Of a stretch of DNA of 64,000 bases, positions 1-64,000 are shown piece after piece. Every line of letters begins with the position of its first letter. Position 1 is the stretch's first letter. This DNA is from Arthrobacter sp. S41. GTDB taxonomy: Bacteria; Actinomycetota; Actinomycetes; Actinomycetales; Micrococcaceae. The translations under genes and the position numbers were made by a program. Where the stretch lies: contig NZ_SIHY01000001.1 of assembly GCF_004320535.1 (NCBI RefSeq), positions 1,736,001-1,800,000 on the forward strand, given 5' to 3'. The notes below the pieces were generated by a model that did not search any database, was not told the DNA's origin, and worked only from the letters and a program-made list of their open reading frames with translations.

Positions 1-663
1 CACAAAGACGGTCACCAATACACGCTTGACTGGGATACCCGAGAGTCGAGCCGCTTCGGTATTGCCACCTACCGCAAAGGAATTCTTGCCCATGACGGTC
101 CGGTTTAATACGAAGGCAGCCAGCAAACCGGAAACTACCAAAATGATGATTGGCATAGGGATCGGACCAAGGTCATCACCTAGCCAAGACACCGAGGAAG
201 CGGTGGAAATTGGACGGCCGTCGGAGATGACCAAGGTCAAACCGCGAACCACCGTGAGCATTGCCAGCGACGCGATGAAGGTAGGCAACTTACCGTAGGC
301 GCTCATTGCGCCGGTGACCCAACCCGAAAGAGCACCGATGGCCAAACCGACGGGGATAGCCAGAGCATCTGGCAGACCGGAGGTGGTCACTGCATAGGAA
401 GAACCCATGGCAGAAAGGGCCGCGACCGAACCGACCGAGAGATCAATGCCGGCGGCAACAATCACGAAGGTCATGCCAAAGGCCATCACTGCGATGGTGG
501 AAACCTGGATGCCAATGTTCAGCAGGTTAGGCCCGGTCAAGAATCGAGGTGTGGCGATGAAGAGGGCTAGGCAGAGAATTACCAAACCAACCAGCGCGCC
601 GTTATTGGCCAAGAATGCTTTGAAATCGAAGCCCTTCTTCGGGGCAGTAGCTACGCTGCTCAT
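1..663 (-). CDS. rbsC: Ribose-type sugar ABC transporter permease (RbsC), 3' end outside window
   Basis: This is the N-terminal 221 codons of a BPD_transp_2 family permease, the membrane channel of a carbohydrate ABC importer. The protein opens MSSVATAPKKGFDFKAFLAN. Hydrophobic helices follow, and the segment AAGIDLSVGSVAALSAM is the typical GIDLSVG loop of RbsC/XylH permeases. The ATG lies directly before the stop of the upstream ATPase gene on the same strand, so the two are co-transcribed and probably translationally coupled. The gene runs off the left edge, where a periplasmic-type binding protein gene (rbsB) would be expected. The ribose assignment rests on the rbsR-rbsA-rbsC order, as in the corynebacterial rbsRACBD operon. 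Another pentose or hexose is possible. Confidence 0.88.
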   Translation of the reverse strand, partial: MSSVATAPKKGFDFKAFLANNGALVGLVILCLALFIATPRFLTGPNLLNIGIQVSTIAVMAFGMTFVIVAAGIDLSVGSVAALSAMGSSYAVTTSGLPDALAIPVGLAIGALSGWVTGAMSAYGKLPTFIASLAMLTVVRGLTLVISDGRPISTASSVSWLGDDLGPIPMPIIILVVSGLLAAFVLNRTVMGKNSFAVGGNTEAARLSGIPVKRVLVTVFV

Positions 664-2178
664 TTACTTAATTCCCATCTCTTCTTCGCGATGCACATTG
701 CTAATAGCCAGGGCCATGATGGCGTCCTGGGTTGCTTCTTTAGTGGATAGTTCTCCGGCGATCCGCCCTTGGCTCATCACCAAGATGCGGTCAGACATGC
801 CCAGTACTTCGGGCAGCTCGCTGGAAGCCATTAAGACACAGCCTCCGGAGGCCGTGATTTCGTTGATTAGTTCGTAGATTTCTACCTTGGCGCCGACGTC
901 CACGCCACGGGTGGGTTCATCGAGCAGTAGCACCTTCGCCCCTGCAGTGAACCAGCGGCCAAACACTGCCTTTTGCTGGTTGCCACCGGACAATGAACGG
1001 ATTGGCGCATCGATGCTGCCCATGCGAATGCGTAGGCGCTCAGCGACTTTCTGTGCACGAGCCTTCTGACCCTTGCGATCCACCAGACCATTTTTTGCGG
1101 TGGCAGCCATGGTGGCGTAACCAATGTTTTCGGCTACCGACGCATCAAGGACTAATCCCTGAGTTTTGCGGTCTTCAGGAACATGTCCGATCCCCGCGCG
1201 GGTAGCGGCCGCCACGTCATAGCTGGTTAGCTTTTTACCCGACACCTTCACAGTGCCCGATGCGTACTTGTCAGCCCCTGCGATGGCCCGAATCAACTCG
1301 GTACGCCCAGCGCCCATCAACCCAGCCAGTGCGACAACTTCACCGGGACGAATCTGCAGTGAGATGTCCTTGAGCGCTCCTTCTGACAGGTGCTCAACGG
1401 TCAATAACGGCTGTCCGCTGACATCGGTGGCTACGCGTGGGAACTGTGCATCGATATCCCGGCCGACCATCAGACGAACAAGTTCATTTTCGTCGGTGTC
1501 CGCAGGAACTGTGGCGATAAATTTACCGTCGCGCAGTACGTTGACGTAGTCACCGATGGCGGCGATTTCATCGAGGTGGTGGCTGATGAAGACCATGCCA
1601 ACACCTTGGGTTTTCAGCTGGTTGACCACACGGAACAGGTGCTCGATCTCCGTGGTGGTCAATGCTGCGGTGGGCTCATCCAAGATCAGCACTCGCGCAT
1701 CAAGACTCAAGGCTTTGGCGATTTCCACCAATTGCTGCTGGGCTAGGCCCAACTCCCCCACCGGGGTGTTCACGTCTAGGTCCAGTTCCAGCTTGGCCAA
1801 TGCATCGCGGGCAATCTTACGCATTTCACGGCGGTTGATAATACCGAATTTGCGGGGCACTCGTCCCAGCGTGATGTTCTCGGCGATAGTCATCGACGGG
1901 ACCAGATTTAGTTCCTGGTGAATGGTCGCGATACCTAGCGCCTCGGAGGTCTTGGTGTCGCGGATCCTTACGGGCTGTCCCTTGAACAGGATCTGCCCCG
2001 CATCAGGTTCATGCACGCCTGCGATCATTTTGATCAGCGTGGACTTACCTGCACCGTTTTCGCCGAGCAGTACCGAGACTTTGCCGGCATACACTTCGAC
2101 TGTCACGTCCTCGATGACCTGTACTGGGCCGAACGACTTGCAGACCTTGTCCAGGACCAGCAGAGCGTCATTACTCAT
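664..2178 (-). CDS. rbsA: Sugar ABC transporter ATP-binding protein (RbsA), two ATPase domains
   Basis: A 504-residue duplicated ABC ATPase of the RbsA/XylG/MglA type that energises sugar uptake. The first half has Walker A GENGAGKST, signature LGLAQQQLVEIA and Walker B LILDEPTAALT. The second half has the usual degenerate P-loop (GLMGAGRTE), signature LSGGNQQKAVFGRW and LLLDEPTRGVD. The open frame extends 34 codons further upstream, but the ATG at 2178 (MSNDALLVLDKV) is preferred because GGAAGGAA lies just before it and the family alignment begins there. The gene lies 19 bp downstream of the LacI-type regulator and abuts rbsC, forming one minus-strand operon. The usual family length is about 500 residues, so it is intact. 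Confidence 0.93.
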   Translation of the reverse strand: MSNDALLVLDKVCKSFGPVQVIEDVTVEVYAGKVSVLLGENGAGKSTLIKMIAGVHEPDAGQILFKGQPVRIRDTKTSEALGIATIHQELNLVPSMTIAENITLGRVPRKFGIINRREMRKIARDALAKLELDLDVNTPVGELGLAQQQLVEIAKALSLDARVLILDEPTAALTTTEIEHLFRVVNQLKTQGVGMVFISHHLDEIAAIGDYVNVLRDGKFIATVPADTDENELVRLMVGRDIDAQFPRVATDVSGQPLLTVEHLSEGALKDISLQIRPGEVVALAGLMGAGRTELIRAIAGADKYASGTVKVSGKKLTSYDVAAATRAGIGHVPEDRKTQGLVLDASVAENIGYATMAATAKNGLVDRKGQKARAQKVAERLRIRMGSIDAPIRSLSGGNQQKAVFGRWFTAGAKVLLLDEPTRGVDVGAKVEIYELINEITASGGCVLMASSELPEVLGMSDRILVMSQGRIAGELSTKEATQDAIMALAISNVHREEEMGIK

Positions 2179-2197
2179 TTTTGTTCCTTCCATGCAC

Positions 2198-3232
2198 CTA
2201 CGCGCCGGTAGTTTCCGGGGCTTGGGCGAGGGACGCCCGGTTGGCGAATTGGCTAATAAATTCTTGGGGTTCTGGTTCATTGCTGCCCATCACAGCTTGC
2301 AAGGCAGTGACTGCTGCACGACCCATTGCGCGCAGGTCATGGCTGATGGTTGCAATCGGCGGATGGTGCATGAGCATCGCATCCACCTCGTCAAAAGCGA
2401 TGACCGATAGTTCCGGGCCCACCCGAACTCCGGCCTCGCGCCAAACTGTGAGAGCACCGATAGCCATAGGCGCATCTGCGATGATGACCGCAGTGGGTTT
2501 CAGCGGGTGGTTCAGCAGCCAGCGAGCTCCGTCCGCGCCTGACTCGGCTTGGAAGTCACCGGCGAAGTGCAGATTTGCGTTTGATTCCAGAGCATTTGCC
2601 AGCAGCGCGTCATCAAAGGCACGGTGGCGTTCACGAGCGGTGGAAGCGTGGGCTGGTCCACCGAGGAAGGCGATATTTCGGTGGCCCAATTTTTTGAGCT
2701 CACCAATTGCCTCCCCCAATGCTTCGCTACTTGATGCTGAAACGGAAGGAACGTTCAGTTCAGGAAGTGTGCGGTCCACAAAGACCATTGGAGTACCTGA
2801 ACTGATGATCCGCTGCATCATTTCGCTAGGGCGTTCGTCTTCTTCGTCCAGTCCCTGAGGAACCACGATGAGACCGTCTACTCGACGCGAAAGCATTGCA
2901 GCGAGGAACTGGTCCTGCTGGGCGGTGTCTTCATTGGCGTTACCAATGAAAGTCATCATGCCGGCCGCCAGCGCTTGCTGTTCTACGGCATGAGCCAAAT
3001 CAGAGAAGTAGGGGTTGCGCACATCAGAAATCAGCAGTGCGATGGTGTCAGTTTTGGTGGAGCGAAGGGAACGTGCCTGAGCGTTGGGAACGAAGCCCAG
3101 ATTCTTGGCAGCGGCTTCAACTTTTTCGCGGGAATCGGCAGAAGTTGCAGAGTGTCCGGAGAGAACGCGCGAGGCAGTGGCCGAAGATACTCCGGCTGCC
3201 AGTGCCACGTCTTTGATGGTGACGGCGTTCAT
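2198..3232 (-). CDS. rbsR: LacI-family transcriptional regulator, probably ribose repressor RbsR
   Basis: A 344-residue LacI/GalR regulator. The N-terminal helix-turn-helix TIKDVALAAGVSSATASRVL occupies residues 5-24, followed by the hinge helix (AQARSLRSTKT) and a periplasmic-binding-protein-like sensor domain to the C-terminus. It is the first gene of the minus-strand operon with rbsA and rbsC, so it probably represses its own operon and is released by a sugar or sugar phosphate. A perfect palindrome lies 22 bp upstream of its ATG and is its likely operator. Being first in the operon matches the corynebacterial rbsRACBD arrangement. The effector (ribose) is inferred from context only. Confidence 0.85.
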   Translation of the reverse strand: MNAVTIKDVALAAGVSSATASRVLSGHSATSADSREKVEAAAKNLGFVPNAQARSLRSTKTDTIALLISDVRNPYFSDLAHAVEQQALAAGMMTFIGNANEDTAQQDQFLAAMLSRRVDGLIVVPQGLDEEDERPSEMMQRIISSGTPMVFVDRTLPELNVPSVSASSSEALGEAIGELKKLGHRNIAFLGGPAHASTARERHRAFDDALLANALESNANLHFAGDFQAESGADGARWLLNHPLKPTAVIIADAPMAIGALTVWREAGVRVGPELSVIAFDEVDAMLMHHPPIATISHDLRAMGRAAVTALQAVMGSNEPEPQEFISQFANRASLAQAPETTGA

Positions 3233-3254
3233 CGCGTTAAGCCCCTTTGCTTAC

Positions 3255-3284
3255 GTGTAATCGATTCCATGGAATCGATTACAC
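3255..3284. promoter_or_regulatory. 30-bp perfect palindrome, double LacI-type operator for rbsRAC
   Basis: The sequence from 3255 to 3284 is a perfect inverted repeat centred between 3269 and 3270. Each half is itself a LacI-family operator with a central CG: TGTAATCGATTCCA at 3256-3269 and TGGAATCGATTACA at 3270-3283. The two CG centres (3262 and 3276) are 14 bp apart. It lies just upstream of rbsR, so two dimers or one tetramer could sit on the rbs promoter. Confidence 0.8.
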
Positions 3285-3478
3285 AGTCTCCACCACGCGG
3301 AAAACATTGTCAACACCAACGATCTCAAGATCCAACTAGCCCAGCGATCATCTCCAAAATTATTGATGTTGATCTGAGGCTTTATCACGCATGTCGCACA
3401 GCGCACTTAATAATTCAGATTTATTCACGCACAAAAACGACAATCAACTCACTACTTTTCACACCACGCCACCGACCG

Positions 3479-4174
3479 ATGACTATGATTGAAAACGTGT
3501 CGGTAAACCAGCTCTCAGATAGCGCGCAAAACTATCTCAAGATCATCTTTGGACTCACTGAGTGGTCCAGCGATCCAGTGACAGCCAGCGTCATTGCGGC
3601 CAAAGCTGGCATGAAGCTTTCCACGGTCTCCGGCGCATTGAGTAAGCTGCGACAGCAGGGTCTTTTGAACCATGCTCCATACGGTGCCGTCACCCTCACC
3701 AACTTAGGCCGTGGCTACGCGATGACCATGGTTCGGCGCCATCGATTAGTTGAGACTTTCCTTGTCCAGATGCTTGGCTACCGCTGGGACCAGGTGCATG
3801 ACGAGGCCGAAAATCTAGAGCACGCCGTCTCTGATTTCATGATTGAGCGCATTGACGATCTTCTAGATCATCCGACCCGTGATCCTCATGGCGATCCCAT
3901 TCCCACCGCAGAAGGCCACATCAACATCCCAGAAGCGATCAATCTCAGTGACGCCGTCGACGGCAGCCGCGTCGTAGTTGAGCGCATTGCTGATGATGAT
4001 TCGCAGCTGCTTCAGTATTTCTCAGATCAAGACATCCGAGTTGGAGTTCAGCTCAGCGTTTCGGTTGCAGAAGATTTCTCTGACACCGTCACCGTCAAGG
4101 TCGCTGGGAAAAAATCAACCGCTCAGCTCGGAACCCGTGCAAGCACCGCAGTTTGGGTCTCCCACGTAGCTTGA
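3479..4174 (+). CDS. mntR: DtxR-family metalloregulator, manganese type (MntR)
   Basis: A 231-residue DtxR/MntR family repressor. A winged helix (about residues 28-75, VTASVIAAKAGMKLSTVSGA) is followed by the dimerisation and metal-binding domain (about 75-145) and a C-terminal SH3-like FeoA domain (about 160-231). In the metal site DEAENLEH a Glu stands where DtxR/IdeR has its key Cys. That Glu, the second Glu and the His match the Mn-type ligands of MntR, while the N-terminal Asp/Glu ligands appear as Asn and Lys. A metal ABC operon with an MntR-like box lies 1.3 kb downstream, so manganese repression is the likely job. No clear ribosome binding site was seen. ATG at 3479 or 3485 is chosen because homology begins there, although the frame is open to 2975. 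Confidence 0.82.
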   Translation: MTMIENVSVNQLSDSAQNYLKIIFGLTEWSSDPVTASVIAAKAGMKLSTVSGALSKLRQQGLLNHAPYGAVTLTNLGRGYAMTMVRRHRLVETFLVQMLGYRWDQVHDEAENLEHAVSDFMIERIDDLLDHPTRDPHGDPIPTAEGHINIPEAINLSDAVDGSRVVVERIADDDSQLLQYFSDQDIRVGVQLSVSVAEDFSDTVTVKVAGKKSTAQLGTRASTAVWVSHVA

Positions 4175-4188
4175 TGCGGTACCTACAA

Positions 4189-4214
4189 AGCATTTGTCGA
4201 AGCTTTCAAATGCT
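4189..4214 (+). terminator. Hairpin 3' of mntR
   Basis: AGCATTTG and CAAATGCT form an 8-bp stem with a 10-nt loop just after the mntR stop. No clear T-run follows, so it is a weak or Rho-assisted terminator at best. Confidence 0.35.
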
Positions 4215-4374
4215 GCGCTAACACAAGTAACAATCCTCGAACGGCTTATTTGTCGAAATGTGGATTAGAGTAAGAATCAACCAAACTTACTGAAAAGTTC
4301 AAGTTTCTTTTCCTTGGATCGATCCACCGAGTTTTGGTCATCACTCGTATTCCTTCCTGCCGAAAGACTTCACC

Positions 4375-5334
4375 TTGCCAAGGAAAATCTTTGCCCTTCT
4401 CTGCGCTGCGATTCTGGTTCTCGCCGGTTGCAGCGCCCCAGCAGATTCGCCGTCGTTGGCCAGCCTTTCTGAAACAGTTCCAGCACCGTTGACCACAGGT
4501 CAGACCTTGGTCATCGAACGCGCTTCGACCAGCTCCAAGAAGGTCAGCGCCGGACCCAAGCTCAACGGTCCCAAGGCCACGACTATGCTCAAATCGCTAC
4601 CGGTCAAGGGTAAAGCTGCCGCTACTGGATACAACCGAAACAAGAAATTCGGCAACGGTTGGAAAGACTTCGACAAGGACAAATGCGACGAACGCCAAGA
4701 CACACTCTCACGAGATATGTCTAAGGTGAAGTTCAAGGACCGAAAGAAGTGCACGGTCGCTTCCGGTACGTTGAACGACAAGTACACCGGCAAGAGGATC
4801 AATTGGAAGGTCAAGTCTGGCAGCGTCGATATCGACCACGTGGTCGCCCTGAAAAATGCGTGGATTTCCGGTGCGCAGAAGCTTTCACAATCTCAGCGTC
4901 AGGCCCTAGCTAACGATCCGCTGAACCTTATTGCTGCTGATGCGTCCGCTAATCGCCAGAAGGGCGAGAAGAATACAGCTGAGTGGTTGCCAAAGAATAA
5001 GAGCTTCCGCTGCCAATACGTGGCCACACAAATTAGCGTCAAGAAAAAGTACGCGCTTTCGGTGACAAAACCCGAAAAGAACGCCATGACCAAGGTGCTG
5101 AACTCTTGCAGGAACCAAAAGGGCGCCAAAGTCACCGCAATTAAGCCTGCTGGTTCAACGCCAAAAACTACTCCAAAGAAGAAGACCACAAAGTCCCCTG
5201 GCACGGTCAAGGGCACCGTACATCCCGGTTCTTACTGCAAGAACGTGGACAAGGGCAAGCGTGGAAAATCTGCCGCAGGCAAGCTGTACACCTGCAAATA
5301 CGATGCCAACGGAAAGCTTCGCTGGCGCGCATAA
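4375..5334 (+). CDS. Secreted lipoprotein with HNH nuclease (DUF1524/GmrSD-C-like) domain
   Basis: A 319-residue protein starting at TTG (4375) with GAAAG upstream. Its lipoprotein signal peptide has the lipobox LAGC (Cys about residue 19), so it should be anchored outside the cell. After a low-complexity linker comes an HNH domain: the motif VDIDHVVALKNAWISGA supplies the DH pair and NDPLNLIAADASANRQKG supplies the Asn and the metal-site part, followed by AEWLP. This pattern is typical of DUF1524-like extracellular nucleases. A Lys/Thr-rich linker leads to a small C-terminal module with two Cys (YCKNVDKGKRG, YTCKYDANGKLRWRA), possibly a wall- or nucleic-acid-binding unit. It is very lysine-rich. 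Likely roles are DNA scavenging or competition. It is a single gene between mntR and the metal ABC operon. Confidence 0.8.
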   Translation: MPRKIFALLCAAILVLAGCSAPADSPSLASLSETVPAPLTTGQTLVIERASTSSKKVSAGPKLNGPKATTMLKSLPVKGKAAATGYNRNKKFGNGWKDFDKDKCDERQDTLSRDMSKVKFKDRKKCTVASGTLNDKYTGKRINWKVKSGSVDIDHVVALKNAWISGAQKLSQSQRQALANDPLNLIAADASANRQKGEKNTAEWLPKNKSFRCQYVATQISVKKKYALSVTKPEKNAMTKVLNSCRNQKGAKVTAIKPAGSTPKTTPKKKTTKSPGTVKGTVHPGSYCKNVDKGKRGKSAAGKLYTCKYDANGKLRWRA

Positions 5335-5338
5335 TCAA

Positions 5339-5383
5339 GAAATGAACATGGCGGAGGTCCTTGACCTCCGCCACGTTCATTTC
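5339..5383. terminator. Strong bidirectional hairpin between convergent genes
   Basis: A stem with 20 of 21 positions paired and a 3-nt loop (5339-5359 against 5363-5383), GC-rich in the upper half. It lies between the HNH lipoprotein gene (plus) and the metal permease gene (minus), so it can terminate both. Confidence 0.75.
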
Positions 5384-5425
5384 TGCTGAAGCGACAACCG
5401 ATTCGTTGATATTCGAGAACTTGAT

Positions 5426-6301
5426 CTAGCTAGCTGCCGCCAACGACTTGCGTCGATTTTTTGTTGCTATGTAAGCGGCAATCAATCCTTGCCGAGGGCT
5501 GAACAGGTAGACCACGGTAAAGATTAGACCTTGAGCTAGAACCACCATGCCGCCGGTGGATGCGTCGAGGAAGTAGCTTACGTAGACGCCCAGTACCCCG
5601 GCAGACGCAGCGAGCGCCGGTGCAATGATCAACATCTTTGAAAACTTGTCAGTTAGCAAGAAGGCTGTGGCCCCGGGGATGATCAGCATCGCGACAACCA
5701 AGATGACTCCGACAGCTTGCAATGCAACCACGGATGTCATGGCCAGCAACCCGAGAAGTACTGCACCAATCAGTCGTGGGTTCATTCCCAATGCGTGTGC
5801 GTGCGTCTGATCAAAAGCGTAGAGCGTGAAGTCCTTACGTTTGAAGATCAGAATTGAGAAGGTCACCGCTCCCAAGATCAATACTTGCCACAGATCCTCA
5901 GCAGAGACACCCAATAGATTGCCGAAGATAATGTGGTTGAGATCGATGTGGCTTGGAGTGACAGAGATGAGAACCAGCCCGAAGGAAAACAGAGTGGTGA
6001 AGACAATGCCTATTGCTGCGTCTTCTTTCAGTTTGGTTGTGTCCCGCACTCCCCCGATGAGCGCCACCGCTAAGAATCCAAAGATCAATGCTCCCAGTGC
6101 AAACGGCGCTCCAACGATGTAGGCCAAGACGACCCCTGGCAATACTGCGTGCGAGACCGCGTCACCCATCAAGGACCAGCCAATAAGCACCAGCCAGCAA
6201 GAAAGTACCGCGCAGAGCACGGAAGCAATAACCGTCACCGACAAGGCGCGGATCATGAACGTGTAGCTCAGGGGCTCGGCGAGCAGTTCAAGTAGGTTCA
6301 T
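5426..6301 (-). CDS. Metal ABC transporter permease (Mn/Zn type, ABC-3 family)
   Basis: A 291-residue ABC-3 family permease (MntB/ZnuB/SitC type). It has about eight or nine hydrophobic helices and the family segment SLMGDAVSHAVLPGVVLAYIVGAPFALGA near the N-terminus. It carries the metal ion across the membrane. Its ATG overlaps the stop codon of the ATPase gene by 4 bp (ATGA), giving translational coupling, and it is the last gene of the operon before the hairpin at 5339-5383. The nearby mntR and the upstream box point to manganese, although zinc or iron cannot be excluded from sequence alone. Confidence 0.9.
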   Translation of the reverse strand: MNLLELLAEPLSYTFMIRALSVTVIASVLCAVLSCWLVLIGWSLMGDAVSHAVLPGVVLAYIVGAPFALGALIFGFLAVALIGGVRDTTKLKEDAAIGIVFTTLFSFGLVLISVTPSHIDLNHIIFGNLLGVSAEDLWQVLILGAVTFSILIFKRKDFTLYAFDQTHAHALGMNPRLIGAVLLGLLAMTSVVALQAVGVILVVAMLIIPGATAFLLTDKFSKMLIIAPALAASAGVLGVYVSYFLDASTGGMVVLAQGLIFTVVYLFSPRQGLIAAYIATKNRRKSLAAAS

Positions 6302-7053
6302 GAGACATCTCGTTTCATCGGATCTAGCCCGAAGGCCAACGCCAAGTTCTCTGCCTGCAGCACGACCTCGGGTGCACCGTGCATCAGGACCTTGCGCATC
6401 AACAGCACCGCTTCATCAGCGAGCTGTGGCAGGGCCTGCAAATCATGGGTGGAGATCAAGATGCTTCCACCATCATCGGCAATTTCGCGCAGTAGCGTGG
6501 TGATGGTTGCTTCACTGCGTTTATCTACGCCGGCGAACGGTTCATCTAGCAGCATGATGCTGGCACCTTGGGCGATGCATCTGGCAACGAAGGCACGTTT
6601 CTTCTGACCTCCGGAAAGTTGGCCGATTTGCCGGTCTGCGTACTCGGTCAGTTCCACCCGTTCCAACGCTTCGTTGACTGCCGCATGGTCCTTCTTCTTG
6701 GCCCGCCGACTCCATCCCATTTGTCCGTACCGTCCAGTCATCACAACATCGCGTACTGATATGGGAAAGTTCCAATCCACCGCTTCGCTCTGTGGAACAT
6801 AGGCGAGCATTCCGCTCTTACGCGCTTGGAGCGGATCGGTACCACCGATTTTTACGCTCCCACTGTCGGGCTTGATTTGGCCCATGATCGTTTTGAAGAG
6901 TGTGGACTTCCCGGATCCGTTCATGCCCACCAATCCGCAGACAGTGCCTTGGGCCAGCGCCAACGATGCGTTGTCCAAGGCCAGTACGGGACCGTAATGA
7001 ACGGTGGCCGACGATACGTCAACGGCCAGCTCAGTAGTACTTGTGGCGATCAT
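6298..7053 (-). CDS. Metal ABC transporter ATP-binding protein
   Basis: A 251-residue ABC ATPase of the Mn/Zn importer group. It has Walker A GMNGSGKSTL, Q-loop AYVPQSEAVDWNFP (the PQ.....WDFP-like form is usual for Mn/Zn ATPases), signature LSGGQKKRAFVARC, Walker B SIMLLDEPFAGVD and switch His in LISTHDL. It energises the permease encoded just downstream. It starts at ATG 7053, overlapping the binding-protein stop by 4 bp, and ends overlapping the permease ATG by 4 bp, so the three genes form a tightly coupled operon. Confidence 0.92.
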   Translation of the reverse strand: MIATSTTELAVDVSSATVHYGPVLALDNASLALAQGTVCGLVGMNGSGKSTLFKTIMGQIKPDSGSVKIGGTDPLQARKSGMLAYVPQSEAVDWNFPISVRDVVMTGRYGQMGWSRRAKKKDHAAVNEALERVELTEYADRQIGQLSGGQKKRAFVARCIAQGASIMLLDEPFAGVDKRSEATITTLLREIADDGGSILISTHDLQALPQLADEAVLLMRKVLMHGAPEVVLQAENLALAFGLDPMKRDVS

Positions 7054-8003
7054 GGCGTTTGGCCTTTCAACGATCGGGCAATGAGCTGGGTATCGTGCGT
7101 AATTAGTTCCAGGTAAGTCGGCACTGGTCCATCAGCTTCTGAGAGTGAATCTACGTACAGTGTTCCGCCGTATTTTGCGTCGGTAGATTCCACCACTCGT
7201 TGCATCGCCGCATCAGATACGGTTGATTCGCAGAAGACTGCCGGAACGTGGTTCTCTCGTACATAGTCAATGGTGGAGGCGACCTTGCGTGGCGTGGCCT
7301 GAGATTCCGCGTTGACCGCCCAAAGGTACTTTTCTTTGAGCCCGGCATCTTTAGCTAGGTAGCTAAAGGCACCTTCACAAGTAACCAAGACCCGTTGCTG
7401 CGCGGGAATTGATTTGAGTTCGGTGGCAAGATCATCTTGAACTTTTTGTAGTTCAGCTTGATACCGCTTGGCGTTAGCTTGATAGTCAGCGGAATTGGTT
7501 GGATCAAGTTTGCTGAAGGCCTCTGCCATCCGGTTCACGTATTTTTGCACGTTCATTGGACTCATCCAGGCGTGAGGGTTTGGTTTGCCAGCACCTTCCC
7601 CCTGAACAATTCCAATCGGCGTGATGTCGTCACTGACGGTGACATGCGGTGCCGGGCTCTCTTGAACAAATTGGGCGAACCACGCTTCAAGGTTTAGCCC
7701 GTTATCCAAGATCAAATCAGCTTGGGAGGCACGGCGCAGGTCATCGGGGGTTGGCTCATAGCCGTGAATTTCAGCTCCGAGACGAGTCAGCGATTCCACC
7801 CGCAGGTGATCGCCTGCAACGTTTTGAGCGATGTCCTGCAGCACGGTGAACGTCGTGATCACCACTGGACGGGAGTCAGCTGATTCGGCCATACCCGGCT
7901 GCGACTCACTTGCCGGAGTACATCCCGTAGCCACCACCAACAACGACACAACAAGCAATGCCATCATGCGCGATGGCTTGCGCAGTCCAGACATTATTAG
8001 CAC
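7050..8003 (-). CDS. Metal ABC transporter substrate-binding lipoprotein (ZnuA/MntA-like, cluster A-I)
   Basis: A binding lipoprotein of about 317 residues. The signal sequence ends at the lipobox VATGC, so the protein is anchored to the outer face of the membrane. Features typical of cluster A-I metal binders are the His in GAEIHGYEP, the NPHAWMSP motif, Glu in VLVTCEGAFSYLA and FCESTVSD with the final Asp/Glu ligand region. It lacks the long His-rich loop of zinc ZnuA proteins, which fits manganese better. The frame is open to a TTG at 8015. GTG at 8003 is chosen because AGGA lies 5 nt before it, while ATG at 7994 has its AGGA 14 nt away. It is the first gene of the operon. Confidence 0.88.
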   Translation of the reverse strand: MLIMSGLRKPSRMMALLVVSLLVVATGCTPASESQPGMAESADSRPVVITTFTVLQDIAQNVAGDHLRVESLTRLGAEIHGYEPTPDDLRRASQADLILDNGLNLEAWFAQFVQESPAPHVTVSDDITPIGIVQGEGAGKPNPHAWMSPMNVQKYVNRMAEAFSKLDPTNSADYQANAKRYQAELQKVQDDLATELKSIPAQQRVLVTCEGAFSYLAKDAGLKEKYLWAVNAESQATPRKVASTIDYVRENHVPAVFCESTVSDAAMQRVVESTDAKYGGTLYVDSLSEADGPVPTYLELITHDTQLIARSLKGQTP

Positions 8004-8092
8004 TTGTGTCCTCAAATCCTGAGCTTCGTGGCGCTGCTCCTGCCTCGTTGCAAGAGAACGCGAGCGACAAACTTCGCTTACTCACAGGATAA

Positions 8093-8110
8093 TGTTTGAG
8101 GGGTCAAACA
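8093..8110. promoter_or_regulatory. Probable MntR box upstream of the metal ABC operon
   Basis: TGTTTGA-GGGG-TCAAACA is a perfect inverted repeat with 7-bp arms and a 4-bp spacer. It has the same 18-bp layout as the Corynebacterium glutamicum MntR motif TGTTCAATGCGTTGAACA as I recall it. It lies about 90 bp upstream of the binding-protein start, in the only gap before the operon. Confidence 0.65.
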
Positions 8111-8128
8111 ATCAATCTAATGACGCCG

Positions 8129-9085
8129 CTACCCCACTGCAAGATCGTAGATCAGTCGCGCTGCGCTACGCGCGGTTCGAGAGTCAACATCAAATTTCGG
8201 GTTGAGCTCAACAACATCTGTGACCGCTAGTTTTCCACTTTGCACAACCTGACGGCACACGGCATCAATGACTTCAAAAGCGACGCCAAATCCGGCGGGA
8301 GCACTGACCCCGGGAGCCACGCTTGCGGGCAATACATCAAGGTCAATGGTCAGATACAGCACGTCGATACGATCCAAGAATTCGGATACAAAACGCTGCG
8401 CGCGATCTGGCTGACACTGCTCATCAAGCAAGTAGCTAACACTTAGCTTGTCAGCCCTGGCGAAGAGAGCCGAGGTATTGCTCGGACGGCTGATCCCCAC
8501 AACGGCATAGTTGAATTCTCGCCCAGATTTTTCCATGACTCGGGCAATGTCAAGAAACGGTGTGCCACTGCTGCGCCGAGGTTCATCACGCAGATCAAAG
8601 TGGGCATCAAGATTAAGAATGCCAATGCGTTTCGACGTCTGCGTAGCCAGGAAATTCAGTAATCCGCTGGCTGTCCCGTAGGCGGTTTCATGCCCACCAC
8701 CGAGCACTATCGGCAGAGCGTCAGCATCCAAGGCTTGCTCCACCACTGCTGCTAACCGATCCTGGCCCTGCTCCAAATCGTCACCGGTAACCACAACGTC
8801 GCCTAAGTCCACTAGTGCCCGCTGGCTATGGATGGCCAAGGGGCTCAGCGCGGCCCGCAAGCTAGCGGGGCCATCAGCTGCACCGGTGCGTCCTTGATTG
8901 CGTTGCACCCCTGCATCCGAGCAGAACCCGATCAGCGCTACTGCACCAGGAAGATCTGACTGAACCTGTTCACTCACACGCTGATGCCAGCGCGTATGCT
9001 CAGGACCATCTGCGTCGACTCGACCAGCCCATTTTGGTGCGACTCGGTCCACGGAGTTTTGTTGTGCTTCTGGTAGTTCGCCCAT
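8129..9085 (-). CDS. hutG: Formimidoylglutamase (ureohydrolase family)
   Basis: A 318-residue arginase/agmatinase-superfamily enzyme, best fitting HutG, which hydrolyses N-formimidoyl-L-glutamate to glutamate and formamide in histidine degradation. The binuclear Mn site is visible as GGGHE (about residue 130), NLDAHFDLR and LTIDLDVLPASVAPG. The N-terminal part DVALIGFCSDAGVQRNQGR with later GAADGPASLR matches the HutG pattern. It starts at ATG 9085. No other hut gene is present in the window. A Mn enzyme next to the Mn import operon may be coincidental. Another ureohydrolase substrate is possible. Confidence 0.8.
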   Translation of the reverse strand: MGELPEAQQNSVDRVAPKWAGRVDADGPEHTRWHQRVSEQVQSDLPGAVALIGFCSDAGVQRNQGRTGAADGPASLRAALSPLAIHSQRALVDLGDVVVTGDDLEQGQDRLAAVVEQALDADALPIVLGGGHETAYGTASGLLNFLATQTSKRIGILNLDAHFDLRDEPRRSSGTPFLDIARVMEKSGREFNYAVVGISRPSNTSALFARADKLSVSYLLDEQCQPDRAQRFVSEFLDRIDVLYLTIDLDVLPASVAPGVSAPAGFGVAFEVIDAVCRQVVQSGKLAVTDVVELNPKFDVDSRTARSAARLIYDLAVG

Positions 9086-9171
9086 AACTACAGCAAAACA
9101 GACTCGACTGGAATCAACCAGAGCATTGTTTCAGACGCTGTCTGACATTCCAGACTCAGCAGACGTTCTTG

Positions 9172-9825
9172 CTAGTCGGCTTGAACGAGAACAAATGCGG
9201 TAGTAGATCCGGGTTCAATCTCGGTACGGCCGGCATCCTGGATCACCGGCCCACTTGCTCGCCGTGACAATACTTCAAAGTCCTTTTTAGGCAGGTGTCG
9301 AATCCCTACCGGAGCATGCACTTTGAGCCATCCCTCAATGTCTTGACCTCTGCTTTCGGTCAACCATGCAAACAACGCGTGGGCACACTGAGCGGCTGCC
9401 TTGCCGGTAGACATTTCAAGGGAGGCATTGACGGCGATGATTACTTTAGAATCAAGGATTTCATCGCTCTTGGGTAGCTGCGTGCCTGAGACCTGAAGCT
9501 TGGCAATCAGCTTGGGAAGATCCGCGGCCGGAAGCGGTGGCAAACCGACAGCTTGAGCCTTGCCCACTTCGCTAACCATTTGCTCTGGGAACAACTCAAG
9601 GACCTTGGCGAACATCTTCGGATTCGCTCGCCGCACCGACTTAGCGAAAGCTTGTTCCGCCCACTTCTGCCAGTCCTCGTTATGCGGGTCCTGAAGGTAT
9701 GCAATGACCGCTGCGCGAGAAACTGCCGAAAGCCCCTCATCTTCAGTTGAAGGATCTTCTTTGTCGATCCTCAAGATTATGGGTTGGACCAGTTCTTCGG
9801 GATCGCGTTCGCGCAGTTCATCCAT
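9172..9825 (-). CDS. Peptidyl-tRNA hydrolase 2 (PTH2)-domain protein
   Basis: A 217-residue protein. Its C-terminal half (about residues 125-217) is a PTH2 domain: SKVIIAVNASLEMSTGKAAAQCAHA carries the conserved K..AQC.HA motif, and the region ends with RTEIEPGSTTAFVLVQAD as in the family. PTH2 enzymes cleave peptidyl-tRNA. The N-terminal half is less conserved and was not recognised. TAGAAT lies 6 nt before the ATG and no Shine-Dalgarno sequence is visible, so the mRNA may be leaderless. It is a single gene with no obvious operon partner. Confidence 0.78.
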   Translation of the reverse strand: MDELRERDPEELVQPIILRIDKEDPSTEDEGLSAVSRAAVIAYLQDPHNEDWQKWAEQAFAKSVRRANPKMFAKVLELFPEQMVSEVGKAQAVGLPPLPAADLPKLIAKLQVSGTQLPKSDEILDSKVIIAVNASLEMSTGKAAAQCAHALFAWLTESRGQDIEGWLKVHAPVGIRHLPKKDFEVLSRRASGPVIQDAGRTEIEPGSTTAFVLVQAD

Positions 9826-9849
9826 AAGTTCATTCTAGGTCGTATCGCC

Positions 9850-10668
9850 CTAGCGCCTACGTGCCTTGCGAACGATCACGATAATGACGCTGGTGAGCAT
9901 GGCCGTAGCAAGGCTGATAATCAATGGCGTTTGCCATGGCACCTCAAGCACGGTTGCGCTGAAGTTCTTACCAAAAGCACGCAGCCCCTTGGCGAAACCA
10001 ACCTCTGATTGGATGACGCGCGCTGCACTGTCCACTACCGCGGGCATGACCCATTGGATAGCTAAGGACAGTACCCAAAAAATCAGATTCGAGGCACGCA
10101 GGAATCCAACAAAACCAAGGATGAGGCCCAAGATCAAAGCACCTGCATAGCCCAGATAGATCGCATAACTTTGGGCGCCGGCGATGAGCGAAGCAACGAT
10201 CTGCAACCAGTACCCAAGGCTGACCGCCAACATGGCGTAGAACAGTGCTGCCACGGGTAAACGCAACTTTGCGCTCAAGAAGTACCACGCTTGGCTAATG
10301 ACCAAAAGCGAACCAAATACCCAGAGCTGGTGTACTGAAGCTTTGGACAGATCTCCACTAAACGCCGCCGGGCTTGTCGCTTGAATTCCTTGAGCACCAA
10401 GGGCAAGCATGCCCAGGAACATTCCTACCGCGGTCACCACCGCGAATCCGGTTCGTCCTCGACCTATTCGGCGAACACACCAGCTACCAAGCAGTGCTGT
10501 CAAAGCGAATACGATAATCAATCCAAGAGCATCGTCACTAGCTACCGGGAGTATCGCTCGGTCTTTTTCACCGATCCACAACCACGGCAAGACAGCGATG
10601 GCCGCCATCAAAATGCCACCGACTAATTGCATCCACCAGTTTTGCCAGACGCGCCTCATTGAACCCAC
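9850..10668 (-). CDS. Predicted polytopic membrane protein, function unknown
   Basis: A 272-residue protein with about seven or eight hydrophobic segments starting near residue 14, basic loops and an Arg-rich C-terminus (VRKARRR). I do not recognise a family. The start is GTG at 10668 because AAGGAG ends 4 nt before it. The in-frame ATG at 10659 is too far from that site. It lies 24 bp upstream of the PTH2 gene on the same strand and may be co-transcribed with it. Confidence 0.75.
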   Translation of the reverse strand: MGSMRRVWQNWWMQLVGGILMAAIAVLPWLWIGEKDRAILPVASDDALGLIIVFALTALLGSWCVRRIGRGRTGFAVVTAVGMFLGMLALGAQGIQATSPAAFSGDLSKASVHQLWVFGSLLVISQAWYFLSAKLRLPVAALFYAMLAVSLGYWLQIVASLIAGAQSYAIYLGYAGALILGLILGFVGFLRASNLIFWVLSLAIQWVMPAVVDSAARVIQSEVGFAKGLRAFGKNFSATVLEVPWQTPLIISLATAMLTSVIIVIVRKARRR

Positions 10669-10768
10669 AATGCTCCTTCATGTACCTACGGGCTCATTGT
10701 TCCAGAGCCGACCGGGCACTGCGCGAAGGGCACGAGGTATGTTCGCAGTTTAGGTGGGCTCACAAAAA

Positions 10769-10814
10769 GATGGCCCGCAAGCATTCCAGCAAACAGGAAT
10801 GCTCACGAGCCATC
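10769..10814 (-). terminator. Intrinsic terminator on the minus strand with no annotated gene upstream
   Basis: Read on the minus strand, this is a 19-position stem paired throughout (three G-U pairs) with an 8-nt loop, followed at once by five U. On the plus strand the same three positions are A-C mismatches, so the structure is selected for minus-strand RNA. The nearest minus-strand gene on the 5' side would have to lie between 10827 and the divergent merR promoter. Confidence 0.75.
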
Positions 10815-10826
10815 GATAAAGTTCTT

Positions 10827-10958
10827 TCACCAAGTCCTGGCGTGGGTGGCCAGTTCTTCTTCAGCGATGTAGATGCAGGTGGTCTACAAACACGTTAGGT
10901 CGTAATTGGATTCGGCGATTACCTTTCCAACGTCGTCTGATTTCATTGAACTACACAT
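10827..10958 (-). other. Short ORF with an in-frame amber codon, or small RNA gene, ending at a terminator
   Basis: A 44-codon frame opens at ATG 10958 with GGTGA 4 nt upstream. It reads 24 codons to a TAG at 10884-10886, then another 18 codons in the same frame (TTCIYIAEEELATHARTW) to TGA, 12 bp before the terminator hairpin. It looks protein-like on both sides of the amber codon. It may be a small protein gene inactivated by a CAG-to-TAG change, a 24-residue peptide gene with a structured tail, or a non-coding RNA of about 200 nt. The product is not recognised. The rest of the 10669-11092 gap shows nothing else. Confidence 0.3.
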
Positions 10959-11092
10959 GATTCACCGTGCGCAATGAGCAGTCGACACAGTAGTCAATAT
11001 GATCAATGAGAATCACTTTTACCTAGAATTTTCCGCCATTTTGCCGAGAGGCCTGAATCACAGATTGTGAATAACAGATTCTTAGCTACCCG

Positions 11093-11123
11093 TTGACATT
11101 GACGTAGCGTCAACCGGTAGCGT
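11093..11123 (+). promoter_or_regulatory. Promoter and MerR-type dyad of the TipA-like gene
   Basis: TTGACA (11093-11098) is followed after 19 bp by TAGCGT (11118-11123), the long spacing usual for MerR-controlled promoters. The spacer contains the perfect palindrome TTGACG-TAG-CGTCAA (11099-11113). The -10 ends 7 nt before ATG 11131, so the transcript is probably leaderless and autoregulated. Confidence 0.7.
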
Positions 11124-11130
11124 GTGGCAT

Positions 11131-11919
11131 ATGAACGAGCCAACGAACTTTGAAGAGCCTGACGAATTCTCTATTGCGTACTTGGCTCGGACTGCAGGGA
11201 TCAGCAGCCGCACCCTGCGCCATTACGACCACATCGGACTGTTTAGCCCGCACCGCGTGGCTTCAAACGGCTACCGCTTCTACGCCCAAGACCAGCTGGT
11301 TCGACTTCAACGAATTCTGGTACTCAAGGACATGGGACTTAGCTTAGAAAATATCGCCGAGATCTTAGAGCGCCAAAGCGATGAACGTGAGGCGCTCAAG
11401 AAGCACGTCGAGCAGCTGCAGCTTCAACGAGAAACGTTAGACCGGCAGATTCTCGCCCTGAAGCACTCAATTACCGCACTAGAAACTGGAGAGACTATGA
11501 AACCCGAAACGAGCTTTGACGGATTCAATGAGCAGTACAAACAAGAAGTCACCGAGCGTTGGGGGTCCGAGGCCTACAACAGCTCAAATAAATGGTGGCG
11601 CAGTAAGACTAAGCAAGAGCAGAGTGAATTCTTCGCGCTGGTTCAAGAACTAAACGACGCGTGGATCCAGGCCGGCAACGACCAAGTGAGTGCAGAAAGC
11701 GAGGTGGCCCAGTCGCTGGCCGCACGTCACGTGCAATGGTTATCTTCCGTTCCGGGAACGCCACTGGGTGCTGAAGATCCTGAGAAACATGCTCAATACA
11801 TTGAATCTTTGGCCGACATGTACGTCGCCGACGAACGGTTTGCTAAGAACTATGGCGGACATGCGCCGCTGGTACGTGACGCCCTGAAGTTCTATCTGAA
11901 GAACACTACTCAGCCCTAA
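11131..11919 (+). CDS. MerR-family regulator with TipAS ligand-binding domain (TipAL-like)
   Basis: A regulator of about 262 residues. The MerR winged helix (IAYLARTAGISSRTLRHYDH, about residues 10-80) is followed by a coiled coil (about 85-120) and a C-terminal TipAS domain. Motifs in that domain include FNEQYKQEVTERWG, AYNSSNKWW and YVADERFAKNYGGHAPLVRDAL. TipAS domains bind thiopeptide or other multidrug-like antibiotics, and an internal start (MKPETSFDGFNEQ) could give a separate TipAS protein as in Streptomyces. ATG 11131 is chosen on the leaderless promoter. GTG 11122 is also in frame. Confidence 0.87.
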   Translation: MNEPTNFEEPDEFSIAYLARTAGISSRTLRHYDHIGLFSPHRVASNGYRFYAQDQLVRLQRILVLKDMGLSLENIAEILERQSDEREALKKHVEQLQLQRETLDRQILALKHSITALETGETMKPETSFDGFNEQYKQEVTERWGSEAYNSSNKWWRSKTKQEQSEFFALVQELNDAWIQAGNDQVSAESEVAQSLAARHVQWLSSVPGTPLGAEDPEKHAQYIESLADMYVADERFAKNYGGHAPLVRDALKFYLKNTTQP

Positions 11920-12121
11920 GAGTGGAGTCGTTCGTGATCTCTTCGCGAGCTTGCGCATAGCGTTGCTGAATATAGTTTTCCAACTCGACGCGTTCTACGC
12001 GCCACATGCCACGGCCACCAATTTGGATTGCTGGTAGCTCGCCGCTTTTTACTAGGGCGCGGACTTGAGGAAGCTTTACATTAAGCTCCTCAGCAACATC
12101 TTCCAAGCGCATAAACCTCAT
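11906..12121 (-). CDS. Small helix-turn-helix (excisionase/MerR-like) DNA-binding protein
   Basis: A 71-residue protein with an HTH_17-type domain: MRLEDVAEELNVKLPQVRALVKSGELPAIQIGGRGMWRVERVELENYIQ. This is the fold of excisionases and BldC-like regulators of actinobacteria. A short charged tail follows. TACCCT lies 6 nt before ATG 12121 and no Shine-Dalgarno is seen, suggesting a leaderless mRNA. It overlaps the 3' end of the convergent merR gene by 14 bp. There is no integrase nearby, so a housekeeping regulator is more likely than a phage excisionase. Confidence 0.75.
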   Translation of the reverse strand: MRFMRLEDVAEELNVKLPQVRALVKSGELPAIQIGGRGMWRVERVELENYIQQRYAQAREEITNDSTLRAE

Positions 12122-12348
12122 AGCAATAGGGTACTTGGATTACTTCCCAAAACATCGGTGAAGCACGCTTATGTGGACAAGAGATCACGGATGACGCGAA
12201 ACCGCTTTTACTGGCATGGAGCGCCGGTTTTTACGCAACATTATCGGGCAGTCCGCGCAACACATTTGGGCTCAACTGGTCATATTGACTAAAATCCTAA
12301 GAAGGTACTTACGCACGTGCATCACAACCTGTCACAGGAGACCAGTAT

Positions 12349-12837
12349 ATGAATTCGGATACGTATCAGCTCGATGAAACCGACCGACGTATCCTGCTGG
12401 CGCTTGATGCTGATCCACGTGTTCCGATCATGATGTTGGCGCAGCAACTGGGCCTAGCCCGAGGCACTGTTCAGACTCGCTTGGAACGTCTGGCCCACTC
12501 CGGTGCATTGCGTCCAAACACCGCTCGCATCCTGCCTGCATCCATGGGGCGCGGTGTCAGTGCTTTTGTCAGTGCTGAACTGAATCAGGCCAGCCTGAAT
12601 GAAGCCATCGCAGCCCTTCGCCAGATCCCTGAGGTTTTGGAATGTGTTGCACCTGCTGGCGACACCGATTTACTGATTCGTGTTTCGGCGACGGATCCAG
12701 ATGATCTCTACCGCGTCAGTGAAGAGATTCGACTGTGCCCGGGCATTACCCGCACCTCAACCTCAATGATTCTGCGCGACGTAATTCCTTACCGCACCAC
12801 TGAACTGCTAAAGAAACTCAGCAAAGACAAGCACTAG
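12349..12837 (+). CDS. Lrp/AsnC-family transcriptional regulator
   Basis: A 162-residue regulator with an N-terminal winged helix (LDETDRRILLALDADPRVPIMMLAQQLGLARGTVQTRLERL) and a C-terminal RAM/AsnC ligand-binding domain (about residues 75-150). AGGAG lies 8 nt before ATG 12349. Its stop shares the CTAG with the stop of the convergent ArsC-like gene. The nearest metabolic operon is the putrescine/amine module, so an amino-acid or amine effector is plausible but unproven. Confidence 0.88.
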   Translation: MNSDTYQLDETDRRILLALDADPRVPIMMLAQQLGLARGTVQTRLERLAHSGALRPNTARILPASMGRGVSAFVSAELNQASLNEAIAALRQIPEVLECVAPAGDTDLLIRVSATDPDDLYRVSEEIRLCPGITRTSTSMILRDVIPYRTTELLKKLSKDKH

Positions 12838-13238
12838 TCTTCCAGCTCGTGGAAGAGTTCCCTGACTCGCTCAGCAATTTCATCTCGGATGAGATTCATG
12901 CGCTCGGCGCCGGTGATTCCATCTTCACTGGGTTCATAGGTCACCCAGCGTTCCGCGTTCACCGTCGGGGCAAGGTTCGGGTGCGCATCTGTACCTAAGA
13001 TGATGACCCGGTCCACCTGATCCACAATCTGCGGATCAATAGGCTTCGGCGTTCCGCCTGACATGTCGGCCCCGGCCTGCGACAACGCGGCCACAGCTTC
13101 TTGATTGATGCCAGAGCCCGGATTAGTGCCAGCCGAATAGCTGGTGACTTTGCCGTCAGAAATATAGTCCATGAGCGCGGCAGCCATCTGAGATTTGCCG
13201 GCATTGCGTGAGCAGATGAAAAGCACCGAGTTAGCCAT
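12834..13238 (-). CDS. Low-molecular-weight phosphatase/arsenate reductase-like protein
   Basis: A 134-residue LMW-PTPase-fold protein resembling actinobacterial ArsC. The P-loop reads VLFICSRNAGKSQMA, that is C-X5-K-S rather than the classical C-X5-R-S. Lys at this position is common in actinobacterial arsenate reductase/phosphatase paralogues. The downstream acid loop is YEPSEDGITGAE. It may use mycothiol, or it may act as a phosphatase. There is no arsenic efflux gene in the neighbourhood. It follows the amine permease gene on the same strand, beyond a strong hairpin. Confidence 0.75.
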   Translation of the reverse strand: MANSVLFICSRNAGKSQMAAALMDYISDGKVTSYSAGTNPGSGINQEAVAALSQAGADMSGGTPKPIDPQIVDQVDRVIILGTDAHPNLAPTVNAERWVTYEPSEDGITGAERMNLIRDEIAERVRELFHELED

Positions 13239-13244
13239 GAACCA

Positions 13245-13282
13245 ATTGAACCACCCACGAAGAGTTTCGTGGGTGGTTCAAT
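13245..13282 (-). terminator. Perfect 17-bp stem hairpin between the APC permease gene and the ArsC-like gene
   Basis: Arms at 13245-13261 and 13266-13282 pair perfectly around the 4-nt loop. It follows the permease stop by 20 bp and ends 6 bp before the next ATG. There is no long U-run, so it may attenuate rather than fully terminate, and it sits over the region where a ribosome binding site for the next gene would lie. Confidence 0.6.
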
Positions 13283-13302
13283 GCCAAAGATTCTTTTTGT
13301 AG

Positions 13303-14826
13303 TTACTTGATTGGCTTGTAGGTCTTGATGGTTTCTCCCTTGAAGAAGGATGGCTGGGTGATCCGCATGTAGATCATGACTACGACACCAAGCAGCAGAA
13401 CTCCGACGCCAAGAATGAAGACCATTCCTACTCCCCCAATGTTGGATCCTGAACCGTAGTCGGGGTCCATCGACTCGAAGGCCGTGGCGAAGAACAACAC
13501 CAGCAAAACCACGCCACCAATGAGTGGTGCCAGGAATTTGAAGATGACGTTTCTTGCACTGCTGAAGAGCTCTGCACGGAAATACCAAACGCAAGCGAGT
13601 GCGGTCAGCCCGTAGTAGAAGCAGATCATCAGGCCAAGCGCGGTGATCGTATCCCAGAGGGCATTTTCAGAGACCAGACGGGTAACCACGTAGAACACTG
13701 CAGCTGCGGCAGCAGTAACAAAGGTAGCCACCGAAGGCGACATGAATCGTGGAGAGATCTTTGCGAAGCTGGTGGGCAAGGCCTTGTAGTAGCCCATGGC
13801 CAGCAAAGTACGTGCCGGGGAAACCATGGTGGACTGCAGCGAGGCTGCCGAGGAGGAGAGGATTGCCAAAGACATCAACAAGGCCAGCGGACCCATCACT
13901 GGACCGGAGAGCACAGCGAAAATTGATTCCTGATTTTCCGGGTTTCCAGCGCCTAAGCCTGTGGTTCCCACGCCCGCCCAGTACAGCACACCGAGGGATA
14001 CTGCTACGTACAGCGCCATGATCAGCAGAACAGTCCACGTCGCACCTCGGCCCGGAACCTTCTTAGGATCCGTGGTTTCTTCGTTCATGGTCAGGGTGAC
14101 ATCCCAACCCCAGAAAACGAAGATAGACAGTGAAATGCCGGCGGCAAAGGCCGAGAAACTCTCAACGCCAGCTGGGTTGAACATTTCCAAGGTAATCGGG
14201 GTTCGGTCAAAAGGTTGGTTTGAGGTAAAGGACATCACCGCGAACAGCAACAGCACCGCTACCTGGAACGCGACCAGACCGTACTGGAAGACCTTGGTTG
14301 CGTTCATGCCTCGATAGGAGATGAAGGCGGCAACAGCGATGAAGATCAAGGTAGTGGGAATGTTGATCCACAGATTGGTGGTCAGCTCAGCGATCTCGTC
14401 GTGACCGGTCAGTTGGGCCAGCAGGATGTAGAAGAAATCAACTGCGACAGCGGCCAGATTTGAAAGGACAATCACCGTGGCAGCCACCAGCCCCCAACCG
14501 CCCATCCAACCAATCATTGGTCCGAAGGCACGGGTAGCCCAGGTGAACGAGGTCCCTGAGTCGGGCATGGCATTGTTTAGCTCTCGGTAGCCCAAGGCCA
14601 CCAACAGCATGGGCAAGAACCCTGCTAGCAAGATAGCTGGAAGACTGGTGCCTACTTCAGCCACCGTTGCGCCCAGTCCTGCGGTGAGGGTGTATGCCGG
14701 GGCGATACTGGAAATTCCGATGACCACCAGGCCCATAACGCCTACGGTGCCCTTGGAGAGCCCTTTTTCGTGCAAACCGGTTTCAGCGGCTGCAGGATTA
14801 GAATCCTGCCTCAAGTCTTGCGACAT
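13303..14826 (-). CDS. APC-superfamily amino acid/polyamine permease
   Basis: A 507-residue permease with about 12 membrane helices. The N-terminal consensus segment GVMGLVVIGISSIAPAYTLTAGLG and GTSFTWATRAFGPMIGWMGGW are typical of the APC family. It lies downstream of the putrescine oxidase and a universal stress protein on the same strand, so import of putrescine or a related amine is the best inference. The ATG at 14826 follows an 88-bp gap. A long cytoplasmic N-terminus precedes the first helix. The substrate could also be another amino acid. Confidence 0.87.
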   Translation of the reverse strand: MSQDLRQDSNPAAAETGLHEKGLSKGTVGVMGLVVIGISSIAPAYTLTAGLGATVAEVGTSLPAILLAGFLPMLLVALGYRELNNAMPDSGTSFTWATRAFGPMIGWMGGWGLVAATVIVLSNLAAVAVDFFYILLAQLTGHDEIAELTTNLWINIPTTLIFIAVAAFISYRGMNATKVFQYGLVAFQVAVLLLFAVMSFTSNQPFDRTPITLEMFNPAGVESFSAFAAGISLSIFVFWGWDVTLTMNEETTDPKKVPGRGATWTVLLIMALYVAVSLGVLYWAGVGTTGLGAGNPENQESIFAVLSGPVMGPLALLMSLAILSSSAASLQSTMVSPARTLLAMGYYKALPTSFAKISPRFMSPSVATFVTAAAAAVFYVVTRLVSENALWDTITALGLMICFYYGLTALACVWYFRAELFSSARNVIFKFLAPLIGGVVLLVLFFATAFESMDPDYGSGSNIGGVGMVFILGVGVLLLGVVVMIYMRITQPSFFKGETIKTYKPIK

Positions 14827-14914
14827 GTTGGTTTACCTTTTGCTTTAGTGAGGCGATAAGTGCGTCGGTCAGAAGTACCGAGCCACCCTTCCTTCAAGAT
14901 CTAAAAAAGTGAAG

Positions 14915-15787
14915 CTAGTTGCCTGATCCCGGGTTAGGGATAACACCCATGGGCACCGAAAGCTTGCCGAGGATACGTTGGGCTTTAGGCCCGATAAAGA
15001 GCCTGCGGGCAGCCGCTAAGCGTGCTGAGCCAAGCAAGGCGAGATCGCCGTCTTGCCAGGAAAGCTGGCCAGTTGCTTCATCGAGGTTGCGCCCAACAAC
15101 AACGTCAATAGTGGCGTCCAATTCCATGGACGCTGTCAGTTGCGAAAGGTAATCGCTGGTTGCCTGAACGTGGGCATCAAGATCCCGGTCTGGGTCTTGA
15201 ACGTCGTAGGGCAAAACTAGGGTTGCTACTCGAAGTGGTACTGCGCAGGCTGTAGCAATTTGGGCCGAGAGTTCAATGACGTCTTTAGCTCCGGGCCGGT
15301 CCCCCACAAAGGCGGTCAGCCTGGTGAGCTTGCCGTTGGCAGCTCGCAAGGTTTCTATAGCAGTCGGTGAGGACATGAACACCGAAACTGGCGAGGAGTG
15401 CAATAACGCGTTGGCGATTGCCCCGGGCATGAAGAACCCTGCCCGGTGACGTTTGCGGCCGCCGAGCACGATGCCGTCAGCATCAACCTGTTGAGCCAGC
15501 GAAATCAGCCCTTCGGCCACGGAGGAGACTGATCTCGCCACCACCGAGGCCTGGATTCCTTCGGGCACCAGCGTCAGGGCGTGTTTTGCCCACTGGTCTA
15601 CTTGAGCGGAGAGAATGGTTGAATATCCATGATCTCCACCCGGGTAGACAGCGCTAAAGGGTGCAGCAGCCGGAAGCACAATGGCAATGTGCAAGGACGC
15701 ATCCGGGGTGGATGCAACAAGCGCGCTGGCCAGTTCGATAGCTTCGGCACCGCGTTCTTCGGCGGTGTAACCTACAAGCAATTTCAT
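14915..15787 (-). CDS. Universal stress protein with two UspA domains
   Basis: A 290-residue cytoplasmic protein with tandem UspA domains. The first (residues 1-140) ends in GIVLGGRKRHRAGFFMPGAIANALL, an ATP-binding G-2X-G-9X-G(S/T)-like motif. The second (about 150-290) has a less complete motif. It lies 3 bp downstream of the putrescine oxidase stop and upstream of the permease, so it is part of the amine operon. USPs beside catabolic transporters are common in actinobacteria, but their exact role is unknown. It may sense ATP or modulate transport. Confidence 0.85.
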   Translation of the reverse strand: MKLLVGYTAEERGAEAIELASALVASTPDASLHIAIVLPAAAPFSAVYPGGDHGYSTILSAQVDQWAKHALTLVPEGIQASVVARSVSSVAEGLISLAQQVDADGIVLGGRKRHRAGFFMPGAIANALLHSSPVSVFMSSPTAIETLRAANGKLTRLTAFVGDRPGAKDVIELSAQIATACAVPLRVATLVLPYDVQDPDRDLDAHVQATSDYLSQLTASMELDATIDVVVGRNLDEATGQLSWQDGDLALLGSARLAAARRLFIGPKAQRILGKLSVPMGVIPNPGSGN

Positions 15788-15790
15788 GAT

Positions 15791-17218
15791 TTAGGCGTTG
15801 ACCTTATCTGCGGTAGAGGTCAGTGTCTGCACGCCATCGTAGTTCTCGTCGTAGCTGGTGCCATCAAGTTCTGCGATGATGCGTGCGGCCGAGCGGCGAC
15901 CCATACGTACCGCGCCATCCACGTGCTGGTAGCCTTCGCCGGCCAAGTCCGAGGAGGAGAAATAGATTGGTCCGAGGTTATCGTTCTGGACTGGGCCAAA
16001 GCGGTGCAGGCCACCTAGGTCATAGCTGGTTGCGTAAGCTCCGCGGGTCCATTCTTCAGAAGCGAAATCCGAGAGGTAGAAGACCTTTGGATCTAGCGCT
16101 TTCTCGCCAAGGTAGTCGGCAATGCCCTGCAGGATGGCTTCGCGACGTGCCTCATCGTCCAGTTCCCACATCTCGTCAGCTTTCAGATCCGAGATGAAGC
16201 CCACCAAGGTTCCGGTGCTTTCTCCGGTGTAGGTGTTGTCGTAGAGTTCCTGGACTAGTGCGTTGGGCCCGAAGCAGGTTCCCGACAGTCCATCTTCGCG
16301 CCAGAACGGGGTTTCGTAAACGGCGTGCACCTTGATGACCAAGCCCATGGACTGGTGCTGATGGGTGACGTGCTGCTTGCGTGGAAGCGCAGGAACGTAA
16401 GTGATTCGCGAGTACAGGTTAGGTGGAATTGCCACCACAACCTTCTTGGCGGACACGGTGACGGTCTCACCGTGAGCTACCACCCCGTCATCATTCCATT
16501 CCAGCTTCAGCACTGGGTTATTCAGGAATACGATTTCTTCACCCAGCCGCGCAGCAACCGTCTTGGATACGCCCTGCATGGTGCCAACGATGCGGCGGTC
16601 AAGGATGAAATCTTCATCAACGAGGTTGTCGAAGGATCCCGCCGAGGAAGCCATCAATACTGCTTGAAGTGCAGAGAAGGTATGGGCTGGTTTGGTGAGC
16701 ATGCCACCGGCAATAAAGAGGCCGACGTTGTTGCAGGCTAGTTCGTCCGAGGAGTGCTGACGCAGGAAGTGGTGGAAGGAAACCATGTCCAGCTCTTGGG
16801 CCTGTGGGTGTTCCCATGGCTTGTCTGGATTCATTTGTGCGGCCAGTTCGTTCATGATGCCGATGAGCTTGTTCATTTCGGCCACGCTGTCTTCGGAGAC
16901 GGGGAAGTCTTCGCCCTCATAAACGATGGCTTCACCCTGCTCGTTGAGGTAGACACTTTTGCCGGCCTTGTAGCGTTCAAAGGTTTCGATGCCCAACTCG
17001 TTGATCAGCGAGTAGAGACCAGTTTGATCGGGACTGATCCACTGACCGCCGATTTCGATGGTGGCTCCGTGCATCTGGTCGCTCCAGGTGCGGCCGCCCA
17101 CACGATCTCGAGCTTCGAGTACGGCGACAGACTTGCCTGCTTTGTTCAGCTCGTAGGCTGCGGTCAGACCCGATGGGCCAGCGCCAATGACAACTACGTC
17201 GCGTTCCAGATGTTCCAT
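15791..17218 (-). CDS. puo: Flavin amine oxidase, probable putrescine oxidase
   Basis: A 475-residue FAD-dependent monoamine-oxidase family enzyme. The N-terminal Rossmann motif is VVVIGAGPSGLTAAYEL, then EARDRVGGRTWS and EIGGQWISPDQTG. The C-terminal FAD segment is DLAGEGYQHVDGAVRMGRRSA. The stretch ACNNVGLFIAGGMLTKPAHTFSALQAVLMA closely resembles Kocuria/Rhodococcus putrescine oxidase as I remember it, which converts putrescine to 4-aminobutanal, NH3 and H2O2. ATG 17218 is preferred over the upstream codon at 17233 because GGGAG lies 6 nt before it. It is the first gene of the operon and divergent from a TetR regulator. Confidence 0.85.
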   Translation of the reverse strand: MEHLERDVVVIGAGPSGLTAAYELNKAGKSVAVLEARDRVGGRTWSDQMHGATIEIGGQWISPDQTGLYSLINELGIETFERYKAGKSVYLNEQGEAIVYEGEDFPVSEDSVAEMNKLIGIMNELAAQMNPDKPWEHPQAQELDMVSFHHFLRQHSSDELACNNVGLFIAGGMLTKPAHTFSALQAVLMASSAGSFDNLVDEDFILDRRIVGTMQGVSKTVAARLGEEIVFLNNPVLKLEWNDDGVVAHGETVTVSAKKVVVAIPPNLYSRITYVPALPRKQHVTHQHQSMGLVIKVHAVYETPFWREDGLSGTCFGPNALVQELYDNTYTGESTGTLVGFISDLKADEMWELDDEARREAILQGIADYLGEKALDPKVFYLSDFASEEWTRGAYATSYDLGGLHRFGPVQNDNLGPIYFSSSDLAGEGYQHVDGAVRMGRRSAARIIAELDGTSYDENYDGVQTLTSTADKVNA

Positions 17219-17239
17219 GAAAAGCTCCCTCAAACAATA

Positions 17240-17258
17240 AAATGAATTCGGTTCATTT
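17240..17258. promoter_or_regulatory. Palindromic operator between puo and its TetR regulator
   Basis: AAATGAA-TTCGG-TTCATTT is a perfect 7-bp inverted repeat with a 5-bp spacer, 22 bp upstream of the puo ATG in the intergenic region shared with the divergent tetR gene. It is the likely TetR binding site. Confidence 0.6.
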
Positions 17259-17323
17259 ACTTGTCATATAGCATAGGGGAAGAACATCGAGTTGTGAAGC
17301 AACCCACGTCAGGGAGAGAACGA

Positions 17324-17980
17324 ATGACAGAATCCGGAACCAGGCGCGCAGGGCGACCACGCAAGGCGGTGCTCAACAGGGAACGTATTACCGTCAACGC
17401 GTTGGAACTGGTTTCCGATGGTGGTTATGAATCACTAACAATGCAGCGCCTGGCCAAGTCATTAGGTGTTTCACCCTCGGCTTTGTATAACCATGTGGAT
17501 TCAAAACATGATCTGATGCAGTGGATTCAGGAACTGATCATGGCAGATATCGATACGTCAGTTTTTGATACAGAACCACTGCGAAATGCCTTAGTTCTTT
17601 GGGCGACCAACTACCGTAATATTTTCAGTCGGCACATTCCGCTCATCCCCATTATTGCGGTGCTTCCAGTCTCGGATTCGCCACGCACCTTGGGCATGTA
17701 TGAGCGTGTAGCTCAAGGTCTCAAAGACTTCGGACTGGCCGAGAAGACGATCATTCCGACCATTGTTGCTTTGGAATCTTTTATCTTTGGTTCGGCCATG
17801 GACACCGCAGCACCCCACGATATTTTTGATACCAGCAACCACCAAGATCTCACCCCACACTTCACCCAAGCGGTGGCGGCACAACGCGAAACACAGCTCA
17901 ATACCAGCGATGATTCATTCCAGCGTGGTCTCGCGGCCATCATCGATGGGCTCTTAGCGACAGGAAAAAGCAATGACTGA
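17324..17980 (+). CDS. TetR-family regulator of the putrescine module
   Basis: A 218-residue TetR regulator. The HTH is in ALELVSDGGYESLTMQRLAKSLGVSPSALYNHVDSKHDL (about residues 25-65). The C-terminal domain is of the tetracyclin-repressor-like type with helices to the end. The frame is open from 17261, but ATG 17324 has AGGGAG 7 nt upstream. It is divergent from puo with a palindrome between them, so it likely represses the amine operon until an amine is present. Its 3' end overlaps the next gene by 8 bp. Confidence 0.85.
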   Translation: MTESGTRRAGRPRKAVLNRERITVNALELVSDGGYESLTMQRLAKSLGVSPSALYNHVDSKHDLMQWIQELIMADIDTSVFDTEPLRNALVLWATNYRNIFSRHIPLIPIIAVLPVSDSPRTLGMYERVAQGLKDFGLAEKTIIPTIVALESFIFGSAMDTAAPHDIFDTSNHQDLTPHFTQAVAAQRETQLNTSDDSFQRGLAAIIDGLLATGKSND

Positions 17981-18194
17981 CCCGGAGCGCAAGCCCAGCC
18001 GATTCGCGCTAAACGCCAAGCAGATCACGGCCATCGCCTTGGTGATTCTCGCTCTGGTATTTATCTTGCAGAACCTGACCTATGTGCGTGTGGAGTTTTT
18101 CTTGATCCACTCCGCGGCACCACTATGGCTGGTCCTACTAGTAACCCTGGCGGTCGGCTATGTGATCGGATGGATTTCCAAGCGCCGAGATTAG
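17973..18194 (+). CDS. LapA-domain (DUF1049) small membrane protein
   Basis: A 73-residue protein with two transmembrane helices (about residues 17-36 and 47-66). The central NLTYVRVEFFLIHSAAPLWLVLLVTLAVGYVIGW follows the LapA/DUF1049 pattern. LapA-type proteins work in membrane assembly or lipopolysaccharide export in Proteobacteria. The role in Gram-positives is unknown. It overlaps the tetR stop by 8 bp, and its stop overlaps the convergent gene by 4 bp. Confidence 0.82.
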   Translation: MTDPERKPSRFALNAKQITAIALVILALVFILQNLTYVRVEFFLIHSAAPLWLVLLVTLAVGYVIGWISKRRD

Positions 18195-18379
18195 TCTTCT
18201 AAGATTGCCCATTCTCCGACTTCTTCATTCTGCGAGTCGTAGACATCTTCTTGAGACCCCGGTTCCAGCGGATACATGGCCACGCGTTGCGACCAGTCCC
18301 CCAGAATCCGTTGAAGCTCTTCTAGCGGCTTGAGTTGCATGTTCTCGGTATCGAAGTTGACTTCCAAAACAAAACGCAT
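18191..18379 (-). CDS. Small acidic hypothetical protein
   Basis: A 62-residue acidic, soluble protein, unrecognised. The start codon is well supported: AAGGAG lies 6 nt before ATG 18379. The sequence MRFVLEVNFDTENMQLKPLEELQRILGDWSQ suggests an alpha/beta fold. It converges on the LapA-like gene with a 4-bp stop overlap. Nothing in it or around it shows a function. The following 160 bp (18380-18541) hold no gene. Confidence 0.65.
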   Translation of the reverse strand: MRFVLEVNFDTENMQLKPLEELQRILGDWSQRVAMYPLEPGSQEDVYDSQNEEVGEWAILED

Positions 18380-18541
18380 GGCCTGCTCCTTGTTCGCCTA
18401 GTTCTGGTCATCCTATGCCTGCGGGTGAAGAAAAACGAGAGCTATAAGGCGTGCCGCGTTCAAAGTTTTCTGCCCACAAAAAAGAAATGGCGAGCTCCCA
18501 AGTTATCTTGGAACCTCACCATCAATTTCGCACCGCAGGGT

Positions 18542-18913
18542 CTACTGAGCGCCACCCATATATGTCAGCGACTGGATCGCTTCGTTTCCGCCGACTTTGT
18601 ACAGAGCCAAAACCAGTCCGCCAAAAACAATGCCCATCACAGCGCTGAAGCCAAAGGAAATCTTGATCAAAGAACGGACCTCACCGCGGCTCACTTCAGC
18701 TTCATCATTCAGGTACCGCACCGCACCTCGACCAAAGCTGGCGGCCGGGCTCAGTGATGGGGTGGAAAAGGTGAGCAAGTTGGATGCGGTATCCATCTGA
18801 CCATCACGCAACACAGCAACAGTTGAACGGGTCTTACGATCCTGGCGAAGCTTAACGATGTTGGCACCGTGCCGTGCCAAAAGAATATCTTCGCCCAAAG
18901 GGATCGTTGCCAT
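18542..18913 (-). CDS. Hypothetical protein with one C-terminal membrane helix
   Basis: A 123-residue protein with AGGAG 8 nt before ATG 18913. The first 85 residues are soluble and basic (ILLARHGANIVKLRQDRKTRSTVAVLRDGQMD). One hydrophobic helix follows (ISFGFSAVMGIVFGGLVLALYK, about residues 85-108), then a short tail. I do not recognise the family. It is a tail-anchored or single-pass membrane protein of unknown role. Confidence 0.68.
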   Translation of the reverse strand: MATIPLGEDILLARHGANIVKLRQDRKTRSTVAVLRDGQMDTASNLLTFSTPSLSPAASFGRGAVRYLNDEAEVSRGEVRSLIKISFGFSAVMGIVFGGLVLALYKVGGNEAIQSLTYMGGAQ

Positions 18914-19127
18914 ACCTGTTGCTCCTAGTTCATTTCCATCACGTCTTTCCAGCTATAACCATCATTTCTGAACCGTTTTAGCTGCGGAAGTCTTTTGTCG
19001 AGAACCACACACGCACTTGTGATGCAATCCGCACGGTTCTGGGGCTAAATCGAGTTTTTCGGTGACCGGGGACATAGCGCCAAAACAATTGACCTACATT
19101 TTTGTGGCAGCTTTTTGGCATGCAAAA

Positions 19128-19155
19128 GCCCCAGGCTGTTTGATCAACCTGGGGC
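19128..19155 (-). terminator. Intrinsic terminator 3' of the small membrane protein gene
   Basis: GCCCCAGG/CCTGGGGC form an 8-bp GC-rich stem with a 12-nt loop. On the minus strand it is followed by TTTT. It lies 24 bp downstream of the stop at 19180. Confidence 0.75.
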
Positions 19156-19179
19156 CGAATGCTCTAACGATGAATCTGT

Positions 19180-19425
19180 TTAGACAGTTTTCAAATCGTT
19201 CTCATTGTTCTTGCGCTGGCGCTTGGCCTCGCGGATCTGCATGTTCAGATCATGGTTTGATAGGTCCTCAGGCGAGGCAATCCCATACTTATAGGCCTTG
19301 GCCACCAGAGCCTGGCGAATTTCTGTCTGGTGTTCTTGCTTGTAACGAAGAACCATCACGATGCTCACGATGGCCAAAACCGCCAGAGTCACCACGGCCG
19401 TTACGATTGTTGTTTCCAAATTCAT
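19180..19425 (-). CDS. Small single-pass membrane protein with basic tail
   Basis: An 81-residue protein starting MNLETTIVTAVVTLAVLAIVSIVMVL, one membrane helix, followed by a charged cytoplasmic region rich in Lys/Arg/Gln ending REAKRQRKNNENDLKTV. ATG 19425 is chosen because GGAGG and GAGAAG precede it. The longer frame from 19485 lacks support. The family is not recognised. It ends at a good intrinsic terminator. Confidence 0.6.
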   Translation of the reverse strand: MNLETTIVTAVVTLAVLAIVSIVMVLRYKQEHQTEIRQALVAKAYKYGIASPEDLSNHDLNMQIREAKRQRKNNENDLKTV

Positions 19426-19621
19426 TATCTTCTCGACCTCCCCATTCTTCAGTCGCTTCCGTATGTGGTCCATCCGTTTGGTCAAAGTAAATCTTTGACG
19501 GCCAGAGGACCGCGGTATTGCTAAGAGAAGAACAACAAGTTTAGCACATTTCTTCGAAGTAGGCCCATTGCGTGGATCACTCCTACGAAAATCTGCGGGG
19601 TACTTCGCCTGAGCTTAAGGC

Positions 19622-20110
19622 CTAAAATTCGCCACTTCCCTGCCCGTGTTCGAACACCAGAGAAGTTTGTGTGGTCGCAACGGCAGGATTAGCTGAAAGG
19701 TTATCAAGTACAAACTGTCGCACGTCGGCAGAGTTGCGCACCGCCACATGCAAGACAAAGTCATCGGCACCACCCAAGAAGAACAGCTGGCGCACCCCAG
19801 ACTTGGAACGCATTTCACTAGCAAAGTTAGACATAAGATGTCGGGCGCCCGGGCGGATCTTCACAAAGATCAACGCCTCCAATTCGCGCCCCAAGACCTG
19901 CGGATCCACCTCGATGGTGAAGCGAGAAATCACTCCGGAATCGCGTAAAGCATTCAACCGTGCCAAACAGGTCGAAGCCGCGATACCGAGCTCCTGCGCC
20001 AACGAGTTATTTGTTCGCCGTGAGTTCTTGCTCAGCAAAGCTAACAGCTTGCGGTCGATTTCATCGAGCTGCACAGGACTATTCTCTGACTTGGATAAGT
20101 TCAGCGACAT
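19622..20110 (-). CDS. Lrp/AsnC-family transcriptional regulator
   Basis: A 162-residue regulator with winged helix (LDEIDRKLLALLSKNSRRTNNSLAQELGIAASTCLARLNAL) and a RAM domain (about residues 78-150, GRELEALIFVKIRPGARH). The SRRTNNSLAQELGIAASTCL version is the Lrp rather than the AsnC type. ATG 20110 is at the expected position. It is a single gene between two minus-strand groups, and its targets cannot be told from context. Confidence 0.88.
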   Translation of the reverse strand: MSLNLSKSENSPVQLDEIDRKLLALLSKNSRRTNNSLAQELGIAASTCLARLNALRDSGVISRFTIEVDPQVLGRELEALIFVKIRPGARHLMSNFASEMRSKSGVRQLFFLGGADDFVLHVAVRNSADVRQFVLDNLSANPAVATTQTSLVFEHGQGSGEF

Positions 20111-20163
20111 TTGCCGTACCTACTCTCAGTGTTCGCGGTTTGACCCACTCATCATACGGCCGG

Positions 20164-20691
20164 TCAGCCCTTTATTTCTGAAGGTTGTTCTGCATCCGGC
20201 GCCTGCTTCTCGCGCTCGCGAGTGCGCCAGCGAAGGACAACAAACGCGACTATGGCTAGCAGGACAATGCCTGCCACAATCCATGGCCAGTCCAACGCCA
20301 ACCACGCGTAGAACACAGCCATACCAATACTTGTGTAAATCAAGGCCCACAATGCCGCGCCAAGTGCCACGGCCGGGACATATCGACGCAGTGGCATCTT
20401 ACTTATCCCAGCAGAGAGGTTGACCGCGCTTTGCACACCCACAGTCAAGAAACTCAACGGAACCGCTAGTGCACCCCAGCGTTGGATGAACCTTTGGGCT
20501 TTGAGATACCCCGGAGCGTGAAGCCGCTTCTCAAAGCGGCTACGCTCCACACCCTTGGCAATCCCGCGGCCCACCCAGTACGTCGCGTTGCCACGAGTGA
20601 AGGTGCCAAGAAAGAAGAACAACAACGTCACCCCAAAAGGTGCGTCGTTGATCAACCACGAGATAGAGTCACCCAAGGCTATGGAACACAC
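20164..20691 (-). CDS. DedA/SNARE-associated family membrane protein
   Basis: A 175-residue membrane protein of the DedA/VTT family. The conserved piece is GTFTRGNATYWVGRGIAKG, then SFLTVGVQSAVNLSAGISKMPLRRYVPAVALGAALWALIYTSIG. DedA proteins act as lipid scramblases/undecaprenyl phosphate flippases in several bacteria. The start at GTG 20691 lies inside the 3' end of the MFS gene (13-bp overlap). A TTG at 20676 is an alternative. No strong ribosome site is visible, so translational coupling is likely. It is slightly shorter than most DedA proteins (about 200). Confidence 0.78.
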   Translation of the reverse strand: MCSIALGDSISWLINDAPFGVTLLFFFLGTFTRGNATYWVGRGIAKGVERSRFEKRLHAPGYLKAQRFIQRWGALAVPLSFLTVGVQSAVNLSAGISKMPLRRYVPAVALGAALWALIYTSIGMAVFYAWLALDWPWIVAGIVLLAIVAFVVLRWRTREREKQAPDAEQPSEIKG

Positions 20692-21935
20692 TTAATTTTT
20701 CGCACCAGCACTGCGCCAAGAAGCGAGACGACTACCGAGCAAAGGAATAAGGTCGGATAGCCACCAAGCCAAGTCACTGCCAGCCAAGCCACCAGCGGGG
20801 CGACCACCTGAGGCAAGGAATTGGCAATATTGATCATGCCAAGATCCTTGCCGCGTGAATCGGCTGTAGGAAGCACCTGCGTCAGCAAGGCGAAGTCCAC
20901 CGCAAGGTAGGCACCAAATCCGATGCCTAGCAGCACCGCAGCAATCAGTGCCATGGCAAAGGTAGATGAGACTGCCATAACCCCTGCTGCACAGGCGACA
21001 ATCACTGAAGAAATGATGACGTACTTCTTACGCTTACCATCGCGATCCGAAAGTTTTCCGGATATCACCGAAGAGAAAATAACGCAGAACGCATAGACGG
21101 CGGTCAGCACCAAAACACCCTGTGCCGGGTTTGGATGACCAATGGCGTCTTGCAGGAAGTACAAGAGGTAGACCAGGCACAGCTGGCTGCCGAGGTAGAG
21201 CAAGAACCGAGTCAGCCAGGCCCAGCCGAAGTCCTTGTGCTTGACCGGGTTGATCCAGAAACTTTGAGCAAATTGCAACGCCGTGATGGGTTCTAGTGCT
21301 GCCTTGGGTAGCACTGAGTCCTTGCGCATCAAGACAAAAGGGACGGCGCAAATGGCCATAGCGATGGCGACCAACGCGTAACCGAAGACTAGATCGCCAG
21401 CGGCCACCATGCCGATGACCGCACCTATGAGCGAACCGCAAGTTTGTCCCAGCGCTACTAATCCGCCCACAATGCCGCGTTGTTCTACCGGGACACGATC
21501 CGGGATGGCAGCAAAGATGGCAGCTACCGCAGCGTTTCCAGCGGCCTGCATCAAAGCCCAGCCAAGGACCAGAAGCCCTACGGTATGGGCCGTTGACATG
21601 AGCAACAGGGCGAGGGCCCCGCACAGGGTTCCGCACAATACCCACGGAATTCGACGGCCAAACCGAGAGGTAGTGCGGTCACTGAGGGCACCAAAGAGTG
21701 GATTAGCAACCATGGACACGGCCGCTCCCACACCGGTCACCAAGGACAAGATGGCACCCTTTTGACTAGCGTCCAGTTGCTCGGCATGCAGCCCAAGGAG
21801 CACCTGAATGGGGGCGAAAAAGCCGATATTGATACCAATGTGGACGGTGACCACCGCAGCAATCCAACCGCGGCTCACTCGCTGTGTAGGTACCTGCAGA
21901 GCCAAAGGTAGCTTCGCTGGTTCGGCTGTGCTCAT
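20679..21935 (-). CDS. MFS transporter
   Basis: A 418-residue major-facilitator protein with about 12 membrane helices. The conserved loop 2-3 motif is NPLFGALSDRTTSRFGRRIPWVL, and a second, related one is SGKLSDRDGKRKKYV after helix 8. The charged RFGRRIPWV segment resembles the sugar/SLC45-like MFS group. It lies 2 bp downstream of the ferredoxin reductase gene on the same strand. The substrate is unknown, perhaps the compound oxidised by an enzyme that the ferredoxin pair serves. Confidence 0.85.
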   Translation of the reverse strand: MSTAEPAKLPLALQVPTQRVSRGWIAAVVTVHIGINIGFFAPIQVLLGLHAEQLDASQKGAILSLVTGVGAAVSMVANPLFGALSDRTTSRFGRRIPWVLCGTLCGALALLLMSTAHTVGLLVLGWALMQAAGNAAVAAIFAAIPDRVPVEQRGIVGGLVALGQTCGSLIGAVIGMVAAGDLVFGYALVAIAMAICAVPFVLMRKDSVLPKAALEPITALQFAQSFWINPVKHKDFGWAWLTRFLLYLGSQLCLVYLLYFLQDAIGHPNPAQGVLVLTAVYAFCVIFSSVISGKLSDRDGKRKKYVIISSVIVACAAGVMAVSSTFAMALIAAVLLGIGFGAYLAVDFALLTQVLPTADSRGKDLGMINIANSLPQVVAPLVAWLAVTWLGGYPTLFLCSVVVSLLGAVLVRKIKCVP

Positions 21936-21937
21936 TG

Positions 21938-23074
21938 TCAGTTCCGCCCTAATTCGCGAGGTCCCACACTCGGGTCCTCCAATTCTTCAACGCTGAGCGA
22001 GGCAGACCGAGCGATCAGCCGCTTCACGGCCTTGGCCATCAGCCCGCCATCAATCATGCTAGCTGCCACCAAAGCACCCTGAGCATTTAGCCCGAAGGTC
22101 ACTTGGATCTTACCGCGACGGTTGTATCGATGAACGGTACGCACCGCTTGATCAAAATCGCCGACACTTTCCACATGCATCTCATGGCGGTCGGACCAGA
22201 ACCACGGCACCGAACGCTTTACTGGGTCCGTGCCGAGGATGGTTGCTGCCGCTTGGGCCGCATCTTCCATAGCAGCTTCCCAGTGCACGGTCCGGCGAGC
22301 GCCCTGGTGTCGCGACGCATCCCCGATGGCCAGTACCTGTGGCTGTGTGATGGAGCGTTGCTGCGCGTTGACCACAATGCCGTTGTCCACGGCTAATCCC
22401 ATGGAAGCAGCCAACGCGGTATCTGGTTGGACACCGATGGCGCTAACGATCAAGTCAGCTTCGATGCGCTCACCGTCCACAACTACATGATCCGCAGCGA
22501 TGCTGCTTGTAGTTCCGGTGATAGTTCGAATGCCACGTTGTGCATGTTCAGCGTGTAGTTGTTCGGCCAAATCCTGGCCGAGCATGGCGCTTAGTGGAGC
22601 ATCATTATTAGAAATCAGGGTGACCTGTGCGCCGAGCATGCTAGCGGTGGAAGCAAATTCGGCACCAATCAGTCCGGCCCCGATGACCACCACTTGGAAG
22701 CCAAACATGGCCGAATCGATAATTTCTGCCAGTGCCACAGCGTCGGCCGCGGTGTGCAGCGTGTGTGCGTGTTCAGCCCCGGGCAGACTTAGCCGATTCG
22801 GCACGGTACCGGTAGCGAGGACAACCCAATCCGTTTCCGAATCTGGCAGTTGCACCTCGGTGATTGTTTCTTGGATGAGGTTGATACGGTGCTGCTGGTA
22901 CCAAGCAACCGGAGCAAAGGGCTCAACCTGCAAGGCTTTACTCAGCGCCGGACGATCATAGGGTAAGCCCTGGGCGTCGCTGATCGTAATGGTACCGGCA
23001 TACTGCTTTTGCACCAGTTCGCGCGCCAAGGTGTAACCGGCAACGCCACCGCCGATGATGTGGACCGAAGGCAT
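21938..23074 (-). CDS. FAD-dependent ferredoxin reductase (pyridine nucleotide-disulphide oxidoreductase family)
   Basis: A 378-residue reductase with an N-terminal FAD motif (IIGGGVAGYTLAREL, residues 5-19), ALSKAL region, an NAD(P)H motif (VVVIGAGLIGAEFASTASMLG) and the second FAD motif VLAIGDASRH. It matches the BphA4/HcaD type that passes electrons from NADH to a Rieske ferredoxin. Its ATG directly follows the ferredoxin stop. No oxygenase gene is in this window, so the final electron acceptor is encoded elsewhere. It is about 25 residues shorter than usual in its class. Confidence 0.85.
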   Translation of the reverse strand: MPSVHIIGGGVAGYTLARELVQKQYAGTITISDAQGLPYDRPALSKALQVEPFAPVAWYQQHRINLIQETITEVQLPDSETDWVVLATGTVPNRLSLPGAEHAHTLHTAADAVALAEIIDSAMFGFQVVVIGAGLIGAEFASTASMLGAQVTLISNNDAPLSAMLGQDLAEQLHAEHAQRGIRTITGTTSSIAADHVVVDGERIEADLIVSAIGVQPDTALAASMGLAVDNGIVVNAQQRSITQPQVLAIGDASRHQGARRTVHWEAAMEDAAQAAATILGTDPVKRSVPWFWSDRHEMHVESVGDFDQAVRTVHRYNRRGKIQVTFGLNAQGALVAASMIDGGLMAKAVKRLIARSASLSVEELEDPSVGPRELGRN

Positions 23075-23392
23075 TTAGACTTCGAGCTCCAAAAAACCAT
23101 CCACGACGTTCACCGTGTAGGTGCGCGCGTCTACCGTTGCTGGCATGCACTGCACTCGGCCGGTCTTTAGATCAAAGGTTGAGGAGTGAATTGGGCACTC
23201 CACCGAGCAGTCTTCAATCCACCCATCGGAGAGGGACGCAACCTCGTGGGTGCACTCGTCTTGAAGGGCATAGAAGTTGCCGTCTTCGGCATGGAAGATC
23301 GCAATGTCTTCGGTGGCACCGCTGTCCTTGGAATCTACCAGCAGGGATTCGCCTTCTGGGACTAGATCTACGGGACCGACTCGATAGCTCAC
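23075..23392 (-). CDS. Rieske [2Fe-2S] ferredoxin (BphF/HcaC type)
   Basis: A 105-residue Rieske ferredoxin. The cluster ligands are C-T-H in DECTHEVASLSDG and C-P-I-H in SVECPIHSSTFD, with 16 residues between the second His-side and first Cys-side boxes, as in aromatic-dioxygenase ferredoxins. The preferred start is GTG 23392, with AAAGGAG 5 nt upstream. The longer frame begins at a TTG (23413). It is the first gene of the ferredoxin-reductase-MFS-DedA string, and a palindrome (ACTGATCAGT, 23415-23424) lies just before it. Confidence 0.87.
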   Translation of the reverse strand: MSYRVGPVDLVPEGESLLVDSKDSGATEDIAIFHAEDGNFYALQDECTHEVASLSDGWIEDCSVECPIHSSTFDLKTGRVQCMPATVDARTYTVNVVDGFLELEV

Positions 23393-23489
23393 GATGACTC
23401 CTTTAATGCTCAATACTGATCAGTCTCATCTTGTCATCTATTGATCGCCAGCACCTAGCTGGCAGATCACGATGACTGTGCTTTTCTGA

Positions 23490-24419
23490 CTAGTTCCCAA
23501 AGCCGTAGCGCGAGACCAGCTCCTGCAGGGCATGATCGGCGGGTAGTTGCGCCAACAGTTGCACTCCGTCCAACCCTGATCCGGTGACAGACTGAATTTG
23601 CGCCCCGGGGTGCAGTCGGTGCAGCTGTTCCTCGAAGGCAGCTTTCAGATACGTACCTTCAAACACACCACCGATTGCAGCGACCGGAACGTTCCCGTCG
23701 GCTTTCTCTAGGCCCACACGTCGCAAGGCTGTGGCAATCGAATCAGCCAGTTCTTCTCCGGCTCTGCGACAGATCTGTGCAGCAATGGCATCGCTGAAAG
23801 CAAGTTCGGCAACGGTGGTGGCAAAGGAGGCCACCGTAGAAACCCTGTCGGGAAGTGCTTGTAAGTCAATGTAGGCCTCGGATAGATCGGGCCAACGTCC
23901 TTGCACAGCAGCGGTGAGTGCGGTGGCTTGTCCGCGTCCGTCAAAGTCACGCATCACTGCGATCAGTGCTTGCTGGCCAATCCAGTAACCACTACCGGCG
24001 TCGCCCATAATATGGCCCCACCCATCAACTCGGGCTACGCTGCCAGGGCCAACACCGAGGGTTACCACTCCTGTACCGGCAGCAACCACGGCGCCGTGTT
24101 CGTTGCCCAAGGCGCCGAGGTAGCTGGTGACCGAGTCATGGGCCAAGGCAACACGTTCAACTGTGGCTGAGTCGATCAGCTTGAAGAGTTGATGTGCGTC
24201 GTGTTCTTCTTTGACCAACCCGGTGGTGCCTACGGTTACCGTGCCAATGTCCACCGTGCTTGATGCGATGAACTCATTGATCACACGTGCCAACTGGGGC
24301 AGGACCGGCTCGTCGGTTTGGACACCAGGAAATTTCGATTCCGTGCGCTCACCATCAAATTCAAGACGAAGTTTGATCCCGCTTTGCCCACCGTCAACGG
24401 CCAATAATCCAGTTGTCAT
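23490..24419 (-). CDS. BadF/BadG-type ATPase, probable N-acetylglucosamine kinase
   Basis: A 309-residue ASKHA-fold kinase of the BcrAD_BadFG family. The phosphate-1 motif is LLAVDGGQSGIKLRLEFDG. The adenosine and phosphate-2 regions are GAVVAAGTGVVTLGVG and GWGHIMGDAGSGYWIGQQAL. This last pattern is typical of N-acetylglucosamine kinases. AGGAG lies 7 nt before ATG 24419. It stands alone, about 100 bp upstream of the ferredoxin group. An activator of a radical enzyme is a less likely alternative because no Cys cluster is seen. Confidence 0.8.
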   Translation of the reverse strand: MTTGLLAVDGGQSGIKLRLEFDGERTESKFPGVQTDEPVLPQLARVINEFIASSTVDIGTVTVGTTGLVKEEHDAHQLFKLIDSATVERVALAHDSVTSYLGALGNEHGAVVAAGTGVVTLGVGPGSVARVDGWGHIMGDAGSGYWIGQQALIAVMRDFDGRGQATALTAAVQGRWPDLSEAYIDLQALPDRVSTVASFATTVAELAFSDAIAAQICRRAGEELADSIATALRRVGLEKADGNVPVAAIGGVFEGTYLKAAFEEQLHRLHPGAQIQSVTGSGLDGVQLLAQLPADHALQELVSRYGFGN

Positions 24420-24984
24420 CTACCTGCTCCTGTTTGTGCTTGGTTTTCAGATTACTTTGAGAACCCGTCCGGGTGCCCCAAGAGCTCGCATTTTTGGACC
24501 GAGGACTTCGCTGCGAGTCACGCAATCGTCAGGTGAGCAGTCGTAACTACTTGACGTAGCATCCTCAGGAAAATCACTGCACAGATTACTCAATGAATTA
24601 GGCAATGAATCATAGACCCGATTCTCCGCGCTAGAAGTCGTCGAAACTTTCACTTTATTCTCGGCCTGACCCACGGTACGTCTCGAATAAATTCCATGAG
24701 TAACGAAAAATAGTTATGCGTTTGCCATAGTCAGCGCGAATCTGAAATTTTTAGAACACCTTATCGTGCAAGTAACTGGCATTCATTTTTCAAAGCCTTG
24801 AAAATCGTTGGATTCCCTGCAATGAAAGTGTGAAGTGAGTTTTTAGCACATGCAGGAATATAAAAGATTTATTTGAGAACTACTTCCTTTCTGGATATCG
24901 CAGGCGCTACGCTCCATATCGGCACACCCCATTTCGCTTGATCACCGAACCTTGTGCGCCCAAAACCCACTAAGGAGAACATCA
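24420..24984. other. AT-rich intergenic region upstream of the secreted protease
   Basis: A 565-bp gap between the divergent kinase and protease genes. It is clearly richer in A and T than its surroundings and holds no supportable gene. A 75-codon minus frame at 24447-24674 starts at GTG without a ribosome site and has no recognisable content. The run TATAAAAG near 24856 could belong to the protease promoter. AAGGAG at 24972 is the protease ribosome site. The long gap suggests complex control of the protease. Confidence 0.5.
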
Positions 24985-26934
24985 ATGGCACGTTTTTCTA
25001 CCCCACTTCGACGATCCTTGGCTGCGTCCACCGCAGTCGTGATCGGTTTGGCCGGCTTAGGGGCCGGCGCAATGCCCGCCTCAGCACAGCCCGTAACGGC
25101 ACCGGCAGAAAAGTCCGCTCCCGCACCAAGCAACGATGCGAAGGTTACGATCGGTTCACCCCAGTCCGGTGAGTCCTACGACCAGTTCATCGTCACTTAC
25201 AAGGTGTCAACCCAGAGCGCCGACAAGCAGGGCCGGGCCAAGGCTTGGGGCAAAGCAGCCAAGGACGCCGGAGTTTCGGTCAAGGAACTGCGCGCCATGG
25301 CCACCGGAGGTTTTGTTCTCAAGGCTGACAAGAAACTCAAGGGCGCAGACGCCGAAGAGTTTATGGCAGAAATTGCCAAGTCTGGACTGGTTGAAGCAGT
25401 CGAGCCTGATGCCCTGATGAAGATCTCCCTATCGCCCAACGACACCCGCTACAGCGAACAATGGGACTTCCACGGAACCAACGGCATGCGTATCCCTTCT
25501 GCGTGGGACATCGGCACCGGCACCGGCACCGGCAGTATTGTGGCCGTCTTGGACACCGGAATCACCTCCCATACGGATCTGAACTCCAACGTGATTTCAG
25601 GCCATGACTTCGTTTCCAGCTCAACTTCGGCGCGTGACGGCAACGGCCGAGATTCCAACCCACAAGACCAGGGCGACTGGTACGCAGCTGGCGAATGCGG
25701 CAGCAGTTACGCCGGAAACTCCTCATGGCACGGCACCCACGTAGCTGGCACCGTCGCGGCAGTCACCGGCAACTCCAGCGGCGTCGCCGGAGTTGCACCC
25801 AACGCCAAGATCCAACCGGTACGCGTCCTAGCGAAGTGCGGTGGCAGCCTCTCGGATATCGCAGATGCGATCATCTGGGCCTCCGGTGGCACCGTGTCTG
25901 GCATCCCAGCCAACTCGACCCCGGCTGACACCATCAACATGTCGCTCGGTGGCGGTGGAGTCTGCGGAACCACGTACCAAGCAGCTATCGATAGCGCAGT
26001 ATCTCGTGGAACTTCCGTAGTGGTAGCGGCAGGTAATGAAAGCCAAAACGCTTCGAACTCACGCCCAGCAAACTGCAACAACGTGATTACGGTAGCTGCC
26101 AGCAACCCATCGGGAGCACCGTCGTATTACACAAACTACGGCTCTGCAGTTGACGTGACCGCACCTGGTGGCGACACCCGCTACGCAGGTCAAGGCATTC
26201 TTTCCACTATCAACACCGGCACCACCACCCCATCAAGCCAGGGTTACACCTTCTACCAAGGCACTTCCATGGCTACACCACACGTGGCAGGAATGGTGGC
26301 TCTGATGAAGTCCGTCAGCCCATCCATGTCCCCTGCTCAGGTGGAAACCGTGTTGAAGAACGGCACCCGCGCTATGCCAGGCGGTTGCAGCATCGGCTGT
26401 GGTGCAGGCTTGGTCGATGCCACGAAGATCATGACAAACCTGGGTGGAACCACCCCGGAGCCAACTCCCGAGCCCAGCGGCAATCTGCTGAAGAACCCAG
26501 GCTTTGAAAGCGGTGCCGACTCCTGGACCGCCAATCGTGCCGACACCTTTGAAACCGGAACAGCTGCTCGCACCGGCAACGGTTTGGCCGGTCTCAACGG
26601 ATGGGGTACAGCAAGCACCTACACCCTGGATCAGCAGGTCGCCATTCCTTCTACTGCTACCACTGCAGATTTGAAGTTCTACCTGCGGGTGCTGACTGAC
26701 GAAACCACTGCGTCTACCCAATACGACAAGCTCACCGTTCAGGTACTCGATGGTTCAAGCACCTACAACGTCGGTACATGGTCAAACCTCGACGCAAGCT
26801 CGTCCTACGCGCAGAAAAGCATCAACCTGAACAACTACCGCGGCAAGACCGTCACCTTGCGTTTCAGGGGTGTTGAAGACAGCTCCCAGGCAACAACCTT
26901 CCGCATCGACGACACCTCGCTAGCCACCAGCTAG
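24985..26934 (+). CDS. Secreted subtilisin-like serine protease (S8) with C-terminal jelly-roll domain
   Basis: A 649-residue pre-pro-protease. The signal peptide ends near PASAQ (residue 35). An I9-type inhibitor propeptide covers about 60-145 (QFIVTYKVS to EAVEPDALMKI). The catalytic domain has Asp190 (VAVLDTGI), His249 (SSWHGTHVAGT), oxyanion Asn351 (AAGNES) and Ser428 (GTSMATPHVAG). A short proline-rich linker (PEPTPEPSG) leads to a C-terminal beta-sandwich (about 505-649, NLLKNPGFESG.DSW) of the carbohydrate-binding/P-domain-like kind. AAGGAG lies 7 nt before ATG 24985. Extracellular peptides could feed the adjacent peptide ABC importer, which is convergent. Confidence 0.93.
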   Translation: MARFSTPLRRSLAASTAVVIGLAGLGAGAMPASAQPVTAPAEKSAPAPSNDAKVTIGSPQSGESYDQFIVTYKVSTQSADKQGRAKAWGKAAKDAGVSVKELRAMATGGFVLKADKKLKGADAEEFMAEIAKSGLVEAVEPDALMKISLSPNDTRYSEQWDFHGTNGMRIPSAWDIGTGTGTGSIVAVLDTGITSHTDLNSNVISGHDFVSSSTSARDGNGRDSNPQDQGDWYAAGECGSSYAGNSSWHGTHVAGTVAAVTGNSSGVAGVAPNAKIQPVRVLAKCGGSLSDIADAIIWASGGTVSGIPANSTPADTINMSLGGGGVCGTTYQAAIDSAVSRGTSVVVAAGNESQNASNSRPANCNNVITVAASNPSGAPSYYTNYGSAVDVTAPGGDTRYAGQGILSTINTGTTTPSSQGYTFYQGTSMATPHVAGMVALMKSVSPSMSPAQVETVLKNGTRAMPGGCSIGCGAGLVDATKIMTNLGGTTPEPTPEPSGNLLKNPGFESGADSWTANRADTFETGTAARTGNGLAGLNGWGTASTYTLDQQVAIPSTATTADLKFYLRVLTDETTASTQYDKLTVQVLDGSSTYNVGTWSNLDASSSYAQKSINLNNYRGKTVTLRFRGVEDSSQATTFRIDDTSLATS

Positions 26935-26962
26935 TCCTCTAAAGAAGTATCAAGAACCAAAA

Positions 26963-26996
26963 AATAGTGAAGCCGGTCAGCGCCGGCTTCACTATT
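26963..26996. terminator. Bidirectional intrinsic terminator between protease and peptide operon
   Basis: A perfect 14-bp stem (26963-26976 with 26983-26996) and a 6-nt loop. On the minus strand it is followed by a run of T, giving a strong terminator for the dpp operon. On the plus strand it follows the protease stop by 28 bp. Confidence 0.85.
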
Positions 26997-27032
26997 CTTG
27001 TATTCAAGACTTGGCTCCCACTGCCCCTTGAG

Positions 27033-28085
27033 TTAGGCAGAAACTGCCAGTCCGGCTTCCGCGGCCGATTCGACCGGGAAGTGGCACTCCGCAAACTGTT
27101 GCCCGGCATTGACGCTATCGCCGGGCATGCCCAACAAGATCTTGCCACCAGCTTCGCGGGTTCGGCTTTCCGGTCGCTCTGCCGAGCAGATCGGCTGCGC
27201 CTTCCAGCACCGCGTGCGGAATCGGCAACCCGAGGGCGGATCTAAAGGAGAAGGCAATTCACCCTGAAGCACTATGCGATTCACGGGTCGTAGCGCAGGG
27301 TCCAACTTTGGCGAGGCCGACATCAACGAGGCCGTATAAGGATGCAGGGGTGAATCGAAGACCTGCTCGGTAGACCCGGTTTCAATAATTCGTCCCAGAT
27401 ACATGACAGCCACTCGGTCCGTCACGTGGCGAACTACAGACAGGTCATGGGAAATGAAGATATAGCTGACGCCAAGTTGCTGCTGAAGATCGTTGAGCAG
27501 ATTTAGCACCTGAGCCTGTACCGAAAGATCCAAGGCAGAAACTGGTTCGTCCAAGATGATCAAATCCGGACCCAAGGCCAAAGCGCGAGCAATACCAATG
27601 CGCTGACGCTGTCCGCCGGAGAACTCCTGCGGTGATTTATCAGCATCGGTGGCGCGCAGTCCCACCAAGTCAAGCAGTTCGTTCAAGCGCTGCTTTCGAG
27701 CTGCAGCGCTGGGATACAGATCTTTGTGGGTAGCAAAAGGTTCGGTGATAATTTGCCCGGCGGACATTCGTGCGTTCAGCGAGGCAAAGGGATCCTGAAA
27801 CACCATTTGCACCCTACGCCGCCATGCCAGCAACTGCTTGCCGCGCAGCGCAAAGGGGTCCTGCCCATCAAAACGCACCGTCCCACCATCGGGCTGCTCC
27901 AGCATCATCAGGGTACGAGCTAGCGTTGATTTTCCGCAGCCTGACTCCCCAACCAGGCCTAGGGTCTCTCCGCGTTTTACGCTCAGATTGATTCCGTCTA
28001 GTGCCTTGAGCTCTCGTGTTCCCGCGGCGCCGGAGGCCACATGAAATGTCTTGGCAAGATCTTGAACTTCAAGAACAGTACTCAT
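27033..28085 (-). CDS. dppF: Peptide ABC transporter ATP-binding protein (DppF/OppF type)
   Basis: A 350-residue ABC ATPase. It has Walker [12 protein letters not shown]-loop MVFQDPFASLN, signature SGGQRQRIGIARAL, Walker B DLIILDEPVSALD and the C-terminal oligo/dipeptide extension with the Cys motif CRFRTRCWKAQPIC typical of Dpp/Opp ATPases. It is the last gene of the operon, with ATG overlapping the stop of dppD by 4 bp. It energises dipeptide, oligopeptide or possibly nickel import. The exact ligand is unknown. Confidence 0.93.
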   Translation of the reverse strand: MSTVLEVQDLAKTFHVASGAAGTRELKALDGINLSVKRGETLGLVGESGCGKSTLARTLMMLEQPDGGTVRFDGQDPFALRGKQLLAWRRRVQMVFQDPFASLNARMSAGQIITEPFATHKDLYPSAAARKQRLNELLDLVGLRATDADKSPQEFSGGQRQRIGIARALALGPDLIILDEPVSALDLSVQAQVLNLLNDLQQQLGVSYIFISHDLSVVRHVTDRVAVMYLGRIIETGSTEQVFDSPLHPYTASLMSASPKLDPALRPVNRIVLQGELPSPLDPPSGCRFRTRCWKAQPICSAERPESRTREAGGKILLGMPGDSVNAGQQFAECHFPVESAAEAGLAVSA

Positions 28086-29146
28086 TTTTCATCATCTCCT
28101 ACAGCAAGACGTTCTTCAGTGGTTTGGCTCGTGGCGACCTGCTCAGCAAAATGGCAAGCAGCACTCTGCCCCGGCCCGGTTTCACGCAGGGCCGGACGTT
28201 GCTCGCGGCAGACGGCCGCAACCAACGGACAGCGGTCCTGGTAAACGCACCCCGAGGGAATCTTGCTCAGTTCTGGTGGACTGCCCGGGATGGAATTCAG
28301 GCCTGCTCCGCGCTGCGAATCGGTGGGCACTGATGAAAGCAAACCCTTGGTATAGGGGTGCGTTGGCCGAGTGAATACGGTGTCAACGCTTCCTTGTTCC
28401 GCCACATTGCCTGCATACATCACGCACACGTCATCAGCTTCTTCAGCAACCACAGCGAGGTCGTGGGTAATGAGCACCACCGCCATATCTTCTTGCTCGC
28501 GAAGATTTCTCAACAACTGCATGATCTGCGCCTGAACGGTGACATCCAGCGCCGTTGTTGGTTCGTCAGCGATCAACAAGTTGGGGCTCAAGGCCACCGC
28601 CATGGCGATCAGAATTCGTTGGCGCATGCCACCGGAGAACTGATGCGGGTACGAATTAACCCGTGTCTCGGGTTCCGGGATACCAACCCTGCGCATTAGT
28701 TCAATGGCCTCAACTTTGGCCTGTTTTCTGCTGGCCCCACGGTGGATCCTGAACGCTTCTCCGAGTTGGGTTCCAATGGTGTACACCGGGTTGAGTGCGG
28801 CAAGGGCATCCTGAAAAACAATCCCTAGCCCTTCTCCCGCCGCTTTCCGGCGCTGCTTAGCAGTCATGGACAAGAGATCTTTTGAATCAAGACGCGCAAC
28901 GCCTCCAGCAACAGACGCCACCGGGTCAAGTAATCCGGCGATAGCCTTGGCTGTCATTGATTTACCGCAGCCAGATTCCCCCAGCAACGCCAGCGTTTTG
29001 CCGCGACGTGCACTGAAGCCGACCTGGCTCACCACACGGACAATTCCTTTGGGTGTGCGAATGTCGACATCCAAACCTTTGACTTCAAGAACGGCCTGGT
29101 CTGCTGACTGAGTTCGGGAGGTTGGTTCAAGTATTTCGGTCATCAT
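28082..29146 (-). CDS. dppD: Peptide ABC transporter ATP-binding protein (DppD/OppD type)
   Basis: A 354-residue ABC ATPase with Walker [13 protein letters not shown]-loop [14 protein letters not shown], signature [15 protein letters not shown], Walker [14 protein letters not shown] and the Cys-containing oligopeptide C-terminal motif ([15 protein letters not shown]). It starts at ATG 29146 overlapping the DppC stop by 4 bp and ends overlapping the DppF start. It is the partner ATPase of DppF. Confidence 0.93.
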
Positions 29147-30165
29147 TTGTCGTTGCCTTTCTTGGTCTGCATCTTTGCAGCCTGGCGCGTGGCCTTTTCA
29201 AACGCCTTGGTACTTTTACGGTCCAGTTCCAGGCGCCAGCGTTGGGCTGGATCCGTAGCAATACGCATCCATGCAGCGAGCACGTTGGCGGCGACCGCGG
29301 TGAGCACAATGGCTAAACCGGGAAGGATAGATAACCACCAGGCGGTCTGCAGATATTGTCGCCCTTGGGCAACTAACAGTCCCCAAGAGACGTCTGGTGG
29401 CTGGATACCAATTCCAAGGAATGAAAGTGAGGACTCGGCGAGCATGACAAAACAGAATTCCAAAGTAGCCAAGGTTAACAGTGTCGGAGTGACCACTGGA
29501 ATGACGTGGCGAACAATAATCGCGTTGGGATTTGTTCCGAAGGTGCGGGCTGCATCCACAAAAGTTCGTGACTGCAGTTCTGCCGATTCTGCTCGTGCGG
29601 TACGAAGGTAAATCGGGATGCGAGTGATCGCCAGGATCAGCACGATATTTGCTGCCGAAGGGCTGAAGACAAAGAGCACCACCACAGCCAGCAACAATGA
29701 AGGGAAGGACATGATGATATCTGCGATGCGCATGGAAATGGCTTCGCGACGTCCACGGTGGTAACCCGCCCAGACACCCCACAATGAGCCAAGGAGCAGG
29801 GCCACCAATACTGCAGGAACGGCAACTAGGAGTGTTGTTTGGGTAGCAACCACAATGCGGGCCAGTACTGAACGGCCCAGAGAATCCGAGCCCAGGATGT
29901 AAAGCCATCCGTTGGCCGGGTCAAAAGGTGCCTTATTCATGAACATCAAGTTCTGCGCTGTGGCGTGTTCACCCATCAGTGCGGGACCAAAGATCGCGGT
30001 GAGCACCACCAAGCTGAGGAAAATTGCAGCCACCGTGGCGAATCTGTCGCGTAGCAACATGGTGAACATCGAAACACGACTCTCACTTTGAGTCTTCGCC
30101 TTGCGCCGATTCTTCGGCTCGGGACGTTCATCCTTAGCTGGCGGTGCCATCTCTAGTGCTGACAT
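29143..30165 (-). CDS. dppC: Peptide ABC transporter permease (DppC/OppC type)
   Basis: A 340-residue BPD_transp_1 permease with an N-terminal cytoplasmic Lys/Arg-rich stretch, an OppC_N helix (VAAIFLSLVVLTAIFGPAL), the periplasmic segment HATAQNLMFMNKAPFDPANGW, ILGSDSLGRSVLARIV and the EAA loop ESAELQSRTFVDAARTFGTNPNAII. The start codon overlaps the DppB stop by one base (TGATG). The C-terminal tail is unusually long and basic. Confidence 0.92.
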   Translation of the reverse strand: MSALEMAPPAKDERPEPKNRRKAKTQSESRVSMFTMLLRDRFATVAAIFLSLVVLTAIFGPALMGEHATAQNLMFMNKAPFDPANGWLYILGSDSLGRSVLARIVVATQTTLLVAVPAVLVALLLGSLWGVWAGYHRGRREAISMRIADIIMSFPSLLLAVVVLFVFSPSAANIVLILAITRIPIYLRTARAESAELQSRTFVDAARTFGTNPNAIIVRHVIPVVTPTLLTLATLEFCFVMLAESSLSFLGIGIQPPDVSWGLLVAQGRQYLQTAWWLSILPGLAIVLTAVAANVLAAWMRIATDPAQRWRLELDRKSTKAFEKATRQAAKMQTKKGNDK

Positions 30166-31205
30166 CAGTGATTCCCCCTCGAAGATTCGCTCGTGCTCAG
30201 CGCTGGTCCAACTGGCGCCAGCGTGCGGTTTTCAGATCCATGGGTTGGACCTTGAGCGGCGCGTGCCTTGCGACGTTGACGTGCGCCGGCGCTTGGCCGG
30301 ACCCGAGGATCTAGTAGCGCGTAGCCAAGATCAATCAGGATATTGAGCACAAAGATGGCCACCGCGGTGAGCAGCACACAGGCTTGGAGCACTGCAAAGT
30401 CTCTTTGCAAAATTGAGTCGATCATGAGCTTGCCGATTCCCGGCCAGCCAAAGATCGTCTCAACCACCACGGCACCGTTGACCAGTCCAACGGTCAGGTC
30501 CCCTGCCACCGTCAGCCCAGGGGCGGCGGCGTTGCGCAAGGCATGCTGGGCAATAACCCGATACTCGGTCGCGCCTTTGGAACGTGCCAGTTTGATATAC
30601 GGTTCAGATAACGCCGAGACCATGGCCCCGCGAATCACCTGGACCAGCGTGCCAAAGGGGCGCATGACCAAGGTGGCTACGGGCAGGAACCAGGCTGCTG
30701 CACCGACTACACCGGAGGTTGGAACCACCCCTAGCGTGATGGCAAAAACCCAGATGCCTACGATGGCCAACCAGAAGTCCGGGATCGAGGCAGCGGTCAT
30801 GGAGATGAAGGAGCTGCAACGATCCAGGATGCCGTTGGGCTTCATCGCAGCGGCCGAGCCAACGATGAGCGCCAAGATGATGGCGATGATCATCGTGGTG
30901 GCCGCCAGCTGCAGGGTTGCCGGGAAGGCCCGCAGCGCCATCTGCGCAGCGTCCTGTCCGGTGCGCATGGACGTTCCAAAATCGAAGCGGAAGATCCCAC
31001 CGAAATACTGGGCCATCTGCACCCAGATCGGTTGGTCTAGCCCGTTTCGTGCAGCGAATTCTGCGCGCATTGTGTCAGTGGCATTCAGCGGTAGATACAG
31101 TGCTGCCGGATTACCGGTCATTCTGGCCAGCGCGAAGACACCAACGATGACAACCACCAGTGGCAGCGCCGAGGCGATGATTCTTTTACGCAAATAGGTA
31201 AGCAT
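30165..31205 (-). CDS. dppB: Peptide ABC transporter permease (DppB/OppB type)
   Basis: A 346-residue BPD_transp_1 permease with six helices. The N-terminal start is MLTYLRKRIIASALPLVVVIVGVFAL. The EAA loop is SEPYIKLARSKGATEYRVIAQHALRNA, and VVVETIFGWPGIGKLMIDSI is the conserved DppB segment. A basic, disordered tail of about 45 residues follows the last helix. It lies 26 bp downstream of the binding-protein gene. Confidence 0.93.
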   Translation of the reverse strand: MLTYLRKRIIASALPLVVVIVGVFALARMTGNPAALYLPLNATDTMRAEFAARNGLDQPIWVQMAQYFGGIFRFDFGTSMRTGQDAAQMALRAFPATLQLAATTMIIAIILALIVGSAAAMKPNGILDRCSSFISMTAASIPDFWLAIVGIWVFAITLGVVPTSGVVGAAAWFLPVATLVMRPFGTLVQVIRGAMVSALSEPYIKLARSKGATEYRVIAQHALRNAAAPGLTVAGDLTVGLVNGAVVVETIFGWPGIGKLMIDSILQRDFAVLQACVLLTAVAIFVLNILIDLGYALLDPRVRPSAGARQRRKARAAQGPTHGSENRTLAPVGPALSTSESSRGNH

Positions 31206-31231
31206 GTTGCTGTACTTTCAGTTGCCGTTGG

Positions 31232-32803
31232 TTACTTTGCCGCAGTGACTTCAGCAAGACGCAATTCGTCTCCACTGGAAGAATTCGGCTCGTAAGCTAC
31301 CGAAGAGGAAATACCGAGCATGCCGGTCTGGTGAGCGATGTGAGCAAATTGAACAACTTCGTCATTCTGGTACTTGAAGACCTTTTCGAAGGCAGCTTGG
31401 CGGTCATCACCTGATGCGGCATCAGCCTGGGCAATGAGCTCGTCCAGTTCCGGGGTACCAAAGGCTGACTGCGCGCCCTTGGAAGTCATGTACTGATCCA
31501 CGGTGAAGGCTGCGTCACCGGCTTGGTTTCCGTGCTGGGTCATCAGCATGATGGCCCCATCATCCTTGGTAGGGAATGGACGAACCTGGTAGGTCAGGTG
31601 CTGGCTGGTCTCAAGCATCTTCAAATTCACGGTGAGTCCGGCTTGGGTAAGCTGTTCTTGGATCACCTGAGCTAGTTCCTGAATCTTGGGGAACTGTGCG
31701 GTACGAACTACCAAGTTGATTGGAGCTGACACGTCCGTGCCATCAGCTTTGGCTTCCGCAACTAGCTCCTTGGCCTTGTCGAGGTTGAATTCCCAGACGG
31801 GCAAGTCATCGCTGTGTCCAACTACTCCGGAAGGTACCAGCTGGGCCGCGGCCTTGTCGCGTCCTGCGTAGAGGGAAGCGACAATCGATTCTTTATCGAT
31901 CGCGTAGTTCACCGCACGACGGATGCGGATGTCATCAAATGGTGCAGTGTCGGCGTGCATGCGCAGAGCCACGGTTTCATTGTTTGGGTAGGAAACTCCC
32001 AAATCCCCAATGTTGTCTTCTGGGCTTAGCCCTGTTGCGATATCGGCTTCACCCGAGGTGATCATGGCTGCCCGGACGCTACCTTCCGAACGCCACTGAT
32101 AGTTGGCCTTGGAATAGGCAGGGGCCTCGCCCCAGTAGTCGGCGAACGCTGCCACATTGATGCTTTGCCCTGCTTGCCAGTCTTCAATCTGGTAGGGGCC
32201 GGTGCCAATTGGTTCGCGTACTTTTTCGGTCGTAGATGTCTCTTTAGGGACAACTTCTAGGAAGGACAGGCGCAATGGAAGGATCGGGTCCTTCTTGGCT
32301 GCTGTCACTTCAATAGTGTAGTCATCGACTTTTTTGAGTTTCAGGTCATCGTCGCCAAAGACGTAGCCTTCGACGTTGCAGCCGAGCTTGGAATTGACCG
32401 CGCGGTCGATGGTGGCAATGGCGTCATCTGCGTTGAAGTCAGATCCGTCATGGAATTTCACACCCTCGCGTAGCTTCAGCGTCCAGGTCTGATCATCTTT
32501 GCTGGACCATTGGGTAGCAAGCTTGGGCTCCAGTTCACCGCTGGTTGGGTTTCTTTCTACCAGTGGTTCGGTGATGGTGGAACGAATGACCACACCGGTA
32601 CTGGTCAGGTTGGACTCGCAGGCTTCGAGGGTAGGTGGCTCCTGCTGGAGCACAACGCGCAGGGTGTCGCTGGGTGCCGATGACCCACCGGCAGCATCTT
32701 CAGAGTTGGCGACCGAGCAACCGGACAGTGCAGTGGTGCCAAGTAGCGCAGAGGCGGCTAAGGCCAGTGGGATGCGGCGGGAGCGTGGAGTTACTAAGAG
32801 CAT
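31232..32803 (-). CDS. Peptide ABC transporter substrate-binding lipoprotein (family 5)
   Basis: A 523-residue SBP_bac_5 protein. The signal sequence ends with lipobox LSGC (Cys at about residue 28). The mature part contains the family signature region WTLKLREGVKFHDGSDFNADDAI and RRAVNYAIDKESIVASLYAG. It binds peptides or another ligand and feeds the DppBCDF genes behind it. ATG 32803 is chosen because AAGGAA precedes it. The frame is open 62 codons further. It is divergent from a hydroxyacid dehydrogenase gene across 274 bp. Confidence 0.9.
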   Translation of the reverse strand: MLLVTPRSRRIPLALAASALLGTTALSGCSVANSEDAAGGSSAPSDTLRVVLQQEPPTLEACESNLTSTGVVIRSTITEPLVERNPTSGELEPKLATQWSSKDDQTWTLKLREGVKFHDGSDFNADDAIATIDRAVNSKLGCNVEGYVFGDDDLKLKKVDDYTIEVTAAKKDPILPLRLSFLEVVPKETSTTEKVREPIGTGPYQIEDWQAGQSINVAAFADYWGEAPAYSKANYQWRSEGSVRAAMITSGEADIATGLSPEDNIGDLGVSYPNNETVALRMHADTAPFDDIRIRRAVNYAIDKESIVASLYAGRDKAAAQLVPSGVVGHSDDLPVWEFNLDKAKELVAEAKADGTDVSAPINLVVRTAQFPKIQELAQVIQEQLTQAGLTVNLKMLETSQHLTYQVRPFPTKDDGAIMLMTQHGNQAGDAAFTVDQYMTSKGAQSAFGTPELDELIAQADAASGDDRQAAFEKVFKYQNDEVVQFAHIAHQTGMLGISSSVAYEPNSSSGDELRLAEVTAAK

Positions 32804-33040
32804 TGCGTTTCCTTCGCGACGGTGCGATGAGCAAGGGTGATCAGGCGGGTTTTCCGCCGAAGTTCGTAAGCACAGCTTTGACCGCTCGATGGGCCCGGTC
32901 AAGGCTTTGGGCCGTCCAAGGAATCGCCTGATGAGGCACGGGAGTGCGTACCGCACAGTAGGCCAAGTGTTACTTGCGCTACATTCCAAGGCTTACGGGG
33001 CATCCATGCCTCAAGAGCATTGATCTATCCAATTTGCGTG

Positions 33041-33071
33041 TTGGACGTGAATCGATCATGATCCCTACGAT
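33041..33071 (+). promoter_or_regulatory. Promoter of the hydroxyacid dehydrogenase gene, TTGGAC-N19-TACGAT
   Basis: TTGGAC (33041-33046) and TACGAT (33066-33071) are 19 bp apart, and the -10 ends 6 nt before ATG 33078, so translation is probably leaderless. The same hexamers and 19-bp spacing occur at the LysR-linked promoters at 41704, 42695 and 49751, but the adjacent GCATCA element is only partly kept (GAATCG). Confidence 0.55.
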
Positions 33072-33077
33072 GCAGTT

Positions 33078-34070
33078 ATGCCCACGAATATCAGCGCGTC
33101 CGCGCCACAAGTCACCGCACCCATCGCCGGCGAACAGATCCTTCGCGTTGGACCAGTAAATCCCACTGTGGCCCAAAGCTTGTCCGAAGAATTCTCCAGC
33201 CTTGTTCTTCCGGAAACCGAGCCGGAACGCGAGGCGTTCCTCACGGCCCACGGCGAGCAGATCCGCGTGGCAGTCTGCTCTGGACGCTTTGGCGTGGACA
33301 CCGATCTTTTATCTCGATTACCTGCGCTGGAGGCGATCATCAACTTTGGTGTCGGCTACGACGCCACGGACACCAAGACGGCCATCGCTCGTGGGATCAA
33401 GATCAGCAACACCCCCGAGGTACTCAATGATTGTGTTGCCGACACCGCCTTAGGTCTCTACCTGGTCACCCTGCGCAGCTTGGGTGCAGCCGAGAGATTT
33501 GTCCGCAATGGCTCATGGGTTCCGGGCAAGAATTTTCCCCTCGCCACCCGCGCCAGCGGAAAGAAGGTCGGCATCCTTGGGCTGGGGCGCATTGGCCAAG
33601 CCATTGCCACCAGGCTGGAAGCCTTTGGGTGTGAAATCCACTATCACAACCGCAACCAGAAGCCCGACTCGAACTACACCTACCACCACTCAGCAGTTGA
33701 CCTCGCAGCCAAGACTGAAGTCCTTATTGTGGCAGCGGCCGGAGGAGCACAATCGGCCAAGTTGGTGGATGCCCAAGTTTTATCCGCCGTTGGACCACAA
33801 GGCTTTGTCATCAACATCGCCCGCGGAACCGTGATTGACGAGTCAGCCCTCATTGACGCACTGAGCACTGGGAAAATCGCCGGCGCCGGGCTGGATGTTT
33901 TTGAAAACGAACCACATGTGCCGGCAGAGCTTTTGGAATTAGAGAATGTTGTCCTGCTCCCCCACCTTGGTAGCGGGACCAACGAAACACGAGCCGATAT
34001 GGCCGCACTGACTTTAGATAACCTGCGTTCCTACCTTGCGGATCGTTCGCTGCTTACGCCAATTTCATAA
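33078..34070 (+). CDS. D-2-hydroxyacid dehydrogenase (glyoxylate/hydroxypyruvate reductase type)
   Basis: A 330-residue NAD(P)-dependent D-isomer 2-hydroxyacid dehydrogenase. The Rossmann motif is VGILGLGRIGQAIA (about residue 160). Catalytic Arg is in NIARGTVID, Glu in FENEPHVP and His in LLPHLGSGT. It likely reduces hydroxypyruvate, glyoxylate or a related 2-keto acid. ATG 33078 lacks a Shine-Dalgarno sequence but has a -10 hexamer 6 nt before it. It stands at the left end of the sugar-acid island. A perfect terminator stem follows. Confidence 0.87.
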   Translation: MPTNISASAPQVTAPIAGEQILRVGPVNPTVAQSLSEEFSSLVLPETEPEREAFLTAHGEQIRVAVCSGRFGVDTDLLSRLPALEAIINFGVGYDATDTKTAIARGIKISNTPEVLNDCVADTALGLYLVTLRSLGAAERFVRNGSWVPGKNFPLATRASGKKVGILGLGRIGQAIATRLEAFGCEIHYHNRNQKPDSNYTYHHSAVDLAAKTEVLIVAAAGGAQSAKLVDAQVLSAVGPQGFVINIARGTVIDESALIDALSTGKIAGAGLDVFENEPHVPAELLELENVVLLPHLGSGTNETRADMAALTLDNLRSYLADRSLLTPIS

Positions 34071-34096
34071 CCAAGAAGCGCGCCACAGATCCCCTT

Positions 34097-34139
34097 CGAG
34101 TACTAGCCCATCCGGAAAATACGGATGGGCTAGTACTCG
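34097..34139 (+). terminator. 18-bp perfect stem 3' of the hydroxyacid dehydrogenase
   Basis: Arms 34097-34114 and 34122-34139 pair perfectly around a 7-nt A-rich loop, starting 27 bp after the stop. A T-run is missing. Confidence 0.7.
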
Positions 34140-34201
34140 TGCGCGCCAATTTACCGGGTAGAAAAAATCAAAGATATTTCTCTGCAAAAAACACTTGTGA
34201 G

Positions 34202-34229
34202 ATAAGTTGCCAACTTATACGATAAGTTG
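34202..34229 (+). promoter_or_regulatory. GntR-type operator: palindrome plus third half-site
   Basis: ATAAGTTG-C-CAACTTAT (34202-34218) is a perfect 17-bp palindrome, and a third copy of ATAAGTTG lies at 34222-34229, exactly 20 bp after the first. It lies 39 bp before the talarate/galactarate dehydratase start. The GntR regulator encoded just downstream is the likely binder. Confidence 0.65.
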
Positions 34230-34268
34230 AAAGCAATGTTCACCCCTGTTCATCGGAGCACAGATTTC

Positions 34269-35402
34269 ATGACTTACACCCCAGACGCCATTCGCCACGT
34301 TAAGCTCTCCACGGCACGACTGCCGCTGGCCACCCCGATCTCAGATGCCAAGGTCTTCACCGGGCGCCAAAAGCCGATGACCGAAGTCGTCTTCCTCTTC
34401 GCAGAAATCACCACCGAGCAGGGCCATGAAGGCATGGGGTTCTCGTACTCCAAGCGTGCTGGCGGTCCAGCTCAGTACGCTCATGCCAAGGAAGTCGCCG
34501 AAACCATGATCGGCGAGGACCCCAACGACATCGCCAAGCTCTACACCAAGCTACTCTGGACCGGCGCTTCCGTTGGACGCTCAGGTGTTGCCACCCAGGC
34601 CCTGGCTGCCTTGGATATCGCACTTTACGATTTGAAGTCCAAGCGTGCCGGACTTCCACTGGCCAAGTTCTTGGGCTCGCACCGCGACTCGGTACGCACC
34701 TACAACACCTCAGGCGGCTTCCTTAACGCTTCAATCGAAGAGGTCAAGGAACGCGCCAGCCAGTCCATCGAGGAAGGAATTGGTGGCATCAAGATCAAGG
34801 TCGGCCTGCCAGACAGTGCCGAGGACTTGCGTCGTGTCGCTGCCGTGCGCGAACACATCGGCCCCGACGTGCCCCTCATGGTCGACGCCAACCAGCAGTG
34901 GGACCGCGCCACCGCACTTCGCATGGGCCGCAAGCTAGAGCAGTTTGATCTGGTCTGGATCGAAGAACCATTGGATGCTTACGATGCTGAAGGACATGCG
35001 GCTCTCGCCGCAGCCCTAGACACTCCCATCGCCACCGGCGAGATGCTGGCCTCGGTCGCTGAGCATGAACGCTTGATCGAAGCCCGCGCCTGCGACATCA
35101 TCCAGCCGGACGCTCCACGCGTTGGTGGCATCACCCAGTTCCTGCGCTTAGCCACGCTCGCCGATCAAGCCGGCCTGGATTTGGCACCTCACTTCGCCAT
35201 GGAGATCCACCTTCATCTGGCGGCAGCTTACCCACGCGAGCCATGGGTAGAGCACTTCGACTGGTTGGACCCACTATTCAACGAACACTTGGAAACCAAG
35301 GACGGTCGGATGCTGGTCCCGAACCGCCCAGGCCTCGGGTTCACCTTCAGCGACCAAGCTCGCGCGTGGACCACGGACACCGTTGAATTCGGACGCCCAT
35401 AG
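34269..35402 (+). CDS. Enolase-superfamily dehydratase, probable L-talarate/galactarate dehydratase
   Basis: A 377-residue mandelate-racemase subgroup enzyme. Catalytic Lys pair in GIKIKVGLP, metal ligands Asp in MVDANQQW, Glu in WIEEPLDA and Glu in ATGEML, and general base His in LAPHFAMEIHLHLAAAYP. The end segment HFDWLDPLFNE fits the talarate/galactarate dehydratases that dehydrate galactarate or talarate to 5-keto-4-deoxyglucarate. ATG 34269 with GGAG 10 nt upstream is preferred to TTG 34227 or ATG 34236, which lie in or next to the operator. It is co-located with its GntR regulator. Confidence 0.8.
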   Translation: MTYTPDAIRHVKLSTARLPLATPISDAKVFTGRQKPMTEVVFLFAEITTEQGHEGMGFSYSKRAGGPAQYAHAKEVAETMIGEDPNDIAKLYTKLLWTGASVGRSGVATQALAALDIALYDLKSKRAGLPLAKFLGSHRDSVRTYNTSGGFLNASIEEVKERASQSIEEGIGGIKIKVGLPDSAEDLRRVAAVREHIGPDVPLMVDANQQWDRATALRMGRKLEQFDLVWIEEPLDAYDAEGHAALAAALDTPIATGEMLASVAEHERLIEARACDIIQPDAPRVGGITQFLRLATLADQAGLDLAPHFAMEIHLHLAAAYPREPWVEHFDWLDPLFNEHLETKDGRMLVPNRPGLGFTFSDQARAWTTDTVEFGRP

Positions 35403-35415
35403 TTCCTCCTCCACC

Positions 35416-35450
35416 AGCGCCGATGCCCGCCTCTCGCGGGGATCGGCGCT
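35416..35450 (+). terminator. GC-rich hairpin 3' of the dehydratase
   Basis: AGCGCCGAT/ATCGGCGCT with an inner CCCGC/GCGGG stem and a 5-nt loop, 13 bp after the stop. It is directly followed by TATGCTTTAAGG, which may be the promoter of the next gene. Confidence 0.65.
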
Positions 35451-35462
35451 TATGCTTTAAGG

Positions 35463-36158
35463 ATGCAGAGCATGAAACCCAATCTGGCCTCTTCGTTGGT
35501 GGAGCACCTACGTGAACGAATCAGCTCTGGAGACATAGTCGCTGGCGAAAAGCTTCCGAGTGAAAACACGTTGATCGCTTCCCATGGTGTTTCTCGTACC
35601 GTGGTGCGCGAAGCCATTACGCGCCTGCAGGCTGAAGGTCTGATCTACACTCGGCGCGGAGCCGGTAGCTTTGCACTGACTCCCCCACCTGCTGCCATGG
35701 CTGAAACTCAGCCACTGATCCCACGCACCTTGGATGAACGCCGAGAACTGATCGAATTCCGCATGGGATTTGAAACCGAAGCCGCGGCCAGTGCAGCGCT
35801 TAGCGCTTCTGAGTCAGACCTCTCGGCAATGGAATCGGCGCTTCAGGGTTTTGAAGCTTCCTTGGGCAACGCCTCGGTGAGCATGGGCTGCGATTATGAA
35901 TTCCATCTTGCCGTGGCTAGGGCCACCGGCAATCCGTACTTTGCTCAAGCCGTTCAAACATTTGGCCCCGGCATGATTGCCATGCCTCGTCGCCGACTAG
36001 ATGCCACAGATTCTATCGACAGCCACAGGTTAGATTCTGTCGCAGCCGAGCACCGCGCTATCCATGAAGCCATCGCCTCGGGCAACCCTCAGTTGGCTTC
36101 TGCGGCCATGAGATTGCACCTAGCAAATTCAGTGAAGCGACTACAGGCTGAGGCCTAA
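35463..36158 (+). CDS. GntR-family regulator, FadR subfamily
   Basis: A 231-residue regulator. The N-terminal wHTH (VEHLRERISSGDIVAGEKLPSENTLIASHGVSRTVVREAITRLQAEGLI) is followed by the all-helical FCD domain (about residues 85-225) with metal/ligand His positions in DYEFHLAVARATGN and AEHRAIHEAI. It follows the sugar-acid dehydratase gene on the same strand, so it likely responds to a hexarate or its product and binds the palindrome at 34202. ATG 35463 fits a leaderless start (TATGCT at 35451-35456). ATG 35472 with AAGG is an alternative. Confidence 0.87.
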   Translation: MQSMKPNLASSLVEHLRERISSGDIVAGEKLPSENTLIASHGVSRTVVREAITRLQAEGLIYTRRGAGSFALTPPPAAMAETQPLIPRTLDERRELIEFRMGFETEAAASAALSASESDLSAMESALQGFEASLGNASVSMGCDYEFHLAVARATGNPYFAQAVQTFGPGMIAMPRRRLDATDSIDSHRLDSVAAEHRAIHEAIASGNPQLASAAMRLHLANSVKRLQAEA

Positions 36159-36208
36159 GCCGAGCTGAGCAAAGCACGTTGCTTTCAGCGGCAGCCCCAG
36201 TTATAGAC

Positions 36209-36258
36209 AAACCCTTCGTGGCCTGTGCGGAGTTCTCCGCACAGGCCACAAAGGGTTT
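36209..36258. terminator. Strong intrinsic terminator between gntR and gntP
   Basis: A 14-bp stem plus an 8-bp outer stem separated by one mismatch (36209-36231 with 36236-36258), 4-nt loop. On the plus strand it is followed by TTTTTT, so it ends the gntR transcript. It can also serve gntP (minus). Confidence 0.87.
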
Positions 36259-36267
36259 CTGCATTTT

Positions 36268-37626
36268 TTAGGCAATGAACTGGCTGAGTAACAGAACCCC
36301 ACCCAGGCCCAAGACCGCCAACGTGGTGGTGTAGGTAGTGCGCACCGCGATGGCTTGGCCCACGTTGAGGTTGAAATATTCTTTGAACATCCAGAACCCC
36401 GGGTCATTTACGTGACTGAATGCAATGGAACCACAAGCCGTAGCCAGGACCATCAGCTCCGGCGAGGCCCCGGTGGCCACAACCAGTGGAGCGGCGATGC
36501 CGGCCGCGGTCGAGACAGCAACAGTTGCCGAGCCCAGTGCAATACGCAGAATCACGGCAATGAGCCACGCAAGGACCAACGGGCTAAGATCCCACCCAGA
36601 CGTCGTTTCCGCAATGTAGTCGGCAATTCCCGCCGAGACCAGAACCTCCTTGAATGCACCACCGGCACCAATAACCAAGAGGATCATGGCCATCGCACGG
36701 GCTGCCTCGCTCATGGATTTAGCAACTTGGCTCATGCTGCGATTACTCATCGGCCCAAAAGCGAAAATTGCGACGATCAATGCGATCAGCAAGGCCATCT
36801 CAGCTGAACCAAGAAGCTCCAAAACATTGCTGAGGCTTTCACTCATCTCCAGCGTCATACGCGCTACTTCCGATCCGGCAATCAGCACGATGGGAAGCAG
36901 AGCAACGATAAAGGACATCGCAGTGGACGGAAGTTCTTCATCCTTGAATTCTTTTTCCGCCAACAGACCAGCGGGCATTTGCGGATTCATCTTCTTCACG
37001 AAAGCCAGACGTGGCCAGGTCATCGCGATGGCAACACCGACCGGGATAGCGATCATCAGCCCGTACGCAAGAGTCAGACCTACTGAAGCGTTATATAGCC
37101 CCGCAACGGCCGTTGGACCCGGGTGCGGTGGCAAGAACGAATGCATTGTCGACAGCGAGATCGACATAGGCAATCCCACCCACAACAGATTGACCTTGGT
37201 GGCGCGAACAAGGGTAAATGCCACCGGTACCAAAATCACGAACGCGACTTCGTAGAACATGGTGACACCGATCAGCATCGCCGAAATGACCATGGCCCAC
37301 TGGACACCACGTTCTCCAAAAACAGAGAGAATCTTTTTCGCAATGCGTTGCGCTGCGCCTGCGTCACCCATGACACGGCCAATCATCGCGCCAAGGCCAA
37401 TGACGATAGCCGTTCCGCCAAGCTGCCCGCCCAAACCGTCCGCGATGATATCGGGGATATCTGCGATCCCGGCCGCCTCGCCGTCGATGGTGAGCGAGTC
37501 AGTAGCCACCGCCCAGAATGCGACAAGTGTGGCGACAAGAATGAGGGAAATGAATCCGTTGAGCTTGAACCTCATCATAAGGATCAACAGAACAACGACA
37601 GCCAGCGCGACGATGAGCAATGGCAT
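36268..37626 (-). CDS. gntP: Gluconate:H+ symporter (GntP family)
   Basis: A 452-residue permease with about 12-14 helices of the GntP family. The recognisable segment GLPMSISLSTMHSFLPPHPGPTAVAGLYNAS contains the conserved HPGP loop. It imports gluconate, idonate or a related sugar acid. GGAG lies 5 nt before ATG 37626. It is convergent with the gntR gene and stands in the sugar-acid island. The idnO/idnD pair lies 19 kb away. Confidence 0.9.
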   Translation of the reverse strand: MPLLIVALAVVVLLILMMRFKLNGFISLILVATLVAFWAVATDSLTIDGEAAGIADIPDIIADGLGGQLGGTAIVIGLGAMIGRVMGDAGAAQRIAKKILSVFGERGVQWAMVISAMLIGVTMFYEVAFVILVPVAFTLVRATKVNLLWVGLPMSISLSTMHSFLPPHPGPTAVAGLYNASVGLTLAYGLMIAIPVGVAIAMTWPRLAFVKKMNPQMPAGLLAEKEFKDEELPSTAMSFIVALLPIVLIAGSEVARMTLEMSESLSNVLELLGSAEMALLIALIVAIFAFGPMSNRSMSQVAKSMSEAARAMAMILLVIGAGGAFKEVLVSAGIADYIAETTSGWDLSPLVLAWLIAVILRIALGSATVAVSTAAGIAAPLVVATGASPELMVLATACGSIAFSHVNDPGFWMFKEYFNLNVGQAIAVRTTYTTTLAVLGLGGVLLLSQFIA

Positions 37627-38050
37627 TGAGGCTCCAATCTAGAGCAGGGGCAGGAAAAGAATCTGGGCATCGAATGGACTGCGTTCACAGTGCTACAAAG
37701 TGAGCTGGCGCATAAGTCCATGTGCCACCAATCACGTTAGTGAGTTCATTTCTGTCCGTCCAAGACTCGAACCGCATTCATTGATACCTAGCTGGCATCA
37801 GTGCGACTCGAACTCAGGTCGCCGACTCCTGAAATCCGCGCAGATAAGCCAAGAAATCCCCTCCGCCTACCGTTCGACTCGCCCTCCACCCTCGCCAATT
37901 TTCCGCAGTTTTGTGATCAGTATCACCATACTTTTTGAATCTTCTCTACAGTTAGTCGCCCTCGTTTTTGACGCAAAAAAGCAGGCCGCGGGACTCTCCA
38001 ACCGAGAGCCCACGACCTGCCGAATATACCTTTTGACTACGCCTAACGAG
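37627..38050. other. Intergenic region, gntP promoter side and terminator
   Basis: A 424-bp gap between two minus-strand genes. The left part should hold the gntP promoter, but I cannot point to hexamers. The right part contains the terminator of the preceding operon (37981-38020). Two GACTCGAA stretches on the plus strand (about 37773 and 37805) recall tRNA T-arms on the minus strand, but no acceptor or D-arm pairing was found. Confidence 0.5.
37975..38020 (-). terminator. Intrinsic terminator of the tctCBA-usp operon
   Basis: On the minus strand an interrupted stem (GCAGG...CCTGC with inner CTCTC/GAGAG) from 38020 to 37981 is followed by TTTTTT (37980-37975). It lies 30 bp after the usp stop. 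Confidence 0.8.
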
Positions 38051-38443
38051 TCATGACGCTTTGACGGCCAGAACTGGGTGCTCCGCCTGCAGTAGGATCC
38101 GCTGAGCCTGGGATCCCATGATGAATTTGCCGACCTGAGAACGCTGGCGCAATCCAATGACAATGAGCGAGACCTGATGCTTGTCAGCAAGCCCCAAGAA
38201 CTCTTCAGTTAGATCATCGCGATAAGTTGACTCGATGACCTGTGCTTTGACTCCAGCACTAAGTGCCGCGTCCAAGACACGGGCCAGGTCTTCTTCTGAA
38301 GCAGTGTTCTTGTCTACTAACGATCCCTCGCGAGAGGAATTAACGATGAGCAACTGCTCATCGCGCAGACTTGCTTCTTTGATCGCCGCAGCCACGGCGG
38401 CTTCCCCTACATTCGAAGGAACGTATCCGACGATGATACTCAT
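38051..38443 (-). CDS. Universal stress protein, single domain
   Basis: A 130-residue UspA protein. The ATP-binding motif is IVIGLRQRSQVGKFIMGSQAQRILLQAEHPVLAV (G-2X-like, then G-9X-GSQA). Its ATG overlaps the stop of tctA by 4 bp, so it is translated together with the tricarboxylate-type importer. Such Usp proteins follow TRAP or TTT transporters in other bacteria (TeaD is an example, regulating TeaABC), and a regulatory role on this importer is a fair inference. Confidence 0.88.
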   Translation of the reverse strand: MSIIVGYVPSNVGEAAVAAAIKEASLRDEQLLIVNSSREGSLVDKNTASEEDLARVLDAALSAGVKAQVIESTYRDDLTEEFLGLADKHQVSLIVIGLRQRSQVGKFIMGSQAQRILLQAEHPVLAVKAS

Positions 38444-39975
38444 GCGTTTTCCTTTTCTTTGTCTGCAACTACAGCACTGGTAGTTGAGCTCGTCTTTCGC
38501 TTATCAATTGCGCTCTTTATAACTGGCCAAATGGCGACGAAGACAAACAGCACCAACAGGGTCGCCGAAATCGGACGGGTGAAGAATCCTGTTGGGTCGC
38601 CTTCAAGCACAAGCAATGACCGACGAAGATTCGATTCGAGCAAGCTACCGAGCACGAACGCCAACACCAGAGGACCTGGTTCAAAACCAAACTTTTTCAT
38701 GAGATAACCAATGGCACCGAAGAGCACGACTAGCAACACGTCAAACATTGAATTTCGAATGGTGTATGCACCAAGCATGGTGATCAGGGCAGTGATCGGA
38801 GCCAAGATTGCAGCGCGCACACGGAGGATTTTTACGAATACACCAATGAGCGGAATCGACATGATCAACAAGAGAATATTGCCGATATACATCGAATTCA
38901 CAACGCCCCAGAACAACTGAGGATCATCATTGATCAGCTGCGGCCCAGGGGTAATGCCCTGAATTAGCAGTGCACCAAAGATTATTGCCATCGTCGCATT
39001 GGCCGGGATGCCCAGCGTCAGCAGAGGAATGAATGAGCTGGTAGCTGCGGCGTTGTTGGCCGATTCTGGTCCAGCAACGCCTTCAATGGCGCCCCTTCCA
39101 AAGCGCGAAGGATCCTTTGCGGTCTTCTTCTCCATTGCATAGGAAGCTAGCGAAGCAATGGTTGCCCCACCACCAGGAAGAATGCCGAGGAAGAAGCCGA
39201 GAACTGAGCCACGACCGATGGCCCCGGATGCTTCCTTGATGTCTTTGCCTTTCGGCCAAACATTTGAAACCTTCACCGGCGCAGTGGCTGCACGATGGCG
39301 TTCTTCAAGGTTGTATAGGATTTCGCCGAGACCAAATAGGCCCATGGCGATGGGAACAAAGTCGATGCCATCGGCCAGCGAGAGATTACCGAAGGTAAAA
39401 CGCTCGGCTCCAGTAAATCCATCGCGACCGATTGTTGCCAGGAACAAGCCAGCAGCAGCGGCGATGATTGCCTTGATTTTGGTTCCGCCGGAGATCGTTG
39501 CTACCAGCAGGATGCCGAGCATCGCCAGAGCCGTATATTCCGGCGGACCGAAATCCAGAGCGAAGCTGGCAACGAGTGGCGCCAGAAAGGTCAAACCGAT
39601 AATCGAGACGGTGGCGCCAAAGAATGAGCCAATGGCAGCGATACCTAGGGCCGCCCCTGCTCTACCCTGCTTAGCCATAACGTAACCGTCAAAGACAGTG
39701 ACCACTGAGCTGGCTTCACCGGGCAGGCGGAGCAGTACCGAGGTAATGGTTCCGCCGTATTGTGCACCGTAGAAAATTCCGGCCAACATGATGATGGCGG
39801 TGACTGGTTCAACGCCGTAGGTCATGGGAAGCAAGATGGCGATTGTAGCTGCCGGGCCCAGGCCCGGCAGCACACCAATGAGCATGCCAACAACAACGCC
39901 CAGCAAACAGTACAAAAGGTTGGTGGGGTCCAGGACGACGTTAAATCCGTCTAGGACTGGTCCAAAGAATTCCAT
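38440..39975 (-). CDS. tctA: Tripartite tricarboxylate transporter, large membrane subunit TctA
   Basis: A 511-residue TctA-family permease with about 12 helices. It carries the family segments [31 protein letters not shown] and [26 protein letters not shown]. It works with the small subunit TctB and the extracellular binding protein TctC to import a carboxylated substrate, here probably glucarate or galactarate given the neighbouring catabolic genes. AAAGG lies 9 nt before ATG 39975. Confidence 0.93.
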
Positions 39976-39996
39976 GCGAGTCAGCCTTTGCGTGCT

Positions 39997-40569
39997 TTAG
40001 AAGAGTCGAGGGATCGTTGTGCCCAGGGCAGCGATGAAGATTGCGTAGAAGGCTGCAACGATCAGAATTGAGTAGATCGTTGCGGACCTCCAGCGTTCAC
40101 CGCCTAGCCATCGCATCCATACGAAGCACAGGAGTAGTGATGGGATTTCAAAGCCGATGACTGGCATCAGTACAACCATCAAGATCAGCGTTGCGAACCC
40201 GATTGCGGCGTACCAACTCATTGCGCTGAACTTCTCGCCGTCTCTGCCACCAGCGCGCCCAATAATTATTTGCGCGACTGCCATGACCGCTGCGATGAGT
40301 GAAATGACAAAGGGCCACATGCCCGCCGCCGGCGCAGCTGGTGTACCTAGGCCCAGACCCACGGACAGCACCATGCCAGCAATGCTCAGGCCCAGAACTA
40401 CCAACGAAGAGAGCAAATTGGCGATTGGTCCCGCTGGTTCAGCCGCTTCAGCTTCCCACTGAGCTGCCAATTCATCTGGTGTGAGCGCCTCAGCTTCCTG
40501 AACCTGTTCTGCCGGTTGCGCGCTGGTAGCTTGCTCTTTTGAATCTTGCCGCGAGTGTTTCGCGTCCAT
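39997..40569 (-). CDS. tctB: Tripartite tricarboxylate transporter, small membrane subunit TctB
   Basis: A TctB-family protein of about 190 residues. A charged, Glu/Ala-rich cytoplasmic N-terminus of about 45 residues is followed by four membrane helices (for example LLSSLVVLGLSIAGMVLSVGLGLG). The frame begins at ATG 40578, but ATG 40569 fits better because AGGA lies 8 nt before it. It lies between tctC and tctA in the operon. Confidence 0.85.
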   Translation of the reverse strand: MDAKHSRQDSKEQATSAQPAEQVQEAEALTPDELAAQWEAEAAEPAGPIANLLSSLVVLGLSIAGMVLSVGLGLGTPAAPAAGMWPFVISLIAAVMAVAQIIIGRAGGRDGEKFSAMSWYAAIGFATLILMVVLMPVIGFEIPSLLLCFVWMRWLGGERWRSATIYSILIVAAFYAIFIAALGTTIPRLF

Positions 40570-40620
40570 GAGTTTCATCCTGAGATTCTCGCTTTCGAGT
40601 TTCCTATCGGTGTCTACCGG

Positions 40621-41622
40621 CTACTTGCCAGCGAGGGAAATCTCGTGCTCATCGGTTAGTTTCTTATAGGTCTCTGCCAACTCCGTCCATTCCGAGACAA
40701 CCTCTTCGCCGCTGATCTCGTGGGTGCTGAGCAGGTTCTTTTTGTTGAAGGACTTGTAGCTATCAGCTGCGGTGGCGTCCTTGATGGAAGCTACCAACTT
40801 CTCCTTTGCTTCATCACTCAAGCCCTTAGGAGCCGCTATGGCACGGTACTGCGAGACTGGAACTTCATAGCCGGATTCGACAGCAGTCGGAACATCGGGC
40901 AGAAACTCATTGCGTTCCTTGGAGAAGACCGTAATTGGCACCACGGTGCCAGCATCAATCTGTGGCTTAGCTTCGCCCAGCTGAATGGTTGATACCTGGA
41001 CTTGGTCACCCATGACTGCGGTCAATGCCGGTGATCCTGAGTCGAACGGTACGGTGGTGCCTTCGATATCAGCTTGAGCGAGCAACAGCTCCTGGGCCAG
41101 CTGCGATCCGGTTCCCACCCCGGTCGTGCCGAAGGACAGTTTCTTCTCGCTCTTCTTGATGTCGTCAATGTTCTTCAGGCCCGAGGCCTTGCTTGCAACC
41201 ATGACGTAGTCGTCCTGCGAAAGTCCCATCAGAACATCGAGGTCATCAAGGGAAACAGTTTCGTTTTCAGAAACAGCCAGCGGCGTGATGGTGATCAGTG
41301 AAGCGTTGAGCAAGACCAGGTTCTGGCCATCTGCCTTCATAGCAGCTACCTCTTTAGTAGCCAATGCGCCGTTGGCCCCTGGCTTGTTGACCACTGGCAT
41401 TGATACACCGAGGGAATCGGCCATTCCTTCAGCGGCAGCGCGGGCAATCAAATCCGTAGACCCGCCTGGAGCCTGTCCTACGGTGAGGGTGACCGGGCCA
41501 GATGGGAATTGCGCCGAGTCGGCGCTCCCTCCCCCAACGTTTCCACCGCAAGCGCTGAGCGCCAGCACAACACCGGCGGACGAAAGGGCAAGTAGCGTGC
41601 GACGAGCCATACGGTTTTTCAT
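40621..41622 (-). CDS. tctC: Tripartite tricarboxylate transporter binding lipoprotein TctC
   Basis: A 333-residue TctC/BugD-type solute-binding protein. The signal sequence ends with a lipobox (LALSAC, Cys at about 25). The core starts with PVTLTVGQAPGGSTDLIARAAAEGMADSLG, where the PGGSTDLIAR segment is the typical carboxylate-binding loop. AGGAG lies 6 nt before ATG 41622. It is first in the tctCBA-usp operon and divergent from a LysR gene. Confidence 0.92.
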   Translation of the reverse strand: MKNRMARRTLLALSSAGVVLALSACGGNVGGGSADSAQFPSGPVTLTVGQAPGGSTDLIARAAAEGMADSLGVSMPVVNKPGANGALATKEVAAMKADGQNLVLLNASLITITPLAVSENETVSLDDLDVLMGLSQDDYVMVASKASGLKNIDDIKKSEKKLSFGTTGVGTGSQLAQELLLAQADIEGTTVPFDSGSPALTAVMGDQVQVSTIQLGEAKPQIDAGTVVPITVFSKERNEFLPDVPTAVESGYEVPVSQYRAIAAPKGLSDEAKEKLVASIKDATAADSYKSFNKKNLLSTHEISGEEVVSEWTELAETYKKLTDEHEISLAGK

Positions 41623-41703
41623 GTTTTTCTCCTGCGAGTTTGAGTGCGAGCGACCAATTTTGAATCCTTACGTGAGGCAAGTCACCTTGTTGGTCTCGGG
41701 TAT

Positions 41704-41736
41704 AGCGTAGAAACTTGAAGTGATGCATGTCCAAGG
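41704..41736 (-). promoter_or_regulatory. tctC promoter with the shared LysR-linked element
   Basis: On the minus strand CCTTGGACATGCATCA (41736-41721) contains -35-like TTGGAC, and TACGCT (41709-41704) follows after 19 bp. Thirteen of 16 element positions are identical to those upstream of kdgD and of the second glucarate dehydratase gene. Confidence 0.65.
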
Positions 41737-41772
41737 TTGAATGTGCATGGAGTGATTCCCGAAAGGTATTGA

Positions 41773-42672
41773 ATGTTTACTCTGGATCAGGCCAGAAGCT
41801 TTGTTGCGGTGGCAGAAGAACTACATTTCGGCCGCGCTGCCGAGAGGCTGAACATGACTCAGCCCCCGTTGAGCCGCCAAATCCAGAAGCTGGAACGCAC
41901 CGTTGGCGTCGAGTTATTGGAAAGAGATAACCGCAGGGTCGCCCTCACCGCGGCGGGCCAGGCATTTTTGCAAGACGCCCGAAGACTGGTCATCGCAGCC
42001 GAACGTGCTCCGGATAATGCGCGAAGGATCGCAGCTGGCCAACTCGGCGAACTGCGCATTGGCTTTACCGCCGCTTCTGGCTTCAGCCTGCTCGGGCCAA
42101 TGCTTGGGGAAATTTCGGCACAGATGCCGCAGGTTCATGTGGACCTATCTGAAATGGTGACCAGCGAACAAGTAGTCGCATTACTTGATGGCGACCTAGA
42201 CCTTGGACTAGCCCGCCCACCCTTTGACGAAACCTTATTTGAGTCTGCCCTGCTGTTCTCGGAAGGTTTGGTAGTGGCAGTGCCATCGGATCATCCATTG
42301 GCTCAACTGAATCGAAGTCTCACCTTTGAAGATCTACGCGATGAACCGCTGATCATGCATTCGCCTACCAAGGCCCGCTACTTTTATGACCTCGTTGTGC
42401 GCATGATTGATATCGAGCATAAAAACGTGCGGCATACCGTGAGCCAGATTTTGACCATGATCGCTTTGGTCGCAGCCGGACGTGGAATCGCTTTTGTTCC
42501 AGAGAGCGCCAAACTTCTCGGCGTTTCCGGCGTGAGTTATCTGCGCCTACCCGAGGTCCGCGAGGACCCGGTGCAGCTGCACGCCATCTGGAGTAGGACT
42601 TCCAAAAACCCCGCGCTGGAACGACTGGTCTCCATAGTCCGCGGAAGCTTGCACGACAATGATGCCGAGTAG
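41773..42672 (+). CDS. LysR-family regulator, divergent from tctCBA
   Basis: A 299-residue LysR regulator. The N-terminal wHTH is FTLDQARSFVAVAEELHFGRAAERLNMTQPPLSRQIQKLERTVG and the effector domain (about residues 90-290) follows. GAAAGG precedes ATG 41773. Its HTH differs from that of the LysR at 48762-49715 at only a few positions, so both may bind the same operator. It sits between tctC and kdgD, and an aldarate or pathway intermediate is its likely inducer. Confidence 0.92.
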   Translation: MFTLDQARSFVAVAEELHFGRAAERLNMTQPPLSRQIQKLERTVGVELLERDNRRVALTAAGQAFLQDARRLVIAAERAPDNARRIAAGQLGELRIGFTAASGFSLLGPMLGEISAQMPQVHVDLSEMVTSEQVVALLDGDLDLGLARPPFDETLFESALLFSEGLVVAVPSDHPLAQLNRSLTFEDLRDEPLIMHSPTKARYFYDLVVRMIDIEHKNVRHTVSQILTMIALVAAGRGIAFVPESAKLLGVSGVSYLRLPEVREDPVQLHAIWSRTSKNPALERLVSIVRGSLHDNDAE

Positions 42673-42694
42673 GTATCAAACAATACAAATATGG

Positions 42695-42727
42695 GCTTGG
42701 ACAGGCATCACTGAGTGTTCCTAGGCT
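42695..42727 (+). promoter_or_regulatory. Promoter of the kdgD operon with the shared LysR-linked element
   Basis: GCTTGGACAGGCATCA (42695-42710) holds TTGGAC, and TAGGCT (42722-42727) lies 19 bp after it. The arrangement equals that at 49751 and, on the other strand, at 41736. Confidence 0.65.
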
Positions 42728-42801
42728 GAGGGTAATAGCTGATCAACTCTCACTTTTTCCTGCAGCTACCTGATGCGGGAATGGAATCAAAGGAAACCCC
42801 C

Positions 42802-43740
42802 ATGGCTCAGTACACACCTTCCGAACTTGCAAACAAGCTCAAAGACGGACTGCTCTCATTCCCAGTCACCGCCTTTGATGAGAACCTCGAAATCGATGAG
42901 GCCAACTACCGCAAGCACCTAGCGTGGCAGTCCAGCTTCGATGTGGCGGGCTTGTTCGCAGCCGGTGGCACCGGTGAAGGCTTCACCTTGACCCCGGAAG
43001 AATCAGCCAAGGTTGTTCGCATGGCCGTTGAAGAAGCCGGTTCCAGTGTTCCAGTTCTAGCCTCGGCAGGTGGATCAACCAAGCAGGCCATCCAGAACGC
43101 CCAGGACGCCGAGGCTGCTGGCGCCGAAGGACTGCTGCTCCTGCCTCCTTACCTGACCGAATGTGACCAGGAAGGCCTGTACCAGCACGTCTCCAAAATT
43201 TGCTCCTCGACCAAAACTGGCGTGATTGTTTACAACCGTGCCAACGCTGTCTACTCCGCAGACACCGTGGCGCGACTGGCAGATAACCACGAAAACTTCA
43301 TTGGCTTCAAGGACGCATTGGGCGACATTGAGCAGATCACCAAGGTCTACGCGAAGAACGGTGACCGCCTGTTCTACCTCGGTGGCCTGCCTACCGCAGA
43401 GACTTTCGCACTACCACTGTTGCAGCTGGGAATGAGCACCTACTCCTCAGCCATGTACAACTTCGTTCCTGAATTTGCACTGGACTTCTACAAGGACGTT
43501 CGCGCGCAGGACCGTGTGGCAATCAACGAAAAGCTGAACCGCTTTGTTATGCCGTACTTGGACATCCGCGACCGCGTCAAGGGCTACGGAGTGTCCATCG
43601 TCAAGGGTGGCCTGAAAGCCATTGGTCGCGATTCCGGCTCGGTGCGCCCACCACTGCAGGACCTGACTGAAGCTGATCTTGCGGATCTTTCGGCACTGAT
43701 CCAGAAGGCCGGCATCGTTCCTGCCGGCGCCGCACTGTAA
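42802..43740 (+). CDS. kdgD: 5-dehydro-4-deoxyglucarate dehydratase
   Basis: A 312-residue DHDPS/NAL-superfamily enzyme that dehydrates and decarboxylates 5-keto-4-deoxyglucarate to 2-ketoglutarate semialdehyde. The catalytic Schiff-base Lys is in FIGFKDALGD and the Tyr in GVIVYNRANAVYS. The N-terminal GGTGEGFTLTPEE is the typical substrate loop. ATG 42802 is chosen over 42781 because AGGA lies 7 nt before it. It is first in an operon with the semialdehyde dehydrogenase and glucarate dehydratase genes. Confidence 0.93.
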   Translation: MAQYTPSELANKLKDGLLSFPVTAFDENLEIDEANYRKHLAWQSSFDVAGLFAAGGTGEGFTLTPEESAKVVRMAVEEAGSSVPVLASAGGSTKQAIQNAQDAEAAGAEGLLLLPPYLTECDQEGLYQHVSKICSSTKTGVIVYNRANAVYSADTVARLADNHENFIGFKDALGDIEQITKVYAKNGDRLFYLGGLPTAETFALPLLQLGMSTYSSAMYNFVPEFALDFYKDVRAQDRVAINEKLNRFVMPYLDIRDRVKGYGVSIVKGGLKAIGRDSGSVRPPLQDLTEADLADLSALIQKAGIVPAGAAL

Positions 43741-43779
43741 AAAACTGAACTGGCAATTTTTCGAATCGCAAGGAGCACC

Positions 43780-45381
43780 ATGACTACCAACATCGAGCAA
43801 CTCACCGGGCAGTCGATTCTCGCAGGTCAAAGTACTACCGGCACCGGACGGACCGTTAACGGTTTTAACCCTGCCACCAACCAGCCGCTAGAACCGGGCT
43901 ACAGCCTGATCGATACCGAGCAACTGAAGCTTGCCACCTCCGCGGCGGCCGAAGCCTTTGATTCCTTCCGTGCTCTGGATCCAGAAAAGCATGCAGCTTT
44001 CCTCGAAGCCATCGCCGATAACATCGAAGCTGTCGGTCAAGAGCTCGTGGAACGCGCCATGGCCGAAACCGGCCTGCCCGCAGCGCGCCTGAACGGCGAG
44101 CGCGGCCGTACCACCGGCCAGCTGCGTCTGTTCGCAAAGGTCGTTCGCCAGGGTGATTTCCGTGGTGTGCGCATCGATCCAGCATTGCCAGAGCGAACCC
44201 CATTGCCTCGCGTAGATATTCGACAGCGCAAGATCCCGCTGGGTCCAGTGGCCGTCTTTGGTGCCTCGAACTTCCCGCTGGCCTTCTCCACCGCCGGTGG
44301 CGACACCGCTTCTGCTTTGGCTGCCGGTTGCCCGGTAGTTTTCAAAGCGCACAATGCTCATCCGGGCACCAGTGAAATTGTTGGCCGCGCCATCACCCAG
44401 GCGGTCACCGACGCTGACCTGCACCCCGGTGTCTTCTCCTTGATCTATGGTCCCGGAGCCTCCATCGGTCAGGCGCTGGTAGCTGATCCAGTGATCAAGG
44501 CTGTTGGCTTTACCGGATCACGTTCCGGCGGTACCGCGTTGATGGCCACCGCAGCAGCACGACCTGAACCAATTCCGGTGTACGCAGAAATGAGCGCCAT
44601 CAACCCTGTCATCTTCTTCGAAGGTGTCTTGGCTGAAGATCCAGAAGGCCATGCCAAGGCGTACCTAGGATCCGTCACCGGGTCCTCGGGTCAGCTCTGC
44701 ACCGCTCCAGGTTTGGTCTTTGCTCCACAGGGTGCGGCAGGCGACGCCTTTGTAAAGGCTATTGCTCCAGCTACTACGTCTAGCACCGGCCAGACCATGC
44801 TGACCGAGGGGATCTACAACGCGTGGACCGAGGGTGTTTCTGCCCTTGAAAAGCAGGACGGCGTAGAACTGCTCGGACGTGGTGCCGAAGGTGACAGCGA
44901 AAATGCACCTGGACCGGTCATCTTCGCTGCTGGTGTAGAACAGCTTTTGACCAATCCTGTCCTTCAGGAAGAAATTTTCGGAGCAGCTTCGCTGGTCATC
45001 CGCTACAACAGCGCTGAAGAATTGGTTAGCACGCTCTCTCAGCTCGAAGGCCAGCTCACCGCGACCTTGCAGCTCAACGAGTCGGATTATCCGGTTGCTG
45101 CCCAAGCTCTTCCCGTCTTGGAAACCAAGGCTGGACGTATCTTGATCAACGGCTGGCCTACCGGTGTTGAAGTTGGCGATGCGATGGTCCACGGCGGTCC
45201 GTTCCCGGCTACCTCTGCCCCACAGACCACTTCTGTTGGCACGTTAGCAATCGAACGCTTCTTGCGTCCTGTGGCTTACCAGAACTTCCCTGATTCGCTC
45301 TTGCCCCAGCCTTTGGCAGATGAGAATCCATGGAATCTGAATCGTCGCATCGATGGCACGCTGAAGTTAGCAGGAGAATAA
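43780..45381 (+). CDS. 2-ketoglutarate semialdehyde (2,5-dioxovalerate) dehydrogenase
   Basis: A 533-residue aldehyde dehydrogenase of the NADP-dependent KGSADH-III type. NAD(P)-fold segment VFGASNFPLAFSTAGGDTASALAAGCPV, GFTGSRSGG, catalytic Glu in YAEMSAINPV and catalytic Cys in GSSGQLCTAPGLVF. It oxidises 2-ketoglutarate semialdehyde to 2-ketoglutarate. AAGGAG lies before ATG 43780. The position between kdgD and gudD completes the glucarate pathway. Confidence 0.92.
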   Translation: MTTNIEQLTGQSILAGQSTTGTGRTVNGFNPATNQPLEPGYSLIDTEQLKLATSAAAEAFDSFRALDPEKHAAFLEAIADNIEAVGQELVERAMAETGLPAARLNGERGRTTGQLRLFAKVVRQGDFRGVRIDPALPERTPLPRVDIRQRKIPLGPVAVFGASNFPLAFSTAGGDTASALAAGCPVVFKAHNAHPGTSEIVGRAITQAVTDADLHPGVFSLIYGPGASIGQALVADPVIKAVGFTGSRSGGTALMATAAARPEPIPVYAEMSAINPVIFFEGVLAEDPEGHAKAYLGSVTGSSGQLCTAPGLVFAPQGAAGDAFVKAIAPATTSSTGQTMLTEGIYNAWTEGVSALEKQDGVELLGRGAEGDSENAPGPVIFAAGVEQLLTNPVLQEEIFGAASLVIRYNSAEELVSTLSQLEGQLTATLQLNESDYPVAAQALPVLETKAGRILINGWPTGVEVGDAMVHGGPFPATSAPQTTSVGTLAIERFLRPVAYQNFPDSLLPQPLADENPWNLNRRIDGTLKLAGE

Positions 45382-45384
45382 TCT

Positions 45385-46713
45385 ATGAGTGCACAACCAA
45401 CTATTGCTTCGGTAGAGGTCATTCCGGTCGCCGGCCACGATTCGATGTTGCTGAATCTTTCCGGTGCCCACGGCCCCTTCTTCACCCGAAATATTGCCAT
45501 CATCACCGACTCTGATGGACGCACCGGTTTAGGTGAAGTACCTGGAGGCGAAGCAATTCGCTCAACTATTGAAGAAGCTGGAAAGCTCATCCATGGGGCA
45601 CCAGTAGCCAAATACCGTTCCTTGCTGCGACAGATTTCCAGCCGTTTCGCAGACCGCGACAAGGGTGGACGTGGAGCGCAAACTTTTGATCTGCGCACCA
45701 CGGTCCACGCAGTTACCGCCGTTGAGTCTGCGCTGTTGGATCTGCACGGACAACACCTTGGTGTGCCGGTAGCAGAGCTACTGGGTGACGGTCAGCAGCG
45801 TGAAGCAGTACCAATGCTGGGCTACCTCTTCTACGTGGGCAATCCCGACGCCACCGATCTTCCATATCTTCGCGAACCTCATGGCGCGGATGACTGGGAG
45901 AAAGTTCGCCGCGAAGAGGCTATGACACCAGAAGCTGTGGTCCGCTTGGCTGAAGCCGCTCAGAAACGTTACGGGTTCAAAGACTTCAAGCTCAAGGGCG
46001 GTGTCCAGGCAGGCGACGCTGAAGTGGATGCGGTGATTGCGCTCAAGGAACGATTCCCTGATGCGCGTATTACCTTGGATCCTAATGGCGGATGGTTGTT
46101 GGAAGACGCTATCCGTTTGGGCAAGCGTATGCGCGGAGTTGTAGCTTACGCTGAGGATCCTTGTGGACCTGAGGGCAGGTTCTCGGGACGCGAAGTGATG
46201 AGCGAGTTCCGTCGTGCCACCGGCTTGCAGACCGCTACCAACATGATTGCCACCGACTGGCGCGAAATGTCCCACGCAGTGCGAACCAACGCGGTGGATA
46301 TTCCACTAGCGGATCCGCACTTCTGGACCATGTCCGGTTCCGTTCGGGTTGCCCAATTGTGTGACGAGTTTGGGCTTACGTGGGGTTCTCACTCAAATAA
46401 CCACTTTGATATTTCCTTGGCCATGTTCACCCAAGCCGGGGCTGCAGCGCCAGGAGAAATCACGGCGTTGGATACCCACTGGATCTGGCAGGACGGTCAA
46501 GAGCTGACCGAAGAACCACTGCAGATTCGCGACGGAGAAATCCAAGTTCCGCAAAAGTCCGGTCTTGGGGTCACCCTGAACCGAGCGCGTGTCAACGAGG
46601 CTCACGAGCTGTATTTGCAGCACGGACTCGGATCACGCGATGACGCGGTATCAATGCAATATCTGATTCCAGGCTGGAGCTTTGATTCCAAGAGCCCAGC
46701 GTTGGTTCGCTAA
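45385..46713 (+). CDS. gudD: Glucarate dehydratase
   Basis: A 442-residue enolase-superfamily enzyme of the GudD type. Lys in [11 protein letters not shown], metal ligands in [15 protein letters not shown] and TNMIATDW, and the base His in [13 protein letters not shown]. The N-terminal capping part has [20 protein letters not shown], typical of GudD. It converts D-glucarate to 5-keto-4-deoxyglucarate, the substrate of KdgD. Its ATG follows the dehydrogenase stop by 3 bp, with AGGAG in the end of that gene. Confidence 0.94.
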
Positions 46714-46841
46714 GTATTGACTCTGAATAAGTGATGACCATGGGGGGCGGTTGGAACAACATTTGATGTTGTCCCGGCTGTCCCCACTGTGGTGTTGGTA
46801 GGCCTCAACGCAGTCATAGAGAAGTGTAAGCAGGAGAAGAT

Positions 46842-47783
46842 ATGCACGGCGTGATGCAAGGGTTCGCGATAGTCCTAATCCTTATCGGGGTAGGTCTGGC
46901 GACAGCAAAATTTCTCCCGAGTAAGCGGCAAGCCATTTCCACCGGGCTGACCCCGCTGATCTACTACATCACCAACCCTGCCTTGATGTTCATCTTGCTC
47001 GCAGACGCCGACCTTGGATTAGTTCTGGGTGTGTTCACACCTATAGCGCTGTTGACTGCCGTGCTCACCGGCGCGCTCTTCGCGGTGGTCTCCAGAATTT
47101 TCCTCAAGACTCCGGCCCGCCATCTCCCGGCGGCCGCCATGGCAACCAGTTACGTCAATGCCGGGAACATCGGCATTCCCCTGGCGCTGTATGCGGTGGG
47201 TAGTACTACCCCTGCAGTTTCCGTCTTGATAGCTCAGTTGTTGATCATCGCGCCAGCCTACCTATGTATGTTTGCGGTGATCTCGCGCAAACTGAACCCA
47301 GATACGCAGAACCTTCCGCTGGGCCGAACCGTCTTGAAATCCATCGCTAACCCGGTGACTGTCGCAACCGCCATTGGTGCCTGCTTTTCTTTCATCCATC
47401 TCAGACTTCCCGAAGTGTTGCACGCACCTTTGGAGATGCTCGGTAATGCCTCCATTCCGTTGTTGCTGATGGCCTTTGGCATGTCCTTGTATGGGCAAAA
47501 GCCATTGGCTGAAAAGGAAGGACGGCCTGAAGTCTTTTTGGGTAGCGCGTTCAAAGTGTTGCTCATGCCGTGCATTGCTTGGGCTTTGGGTCGGTTTGTT
47601 TTTGGTCTTGAGTCAACGGATCTCATGGGTGTAGTTGTCATGGCCGCTTTGCCCACCGCGCAGAACGTTCTGTTGTTCAGTCAGCAGTTCTCACTGAAAC
47701 CTACGGTTCCTCGTGAAGTGATTCTGGCCAGTACATTTTTATCCATCCCGGTAGCATTGCTAGCAACGTTCCTTTTGAGCTAG
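46842..47783 (+). CDS. AEC-family transporter (first copy)
   Basis: A 313-residue membrane protein of the auxin-efflux-carrier family with about 10 helices. The central NPALMFILLA, TSYVNAGNIGIPLALYAVG and MAALPTAQNVLLFSQQF segments are diagnostic. AGGAG lies before ATG 46842. AEC carriers move organic acids such as malate. Here they may export an overflow acid or import a pathway acid. A small hairpin (ACAACAT/ATGTTGT, 46756-46772) lies in the 128-bp gap before it. Confidence 0.87.
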   Translation: MHGVMQGFAIVLILIGVGLATAKFLPSKRQAISTGLTPLIYYITNPALMFILLADADLGLVLGVFTPIALLTAVLTGALFAVVSRIFLKTPARHLPAAAMATSYVNAGNIGIPLALYAVGSTTPAVSVLIAQLLIIAPAYLCMFAVISRKLNPDTQNLPLGRTVLKSIANPVTVATAIGACFSFIHLRLPEVLHAPLEMLGNASIPLLLMAFGMSLYGQKPLAEKEGRPEVFLGSAFKVLLMPCIAWALGRFVFGLESTDLMGVVVMAALPTAQNVLLFSQQFSLKPTVPREVILASTFLSIPVALLATFLLS

Positions 47784-47800
47784 GAGTTCAAGCCCGTCTC

Positions 47801-48730
47801 ATGTTTGGTGTCTTCGAGGGATTTTTCGGTATCTGGGCCATTATTGGCATTGGCTATTGGGCTGGAAAGAAGAATGTCTTCGGCCCTGAAGGGCGAATGA
47901 TCCTCAATCGTCTCACCTTCTTCATTGCCTCGCCCGCTTTGCTTTTCACCACAATTGCCGGCGCCAATCCTCAAGAAGCCCTCGGCTCTCAGCTGTTTAT
48001 CGCCGGAATTTCGGCCAGCGTTGTGTTTGTACTTTTCCATTTTCTCTCGCGGTGGCTCTTTAAACGCTCTGCTGCAGAACGAACAATCGGCTCCATGGCC
48101 GCTTCCACGGTGAATGCCGGGAACCTAGGCCTGCCCATCGCGCTCTATGCGTTGGGGGATATCTCTATCGCTGCACCCGTGGCCCTGTTTCAGATGGCCA
48201 TCATGACTCCGGTGTCACTGTCGATGATGGAAAAGGCTACAAGCAACCGGGAAGCCGGTGCGCGAAGCCTCCTGATTCGCACGCTATCAAACCCGATGAT
48301 TATTGCTTCGGCAGCCGGGTTGGCTTGTTCCATCTTCCATTGGATGCCACCACAGTTGTTGCTGACACCCATAGAACTGCTTGCCGGAGCTTCGATTCCG
48401 GCCATGCTTCTTGGCTTCGGCATTTCTCTAGTGGGCTCTAAACCATTGCAAAAGGCAACACAACGCCGAACCGAAGTATGGGTGGCAACAGCACTCAAGC
48501 TGGTTGTTCACCCACTCCTAGCTTGGGTTCTGGCAGCCTGGGTGTTCAGGCTCGACGCCACCGGTCAATACATCGCGATTATCATGGCGGCACTGCCTAC
48601 CGCGCAGAATATTTTTGTCAACGCTGATCGCTACAACGCCGGAATTACCATTGCCAAGGACACCGTTCTGGTCACCACGATTCTAGGTATTCCGGTCATG
48701 TTGGCCTTTGCTGGTTTGTTGCACCACTAA
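47801..48730 (+). CDS. AEC-family transporter (second copy)
   Basis: A 309-residue AEC-family protein, about 10 helices, with ASPALLFTTIAGAN, STVNAGNLGLPIALYALG and MAALPTAQNIFVNADRY matching the first copy's motifs but with clear divergence elsewhere. It starts 17 bp after the first copy ends. The tandem arrangement indicates an old duplication or a heteromeric pair. The Shine-Dalgarno sequence (GGAG) is 14 nt from ATG 47801, so coupling to the upstream gene or a slightly later start is possible. Confidence 0.86.
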   Translation: MFGVFEGFFGIWAIIGIGYWAGKKNVFGPEGRMILNRLTFFIASPALLFTTIAGANPQEALGSQLFIAGISASVVFVLFHFLSRWLFKRSAAERTIGSMAASTVNAGNLGLPIALYALGDISIAAPVALFQMAIMTPVSLSMMEKATSNREAGARSLLIRTLSNPMIIASAAGLACSIFHWMPPQLLLTPIELLAGASIPAMLLGFGISLVGSKPLQKATQRRTEVWVATALKLVVHPLLAWVLAAWVFRLDATGQYIAIIMAALPTAQNIFVNADRYNAGITIAKDTVLVTTILGIPVMLAFAGLLHH

Positions 48731-48761
48731 TTCACCAATGACCCGGCAACACAGCTTTGGC

Positions 48762-49715
48762 CTACTCAGGCCGATCGGTTGAAGCAGTCTTGTCGGGAAT
48801 CGCTGTTCCTTCAACATTTTCCAGAGAGTCAATAAAGACTTCTCGTAGTCGTTGCGCAGCCGGATTCACCGAACCTTCTTCCCAAGCAATAAAGATGTCA
48901 GAATGGTTCAAATTTTGTAGTCCGTCAGGGCTAGTTAGTTCTTCAAAAACCACTCCAGGTGGCGCAAAGTCCATGGCGCTGGCCGGCACCAACGACACCC
49001 CGAGCCCCACGGCAACCAAAGCCATGAGCGCAGGAATCTGGCTGGCAATTTGGGTAATGGTTGGTTTGCTTCCCACGGAATCGAAGAGCCGAATCACCAG
49101 ATCGTAAAAGTACCTAGCTTCATTGGTTGAATACATCATCAGTGGGAGCCCCACCAATTCTTTGATCAAGACACCCTTGCCGGTGGCCAAATAGTGTCCT
49201 GCTGGAAGAGTCACCACCAGTCGGTCCTTTTTCACCAGACATGATTGCACTCCGCCCCGATTGACGACTGGGCGCAATAGACCAACATCAATATTTCCGC
49301 TGCTCAACGCGTCGAGTTGGTCAATGGAGACGGCTTCTCGCAGAACCAGCGTGACATCCGGCAGATGACGGGCAGCGGTAGACAGTAAGGCCGGCAGAAC
49401 AGATTGGCCAGCCACTGAGGTGTAACCAACGATCACCGTTCCAGAGTCCCCGGTAGACACACGGGAGACTTCCATGCTGGTGCGTCGGCTCAACTCCAAA
49501 AGTCTGCGGGCATTGGGGAGCAGCACCTCGCCAGCAGCGGTTAGTTGCACATTGCGCGAGGTGCGGGTGAAGAGCTTGGCGGATAATTCACGTTCCAGCA
49601 ATTGGATCTGTCGGCTCAGCGGCGGCTGAGTCATGTTGAGTCGTTCAGCGGCAGCACCGAAGTGGAGTTCTTCAGCAACGGCGACGAAGGACTCCAGTTG
49701 AATGAGCGAAAACAT
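48762..49715 (-). CDS. LysR-family regulator, divergent from the second glucarate dehydratase
   Basis: A 317-residue LysR regulator. Its wHTH FSLIQLESFVAVAEELHFGAAAERLNMTQPPLSRQIQLLERELS is almost identical to that of the LysR at 41773, while the effector domain is more different. ATG 49715 has AAGGAG 7 nt upstream. It is divergent from gudD2 and next to a copy of the shared promoter element, so both regulators may cover one regulon with different inducers. Confidence 0.92.
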   Translation of the reverse strand: MFSLIQLESFVAVAEELHFGAAAERLNMTQPPLSRQIQLLERELSAKLFTRTSRNVQLTAAGEVLLPNARRLLELSRRTSMEVSRVSTGDSGTVIVGYTSVAGQSVLPALLSTAARHLPDVTLVLREAVSIDQLDALSSGNIDVGLLRPVVNRGGVQSCLVKKDRLVVTLPAGHYLATGKGVLIKELVGLPLMMYSTNEARYFYDLVIRLFDSVGSKPTITQIASQIPALMALVAVGLGVSLVPASAMDFAPPGVVFEELTSPDGLQNLNHSDIFIAWEEGSVNPAAQRLREVFIDSLENVEGTAIPDKTASTDRPE

Positions 49716-49750
49716 CAATGCTCTCCTTGAATCGTTGATTGCATAAATTA

Positions 49751-49783
49751 GCTTGGACAGGTATCAATAACGGCTTCTATGGT
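49751..49783 (+). promoter_or_regulatory. Promoter of the second glucarate dehydratase gene with the shared LysR-linked element
   Basis: GCTTGGACAGGTATCA (49751-49766) differs from the kdgD copy at one of 16 positions. TATGGT (49778-49783) follows TTGGAC after 19 bp. Confidence 0.65.
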
Positions 49784-49816
49784 GAGTCTAGACCTACACG
49801 ACCAAGGGAGCCCGCC

Positions 49817-51139
49817 ATGCTGGATGCAACGACGCAGCAAGTCTCTAGCCAATCGCCGCAGAGCGAACCAACATCATGCCGAGTGGAAAGAATTGAAGTC
49901 ACTCCCGTCGCTTTCGCGGATCCGCCCTTGCTTAATTCCGTGGGAGTACACGAACCATTTGCGTTGCGAGCAATCGTGGTGGTGCATACAAATACAGGAC
50001 ACTACGGGCTAGGTGAAACCTACGGCGACGAGGCCCACGTCGCGCGGCTACGTCGAGCAGCTTCTGCTCTGCAAGGTGCCGACCCGTTTAATCTGAATCT
50101 CATCTCACGACTCGTCTCTGAGTCTCTAGTGCAGGACAACGGACAAGGCGGACACGGCACCGGAGGCATGGTCACAACGACCTCGTTAGATGACCGAGTA
50201 CTGTCCGCATTCAACGTTGCGTGCCTCGATATCCAAGGCAAGGTCCTGGGAGTACCGGTCAGCACGTTGCTCGGCGGCGCAATACGCGAATACGTTGATT
50301 TCAGTGGCTATCTCTTTTACAAGTGGGCAAATCATCCCGGACGTGAAAGCGACAAGTGGGGCGAGGCCATAGACCCTGCAGGGATCGTGGCCCAAGCCCG
50401 CAAGATGGTCACTGACTACGGATTCAAGGCATTGAAACTCAAGGGTGGGGTCTTCCCGCCGGACCAAGAAGCTGCCGCCATCGAGGCGTTACACCAAGAG
50501 TTTCCCGACATCCCACTGCGTTTAGACCCCAATGGTGTGTGGAGCGTGCCAACGGCAATAGAAGTCGGGCACCGTTTGGAAGCATCCCTGCAGTACTTGG
50601 AAGATCCTTGCCTGAGGATTGCCGATAATGCTGCCGTGCGCGCAGCCATCAACCTGCCAATCGCCACCAACATGTGCGTGGTCTCTTTTGCTGATCTTCA
50701 GCCAGCCATCAAAGCGCAAGCTGTAGACATCGTCCTGTCCGATCATCACTTCTGGGGCGGCTTGAGCCGGTCCAAACTACTTTCCGGCATCGCAGAGACC
50801 TTTGGTCTGAGCCTTTCGATGCACTCGAATTCTCATTTAGGGATCAGCTTCGCGGCCATGATTCAGTTAGCGGCGGCCACCGAGAATATTGACTACGCCT
50901 GCGATACCCACTGGCCTTGGAAACTCGAGGAAGACGATGTCATCGTGGCCGGAACACTGACGATTCAAGACGGTAAGGTCCAAGTTCCAACCGGTCCTGG
51001 ACTGGGCGTGGAACTCGATACGCAAGCCCTTGAGCGGATGCATCAGCAATACCTTGACTGTGGGCTGAAGCAACGTGACGATACCAGCTACATGCAGTCC
51101 ATCGATCCCACCTATGAGCTGAAGAGTCCACGATGGTAA
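49817..51139 (+). CDS. Glucarate dehydratase-like enolase-superfamily enzyme (second paralogue)
   Basis: A 440-residue GudD-family protein. Lys in KALKLKGGVFPP, metal ligands LRLDPNGVW, LEDPCL and IATNMCV, and His in SMHSNSHLGIS are all present, so it should be active. It is a divergent paralogue of the gudD at 45385. It could act on glucarate, idarate or another hexarate. ATG 49817 has AAGGGAG 6 nt upstream, and the earlier frame from 49739 overlaps the promoter. It overlaps the following dehydrogenase gene by 7 bp. Confidence 0.88.
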   Translation: MLDATTQQVSSQSPQSEPTSCRVERIEVTPVAFADPPLLNSVGVHEPFALRAIVVVHTNTGHYGLGETYGDEAHVARLRRAASALQGADPFNLNLISRLVSESLVQDNGQGGHGTGGMVTTTSLDDRVLSAFNVACLDIQGKVLGVPVSTLLGGAIREYVDFSGYLFYKWANHPGRESDKWGEAIDPAGIVAQARKMVTDYGFKALKLKGGVFPPDQEAAAIEALHQEFPDIPLRLDPNGVWSVPTAIEVGHRLEASLQYLEDPCLRIADNAAVRAAINLPIATNMCVVSFADLQPAIKAQAVDIVLSDHHFWGGLSRSKLLSGIAETFGLSLSMHSNSHLGISFAAMIQLAAATENIDYACDTHWPWKLEEDDVIVAGTLTIQDGKVQVPTGPGLGVELDTQALERMHQQYLDCGLKQRDDTSYMQSIDPTYELKSPRW

Positions 51140-52137
51140 GGCCACTACAGATCGTGGTGACCGACCCCATCGTCAGCCGCTTTGAATCCCTTTTCCGTCA
51201 GTTGGGCACCAGACACAACTGGAAGTTTGTTGCATCGCTTGACCCCCACGAACAGTCAAGGCAGATCGCCGAGGCGGACGTTTTGGTGTGCGCAAGACTT
51301 TCCGACCAAGACGCACAACGCTGTACAGCCGGTCTAGTGCATGTCACCGGATCCGGCACTGACCGCGTGGCGCTGAAGTACCTGCCCGAGTCCACCCAAG
51401 TTGCGACGACCTCCCACCACGAACGTTCCATCGCAGAATACGTAGTGATGGCCATCCTCGCCCACGAACGGCGCCTGCTCAGCATCACCCGTGAATTGAC
51501 CGAGGGCACCTGGCGCACTCTCGCAACAGATCCCAACATTTCCATGTTCCGTACCGTCAAGGACCTAACCGTGGGATTCATTGGAATGGGGGCAATTGGC
51601 CAACACACCCTCGCGGCAGTCACAGCCCTGGGGGCCAAAGCGGTAGCGGTGCGCCGAAACCCGAGCGAGCCTTCAACTGATAACCAAAATCTTCACTGGG
51701 TGAAATCCATGGAGCATCTGCCCGAACTTCTTGAATGCAGCGATGTGGTGGTTCTTTGCCTACCACTGACTGATGCAACAAGAGATCTTATCGGCGCTAC
51801 TGAACTCTCGATGATGCGTAGTGACGCACTGTTGGTCAATGTTGCGCGTGGACCGATAGTGAACGCGCCAGCGCTCATTGACGTATTAGATCAACAGCTC
51901 ATTGGCGGAGCAGCACTAGACGTCTGGTGGGACGCCCCGACAGGCACCGTTGCGCCCGCGCTAACCCAACGGTTGGCTGCACATCCATTGGTCATTGCCA
52001 CACCACATTATTCGGGGCACTCGCGAGAAACTTTTCTTTCACGGGTGAAGGAAATCTGCTCCAATATCAATGACTTTGCCTCGGTAGCTGAACAGCACAA
52101 AGGACTAAATTCTCCCGAGGTGGCCTCAACTCCCTAG
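51133..52137 (+). CDS. D-2-hydroxyacid dehydrogenase-family protein
   Basis: A 334-residue dehydrogenase of the D-isomer hydroxyacid family. The Rossmann motif is VGFIGMGAIGQHTLA (about residue 150), Arg is in NVARGPIVN and His in ATPHYSGHSRE. The usual F-x-x-E-P acid motif is changed to VWWDAPTG, so the acid-base residue differs from standard family members. It overlaps gudD2 by 7 bp and so belongs to its operon. It may reduce or oxidise a keto/hydroxy derivative of the sugar acid. Its substrate cannot be told. Confidence 0.85.
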   Translation: MVRPLQIVVTDPIVSRFESLFRQLGTRHNWKFVASLDPHEQSRQIAEADVLVCARLSDQDAQRCTAGLVHVTGSGTDRVALKYLPESTQVATTSHHERSIAEYVVMAILAHERRLLSITRELTEGTWRTLATDPNISMFRTVKDLTVGFIGMGAIGQHTLAAVTALGAKAVAVRRNPSEPSTDNQNLHWVKSMEHLPELLECSDVVVLCLPLTDATRDLIGATELSMMRSDALLVNVARGPIVNAPALIDVLDQQLIGGAALDVWWDAPTGTVAPALTQRLAAHPLVIATPHYSGHSRETFLSRVKEICSNINDFASVAEQHKGLNSPEVASTP

Positions 52138-52147
52138 AATAGTGACT

Positions 52148-52591
52148 ATGCAAGATGAAACGCTGTTGCAGACGGTCGAAGATGAGTTCACTGCCATACT
52201 TTTGCACGCCCGAGATATGATCGTTCGCCGCGCAAAAGCGGTCCACCCCGATTTGCAGGCGCCTGGTTACCGCCTGCTCGGTCTTGTCATCCGCGAAGAC
52301 GCTCAGCAACAGGGCGCTTTGGCCGAAAAGCTTCGTCTAGATAAGGCAACTATTTCCCGACTGGTTCAGCAGCTAGAGTCCTTGGGCCTAGTGAACCGGA
52401 CCCAAGATCCCTCTGACGGCCGCGCTCAACTGGTCTCTGCCACGGCACTGGCTAGAGACAAGTGGCGCGACAGCGGAAACACCCTGCGTCAGGAACTGCG
52501 CCGCCAGCTCACCGAATGGGAAGCTAGCGAACTACAAAACTTTGGACAGCTGTTGCACCGACTGAACATCAGTTTCGAAGAGCTGACCTAA
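52148..52591 (+). CDS. MarR-family regulator
   Basis: A 147-residue MarR-type winged-helix regulator with LRLDKATISRLVQQLESLGLVNRTQDPSDGRAQLVSAT (about residues 60-100). TAGAAT lies 7 nt before ATG 52148 with no Shine-Dalgarno, which points to a leaderless transcript (GTG 52142 is an alternative). It follows the sugar-acid dehydrogenase by about 10 bp. Its targets are unknown. It converges on the helicase gene with a 15-bp gap. Confidence 0.83.
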   Translation: MQDETLLQTVEDEFTAILLHARDMIVRRAKAVHPDLQAPGYRLLGLVIREDAQQQGALAEKLRLDKATISRLVQQLESLGLVNRTQDPSDGRAQLVSATALARDKWRDSGNTLRQELRRQLTEWEASELQNFGQLLHRLNISFEELT

Positions 52592-52606
52592 AGACAACGA
52601 TTCAAG

Positions 52607-55600
52607 CTACTGCATCAAAGCTAAGAAGTCATCAGCGCTCAAGGCAGACTGCTGACCAGCCTCCGATTCGTCACCCAAAACGTCATTAAACAGCTGCGTC
52701 TTTTTGGCTTGTAAGGCCAGCACCTTGGACTCGATGGTGTCCTTGGCGACCAGACGATACACGTAAACCGGTCGTTCCTGACCAATGCGGTGTGCACGGT
52801 CAATGGCCTGAGCTTCCGCAGCCGGATTCCACCAAGGATCCAACAAGATGCAGTAATCAGCAGCGGTGAGGTTGATACCAAAACCGCCGGACTTCAACGA
52901 GATGAAGAAGACCGGGAAGTCCCCATTGCTGAACCCATCGATCATTTCTTTTCGCTTGATTCCACTAGTGGAACCATCTAGGTAACCGTGCTCAATATCT
53001 AGCGATACGGCAACGTCCCGCGCCTTGGTCAAGAAGCTGGTGAACTGGCTGAAGACCAAGATCTTGTGTCCTTCAGCCACTGCGTCGGCCATCAGTTCTC
53101 GTAGTAGCTCAAGCTTGGCGCTCGGGCCGTCACCTTCACCGACCAAGGACGGATCTAAGGCCAGTTGGCGTAGCAACGTGAGCGACTGCAAAATCTTGAA
53201 ACGGTTGGAATCTACGTCATCAACCAATCCGAGCACTTCTTGTCGTACCCGCTGGAAGCGACGGTCATAGGCCTTACGGTGACTTGGTTCCAGCTCAACT
53301 TCCAGAATCTGTTCGGTTTTTGCTGGAAGTTCCGGAACCACCTGTTCCTTGGTGCGTCGAAGTACAAATGGACGCAACCGGCTCTTGAGACGATCGAGTC
53401 TTTCTTTATCACCGTCGGAAATCTGCTTCTGATAAATATCCTTGAAGGCCTTCTGTCCGCCCAACAGTCCAGGGGCAGCCAAGGAAACCAGAGCCCACAG
53501 CTCAAGGAGATTATTTTCCATCGGCGTACCAGTGACAACGAACTTACAAGGCACCGGCAACTGGCGCGCTTGCTTATAGCCCTTTGAGGTGTGGTTCTTC
53601 AGCTGTTGCGCTTCATCCATGATCATCACGGAGAATCCGGCAGCTTCAAACTCTTCATAGGACAGTCGGAAGATCGTGTAGCTAGTGACAATCAGCTGCG
53701 CGTCACCCAACTGATCCTTGATGCTCTGCCCGGCCTTTTTTGACGTGGAGCTAATCCCCCGCGTACGAAGGTTCGGCGCGAAACGCTGCGCTTCATTGAT
53801 CCAGTTACCTACCACCGAGGTCGGGGCAAGAACCAAGAACTTTTGATCAGGGTTTTCCGTGCGCGCTTGCTCCAGACAGGCCAGCAACTGGACCGTTTTA
53901 CCCAAGCCCATGTCATCTGCGAGCACTCCACCCAGTGAGTGGGTACGCAAGAAATTCAGCCAGGCCAGTCCCTGCTCCTGGTACGGGCGCAAATTCGCTT
54001 TGAAACTTTCTGGCAGAGCTACGGGCGCAAGTTCCTCGCCACTGGTCAGCTCGTTCATGGTTTCTAGCCAGGCGTTGTGCTGAGCTTCAATGATGCCCAA
54101 GTCCAGCAGTTGTTGCCACCAGTCGATGCTCAGCTTGTGGATGCGAATCGTATCGCCTTCAACTGTGCCCAGTTCCCCAGCTTCATTGACCAACTGACGT
54201 AGCTGAGCAAAGTCAGCACCGGCGATAGGAATGACGGTCAGATCATCTAAGACAAGGTAGTCCTCATGCCGAGTCAGCGCTGCGAGTAGTTGAGGGAAAG
54301 GTACCTTGACCTCATCAATGGTGACTTCAATCGAAAGGTCGAACCAGTCTCCGGTGCTTTCTCCAGCTTCAACGGCAACGGTGGCTGGCGCGTCATTAAT
54401 TTGGTACTTTGGCAGACGGTTTTGCGCTTCGATTAATACGTCCGGGTGCTCTTCGAGCAGCGGAAGGGTATAAACCAAGAAGTCGATGGACTGAGACATG
54501 CTCAGGTCTTGATCTTCAAAAATGCCCGAAGAGTTCGCTGGTCCCAAGGCAGCGTCGTCGCCAAGCTTGTCCTTGATCGAGGCTAGGATTTCCTTCTCGA
54601 TGCCACGTTGCCGTGGCGCCTTGGACGGGTACTTCCACGAATAGCGCAGGGCGACAACTTCTGGGCTGCTAGATACAGCCAGCCGCAGGACGGGACGAGC
54701 AGGGGCAGGAATTTTATAGCTAACGTCAACGCTTTTCAGCGGGGCCAAGTGGCGCATGCGTTCCAGATGTTTTTCCTCAAAACGCGGAACATCTACTGCT
54801 GGAACGAACTGAACTCCAGAAGCAATAAAAGAGGCAAGTTCCGCTGAAACAGGCTCAGCAAATTCTGCCAGTCCCCAGTCTTTGGCCTTGGTCAACGGCT
54901 TAGCCGAGTACACCAAAAATGTCGGTGGATTTCCGACAGGGAGTACATGTGAATCTTGTGGATCAGGCGCGGAAATGAACCCTTCCATGGTCAAGCCATC
55001 TTCACCCCGGCGCAGATCTACAAAAGCATTCGCCGGCTCAGGGCTGAAGGTCACAGCGGGCTTGGCGTTGCTACTTCCGTTGATGATCTGCACTCCGGCT
55101 GCTTGCAGCGCAACGAAAGCTTCGAGCAAATCTTTGCCCGGCAGATCCATTAGCGAGATCCAGTCTTTGACGTCCCAGACATAACCGTATTTTTGCTTTT
55201 CAGCCTGCTCTCGCAGCTGGTCCAGTTCACTTATGGCGCGGCGCTGTTCTTTGGAGAACCGCTTGTCAAAGGCCACAGACTTCCAGCTCACTCCGGTCTG
55301 AATCCATGGGCTCTTGGTACCTTGTCGCGCCGGGCGAGCCTGAAGGGTCAGGACATCATCGCTACCGTAGCGTGGTTCGCTAACGATTTTTAGAATGAGG
55401 CCCAGCGGCTCTTGGGCGACGTCCTGTTCATCATCAATGACGGGCAATAGGCGGTTAAGACTACGTTCCCACTGCGGCACCGCTTGACGTTGCCAGTCAT
55501 GCGGCCGCACCGCACCGTCGGTGACGTACAGAGGCTCATCATCTTCGTTAATGGTTTCAATCAATAACGCGGCGACTTCTTCGCAGCGAGTACTGGTGGG

Positions 55601-55822
55601 GTGTTTGCTGCAACCACCTTCAAATGAAATCCCTTGCGCTTCAAATCGGAAGGTTGCGTTCACCTGCGCGCCGAGCACCTGTCCGCGCACTTGAGTAAGA
55701 CCGGCTTCAACGTGGCGTTCAACGTGCGAGACCTTTCCCGACTGATAGTAGAACGCACCAATCTCCAACGTGTCCTGGTCCAGTACCAAGTCCAAGTTTT
55801 TGATAGTCAGCTGGTATTCCAT
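52607..55822 (-). CDS. SNF2/RapA-like DEAD-box helicase with degenerate SWIM domain
   Basis: A 1071-residue SNF2-type ATPase. The N-terminal SWIM-like region has CSKHPTSTRCEEVAALLI, where two of the four zinc ligands (CxCx..CxH) are replaced. A middle SNF2-associated region is followed by the ATPase: motif I LADDMGLGKT, motif II MIMDEAQQLKN, motif III VVTGTPMENN, then the C-terminal half with SLKSGGFGINLTAADYCILL and AIDRAHRIGQ. It remodels DNA-protein complexes or RNA polymerase. ATG 55822 is preferred over TTG 55846 because domain homology begins there. Neither has a clear ribosome site. Confidence 0.85.
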   Translation of the reverse strand: MEYQLTIKNLDLVLDQDTLEIGAFYYQSGKVSHVERHVEAGLTQVRGQVLGAQVNATFRFEAQGISFEGGCSKHPTSTRCEEVAALLIETINEDDEPLYVTDGAVRPHDWQRQAVPQWERSLNRLLPVIDDEQDVAQEPLGLILKIVSEPRYGSDDVLTLQARPARQGTKSPWIQTGVSWKSVAFDKRFSKEQRRAISELDQLREQAEKQKYGYVWDVKDWISLMDLPGKDLLEAFVALQAAGVQIINGSSNAKPAVTFSPEPANAFVDLRRGEDGLTMEGFISAPDPQDSHVLPVGNPPTFLVYSAKPLTKAKDWGLAEFAEPVSAELASFIASGVQFVPAVDVPRFEEKHLERMRHLAPLKSVDVSYKIPAPARPVLRLAVSSSPEVVALRYSWKYPSKAPRQRGIEKEILASIKDKLGDDAALGPANSSGIFEDQDLSMSQSIDFLVYTLPLLEEHPDVLIEAQNRLPKYQINDAPATVAVEAGESTGDWFDLSIEVTIDEVKVPFPQLLAALTRHEDYLVLDDLTVIPIAGADFAQLRQLVNEAGELGTVEGDTIRIHKLSIDWWQQLLDLGIIEAQHNAWLETMNELTSGEELAPVALPESFKANLRPYQEQGLAWLNFLRTHSLGGVLADDMGLGKTVQLLACLEQARTENPDQKFLVLAPTSVVGNWINEAQRFAPNLRTRGISSTSKKAGQSIKDQLGDAQLIVTSYTIFRLSYEEFEAAGFSVMIMDEAQQLKNHTSKGYKQARQLPVPCKFVVTGTPMENNLLELWALVSLAAPGLLGGQKAFKDIYQKQISDGDKERLDRLKSRLRPFVLRRTKEQVVPELPAKTEQILEVELEPSHRKAYDRRFQRVRQEVLGLVDDVDSNRFKILQSLTLLRQLALDPSLVGEGDGPSAKLELLRELMADAVAEGHKILVFSQFTSFLTKARDVAVSLDIEHGYLDGSTSGIKRKEMIDGFSNGDFPVFFISLKSGGFGINLTAADYCILLDPWWNPAAEAQAIDRAHRIGQERPVYVYRLVAKDTIESKVLALQAKKTQLFNDVLGDESEAGQQSALSADDFLALMQ

Positions 55823-55951
55823 ATCCGCCAATCGTTGTGTACGCAATAGAGCCGGTTGCTACCCTCCATCCTATCGACGGTTACCGACAGCTTCGTAATG
55901 ACGAAAAGTTAAGCGAATGCTTTACTCGCAGCGGTACTCAAGGATAAAAAT

Positions 55952-56045
55952 GAATCACTGAATCACGAGTTCCACTCACTGCGGCCCTGGCTGAGTGGAC
56001 GGCAACCCTCTAGCCATTGTGCGGGGTGCCCCAGGTGAAGATTCG
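55952..56045 (+). promoter_or_regulatory. Probable S-adenosylmethionine riboswitch (SAM-I/IV type)
   Basis: A stem TCCACTCA/TGAGTGGA (55971-55978 with 55992-55999) is followed by GGCAACCCTC, then GCGGGGTGCCCCAGGTGAAG, the diagnostic core of the actinobacterial SAM-IV and SAM-I/IV-variant riboswitches. GAATC (55960-55964) can pair with GATTC (56040-56044) as the closing helix. A second hairpin (56046-56070) follows before the OsmC-like start at 56114. I infer translation or transcription control of that gene by SAM. Confidence 0.75.
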
Positions 56046-56113
56046 ACGCATCTTGAGAGTCAAGAAGCGTAAACGATGGCGCACCCTTGCGTCAGAAAAG
56101 GGGAACACCTCTT

Positions 56114-56668
56114 ATGCCTACCGCAACCAAGAAACTTTCCGTAGCCGAAGACCGTTCTGCGCGTTTGCAAGAAGCTGACGCTGGGTGGGGTGAACGCATT
56201 TCGGCAGCCCCACAGAGCGCACAACTCACGTTTAGTGTTCGTGGCGAAGGCTTCGGCTCTGTTGCCAGTAACATCAGGGCCGGCAAGCACAGCTTTACCG
56301 TTGATGAACCAGCTGCACTGGGAGGCAGCGACATCGCGGCCAGCCCGGTGGAATATGCTTTGGCAGCGTTGGTTTCCTGCCAAGTAGTTGTTTACCGTCT
56401 GTACGCGGAAAACTTGGGCATCCAAGTGGATGATGTGCAGATCACCGCTGATGGCCAACTTGATGTTCGTGGCCTATTTGGCATTGATGAAACAATTCGT
56501 CCGGGCTTCTCCTCCGTGGACTTGCAGGTGCACATCGCTGGTCCTGAAGCCGCCGAGCGTTATGAAGAACTACGCCAGGCAGTGGACGCCCATTGCCCAG
56601 TGTTGGACTTGTTCACCAACCCGGTGCCGGTGACTACCTCTGTGCGCGTTGTCGAAACCAATAATTAG
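56114..56668 (+). CDS. OsmC-family protein
   Basis: A 184-residue OsmC/Ohr-fold protein. The two family cysteines are present in LAALVSCQVVVYRLYAENLGI and DAHCPVLDLF. OsmC proteins reduce organic peroxides or handle thiols. A SAM riboswitch upstream suggests a role in sulphur metabolism in this species. AGGGGA precedes ATG 56114. The frame is open to 56087 but lacks a ribosome site there. It is a single gene, convergent with idnD. Confidence 0.88.
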   Translation: MPTATKKLSVAEDRSARLQEADAGWGERISAAPQSAQLTFSVRGEGFGSVASNIRAGKHSFTVDEPAALGGSDIAASPVEYALAALVSCQVVVYRLYAENLGIQVDDVQITADGQLDVRGLFGIDETIRPGFSSVDLQVHIAGPEAAERYEELRQAVDAHCPVLDLFTNPVPVTTSVRVVETNN

Positions 56669-56682
56669 TCTCAGCTGAACCA

Positions 56683-56730
56683 AAAGCGCACTGCGGTGGC
56701 CCGAATTTCAGGGCCACCGCAGTGCGCTTT
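56683..56730. terminator. 20-bp perfect stem terminator between osmC-like gene and idnD
   Basis: Arms 56683-56702 and 56711-56730 pair perfectly around an 8-nt loop, ending in TTT on the plus strand and in TTT on the minus strand. It separates the convergent OsmC and idnD transcripts. Confidence 0.87.
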
Positions 56731-56741
56731 ACAGTGATGGA

Positions 56742-57797
56742 TTATTCGCTACGGAAATCCAGTAGGACCTTGCCCGAGGTGGAAGCATCCTTGGCCGTTT
56801 CAAAAGCTTCAAGACTTTGGCCCACTGGGAACTCGTGGGTGACAGCATCCGAGATCTGTAACGACCCGTCGGCCAAGGCAGCAAGCACGTGGTCAATTTC
56901 GTCGTTAAACCGGAACGAACCAACGAGTTCAAGTTCACGGGTGATGGCAAGCGAGATCAGTGCTGGCTGCTCACCGGTTGGTAGCAGGCCAACCATGACC
57001 ACTCGTCCGCCACGTGTAGCGCCGCGCACTGCCGAGGCCAGGCCACGGTAGTTACCGCTAGCCTCAATCACTACGTCGGCATTCACCTTGGCAATGGACT
57101 CTTGATCATCGGCTCGCAGGGTAGACGTTGCACCGAGCTTTGTTGCGATCTGAAGTGGCTTGTCATGCATGTCCACCGCAATGATTTCTGCGGCTCCGGC
57201 GCGCTTGAGCACGGCGACTGCCAAAGCTCCAATGGGGCCGGCACCGATGACCAGTGCGCGCTTTCCAGCAACATCTCCCGCACGTGAAACTGCATGCCAG
57301 GCCACTGCTGCTGGTTCCGCCAACGCGGCATCACGTAGTGAAAGGGACTCGGGTAGAGCGCGCAACATCCGAGCAGGTAGGTTGACCTCGCGGGCGAACG
57401 CACCTTCGGTGTGTGGATAGCGGGCTGCAGATCCTAAATAGGTGCAGCCTGGAGACAGGTTGGGACGTTCGGTCGGATAAGGTTCGCCAGTTTCACCGGG
57501 AGTTGCCGGGTGCACGGCAATTTTGGTGCCAGCCGCTGGCCCACGGCCATCGGCGGCCGCCTGCAGCACAGTGCCGACAATCTCGTGGCCTAAAACCATA
57601 GGTGCTTTAAGAATGGATTCACCGGCAGCACCATGGCTCCAGTAGTGCAGATCCGATCCGCAGATACCGCCGTAGGCGATGGAAATGCGAGCTTCATCCG
57701 CAGCCGGTGCGGCTAGCTCGATCTGCTCAACACGTAGGTCCCCTGCAGCGTGGGCGACAACGGCTTCGGTACTAGTAGCTAGGGTGTTAGACGACAA
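56742..57797 (-). CDS. idnD: L-idonate 5-dehydrogenase (zinc-type MDR)
   Basis: A 351-residue medium-chain dehydrogenase. Catalytic zinc ligands are Cys in GGICGSDLHYW, His/Glu in VLGHEIVG. The NAD motif is VIGAGPIGALAVAVL. Its best match is L-idonate 5-dehydrogenase, which oxidises idonate to 5-ketogluconate. The lobe that holds the structural zinc (four Cys) is reduced to HPATPGETGEPYPTERPNLSPG and keeps one Cys, so the structural zinc is probably absent. Its start overlaps the idnO stop by 11 bp. Confidence 0.83.
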   Translation of the reverse strand: MSSNTLATSTEAVVAHAAGDLRVEQIELAAPAADEARISIAYGGICGSDLHYWSHGAAGESILKAPMVLGHEIVGTVLQAAADGRGPAAGTKIAVHPATPGETGEPYPTERPNLSPGCTYLGSAARYPHTEGAFAREVNLPARMLRALPESLSLRDAALAEPAAVAWHAVSRAGDVAGKRALVIGAGPIGALAVAVLKRAGAAEIIAVDMHDKPLQIATKLGATSTLRADDQESIAKVNADVVIEASGNYRGLASAVRGATRGGRVVMVGLLPTGEQPALISLAITRELELVGSFRFNDEIDHVLAALADGSLQISDAVTHEFPVGQSLEAFETAKDASTSGKVLLDFRSE

Positions 57798-58557
57798 CGC
57801 TCATGCCTCCGTCGATAAAGATAGTTTGTCCGTTGACGTAGTTGGAACCGTCAGAGGCCAGCCATACTGCCGGGCCGGCCAAGTCCTCCACGGTTCCCCA
57901 ACGGGCAGCTGGTGTGCGGCCCAAGATCCAGGAGTTGAACTTCTCATCGTCAACGAGGTTCTGGGTCATTTCGGTGTGGATGTAGCCAGGTGCGATGCCA
58001 TTAATTTGCAGTCCGGAACCAGCCCATTCGGCGGTCATGGCGCGGGTGAGGTTTCGCAGGCCACCCTTGGCCGCGGTGTACGCGGAAATGGTGGGGCGGG
58101 CCAAGTCGGTTTGTACCGAGCAGATGTTGATGATCTTGCCTTCACCGCGCTGCACCATGCCACGGGCTACTTCGCGTCCTACCAAGAACGCGCTGGTCAG
58201 GTTGGTATCAATGACACGCTGCCAGTCAGCTAGTTCAAGCTCAAGCATTGGTACGCGGTGCTGGATTCCAGCGTTGTTGACCAAGATGCGGATGGCGCCG
58301 ATGTTCTTTTCTACGGCCTCGATATTTTCACGTACCGCCGCGTCATCAGTGACGTCAAAGCATGCACTGTGAATTTTTTCGGTGCCGTAATGGCTGCTAA
58401 ATTCGGCAACGGTTTGGGCCAAGCGTTGCTCATCGCGTCCATGAAGAATGACGGTGGCGCCGGCATCGGCTAGCGCTCGGGCAAGTTCGCGGCCAATGCC
58501 GCGGGAGGACCCGGTGACCAGGGCCAAACGTCCGGATAGGTCAAAAAGTTGACTCAT
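57787..58557 (-). CDS. idnO: Gluconate 5-dehydrogenase (SDR family)
   Basis: A 256-residue classical SDR. The cofactor motif is ALVTGSSRGIGREL, with NNAGIQHR, the catalytic Ser in CSVQTDLAR, Tyr-Lys in YTAAKGGLRNLTRAM and GIAPGYIHTEM. It fits IdnO/Gno, which reduces 5-ketogluconate to gluconate. It is first in the operon before idnD. A palindrome at 58660 lies 103 bp upstream. The gntP permease encoded at 36268 could supply the substrate. Confidence 0.87.
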   Translation of the reverse strand: MSQLFDLSGRLALVTGSSRGIGRELARALADAGATVILHGRDEQRLAQTVAEFSSHYGTEKIHSACFDVTDDAAVRENIEAVEKNIGAIRILVNNAGIQHRVPMLELELADWQRVIDTNLTSAFLVGREVARGMVQRGEGKIINICSVQTDLARPTISAYTAAKGGLRNLTRAMTAEWAGSGLQINGIAPGYIHTEMTQNLVDDEKFNSWILGRTPAARWGTVEDLAGPAVWLASDGSNYVNGQTIFIDGGMSVVV

Positions 58558-58659
58558 GAATTCCCTCGCAAGAAGTGTCGATAATTCACCGACGGGAACC
58601 CATCACCGGCCTTGGCCTAGTGGTGTATCCAAAAAGTAGCCCCGTCGCTCCCTCAAAAG

Positions 58660-58670
58660 ATATCAGATAT
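58660..58670. promoter_or_regulatory. Small palindrome upstream of idnO
   Basis: ATATC-A-GATAT is a perfect 11-bp palindrome. It overlaps a possible -10 (TGATAT) placed 17 bp after TTGCAA on the minus strand. The regulator is not identified, but a GntR or LacI family protein is possible. Confidence 0.35.
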
Positions 58671-58842
58671 ATGTGACGCACGTTGCAATAAAGTACGATT
58701 TATGAATTGCTGGACGAGTAGTTGATGGCTCAAAGAATCTCCAGCCGCCATGGGTGGCTGGGAATGCTTTTCCGCAAGTTCGGCAGGGTCACTCTGTCGA
58801 GCAGCGCACATTTCCGCCAGTCACACTATGGGTCCACGAAAA

Positions 58843-59169
58843 CTAACTTTTCGCGATGGAACAGTTCTCGAATACCAGAACGTTCTCATCTGCCACCATT
58901 CGACACTCGCCAGTGATCACGAGACGGCTTCCTCGCGCAATACACTCCAGGGCTCGAAACGAAGCTCTCGCTTTGGAGCCATAGGGAAGAACAAAAACTG
59001 CAAGTAGCTCGCCGTCCGGTCGATCAGACCCCTCAATTACCGGCGTCGAGTACATGCTTTGCCCCGCGCGAGGTGAGGTCAATTCGACGGCAAGTTTGCG
59101 CCCAAGGTAATTCTTTTCAGATGCTTCCGGATCTTCAAGGAACTCATTGAGCAACGCCCCTGATGTCAA
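58843..59169 (-). CDS. Hypothetical protein with probable OB-fold (tRNA_anti-like)
   Basis: A 108-residue protein. The C-terminal half ends ARGSRLVITGECRMVADENVLVFENCSIAKS, like the GxxVTVxGxCxG...VxLxNCxI pattern of tRNA_anti-like OB-fold proteins. The start is TTG 59169 overlapping the MarR stop (TTGA), so translation is coupled. No signal peptide is visible, although many relatives are secreted. The role is unknown. The 285 bp between it and idnO (58558-58842) contain no supportable gene. Confidence 0.55.
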   Translation of the reverse strand: MTSGALLNEFLEDPEASEKNYLGRKLAVELTSPRAGQSMYSTPVIEGSDRPDGELLAVFVLPYGSKARASFRALECIARGSRLVITGECRMVADENVLVFENCSIAKS

Positions 59170-59645
59170 TCATTAGCCACTTCGTTTCCGATGCGTTCTG
59201 CAGGCAATAACTCCGCCAGCCGCTCAAGGACCACCCGTAGATGCTCACTCTCCTTGGCACCGAGCAATTCAACAACCTGCTCTTCGAGGCCATCCACGAT
59301 AGCCTCGCCTGCGTTCAGCGCGATGCGGCCGGCATCAGTCAAATGCAATTCCTGCACTTGCGCGTGCCGCGGATGAACCTTCCGCTCAATGAGGCCGAGT
59401 GTTTCCAACCGGTTGGCCAGAGAAGCGATTGCCTGAGGAGTGACGTTTAGTCGACGTGCAAGCGTGGCTCCAGCAAGCCCCGGTTCGGCGCTCACCGATG
59501 CGAGCAACGTGTGGTGCGAGGAGCGTAAACCCACCGCTCGAAGCTGACGGTCTTTAAGGTTCTGCACTGCCAGCTCCGCCCGGCGCAACGCCCAAATTAC
59601 TCGGGCTCGGGGATCCGGGGTCTCCGCCATAGAATTTTCACTCAT
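59166..59645 (-). CDS. MarR-family regulator
   Basis: A MarR regulator of about 159 residues with LARRLNVTPQAIASLANRLETLGLIERKVHPRHAQVQELHLT as winged helix. ATG 59645 follows TACATT by 6 nt on the minus strand, so the transcript is likely leaderless. GTG 59660 is the longest start. It is divergent from the SDR gene across about 65 bp and coupled to the OB-fold gene, and likely controls both. Confidence 0.85.
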   Translation of the reverse strand: MSENSMAETPDPRARVIWALRRAELAVQNLKDRQLRAVGLRSSHHTLLASVSAEPGLAGATLARRLNVTPQAIASLANRLETLGLIERKVHPRHAQVQELHLTDAGRIALNAGEAIVDGLEEQVVELLGAKESEHLRVVLERLAELLPAERIGNEVAND

Positions 59646-59709
59646 AACTTTAATGTACACTCATTGTCATCTATCAAACGCTTTATACTCGTCAACACTT
59701 CGAGTCAAT

Positions 59710-60552
59710 ATGCCTCGACCAATCGCATTCATCACAGGAGCTAGTTCTGGGATCGGCGCCGCCATGGCAACGGTTCTTGCCGAGGCGGGCCACGACTTAG
59801 TACTTGTCGCCCGGAGAGCAGACAGGCTAGCAGCGCTAGCCGAGCGACTTTCCGACGCGGGAGCAAGCTCAGAAACCCTGACCGTAGACCTCTCCGAGAA
59901 AGCAGGCCTGAAACGCGCAGTTGAACGTGCCGCTGCCGGTGACATTGATGTCCTCGTATCAAATGCAGGAGTCAGCGCTTATGGGCCGTTCGCAGAAATC
60001 GACCCCGGTGAGCTGGATCGAGCTTGGACACTAAATGCTGATGTCACACCGGTCCTGGCCAGAGCAGCACTCCCCGGCATGCTGGGACGCGGGCGGGGTG
60101 GAATCATCAGTGTTGCCTCCAACCTCGCATTTAGTGCGGGTGCCGACCAACCCCCGGGTACTAACTCGTCGTCGGGAACGCCCGGCACAAGTGCAACGTT
60201 GCCACAGCGCGCGCTGTACGTGGGAGCTAAGGCAGGGACGATGGCTTTTACCCGAGTTCTCGCATCGGAGTTGCACGGCACCGGGGTGCAGGCAACTGTA
60301 GTGTGCCCGGGTTTGGTGTCCACGGAATGGAACGGTGGAAAGTCGCAGGGCCCCCGTGCCATGACGGCCGAAGACGTAGCTCAGGCAGGGTGGGCAGGAT
60401 TCTCGCTCGGTGAAGTCGTTTGTCTTCCCGGACTGGAAGATGAACAACTAGTCGAGCAATTTACCGGAATTGAACGCCGCATCATGGGCGAAAATCTTGG
60501 ATCTGAGCTCGCGACTCGCTACCGGAATCAAGAAGCCAGCGCCTCCGAATAA
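59710..60552 (+). CDS. Short-chain dehydrogenase/reductase
   Basis: A 280-residue SDR. It has the cofactor motif FITGASSGIGAAMATVL with Arg in LVLVARRADRL (NADPH preference), NAG in VSNAGVSAYG, Ser in ISVASNLAF and Tyr-Lys in ALYVGAKAGTMAF. An insertion rich in Gly/Thr/Ser lies before the Tyr. ATG 59710 is chosen because homology starts there. TATACT at about 59684 could be the -10. It is divergent from marR. The substrate is unknown. Confidence 0.85.
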   Translation: MPRPIAFITGASSGIGAAMATVLAEAGHDLVLVARRADRLAALAERLSDAGASSETLTVDLSEKAGLKRAVERAAAGDIDVLVSNAGVSAYGPFAEIDPGELDRAWTLNADVTPVLARAALPGMLGRGRGGIISVASNLAFSAGADQPPGTNSSSGTPGTSATLPQRALYVGAKAGTMAFTRVLASELHGTGVQATVVCPGLVSTEWNGGKSQGPRAMTAEDVAQAGWAGFSLGEVVCLPGLEDEQLVEQFTGIERRIMGENLGSELATRYRNQEASASE

Positions 60553-60684
60553 TCGCCAACCAAACAGGGCGGTCCCTAAAGGCTTGGAGTAGAGCAGGGC
60601 CGCCACCATGAACACATATTTAAGATCGATGTCTTCCTGCTGCGCCTTGGGGTATTGCCCGTAGACGAAGACGTGGGTTCCGGA
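60547..60684 (-). pseudogene. Fragment of an unidentified membrane-type protein gene
   Basis: Directly after a TAG (60685-60687) the minus frame reads 46 codons, including THVFVYGQYPKAQQEDIDLK and YVFMVAALLYSKPLGTALFG. This looks like real protein with a membrane helix, but it has no start codon or ribosome site and its left end runs into the antisense of the SDR gene. I cannot name the parent protein. It is best read as the remnant of a gene broken when the neighbouring segment arrived. Confidence 0.35.
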
Positions 60685-60697
60685 CTAATTTGGGGAT

Positions 60698-61405
60698 CTA
60701 GTGCGTCTGCGAGTAGAACCAAGTGATGTGTTCCTCGAGCAGCTGCGCTGCACGTTCACGATGGCCAGTAGCAAAGGCATGGTGAATGGCCTTGTGTTGG
60801 CGGCGTAAAACCTTAACCACAGGTTGCCACGATTCGTCGTCAGGAATCGATGCCGCAACATAGTCACTAATCGAGTTGCGCAGCGATTCCATCATGGACT
60901 CCACCACCGCATTGCCGGCCATGGAAGCCAGCAGTACGTGGAACTCGGCATCAATACGATGGAAGGATTCGCGGGACAGTTGCGCGTCATCCATACGCAT
61001 AATCAACACAGCAGTGCGCTCAATGACCTGCTGTGCCTGGATTGGATCGCGCGGAGTCATTTGCGCAGCCCAGGTCTCGAGCAGAATGCGCGATTCAACG
61101 ATCTCGCGAACGTTAATGCCCTTGGCAGCCAAATGCAGACGCAGGGCTTGAGAGATTCCGGCGGCCGGGTTGGAAACAATCACGGCACCGGAGTTGGGTC
61201 CAGAGCCCGTAGAGGTTTTGATAATTCCCATTACGTCGAGGATACGGATGGCATCACGTACCGACGCACGGGAGATCCCATGTTGCTCCGCGAGCGCACG
61301 TTCACCTGGAAGCTGGTCCCCTAGAGACAACTTCTCGGTACGCAGATCCTCTTCAATGGCTTGAAGCACGATTTGGTACGCACGCGGAGCTGGGTTTATT
61401 GGCAT
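60698..61405 (-). CDS. lldR: GntR-family regulator, FadR subfamily, probable lactate regulator LldR
   Basis: A 235-residue regulator with wHTH (IEEDLRTEKLSLGDQLPGERALAEQHGISRASVRDAIRILDVMGII) and an FCD domain (about residues 85-230, metal-site positions RIDAEFHVLLASMAGN and RRQHKAIHHAF). It lies 26 bp downstream of the lactate permease gene. TGGTCNGACCA sites upstream of lctP and lutA match the FadR/LldR operator. TAAAAT lies 7 nt before ATG 61405, so a private leaderless promoter is possible beside the operon read-through. Confidence 0.85.
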   Translation of the reverse strand: MPINPAPRAYQIVLQAIEEDLRTEKLSLGDQLPGERALAEQHGISRASVRDAIRILDVMGIIKTSTGSGPNSGAVIVSNPAAGISQALRLHLAAKGINVREIVESRILLETWAAQMTPRDPIQAQQVIERTAVLIMRMDDAQLSRESFHRIDAEFHVLLASMAGNAVVESMMESLRNSISDYVAASIPDDESWQPVVKVLRRQHKAIHHAFATGHRERAAQLLEEHITWFYSQTH

Positions 61406-61431
61406 CGGAACTATTTTAGCCGTTCATCTGG

Positions 61432-63108
61432 CTATGGAAGCATCCACGAAAGCACCGGAGTGGACTGAAGATAGACCAAGCAACACAGCACCAGCAACAT
61501 GCCCACTGACCAACCGGCCACCTTCTTGAGGATGACCGATTCTTGGCCTTCCATCTTTACGCTGGTCGCGGCAATAGCCAGGTTCTGCGGGGAGATCAGC
61601 TTGCCAACCACACCACCGGAAGTATTGGCTGCCACCAGCAGATGCGGATCAATACCCGCATTCACACCGGCGGTCTGCTGCAGCTTGGCGAACAACGCGT
61701 TGGCAGAAGTATCCGAGCCGGTCACGGCGGTGCCGATCCAGCCAAGAATTGGTGAAAGGAACGCAAAGAATCCACCGGCTCCAGCCAGCCAAGTGCCCAC
61801 GGTGATGGTCTGCCCGGACAGGTTCATCACGTAGGCCAAGCCGAGCACCGAAAGGATGGTCAACGCGGCAAATCGCATGTTGTAGATAGTCTTGCCGATT
61901 TCCGACAGACCTTCACCAAAGGTCAAGGCGTACTTGCCGCCGGAGGTATTGCGTGAATATACAAAAGCAACAATCACGCCGGTGATCAGCAGCAGAGTAC
62001 CCGGCGAGGACAACCACGAGAAGGTGTACATGGTTGACGAGACAGCCTTGCCGCTGGAGTCCACCACTTCCCCATATAGTCCTGGCCAACCGAACTTGAT
62101 GTCAGTACTAGCCAGCCACGCTGGGATGTCGATTCCCAATTTCCACAGTTTGGCCAGGCCGAAGATGACGATGACCAGCAAGTATGGGAACAGCGCCATC
62201 CAGGTATTTAGTCCGTGCAATTTAGTGCCCTGCTCCACCGGCAATGCAGCAGCCTCAGCGGTCAACACGCGCTGGCGTGCTTCGGATGCACCCTTAGGAG
62301 TCCAGAAGCGCAATAAGATAACCGCCGCGGCCAAACCAACCAAGGAGGCAACGATATCGGTGAGCTCATAGGAGAAGTACGTGGAGCACAACCACTGGGC
62401 GATGCCGAAGGAAATACCGATGATCAACGTGGCCGGTAAAGTCTGGCGCACACCCCGCCAGCCATCAAGAATGAGCACCAAGATGGTTGGTACAAACAAC
62501 GCCAACAGTGGCGATTGGTGGCCTACCACAGCACCAATTTCATGAGCCGGGATTCCGGTCAATGCTCCGGCGGTAGTGATGGGTATGGCCACCGCACCAA
62601 AAGCCACTGGTGCAGTGTTGGCAATCAGCACGGCACAAGCCGCACGCAGCGGAGATAGCCCCAAAGCCAGCAGCATGGTGGCGGTAATGGCCACCGGTGC
62701 GCCAAATCCAGCCAGCGCTTCAAGCAAGCCACCAAAGCAGAAGGCGATCAGCACGGCCTGGATTCTTACGTCCCCTCCACCGATCACATCAAAGACTCGA
62801 CGCAGGTCTTCGAAGCGTCCTGATTTGACGGTGACTTGGTAAAGGAAGATCGCCATTACGACAATCCAGACAATCGGGAAGGCACCAAACACCATCCCCA
62901 TCGCCCCGGAGTTTAGTGCCATCAATACCGGCATTTTCCAGCCAATAATGGCGACAATAATGGCCACGGCAAGAGATCCCAACCCGGCCCAGTGCGCCTT
63001 GGTTTTGATCACCGCCAGCAGCACAAAAAAGGTGATCAACGGGATCAATGCAACCAGCGCGGAGAGGGCGACACTGCCCGCTATCGGCTCGGTGGATGGT
63101 GTAAACAC
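61432..63108 (-). CDS. lctP: L-lactate permease (LctP/LldP family)
   Basis: A 558-residue lactate:H+ symporter with about 13-14 helices. Family segments include GGLLEALAGFGAPVAITATMLLALGLSPLRAACAVLIANTAPVAFGA and GWIGTAVTGSDTSANALFAKLQ. GTG 63108 is chosen because AAGGA lies 10 nt before it. The longer frame to 63162 would put the coding start inside the operator pair. The length agrees with the 551-residue E. coli LldP. It is in an operon with lldR and divergent from lutA. Confidence 0.9.
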   Translation of the reverse strand: MFTPSTEPIAGSVALSALVALIPLITFFVLLAVIKTKAHWAGLGSLAVAIIVAIIGWKMPVLMALNSGAMGMVFGAFPIVWIVVMAIFLYQVTVKSGRFEDLRRVFDVIGGGDVRIQAVLIAFCFGGLLEALAGFGAPVAITATMLLALGLSPLRAACAVLIANTAPVAFGAVAIPITTAGALTGIPAHEIGAVVGHQSPLLALFVPTILVLILDGWRGVRQTLPATLIIGISFGIAQWLCSTYFSYELTDIVASLVGLAAAVILLRFWTPKGASEARQRVLTAEAAALPVEQGTKLHGLNTWMALFPYLLVIVIFGLAKLWKLGIDIPAWLASTDIKFGWPGLYGEVVDSSGKAVSSTMYTFSWLSSPGTLLLITGVIVAFVYSRNTSGGKYALTFGEGLSEIGKTIYNMRFAALTILSVLGLAYVMNLSGQTITVGTWLAGAGGFFAFLSPILGWIGTAVTGSDTSANALFAKLQQTAGVNAGIDPHLLVAANTSGGVVGKLISPQNLAIAATSVKMEGQESVILKKVAGWSVGMLLVLCCLVYLQSTPVLSWMLP

Positions 63109-63132
63109 GGTGTGGGCGTCCTTACTAGAAGA

Positions 63133-63190
63133 TGGTCTGACCATATGTGGTCCGACCACCAAGAGTACAAGGTGATCGCCATCACGGCAA
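63133..63190 (-). promoter_or_regulatory. lctP promoter with two LldR-type operators
   Basis: On the minus strand TTGCCG (63190-63185), a 17-bp spacer and TACTCT (63167-63162) form the promoter. Two operators follow, TGGTCGGACCA (63158-63148) and TGGTCAGACCA (63143-63133), with 15-bp centre spacing, in the transcription start and early leader region, as expected for repression. Confidence 0.8.
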
Positions 63191-63194
63191 GCTC

Positions 63195-63234
63195 TTGACT
63201 ATTACAAAAGATCCTGCATAGTATGGTCAGACCA
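63195..63234 (+). promoter_or_regulatory. lutA promoter with LldR-type operator
   Basis: TTGACT (63195-63200), 18-bp spacer and TAGTAT (63219-63224). The palindrome TGGTCAGACCA (63224-63234) directly overlaps the end of the -10 and the start site, a repressor position. Confidence 0.82.
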
Positions 63235-63256
63235 CACTCTGAAAGAGTCATTTATT

Positions 63257-64000
63257 ATGCGAATCGCTCTCTTTGCCACGTGCATAGTGGACGCTATGTA
63301 CCCAGAAACCGCCAAGTCGACAGTGAAGTTGCTCGAACGCTTGGGACATGAGGTAATTTTCCCCAAGGCACAAGCCTGCTGCGGGCAGATGCACATGAAC
63401 TCCGGCTACATGCCCGAAGCCTTGCCCGTGGTCGAAAACCACATCAATGCCTTCGACACCGACGACTACGACGTTGCAGTCGCCCCTTCCGGTTCCTGCG
63501 TTGCCTCGGTTAAGCACCAGCACCCCTACCTAGCTGATCGCTTGGGCAAACCAGAACTCAAGGAACGAGCCAAGGCCGTTGGGGCGCGCACTTATGAACT
63601 GACCCAGCTACTGGTGGACGTTCTTGGCATCACCAATGCGGCCGAACAACTAGGCAGCTACTTCCCCGAAACCATCACCTACCACCCGTCCTGCCACGGC
63701 ATGCGGTCCTTGGGACTAGGCGATCGACAGCTGGACCTACTCAAGACCGTCGGCGGTATTACCGTCAATGAACTTCCCGAAGCTGACCAGTGCTGCGGTT
63801 TTGGTGGAACCTTCTCGATCAAAAACGCGGATGTCTCCTCGGCCATGCTTGATGACAAGGTGAAGAACATCTGCTCCACCGGCGCCTCAGCGTGCTCCGG
63901 TGGCGATGCCTCCTGCCTGATGCACATCGGCGGCGGCCTCTCCCGCACCGGCGCCAAGCCCAAGACCCTGCACCTGGCCGACATCCTGGCCAGCACCATG
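63257..64000 (+). CDS. lutA: Lactate utilisation Fe-S protein LutA/LldE, C-terminus cut by window end
   Basis: A (Fe-S)-binding subunit of the LutABC (LldEFG) L-lactate oxidising complex. Two CCG domains are visible: KAQACCGQMHMNSGYMP and, after a repeat, EADQCCGFGGTFSIK, with additional Cys positions in APSGSCVASVK and ITYHPSCHGMRSL. 248 codons are in the window, and the family length is about 240-250, so only the very end is missing. GAAAGAG precedes ATG 63257. lutB and lutC should follow outside the window. Confidence 0.92.
   Translation, partial: MRIALFATCIVDAMYPETAKSTVKLLERLGHEVIFPKAQACCGQMHMNSGYMPEALPVVENHINAFDTDDYDVAVAPSGSCVASVKHQHPYLADRLGKPELKERAKAVGARTYELTQLLVDVLGITNAAEQLGSYFPETITYHPSCHGMRSLGLGDRQLDLLKTVGGITVNELPEADQCCGFGGTFSIKNADVSSAMLDDKVKNICSTGASACSGGDASCLMHIGGGLSRTGAKPKTLHLADILASTM

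Follow-up and report, generated by a model that had tools for sequence, protein, structure and literature searches.

Related LysR-type systems

LysR-type operators characteristically have a T-N11-A dyad box near -65 and a second contact near -35, and the regulator gene is divergent from its target and autoregulated. Among the closest described systems, the benA and catB operators of Acinetobacter carry the box ATAC-N7-GTAT, and the tetramers of BenM and CatM are described as shifting from sites 1 and 3 to sites 1 and 2 on binding of an effector (PMC6628147). In Pseudomonas sp. WBC-3, the paralogues PnpR and PnpM act on the same promoter, whose box lies around -65 and whose activation site lies around -35 (PMC5603801). 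According to this 2017 paper, LysR activation sites had no conserved motif identified up to then (PMC5603801), and a 2016 paper makes the corresponding statement for one of two activation subsites (PMC4730206). Among the open-licence papers listed in searches for a LysR-type regulator of glucarate genes in Arthrobacter and comparable bacteria, none describes the present regulon in its title or in the opening of its abstract.

The locus analysed here lies in a window of 64,000 nucleotides (the whole stretch of DNA under study) from Arthrobacter sp. S41. It resembles the BenM/CatM system in having the same box consensus ATAC-N7-GTAT, in a predicted layout of three sites with site 2 at the -35 region (TTGAAC in benA, TTGGAC here) and in employing two paralogous LysR proteins in one pathway, those of Acinetobacter having overlapping recognition (PMC6628147). 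The linked genes here are for sugar diacids, unlike the aromatics of BenM/CatM. Two LysR paralogues are also shared with PnpR/PnpM, whose box GTT-N11-AAC and pathway are different (PMC5603801). The gene content is like that of the predicted galactarate/glucarate regulon of GguR in Halomonas, which includes a predicted tripartite TctABC transporter; unlike GguR, a GntR-family protein (PMC5507952), the regulators described below match LysR-type models and do not qualify as GntR-family members.

Genes of the cluster

The genes next to the operators are as follows.

40621..41622, minus strand: tctC, solute-binding protein of a tripartite tricarboxylate-type transporter (ORF; name carried over from the original prediction)
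41773..42672, plus strand: lysR1, LysR-type regulator of 299 aa, divergent from tctC (ORF; NCBIfam and PDB matches)
42805..43740, plus strand: kdgD, 5-dehydro-4-deoxyglucarate dehydratase (TIGR03249, 383.1 bits, above the cutoff of 373.95)
48762..49715, minus strand: lysR2, LysR-type regulator of 317 aa from ATG, divergent from gudD2 (ORF; NCBIfam and PDB matches)
49817..51139, plus strand: gudD2, glucarate-dehydratase-like enzyme (best NCBIfam match TIGR03247, 269.5 bits, below the cutoff of 828.7)

The tctC gene is the first of four close minus-strand genes extending to 38051. Its protein has only a TRAP/TAXI match in NCBIfam, below the cutoff (18.5 versus 84.35 bits); the gene at the corresponding place in one relative (locus L093) has a Pfam TctC match. 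Judging from ORF spacing, kdgD heads a series made of an aldehyde dehydrogenase gene, gudD1 and two AEC-type permease genes, to 48730, and the ORFs downstream of gudD2 are a hydroxyacid dehydrogenase gene and a third small gene, to 52591.

Both regulators have the organization of the LysR-type family, an N-terminal winged helix-turn-helix and a periplasmic-binding-protein-like effector domain: LysR-type family models match them over most of their length and full-length LysR-type structures match by sequence. They are detectably similar to BenM and CatM, with NCBIfam scores (141.1 and 136.4 bits for LysR1, 116.7 and 128.8 bits for LysR2) below the cutoffs of 600 and 580, which places neither protein in these two families. 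The best NCBIfam match of both is the acetoin regulator AlsR (NF045775), a protein of another pathway, again below the cutoff of 430 bits (237.7 and 219.7 bits).

A composite operator-promoter

The original prediction concerned a 16-bp element upstream of tctC (minus strand, 41736-41721), kdgD (42695-42710) and gudD2 (49751-49766). Its coordinates and strands were borne out, as was the invariance of 13 of the 16 positions across the three copies; at each promoter TTGGAC is followed after 19 bp by TANGNT (TACGCT, TAGGCT and TATGGT, respectively). From sequence, however, the 16-mer is the downstream end of a control region of ~70 bp and comprises the -35 element and one half-site. The elements recognized in the sequence are listed below.

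41753..41771, minus strand: tctC LysR box CAATAC-N7-GAATCA (H1 41771-41766, H2 41758-41753), ending 1 bp before the lysR1 start codon
41744..41748, minus strand: tctC half-site H3, ATGCA
41729..41734, minus strand: tctC -35 element TTGGAC
41721..41726, minus strand: tctC half-site H4, GCATCA, closely following the -35 element
41704..41709, minus strand: tctC -10 element TACGCT
42660..42678, plus strand: kdgD LysR box TGATGC-N7-GTATCA (H1 42660-42665, H2 42673-42678), which includes the lysR1 stop codon
42683..42687, plus strand: kdgD half-site H3, ATACA
42697..42702, plus strand: kdgD -35 element TTGGAC
42705..42710, plus strand: kdgD half-site H4, GCATCA
42722..42727, plus strand: kdgD -10 element TAGGCT
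49716..49734, plus strand: gudD2 LysR box CAATGC-N7-GAATCG (H1 49716-49721, H2 49729-49734), abutting the lysR2 start codon
49739..49743, plus strand: variant TTGCA of the lysR2 group at the H3 place of gudD2
49753..49758, plus strand: gudD2 -35 element TTGGAC
49761..49766, plus strand: gudD2 half-site H4, GTATCA
49778..49783, plus strand: gudD2 -10 element TATGGT

With the first T of TTGGAC as column 0, the main box yRATRC-N7-GNATCA occupies columns -37 to -19 (19-37 bp upstream of TTGGAC), a half-site (H3) lies near -14, GYATCA (H4) spans +8 to +13 and TANNNT begins at +25. The core ATRC-N7-GNAT is present at all three promoters, each of which has the T-N11-A dyad box near -65 of a LysR-type operator; this position is counted from the -10 element. 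At tctC and gudD2 the regulator gene diverges from the operon, and the box lies next to the start codon of lysR. The predicted half-sites H3 and H4 are conserved and flank the -35 element about one helical turn apart. H4 repeats the half-site H2 (GNATCA) with unchanged orientation, at an offset of 32 bp, or about three turns, in the downstream direction. The layout is compatible with a BenM/CatM-like tetramer shift, and differs from that system in the predicted distal foothold H4, which closely follows the -35 element at a distance of about one turn from H3. Site 3 of benA reportedly lies further downstream than H4 does here. Other differences are the sharp conservation of the second half-site and the abutment of the box on the regulator start codon at tctC and gudD2.

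The spacer of the gudD2 box contains AAGGAG, the likely Shine-Dalgarno sequence of lysR2. A sigma-70 consensus scan listed only gudD2 of the three promoters; its total (5 versus a shuffle mean of 6.8) was not above that of shuffles, so the scan speaks neither for nor against the promoters.

Occurrence in the genome and in relatives

In the whole genome (3,472,078 bases) the exact pattern TTGGACANGYATCA occurs three times, always in the cluster, and the reversed pattern is absent. Allowing one mismatch gave eight matches, compared with five of the reversed pattern, and the five added sites are thus probably fortuitous; these sites (L004-L008) have neither a cluster-gene homologue nor a composite match. 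The composite pattern, with up to three mismatches, has exactly three genome matches, all in the cluster (reversed control, 0).

Among relatives the motif recurs far above the reversed-pattern controls. It is present exactly in 11 of 18 genomes of the genus, and a scan of 197 genomes of the family gave 59 exact matches in 36 genomes, compared with 7 for the reversed control. The exact 14-mer was found in 32 of 51 family genomes with lysR1 versus 4 of 146 without it (Fisher p ~2.5e-19, relatedness ignored); it is absent from the other 19 lysR1-bearing genomes, and relaxed forms are present in those of their loci that were examined. The exact motifs in these four of the lysR1-less genomes (G049, G067, G090 and G107) are near the control rate of 7 matches per 197 genomes. 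Exact matches outside the cluster were set aside: one lies within a long ORF (L028), one overlaps the start of an ORF that is transposase-like by eye (L018), and two (L032 and L072, the latter in G049) have no upstream half-sites and no cluster-gene homologue. Limitation of the composite to three promoters in the genome, together with the tracking of lysR1 by the motif across the family, gives good support from sequence to the single LysR-controlled regulon for import and degradation that had been predicted.

The 14-mer picked 47 unique training sites, excluding the nine loci L004-L008, L018, L028, L032 and L072. Columns A-35, T-34, C-32, G-24 and A-22 were invariant in 47 of 47; such invariance in flanking columns unused for selection rules out the 16-mer as the whole operator. 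For loci fetched by protein similarity alone, an upstream box was found in 92 of 123 lysR-upstream regions (the remaining 31 had no such box near the start codon). TTRGAC stood at exactly +35 from the box in 76 of these 92 regions, with one other instance at any offset from 20 to 59; in 73 of the 76, GNAT at +43 was accompanied by TANNNT at one of the positions +59 to +61. In these 92 regions, for which selection used only protein similarity and the upstream box, and with the first box alone considered, the second half-site GNAT was at exactly +43 in 83 of 92 (next best offset, 17); a half-site at one exact offset, in regions chosen without using H4, is a candidate for an activation-site motif of the kind that the 2016 and 2017 papers describe as not identified. 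Searching 80 named relatives with the full signature produced 62 matches, 44 of them upstream of a homologue of a cluster gene, against none for the reversed signature and none for ten block shuffles. Upstream of the LysR gene in these 80 loci, the core of -35, H4 and -10 was present in 31 (versus 2 with the core on the other strand of these regions) and the full signature in 28, being absent in 52. The operators of a compact sugar-diacid regulon are thereby mapped to the base; the regulon recurs across the family and in more distant relatives.

Some features are less constant. The N19 spacing is usual and not fixed (37 of 39 tctC-type, 43 of 56 kdgD-type and 26 of 29 gudD2-type sites); in the remaining 18 sites it is 18 bp in 17 and 17 bp in one. 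The third-base G of TANGNT varies, TANNNT being the form that is kept. H3 is weak in the lysR2 group, where AT[AG]C occupies its place in 3 of 34 LysR2 regions and TGCA in 12 of 34. The 39, 56 and 29 sites were picked by a PWM trained mainly on LysR1-type sites with a required T[TA][GA]GAC core, and -35 counts over them are therefore biased upward. These site counts, the residue-39 comparison below and the counts over 95 regions (86 of 95) took in loci fetched by the 14-mer, which favours it; the main counts barely changed when repeated on the 144 annotated loci that protein similarity alone had retrieved. Each distinct sequence was counted a single time, and related species are not independent.

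Two regulators and two operator types

The near-identical DNA-binding regions that had been claimed for the two regulators hold for the helix-turn-helix, as residues 16-38 differ only at R21A, and end at residue 39 (K versus L). This residue aligns with BenM residue 38, described as a DNA-contact position in BenM/CatM (PMC6628147). Over 303 aligned positions LysR1 and LysR2 are 41% identical, and the tree (midpoint root; one very long branch, L138) places them as deep paralogues in separate deep clades, ruling out recent local duplication as their origin.

We consider it unlikely that LysR1 and LysR2 each bind every one of the three operators, respond to different acids and combine these signals at a shared site, in the way that BenM and CatM overlap in Acinetobacter. 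Paralogous LysR pairs at shared promoters are known (BenM/CatM, PMC6628147; PnpR/PnpM, PMC5603801), and the helix-turn-helix, the core half-sites, the -35 element and the spacing at the three promoters are all alike. The operator types nevertheless separated completely in a leave-one-out comparison (LysR1-adjacent 39 of 39, LysR2-adjacent 29 of 29), with 54 of 56 kdgD sites on the LysR1 side; the corresponding figures for protein-fetched loci were 38 of 38, 29 of 29 and 49 of 50. The occurrence of the genes points both ways. With fixed E thresholds (1e-75 and 1e-70) applied to the 11 or 12 top-scoring first-look candidates per genome, all 25 lysR2-bearing genomes among the 197 also have lysR1, yet 26 of the 51 family genomes with LysR1 have no LysR2. 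Three Microbacteriaceae genomes have LysR2 and no better LysR1 match. Although there are exceptions, residue 39 (K versus L or M) changes together with the bases next to the half-sites; since some L39 proteins of Actinomadura and Streptomyces have the C..G form, it is not supported as the sole determinant of operator type.

Thus, of the predicted scheme of two regulators at one operator, the common core half-sites stood, while the operators proved separable into LysR1 and LysR2 types and the paralogues occur apart. In S41, tctC and kdgD carry the LysR1-type operator and gudD2 the LysR2-type. Most likely, the operons of tctC and kdgD are under the control of LysR1 and gudD2 is under that of LysR2, which assigns the two paralogues separate likely targets; cross-binding is possible because both types share the core half-sites.

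A predicted two-position switch

In our reading, each site is a complete LysR-type operator-promoter with a box, alternative footholds H3 and H4, an inducer-driven shift and a division of targets between the regulators; we give this a probability of roughly 0.8. One dimer of the regulator tetramer would occupy the yRATRC-N7-GNATCA box, whose centre lies ~65 bp before the point where transcription is expected to start, and the other would have two alternative footholds, H3 ahead of the -35 element and H4 immediately past it. Without inducer, the tetramer would sit on the box and H4, covering the -35 element. The inducer is probably glucarate, galactarate or a product of dehydration; it would move the second dimer to H3, so that RNA polymerase could bind the weak TTGGAC/TANNNT promoter. 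Because the box at tctC and gudD2 directly adjoins the start codon of the regulator gene itself, binding should also limit lysR expression. The well conserved second half-site makes the long-standing sliding-dimer model of the LysR switch testable.

A good second half-site is lacking at both alternative dimer positions (H4 has no good partner at N7). Single half-sites are thus what the two-foothold model is built on, and the operator can also be read as half-sites plus an ordinary promoter, with no need for sliding. A conventional LysR operator with a single box around -65, in which GYATCA at +8 belongs to the promoter as spacer or extended contact and gives the regulator no second foothold to slide to, would accommodate the unpartnered H4 and the poorly kept H3 of the lysR2 group; we hold it improbable, as a spacer is not expected to be constrained in sequence, and both the conserved GNAT at H4 and its repetition of H2 count against it.

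More tentatively, and with a probability somewhat below even, the shifting-dimer reading may extend to a sequence-specified two-state switch throughout a LysR clade, with a fixed box and H3/H4 around the -35 element, the same operator being kept, along with its position relative to the regulator start codon, from Actinomycetota to Pseudomonas and Burkholderia while its type drifts with residue 39 in the region of the recognition helix. If so, the activation site does have a conserved motif in this clade.

It is very hard to credit that the repeat is a core promoter motif only (for an alternative sigma factor, for example) with the LysR genes as bystanders: TTGGAC-N19-TANNNT could plausibly serve as a -35/-10 pair and falls within the most strongly conserved block, but the upstream LysR box is conserved at a fixed spacing from it, the association with lysR1 holds over 197 genomes, and in distant relatives, too, the motif sits near the lysR start codon.

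Predicted operator–promoter unit

The three 16-mers reported upstream of tctC, kdgD and gudD2 in the original prediction are all present, exactly as described there. A search of the window for the 14-bp core of this element, TTGGACANGYATCA, with up to two mismatches gave 6 matches against 2.98 expected; such a loose search is thus uninformative, and the signal lies in the three exact matches. Genome-wide, the exact core has three occurrences, each within the sugar-acid cluster, and the reversed pattern is absent. Allowing one mismatch added five sites elsewhere (8 in total versus 5 for the reversed control), which is about the control level. An exact core match was found in 11 of 18 genomes of the genus. 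The lysR1 gene was detected in 12 of the 18; exact sites are located at the cluster in 10 of these, and in the remaining two the tctC-side site is one base off (loci L043 and L044). The six genus genomes without lysR1 have a single exact match (locus L018 in genome G017), situated at an ORF that appears transposase-like; a search for upstream half-sites at L018 detected none. Two genus genomes carry an additional exact match away from the cluster (L028 in G002 and L032 in G014).

Alignment of the sites showed that conserved sequence extends well upstream of the 16-mer. Column statistics were obtained for 47 unique sites selected by the 14-mer, with nine loci left out (L018, L028, L032, L072 and L004–L008); column 0 is the first T of TTGGAC. 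Positions A-35, T-34, C-32, G-24 and A-22 are invariant (47/47), T-21 is present in 46 sites and ATRCA is frequent at −14 to −10. Downstream, T, A and T within +25 to +30 are each kept in 41 of the 47 sites. Given these conserved columns on both sides, the real unit is larger than the 16-mer and runs from half-site H1 through the −10 element.

Elements of the unit, by column
H1, yRATRC: column −37
Spacer, N7: between H1 and H2
H2, GNATCA: column −24
H3, ATRCA: column −14
−35 element, TTGGAC: column 0
H4, GYATCA: column +8
−10 element, TANNNT: column +25

The box formed by H1-N7-H2 corresponds to the BenM/CatM box, ATAC-N7-GTAT of the T-N11-A form, as a section of PMC6628147 gives it. When the whole composite was searched for across the 3.47-Mb genome with as many as three mismatches allowed, its only matches were the three promoters, and the reversed control had none. 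Judged by its sequence conservation, the unit is a real, deeply conserved predicted LysR operator–promoter, and the 16-mer is its downstream edge.

Downstream half in loci selected independently of it

Fetching by protein similarity only produced 144 annotated loci with 123 unique lysR-upstream regions, 92 of which satisfied the sole sequence criterion, ATDC-N7-GNAT near the lysR start. TTRGAC is located exactly at +35 from the box in 76 of the 92 regions; T[TA][AG]GAC, sought anywhere at offsets 20 to 59, was found at +35 (76 regions) or +59 (one region). Of the 76 TTRGAC-bearing regions, 73 combine GNAT at +43 with TANNNT at +59 to +61. Counting the first box only, GNAT at +43 occurs in 83/92 (17 regions at the next best offset; median over offsets, 0). 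The H3 sequence AT[AG]C is found at +21 in 42 of 58 LysR1-like regions versus 3 of 34 LysR2-like ones. An earlier version of the test, with motif-fetched loci also included, gave 78/95 and 86/95.

With the lysR start codon taken as aligned to the window proteins, the start codon and the first A of ATRC are 1 to 3 bases apart in 68 of the 76 TTRGAC-bearing regions; the distance from box to start codon is almost constant. For both window regulators a Shine–Dalgarno-like sequence lies within the box spacer or at its edge. The kdgD operator (42660–42678) extends over the last bases of lysR1, including its stop codon; lysR1 of this genome therefore has one operator at its start codon and another at its stop codon.

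Two operator types

The proteins LysR1 and LysR2 of the window are 41% identical. In a tree of 92 rows the LysR2 group (19 rows, support 100/100) is a clade separate from that containing LysR1 (39 rows, 98/96). Among 197 family genomes, with presence thresholds of E 1e-75 for lysR1 and 1e-70 for lysR2, lysR1 was found in 51 and lysR2 in 25, all of them within the 51; among the 26 genomes in which lysR1 is not accompanied by lysR2, 11 carry the exact motif, versus 21 of the 25 with both. Seven genomes with lysR2 loci were searched for LysR1. Four have a separate LysR1 (E 1e-111 or better); in two Cryobacterium genomes and one Pseudoclavibacter genome the best LysR1-query matches are the lysR2 genes themselves (E 2.0e-59, 3.8e-60 and 1.5e-57), and these three genomes, for which completeness is not given, therefore appear to have LysR2 without LysR1. 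The lysR2-type core TTAGCTTGGACNNGNATCRAT, sought with up to two mismatches in six genomes, gave one match each in five, all at lysR2 (reversed control, 1 in total), and no match in Pseudoclavibacter.

We compared columns −20 to +16 of 39 lysR1-adjacent, 56 kdgD-upstream and 29 lysR2-adjacent operators. Leave-one-out assignment was correct for 39/39 lysR1-adjacent and 29/29 lysR2-adjacent sites, and 54 of the 56 kdgD sites scored as LysR1-type; for protein-fetched loci alone the figures are 38/38, 29/29 and 49/50. Two columns differ most strongly: −14, which is A in all 39 lysR1-adjacent and all 56 kdgD sites but in none of the 29 sites of the lysR2 group, and −4, which is T in 29/29 lysR2-group sites. 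The T at −4 may instead mark a lysR2 promoter on the opposite strand.

In the helix-turn-helix region, residue 39 is K in most LysR1-like proteins and L or M in LysR2-like ones. Half-site flanks also differ: the pyrimidine..purine form is found in 30/39 lysR1-adjacent and 37/56 kdgD sites, where only 4/39 and 2/56 have the opposite form, and the purine..pyrimidine form in 23/29 LysR2-type sites, where 0/29 have the opposite. Some L39 proteins are exceptions to this pairing of residue and flanks. The counterpart of residue 39 of the window proteins in BenM is residue 38; for CatM, which has K at residue 38, part of PMC6628147 describes pyrimidine..purine flanks as favourable to binding. The flanking columns are overlapped by the lysR Shine–Dalgarno sequence in the divergent sites, not in the kdgD sites.

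The idea that both regulators act at one shared operator is weakened by the separation of the sites into two types. The sequence data suggest that LysR1 most likely controls tctC and kdgD, and LysR2 gudD2, with possible cross-talk.

In one genome (G112) a LysR1-type tctC operator (L052/L168) lies 3′ of lysR2 rather than lysR1, with lysR1 and kdgD ∼11 kb off on the same contig. Another lysR2 homologue (L164 in G089) has one in-frame TGA according to the search, which may point to decay of this copy or to an error in sequencing.

Conservation and target genes in relatives

In the best 80 named relatives among the matches listed, the full signature has 62 matches versus none for the reversed pattern and none in ten block shuffles. 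In these relatives 44 of the 62 lie no more than 400 bp 5′ of a cluster-gene homologue: kdgD (26), tctC (10), gudD2 (3), aldehyde dehydrogenase (2), lysR1 (2) and gudD1 (1). In 28 of these relatives, Pseudomonas and Burkholderia records among them, the full signature precedes the LysR gene itself.

The other 18 matches have no cluster-gene homologue within 400 bp downstream. The first downstream ORF was sought for 14 of these, and 10 were run against Pfam: five are D-2-hydroxyacid dehydrogenases (L095, L098, L125, L127 and L128), and one each is of the 6-phosphogluconate/3-hydroxyisobutyrate-dehydrogenase type, a TctC-type receptor, an extracellular solute-binding protein, an epimerase-type protein and a malate:quinone oxidoreductase (Geodermatophilus, signature directly 5′ of the gene at L079:18665). 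The signature also precedes genes at L097, L105, L126 and L131 whose products resemble D-2-hydroxyacid dehydrogenases by eye in their first residues. A hydroxyacid dehydrogenase gene is likewise located 3′ of gudD2 in the window.

Proposed switch

Counted from the −10 element, the box centre is near −65, and the second dimer could sit near −44 (H3) or, about one helical turn further on, near −33 (H4). According to parts of the sources, the sliding-dimer model has activation shift the second dimer and free the −35 box (PMC4730206), and BenM or CatM occupies sites 1 and 3 without effector and sites 1 and 2 with effectors (PMC6628147). By analogy, H4 would be the repressing foothold of the second dimer and H3 the activating one, to which the dimer would move on activation. 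In the sections concerned, a 2017 paper states that no conserved motif was identified for activation sites (PMC5603801), and a 2016 paper says the same of one of two activation subsites (PMC4730206); the degree of H4 conservation thus seems unusual. Systems of this kind are already known; distinctive are the unusually clear second half-site and the nearly fixed place relative to the regulator start codon. Among the papers listed by literature searches of open-licence PubMed Central, no description of this operator–promoter was found.

Enzymes, transport and neighbouring genes

The kdgD product scores above its curated cutoff. With the glucarate dehydratase cutoff at 828.7 bits, gudD1 is just under it (786.7) and gudD2 (49817–51139) far under (269.5), so the substrate of the latter may be another acid sugar. 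In Halomonas, part of PMC5507952 describes a TctABC transporter predicted for galactarate/glucarate under a GntR-family regulator. Two tandem auxin-efflux-carrier-type permease genes lie 3′ of gudD1 (46842–48730), a possible second transport route of the cluster. On the far side of the tctC operon (35463–37626) are genes for a GntR-type regulator and a GntP-like permease (named by eye), perhaps a separate gluconate-type unit.
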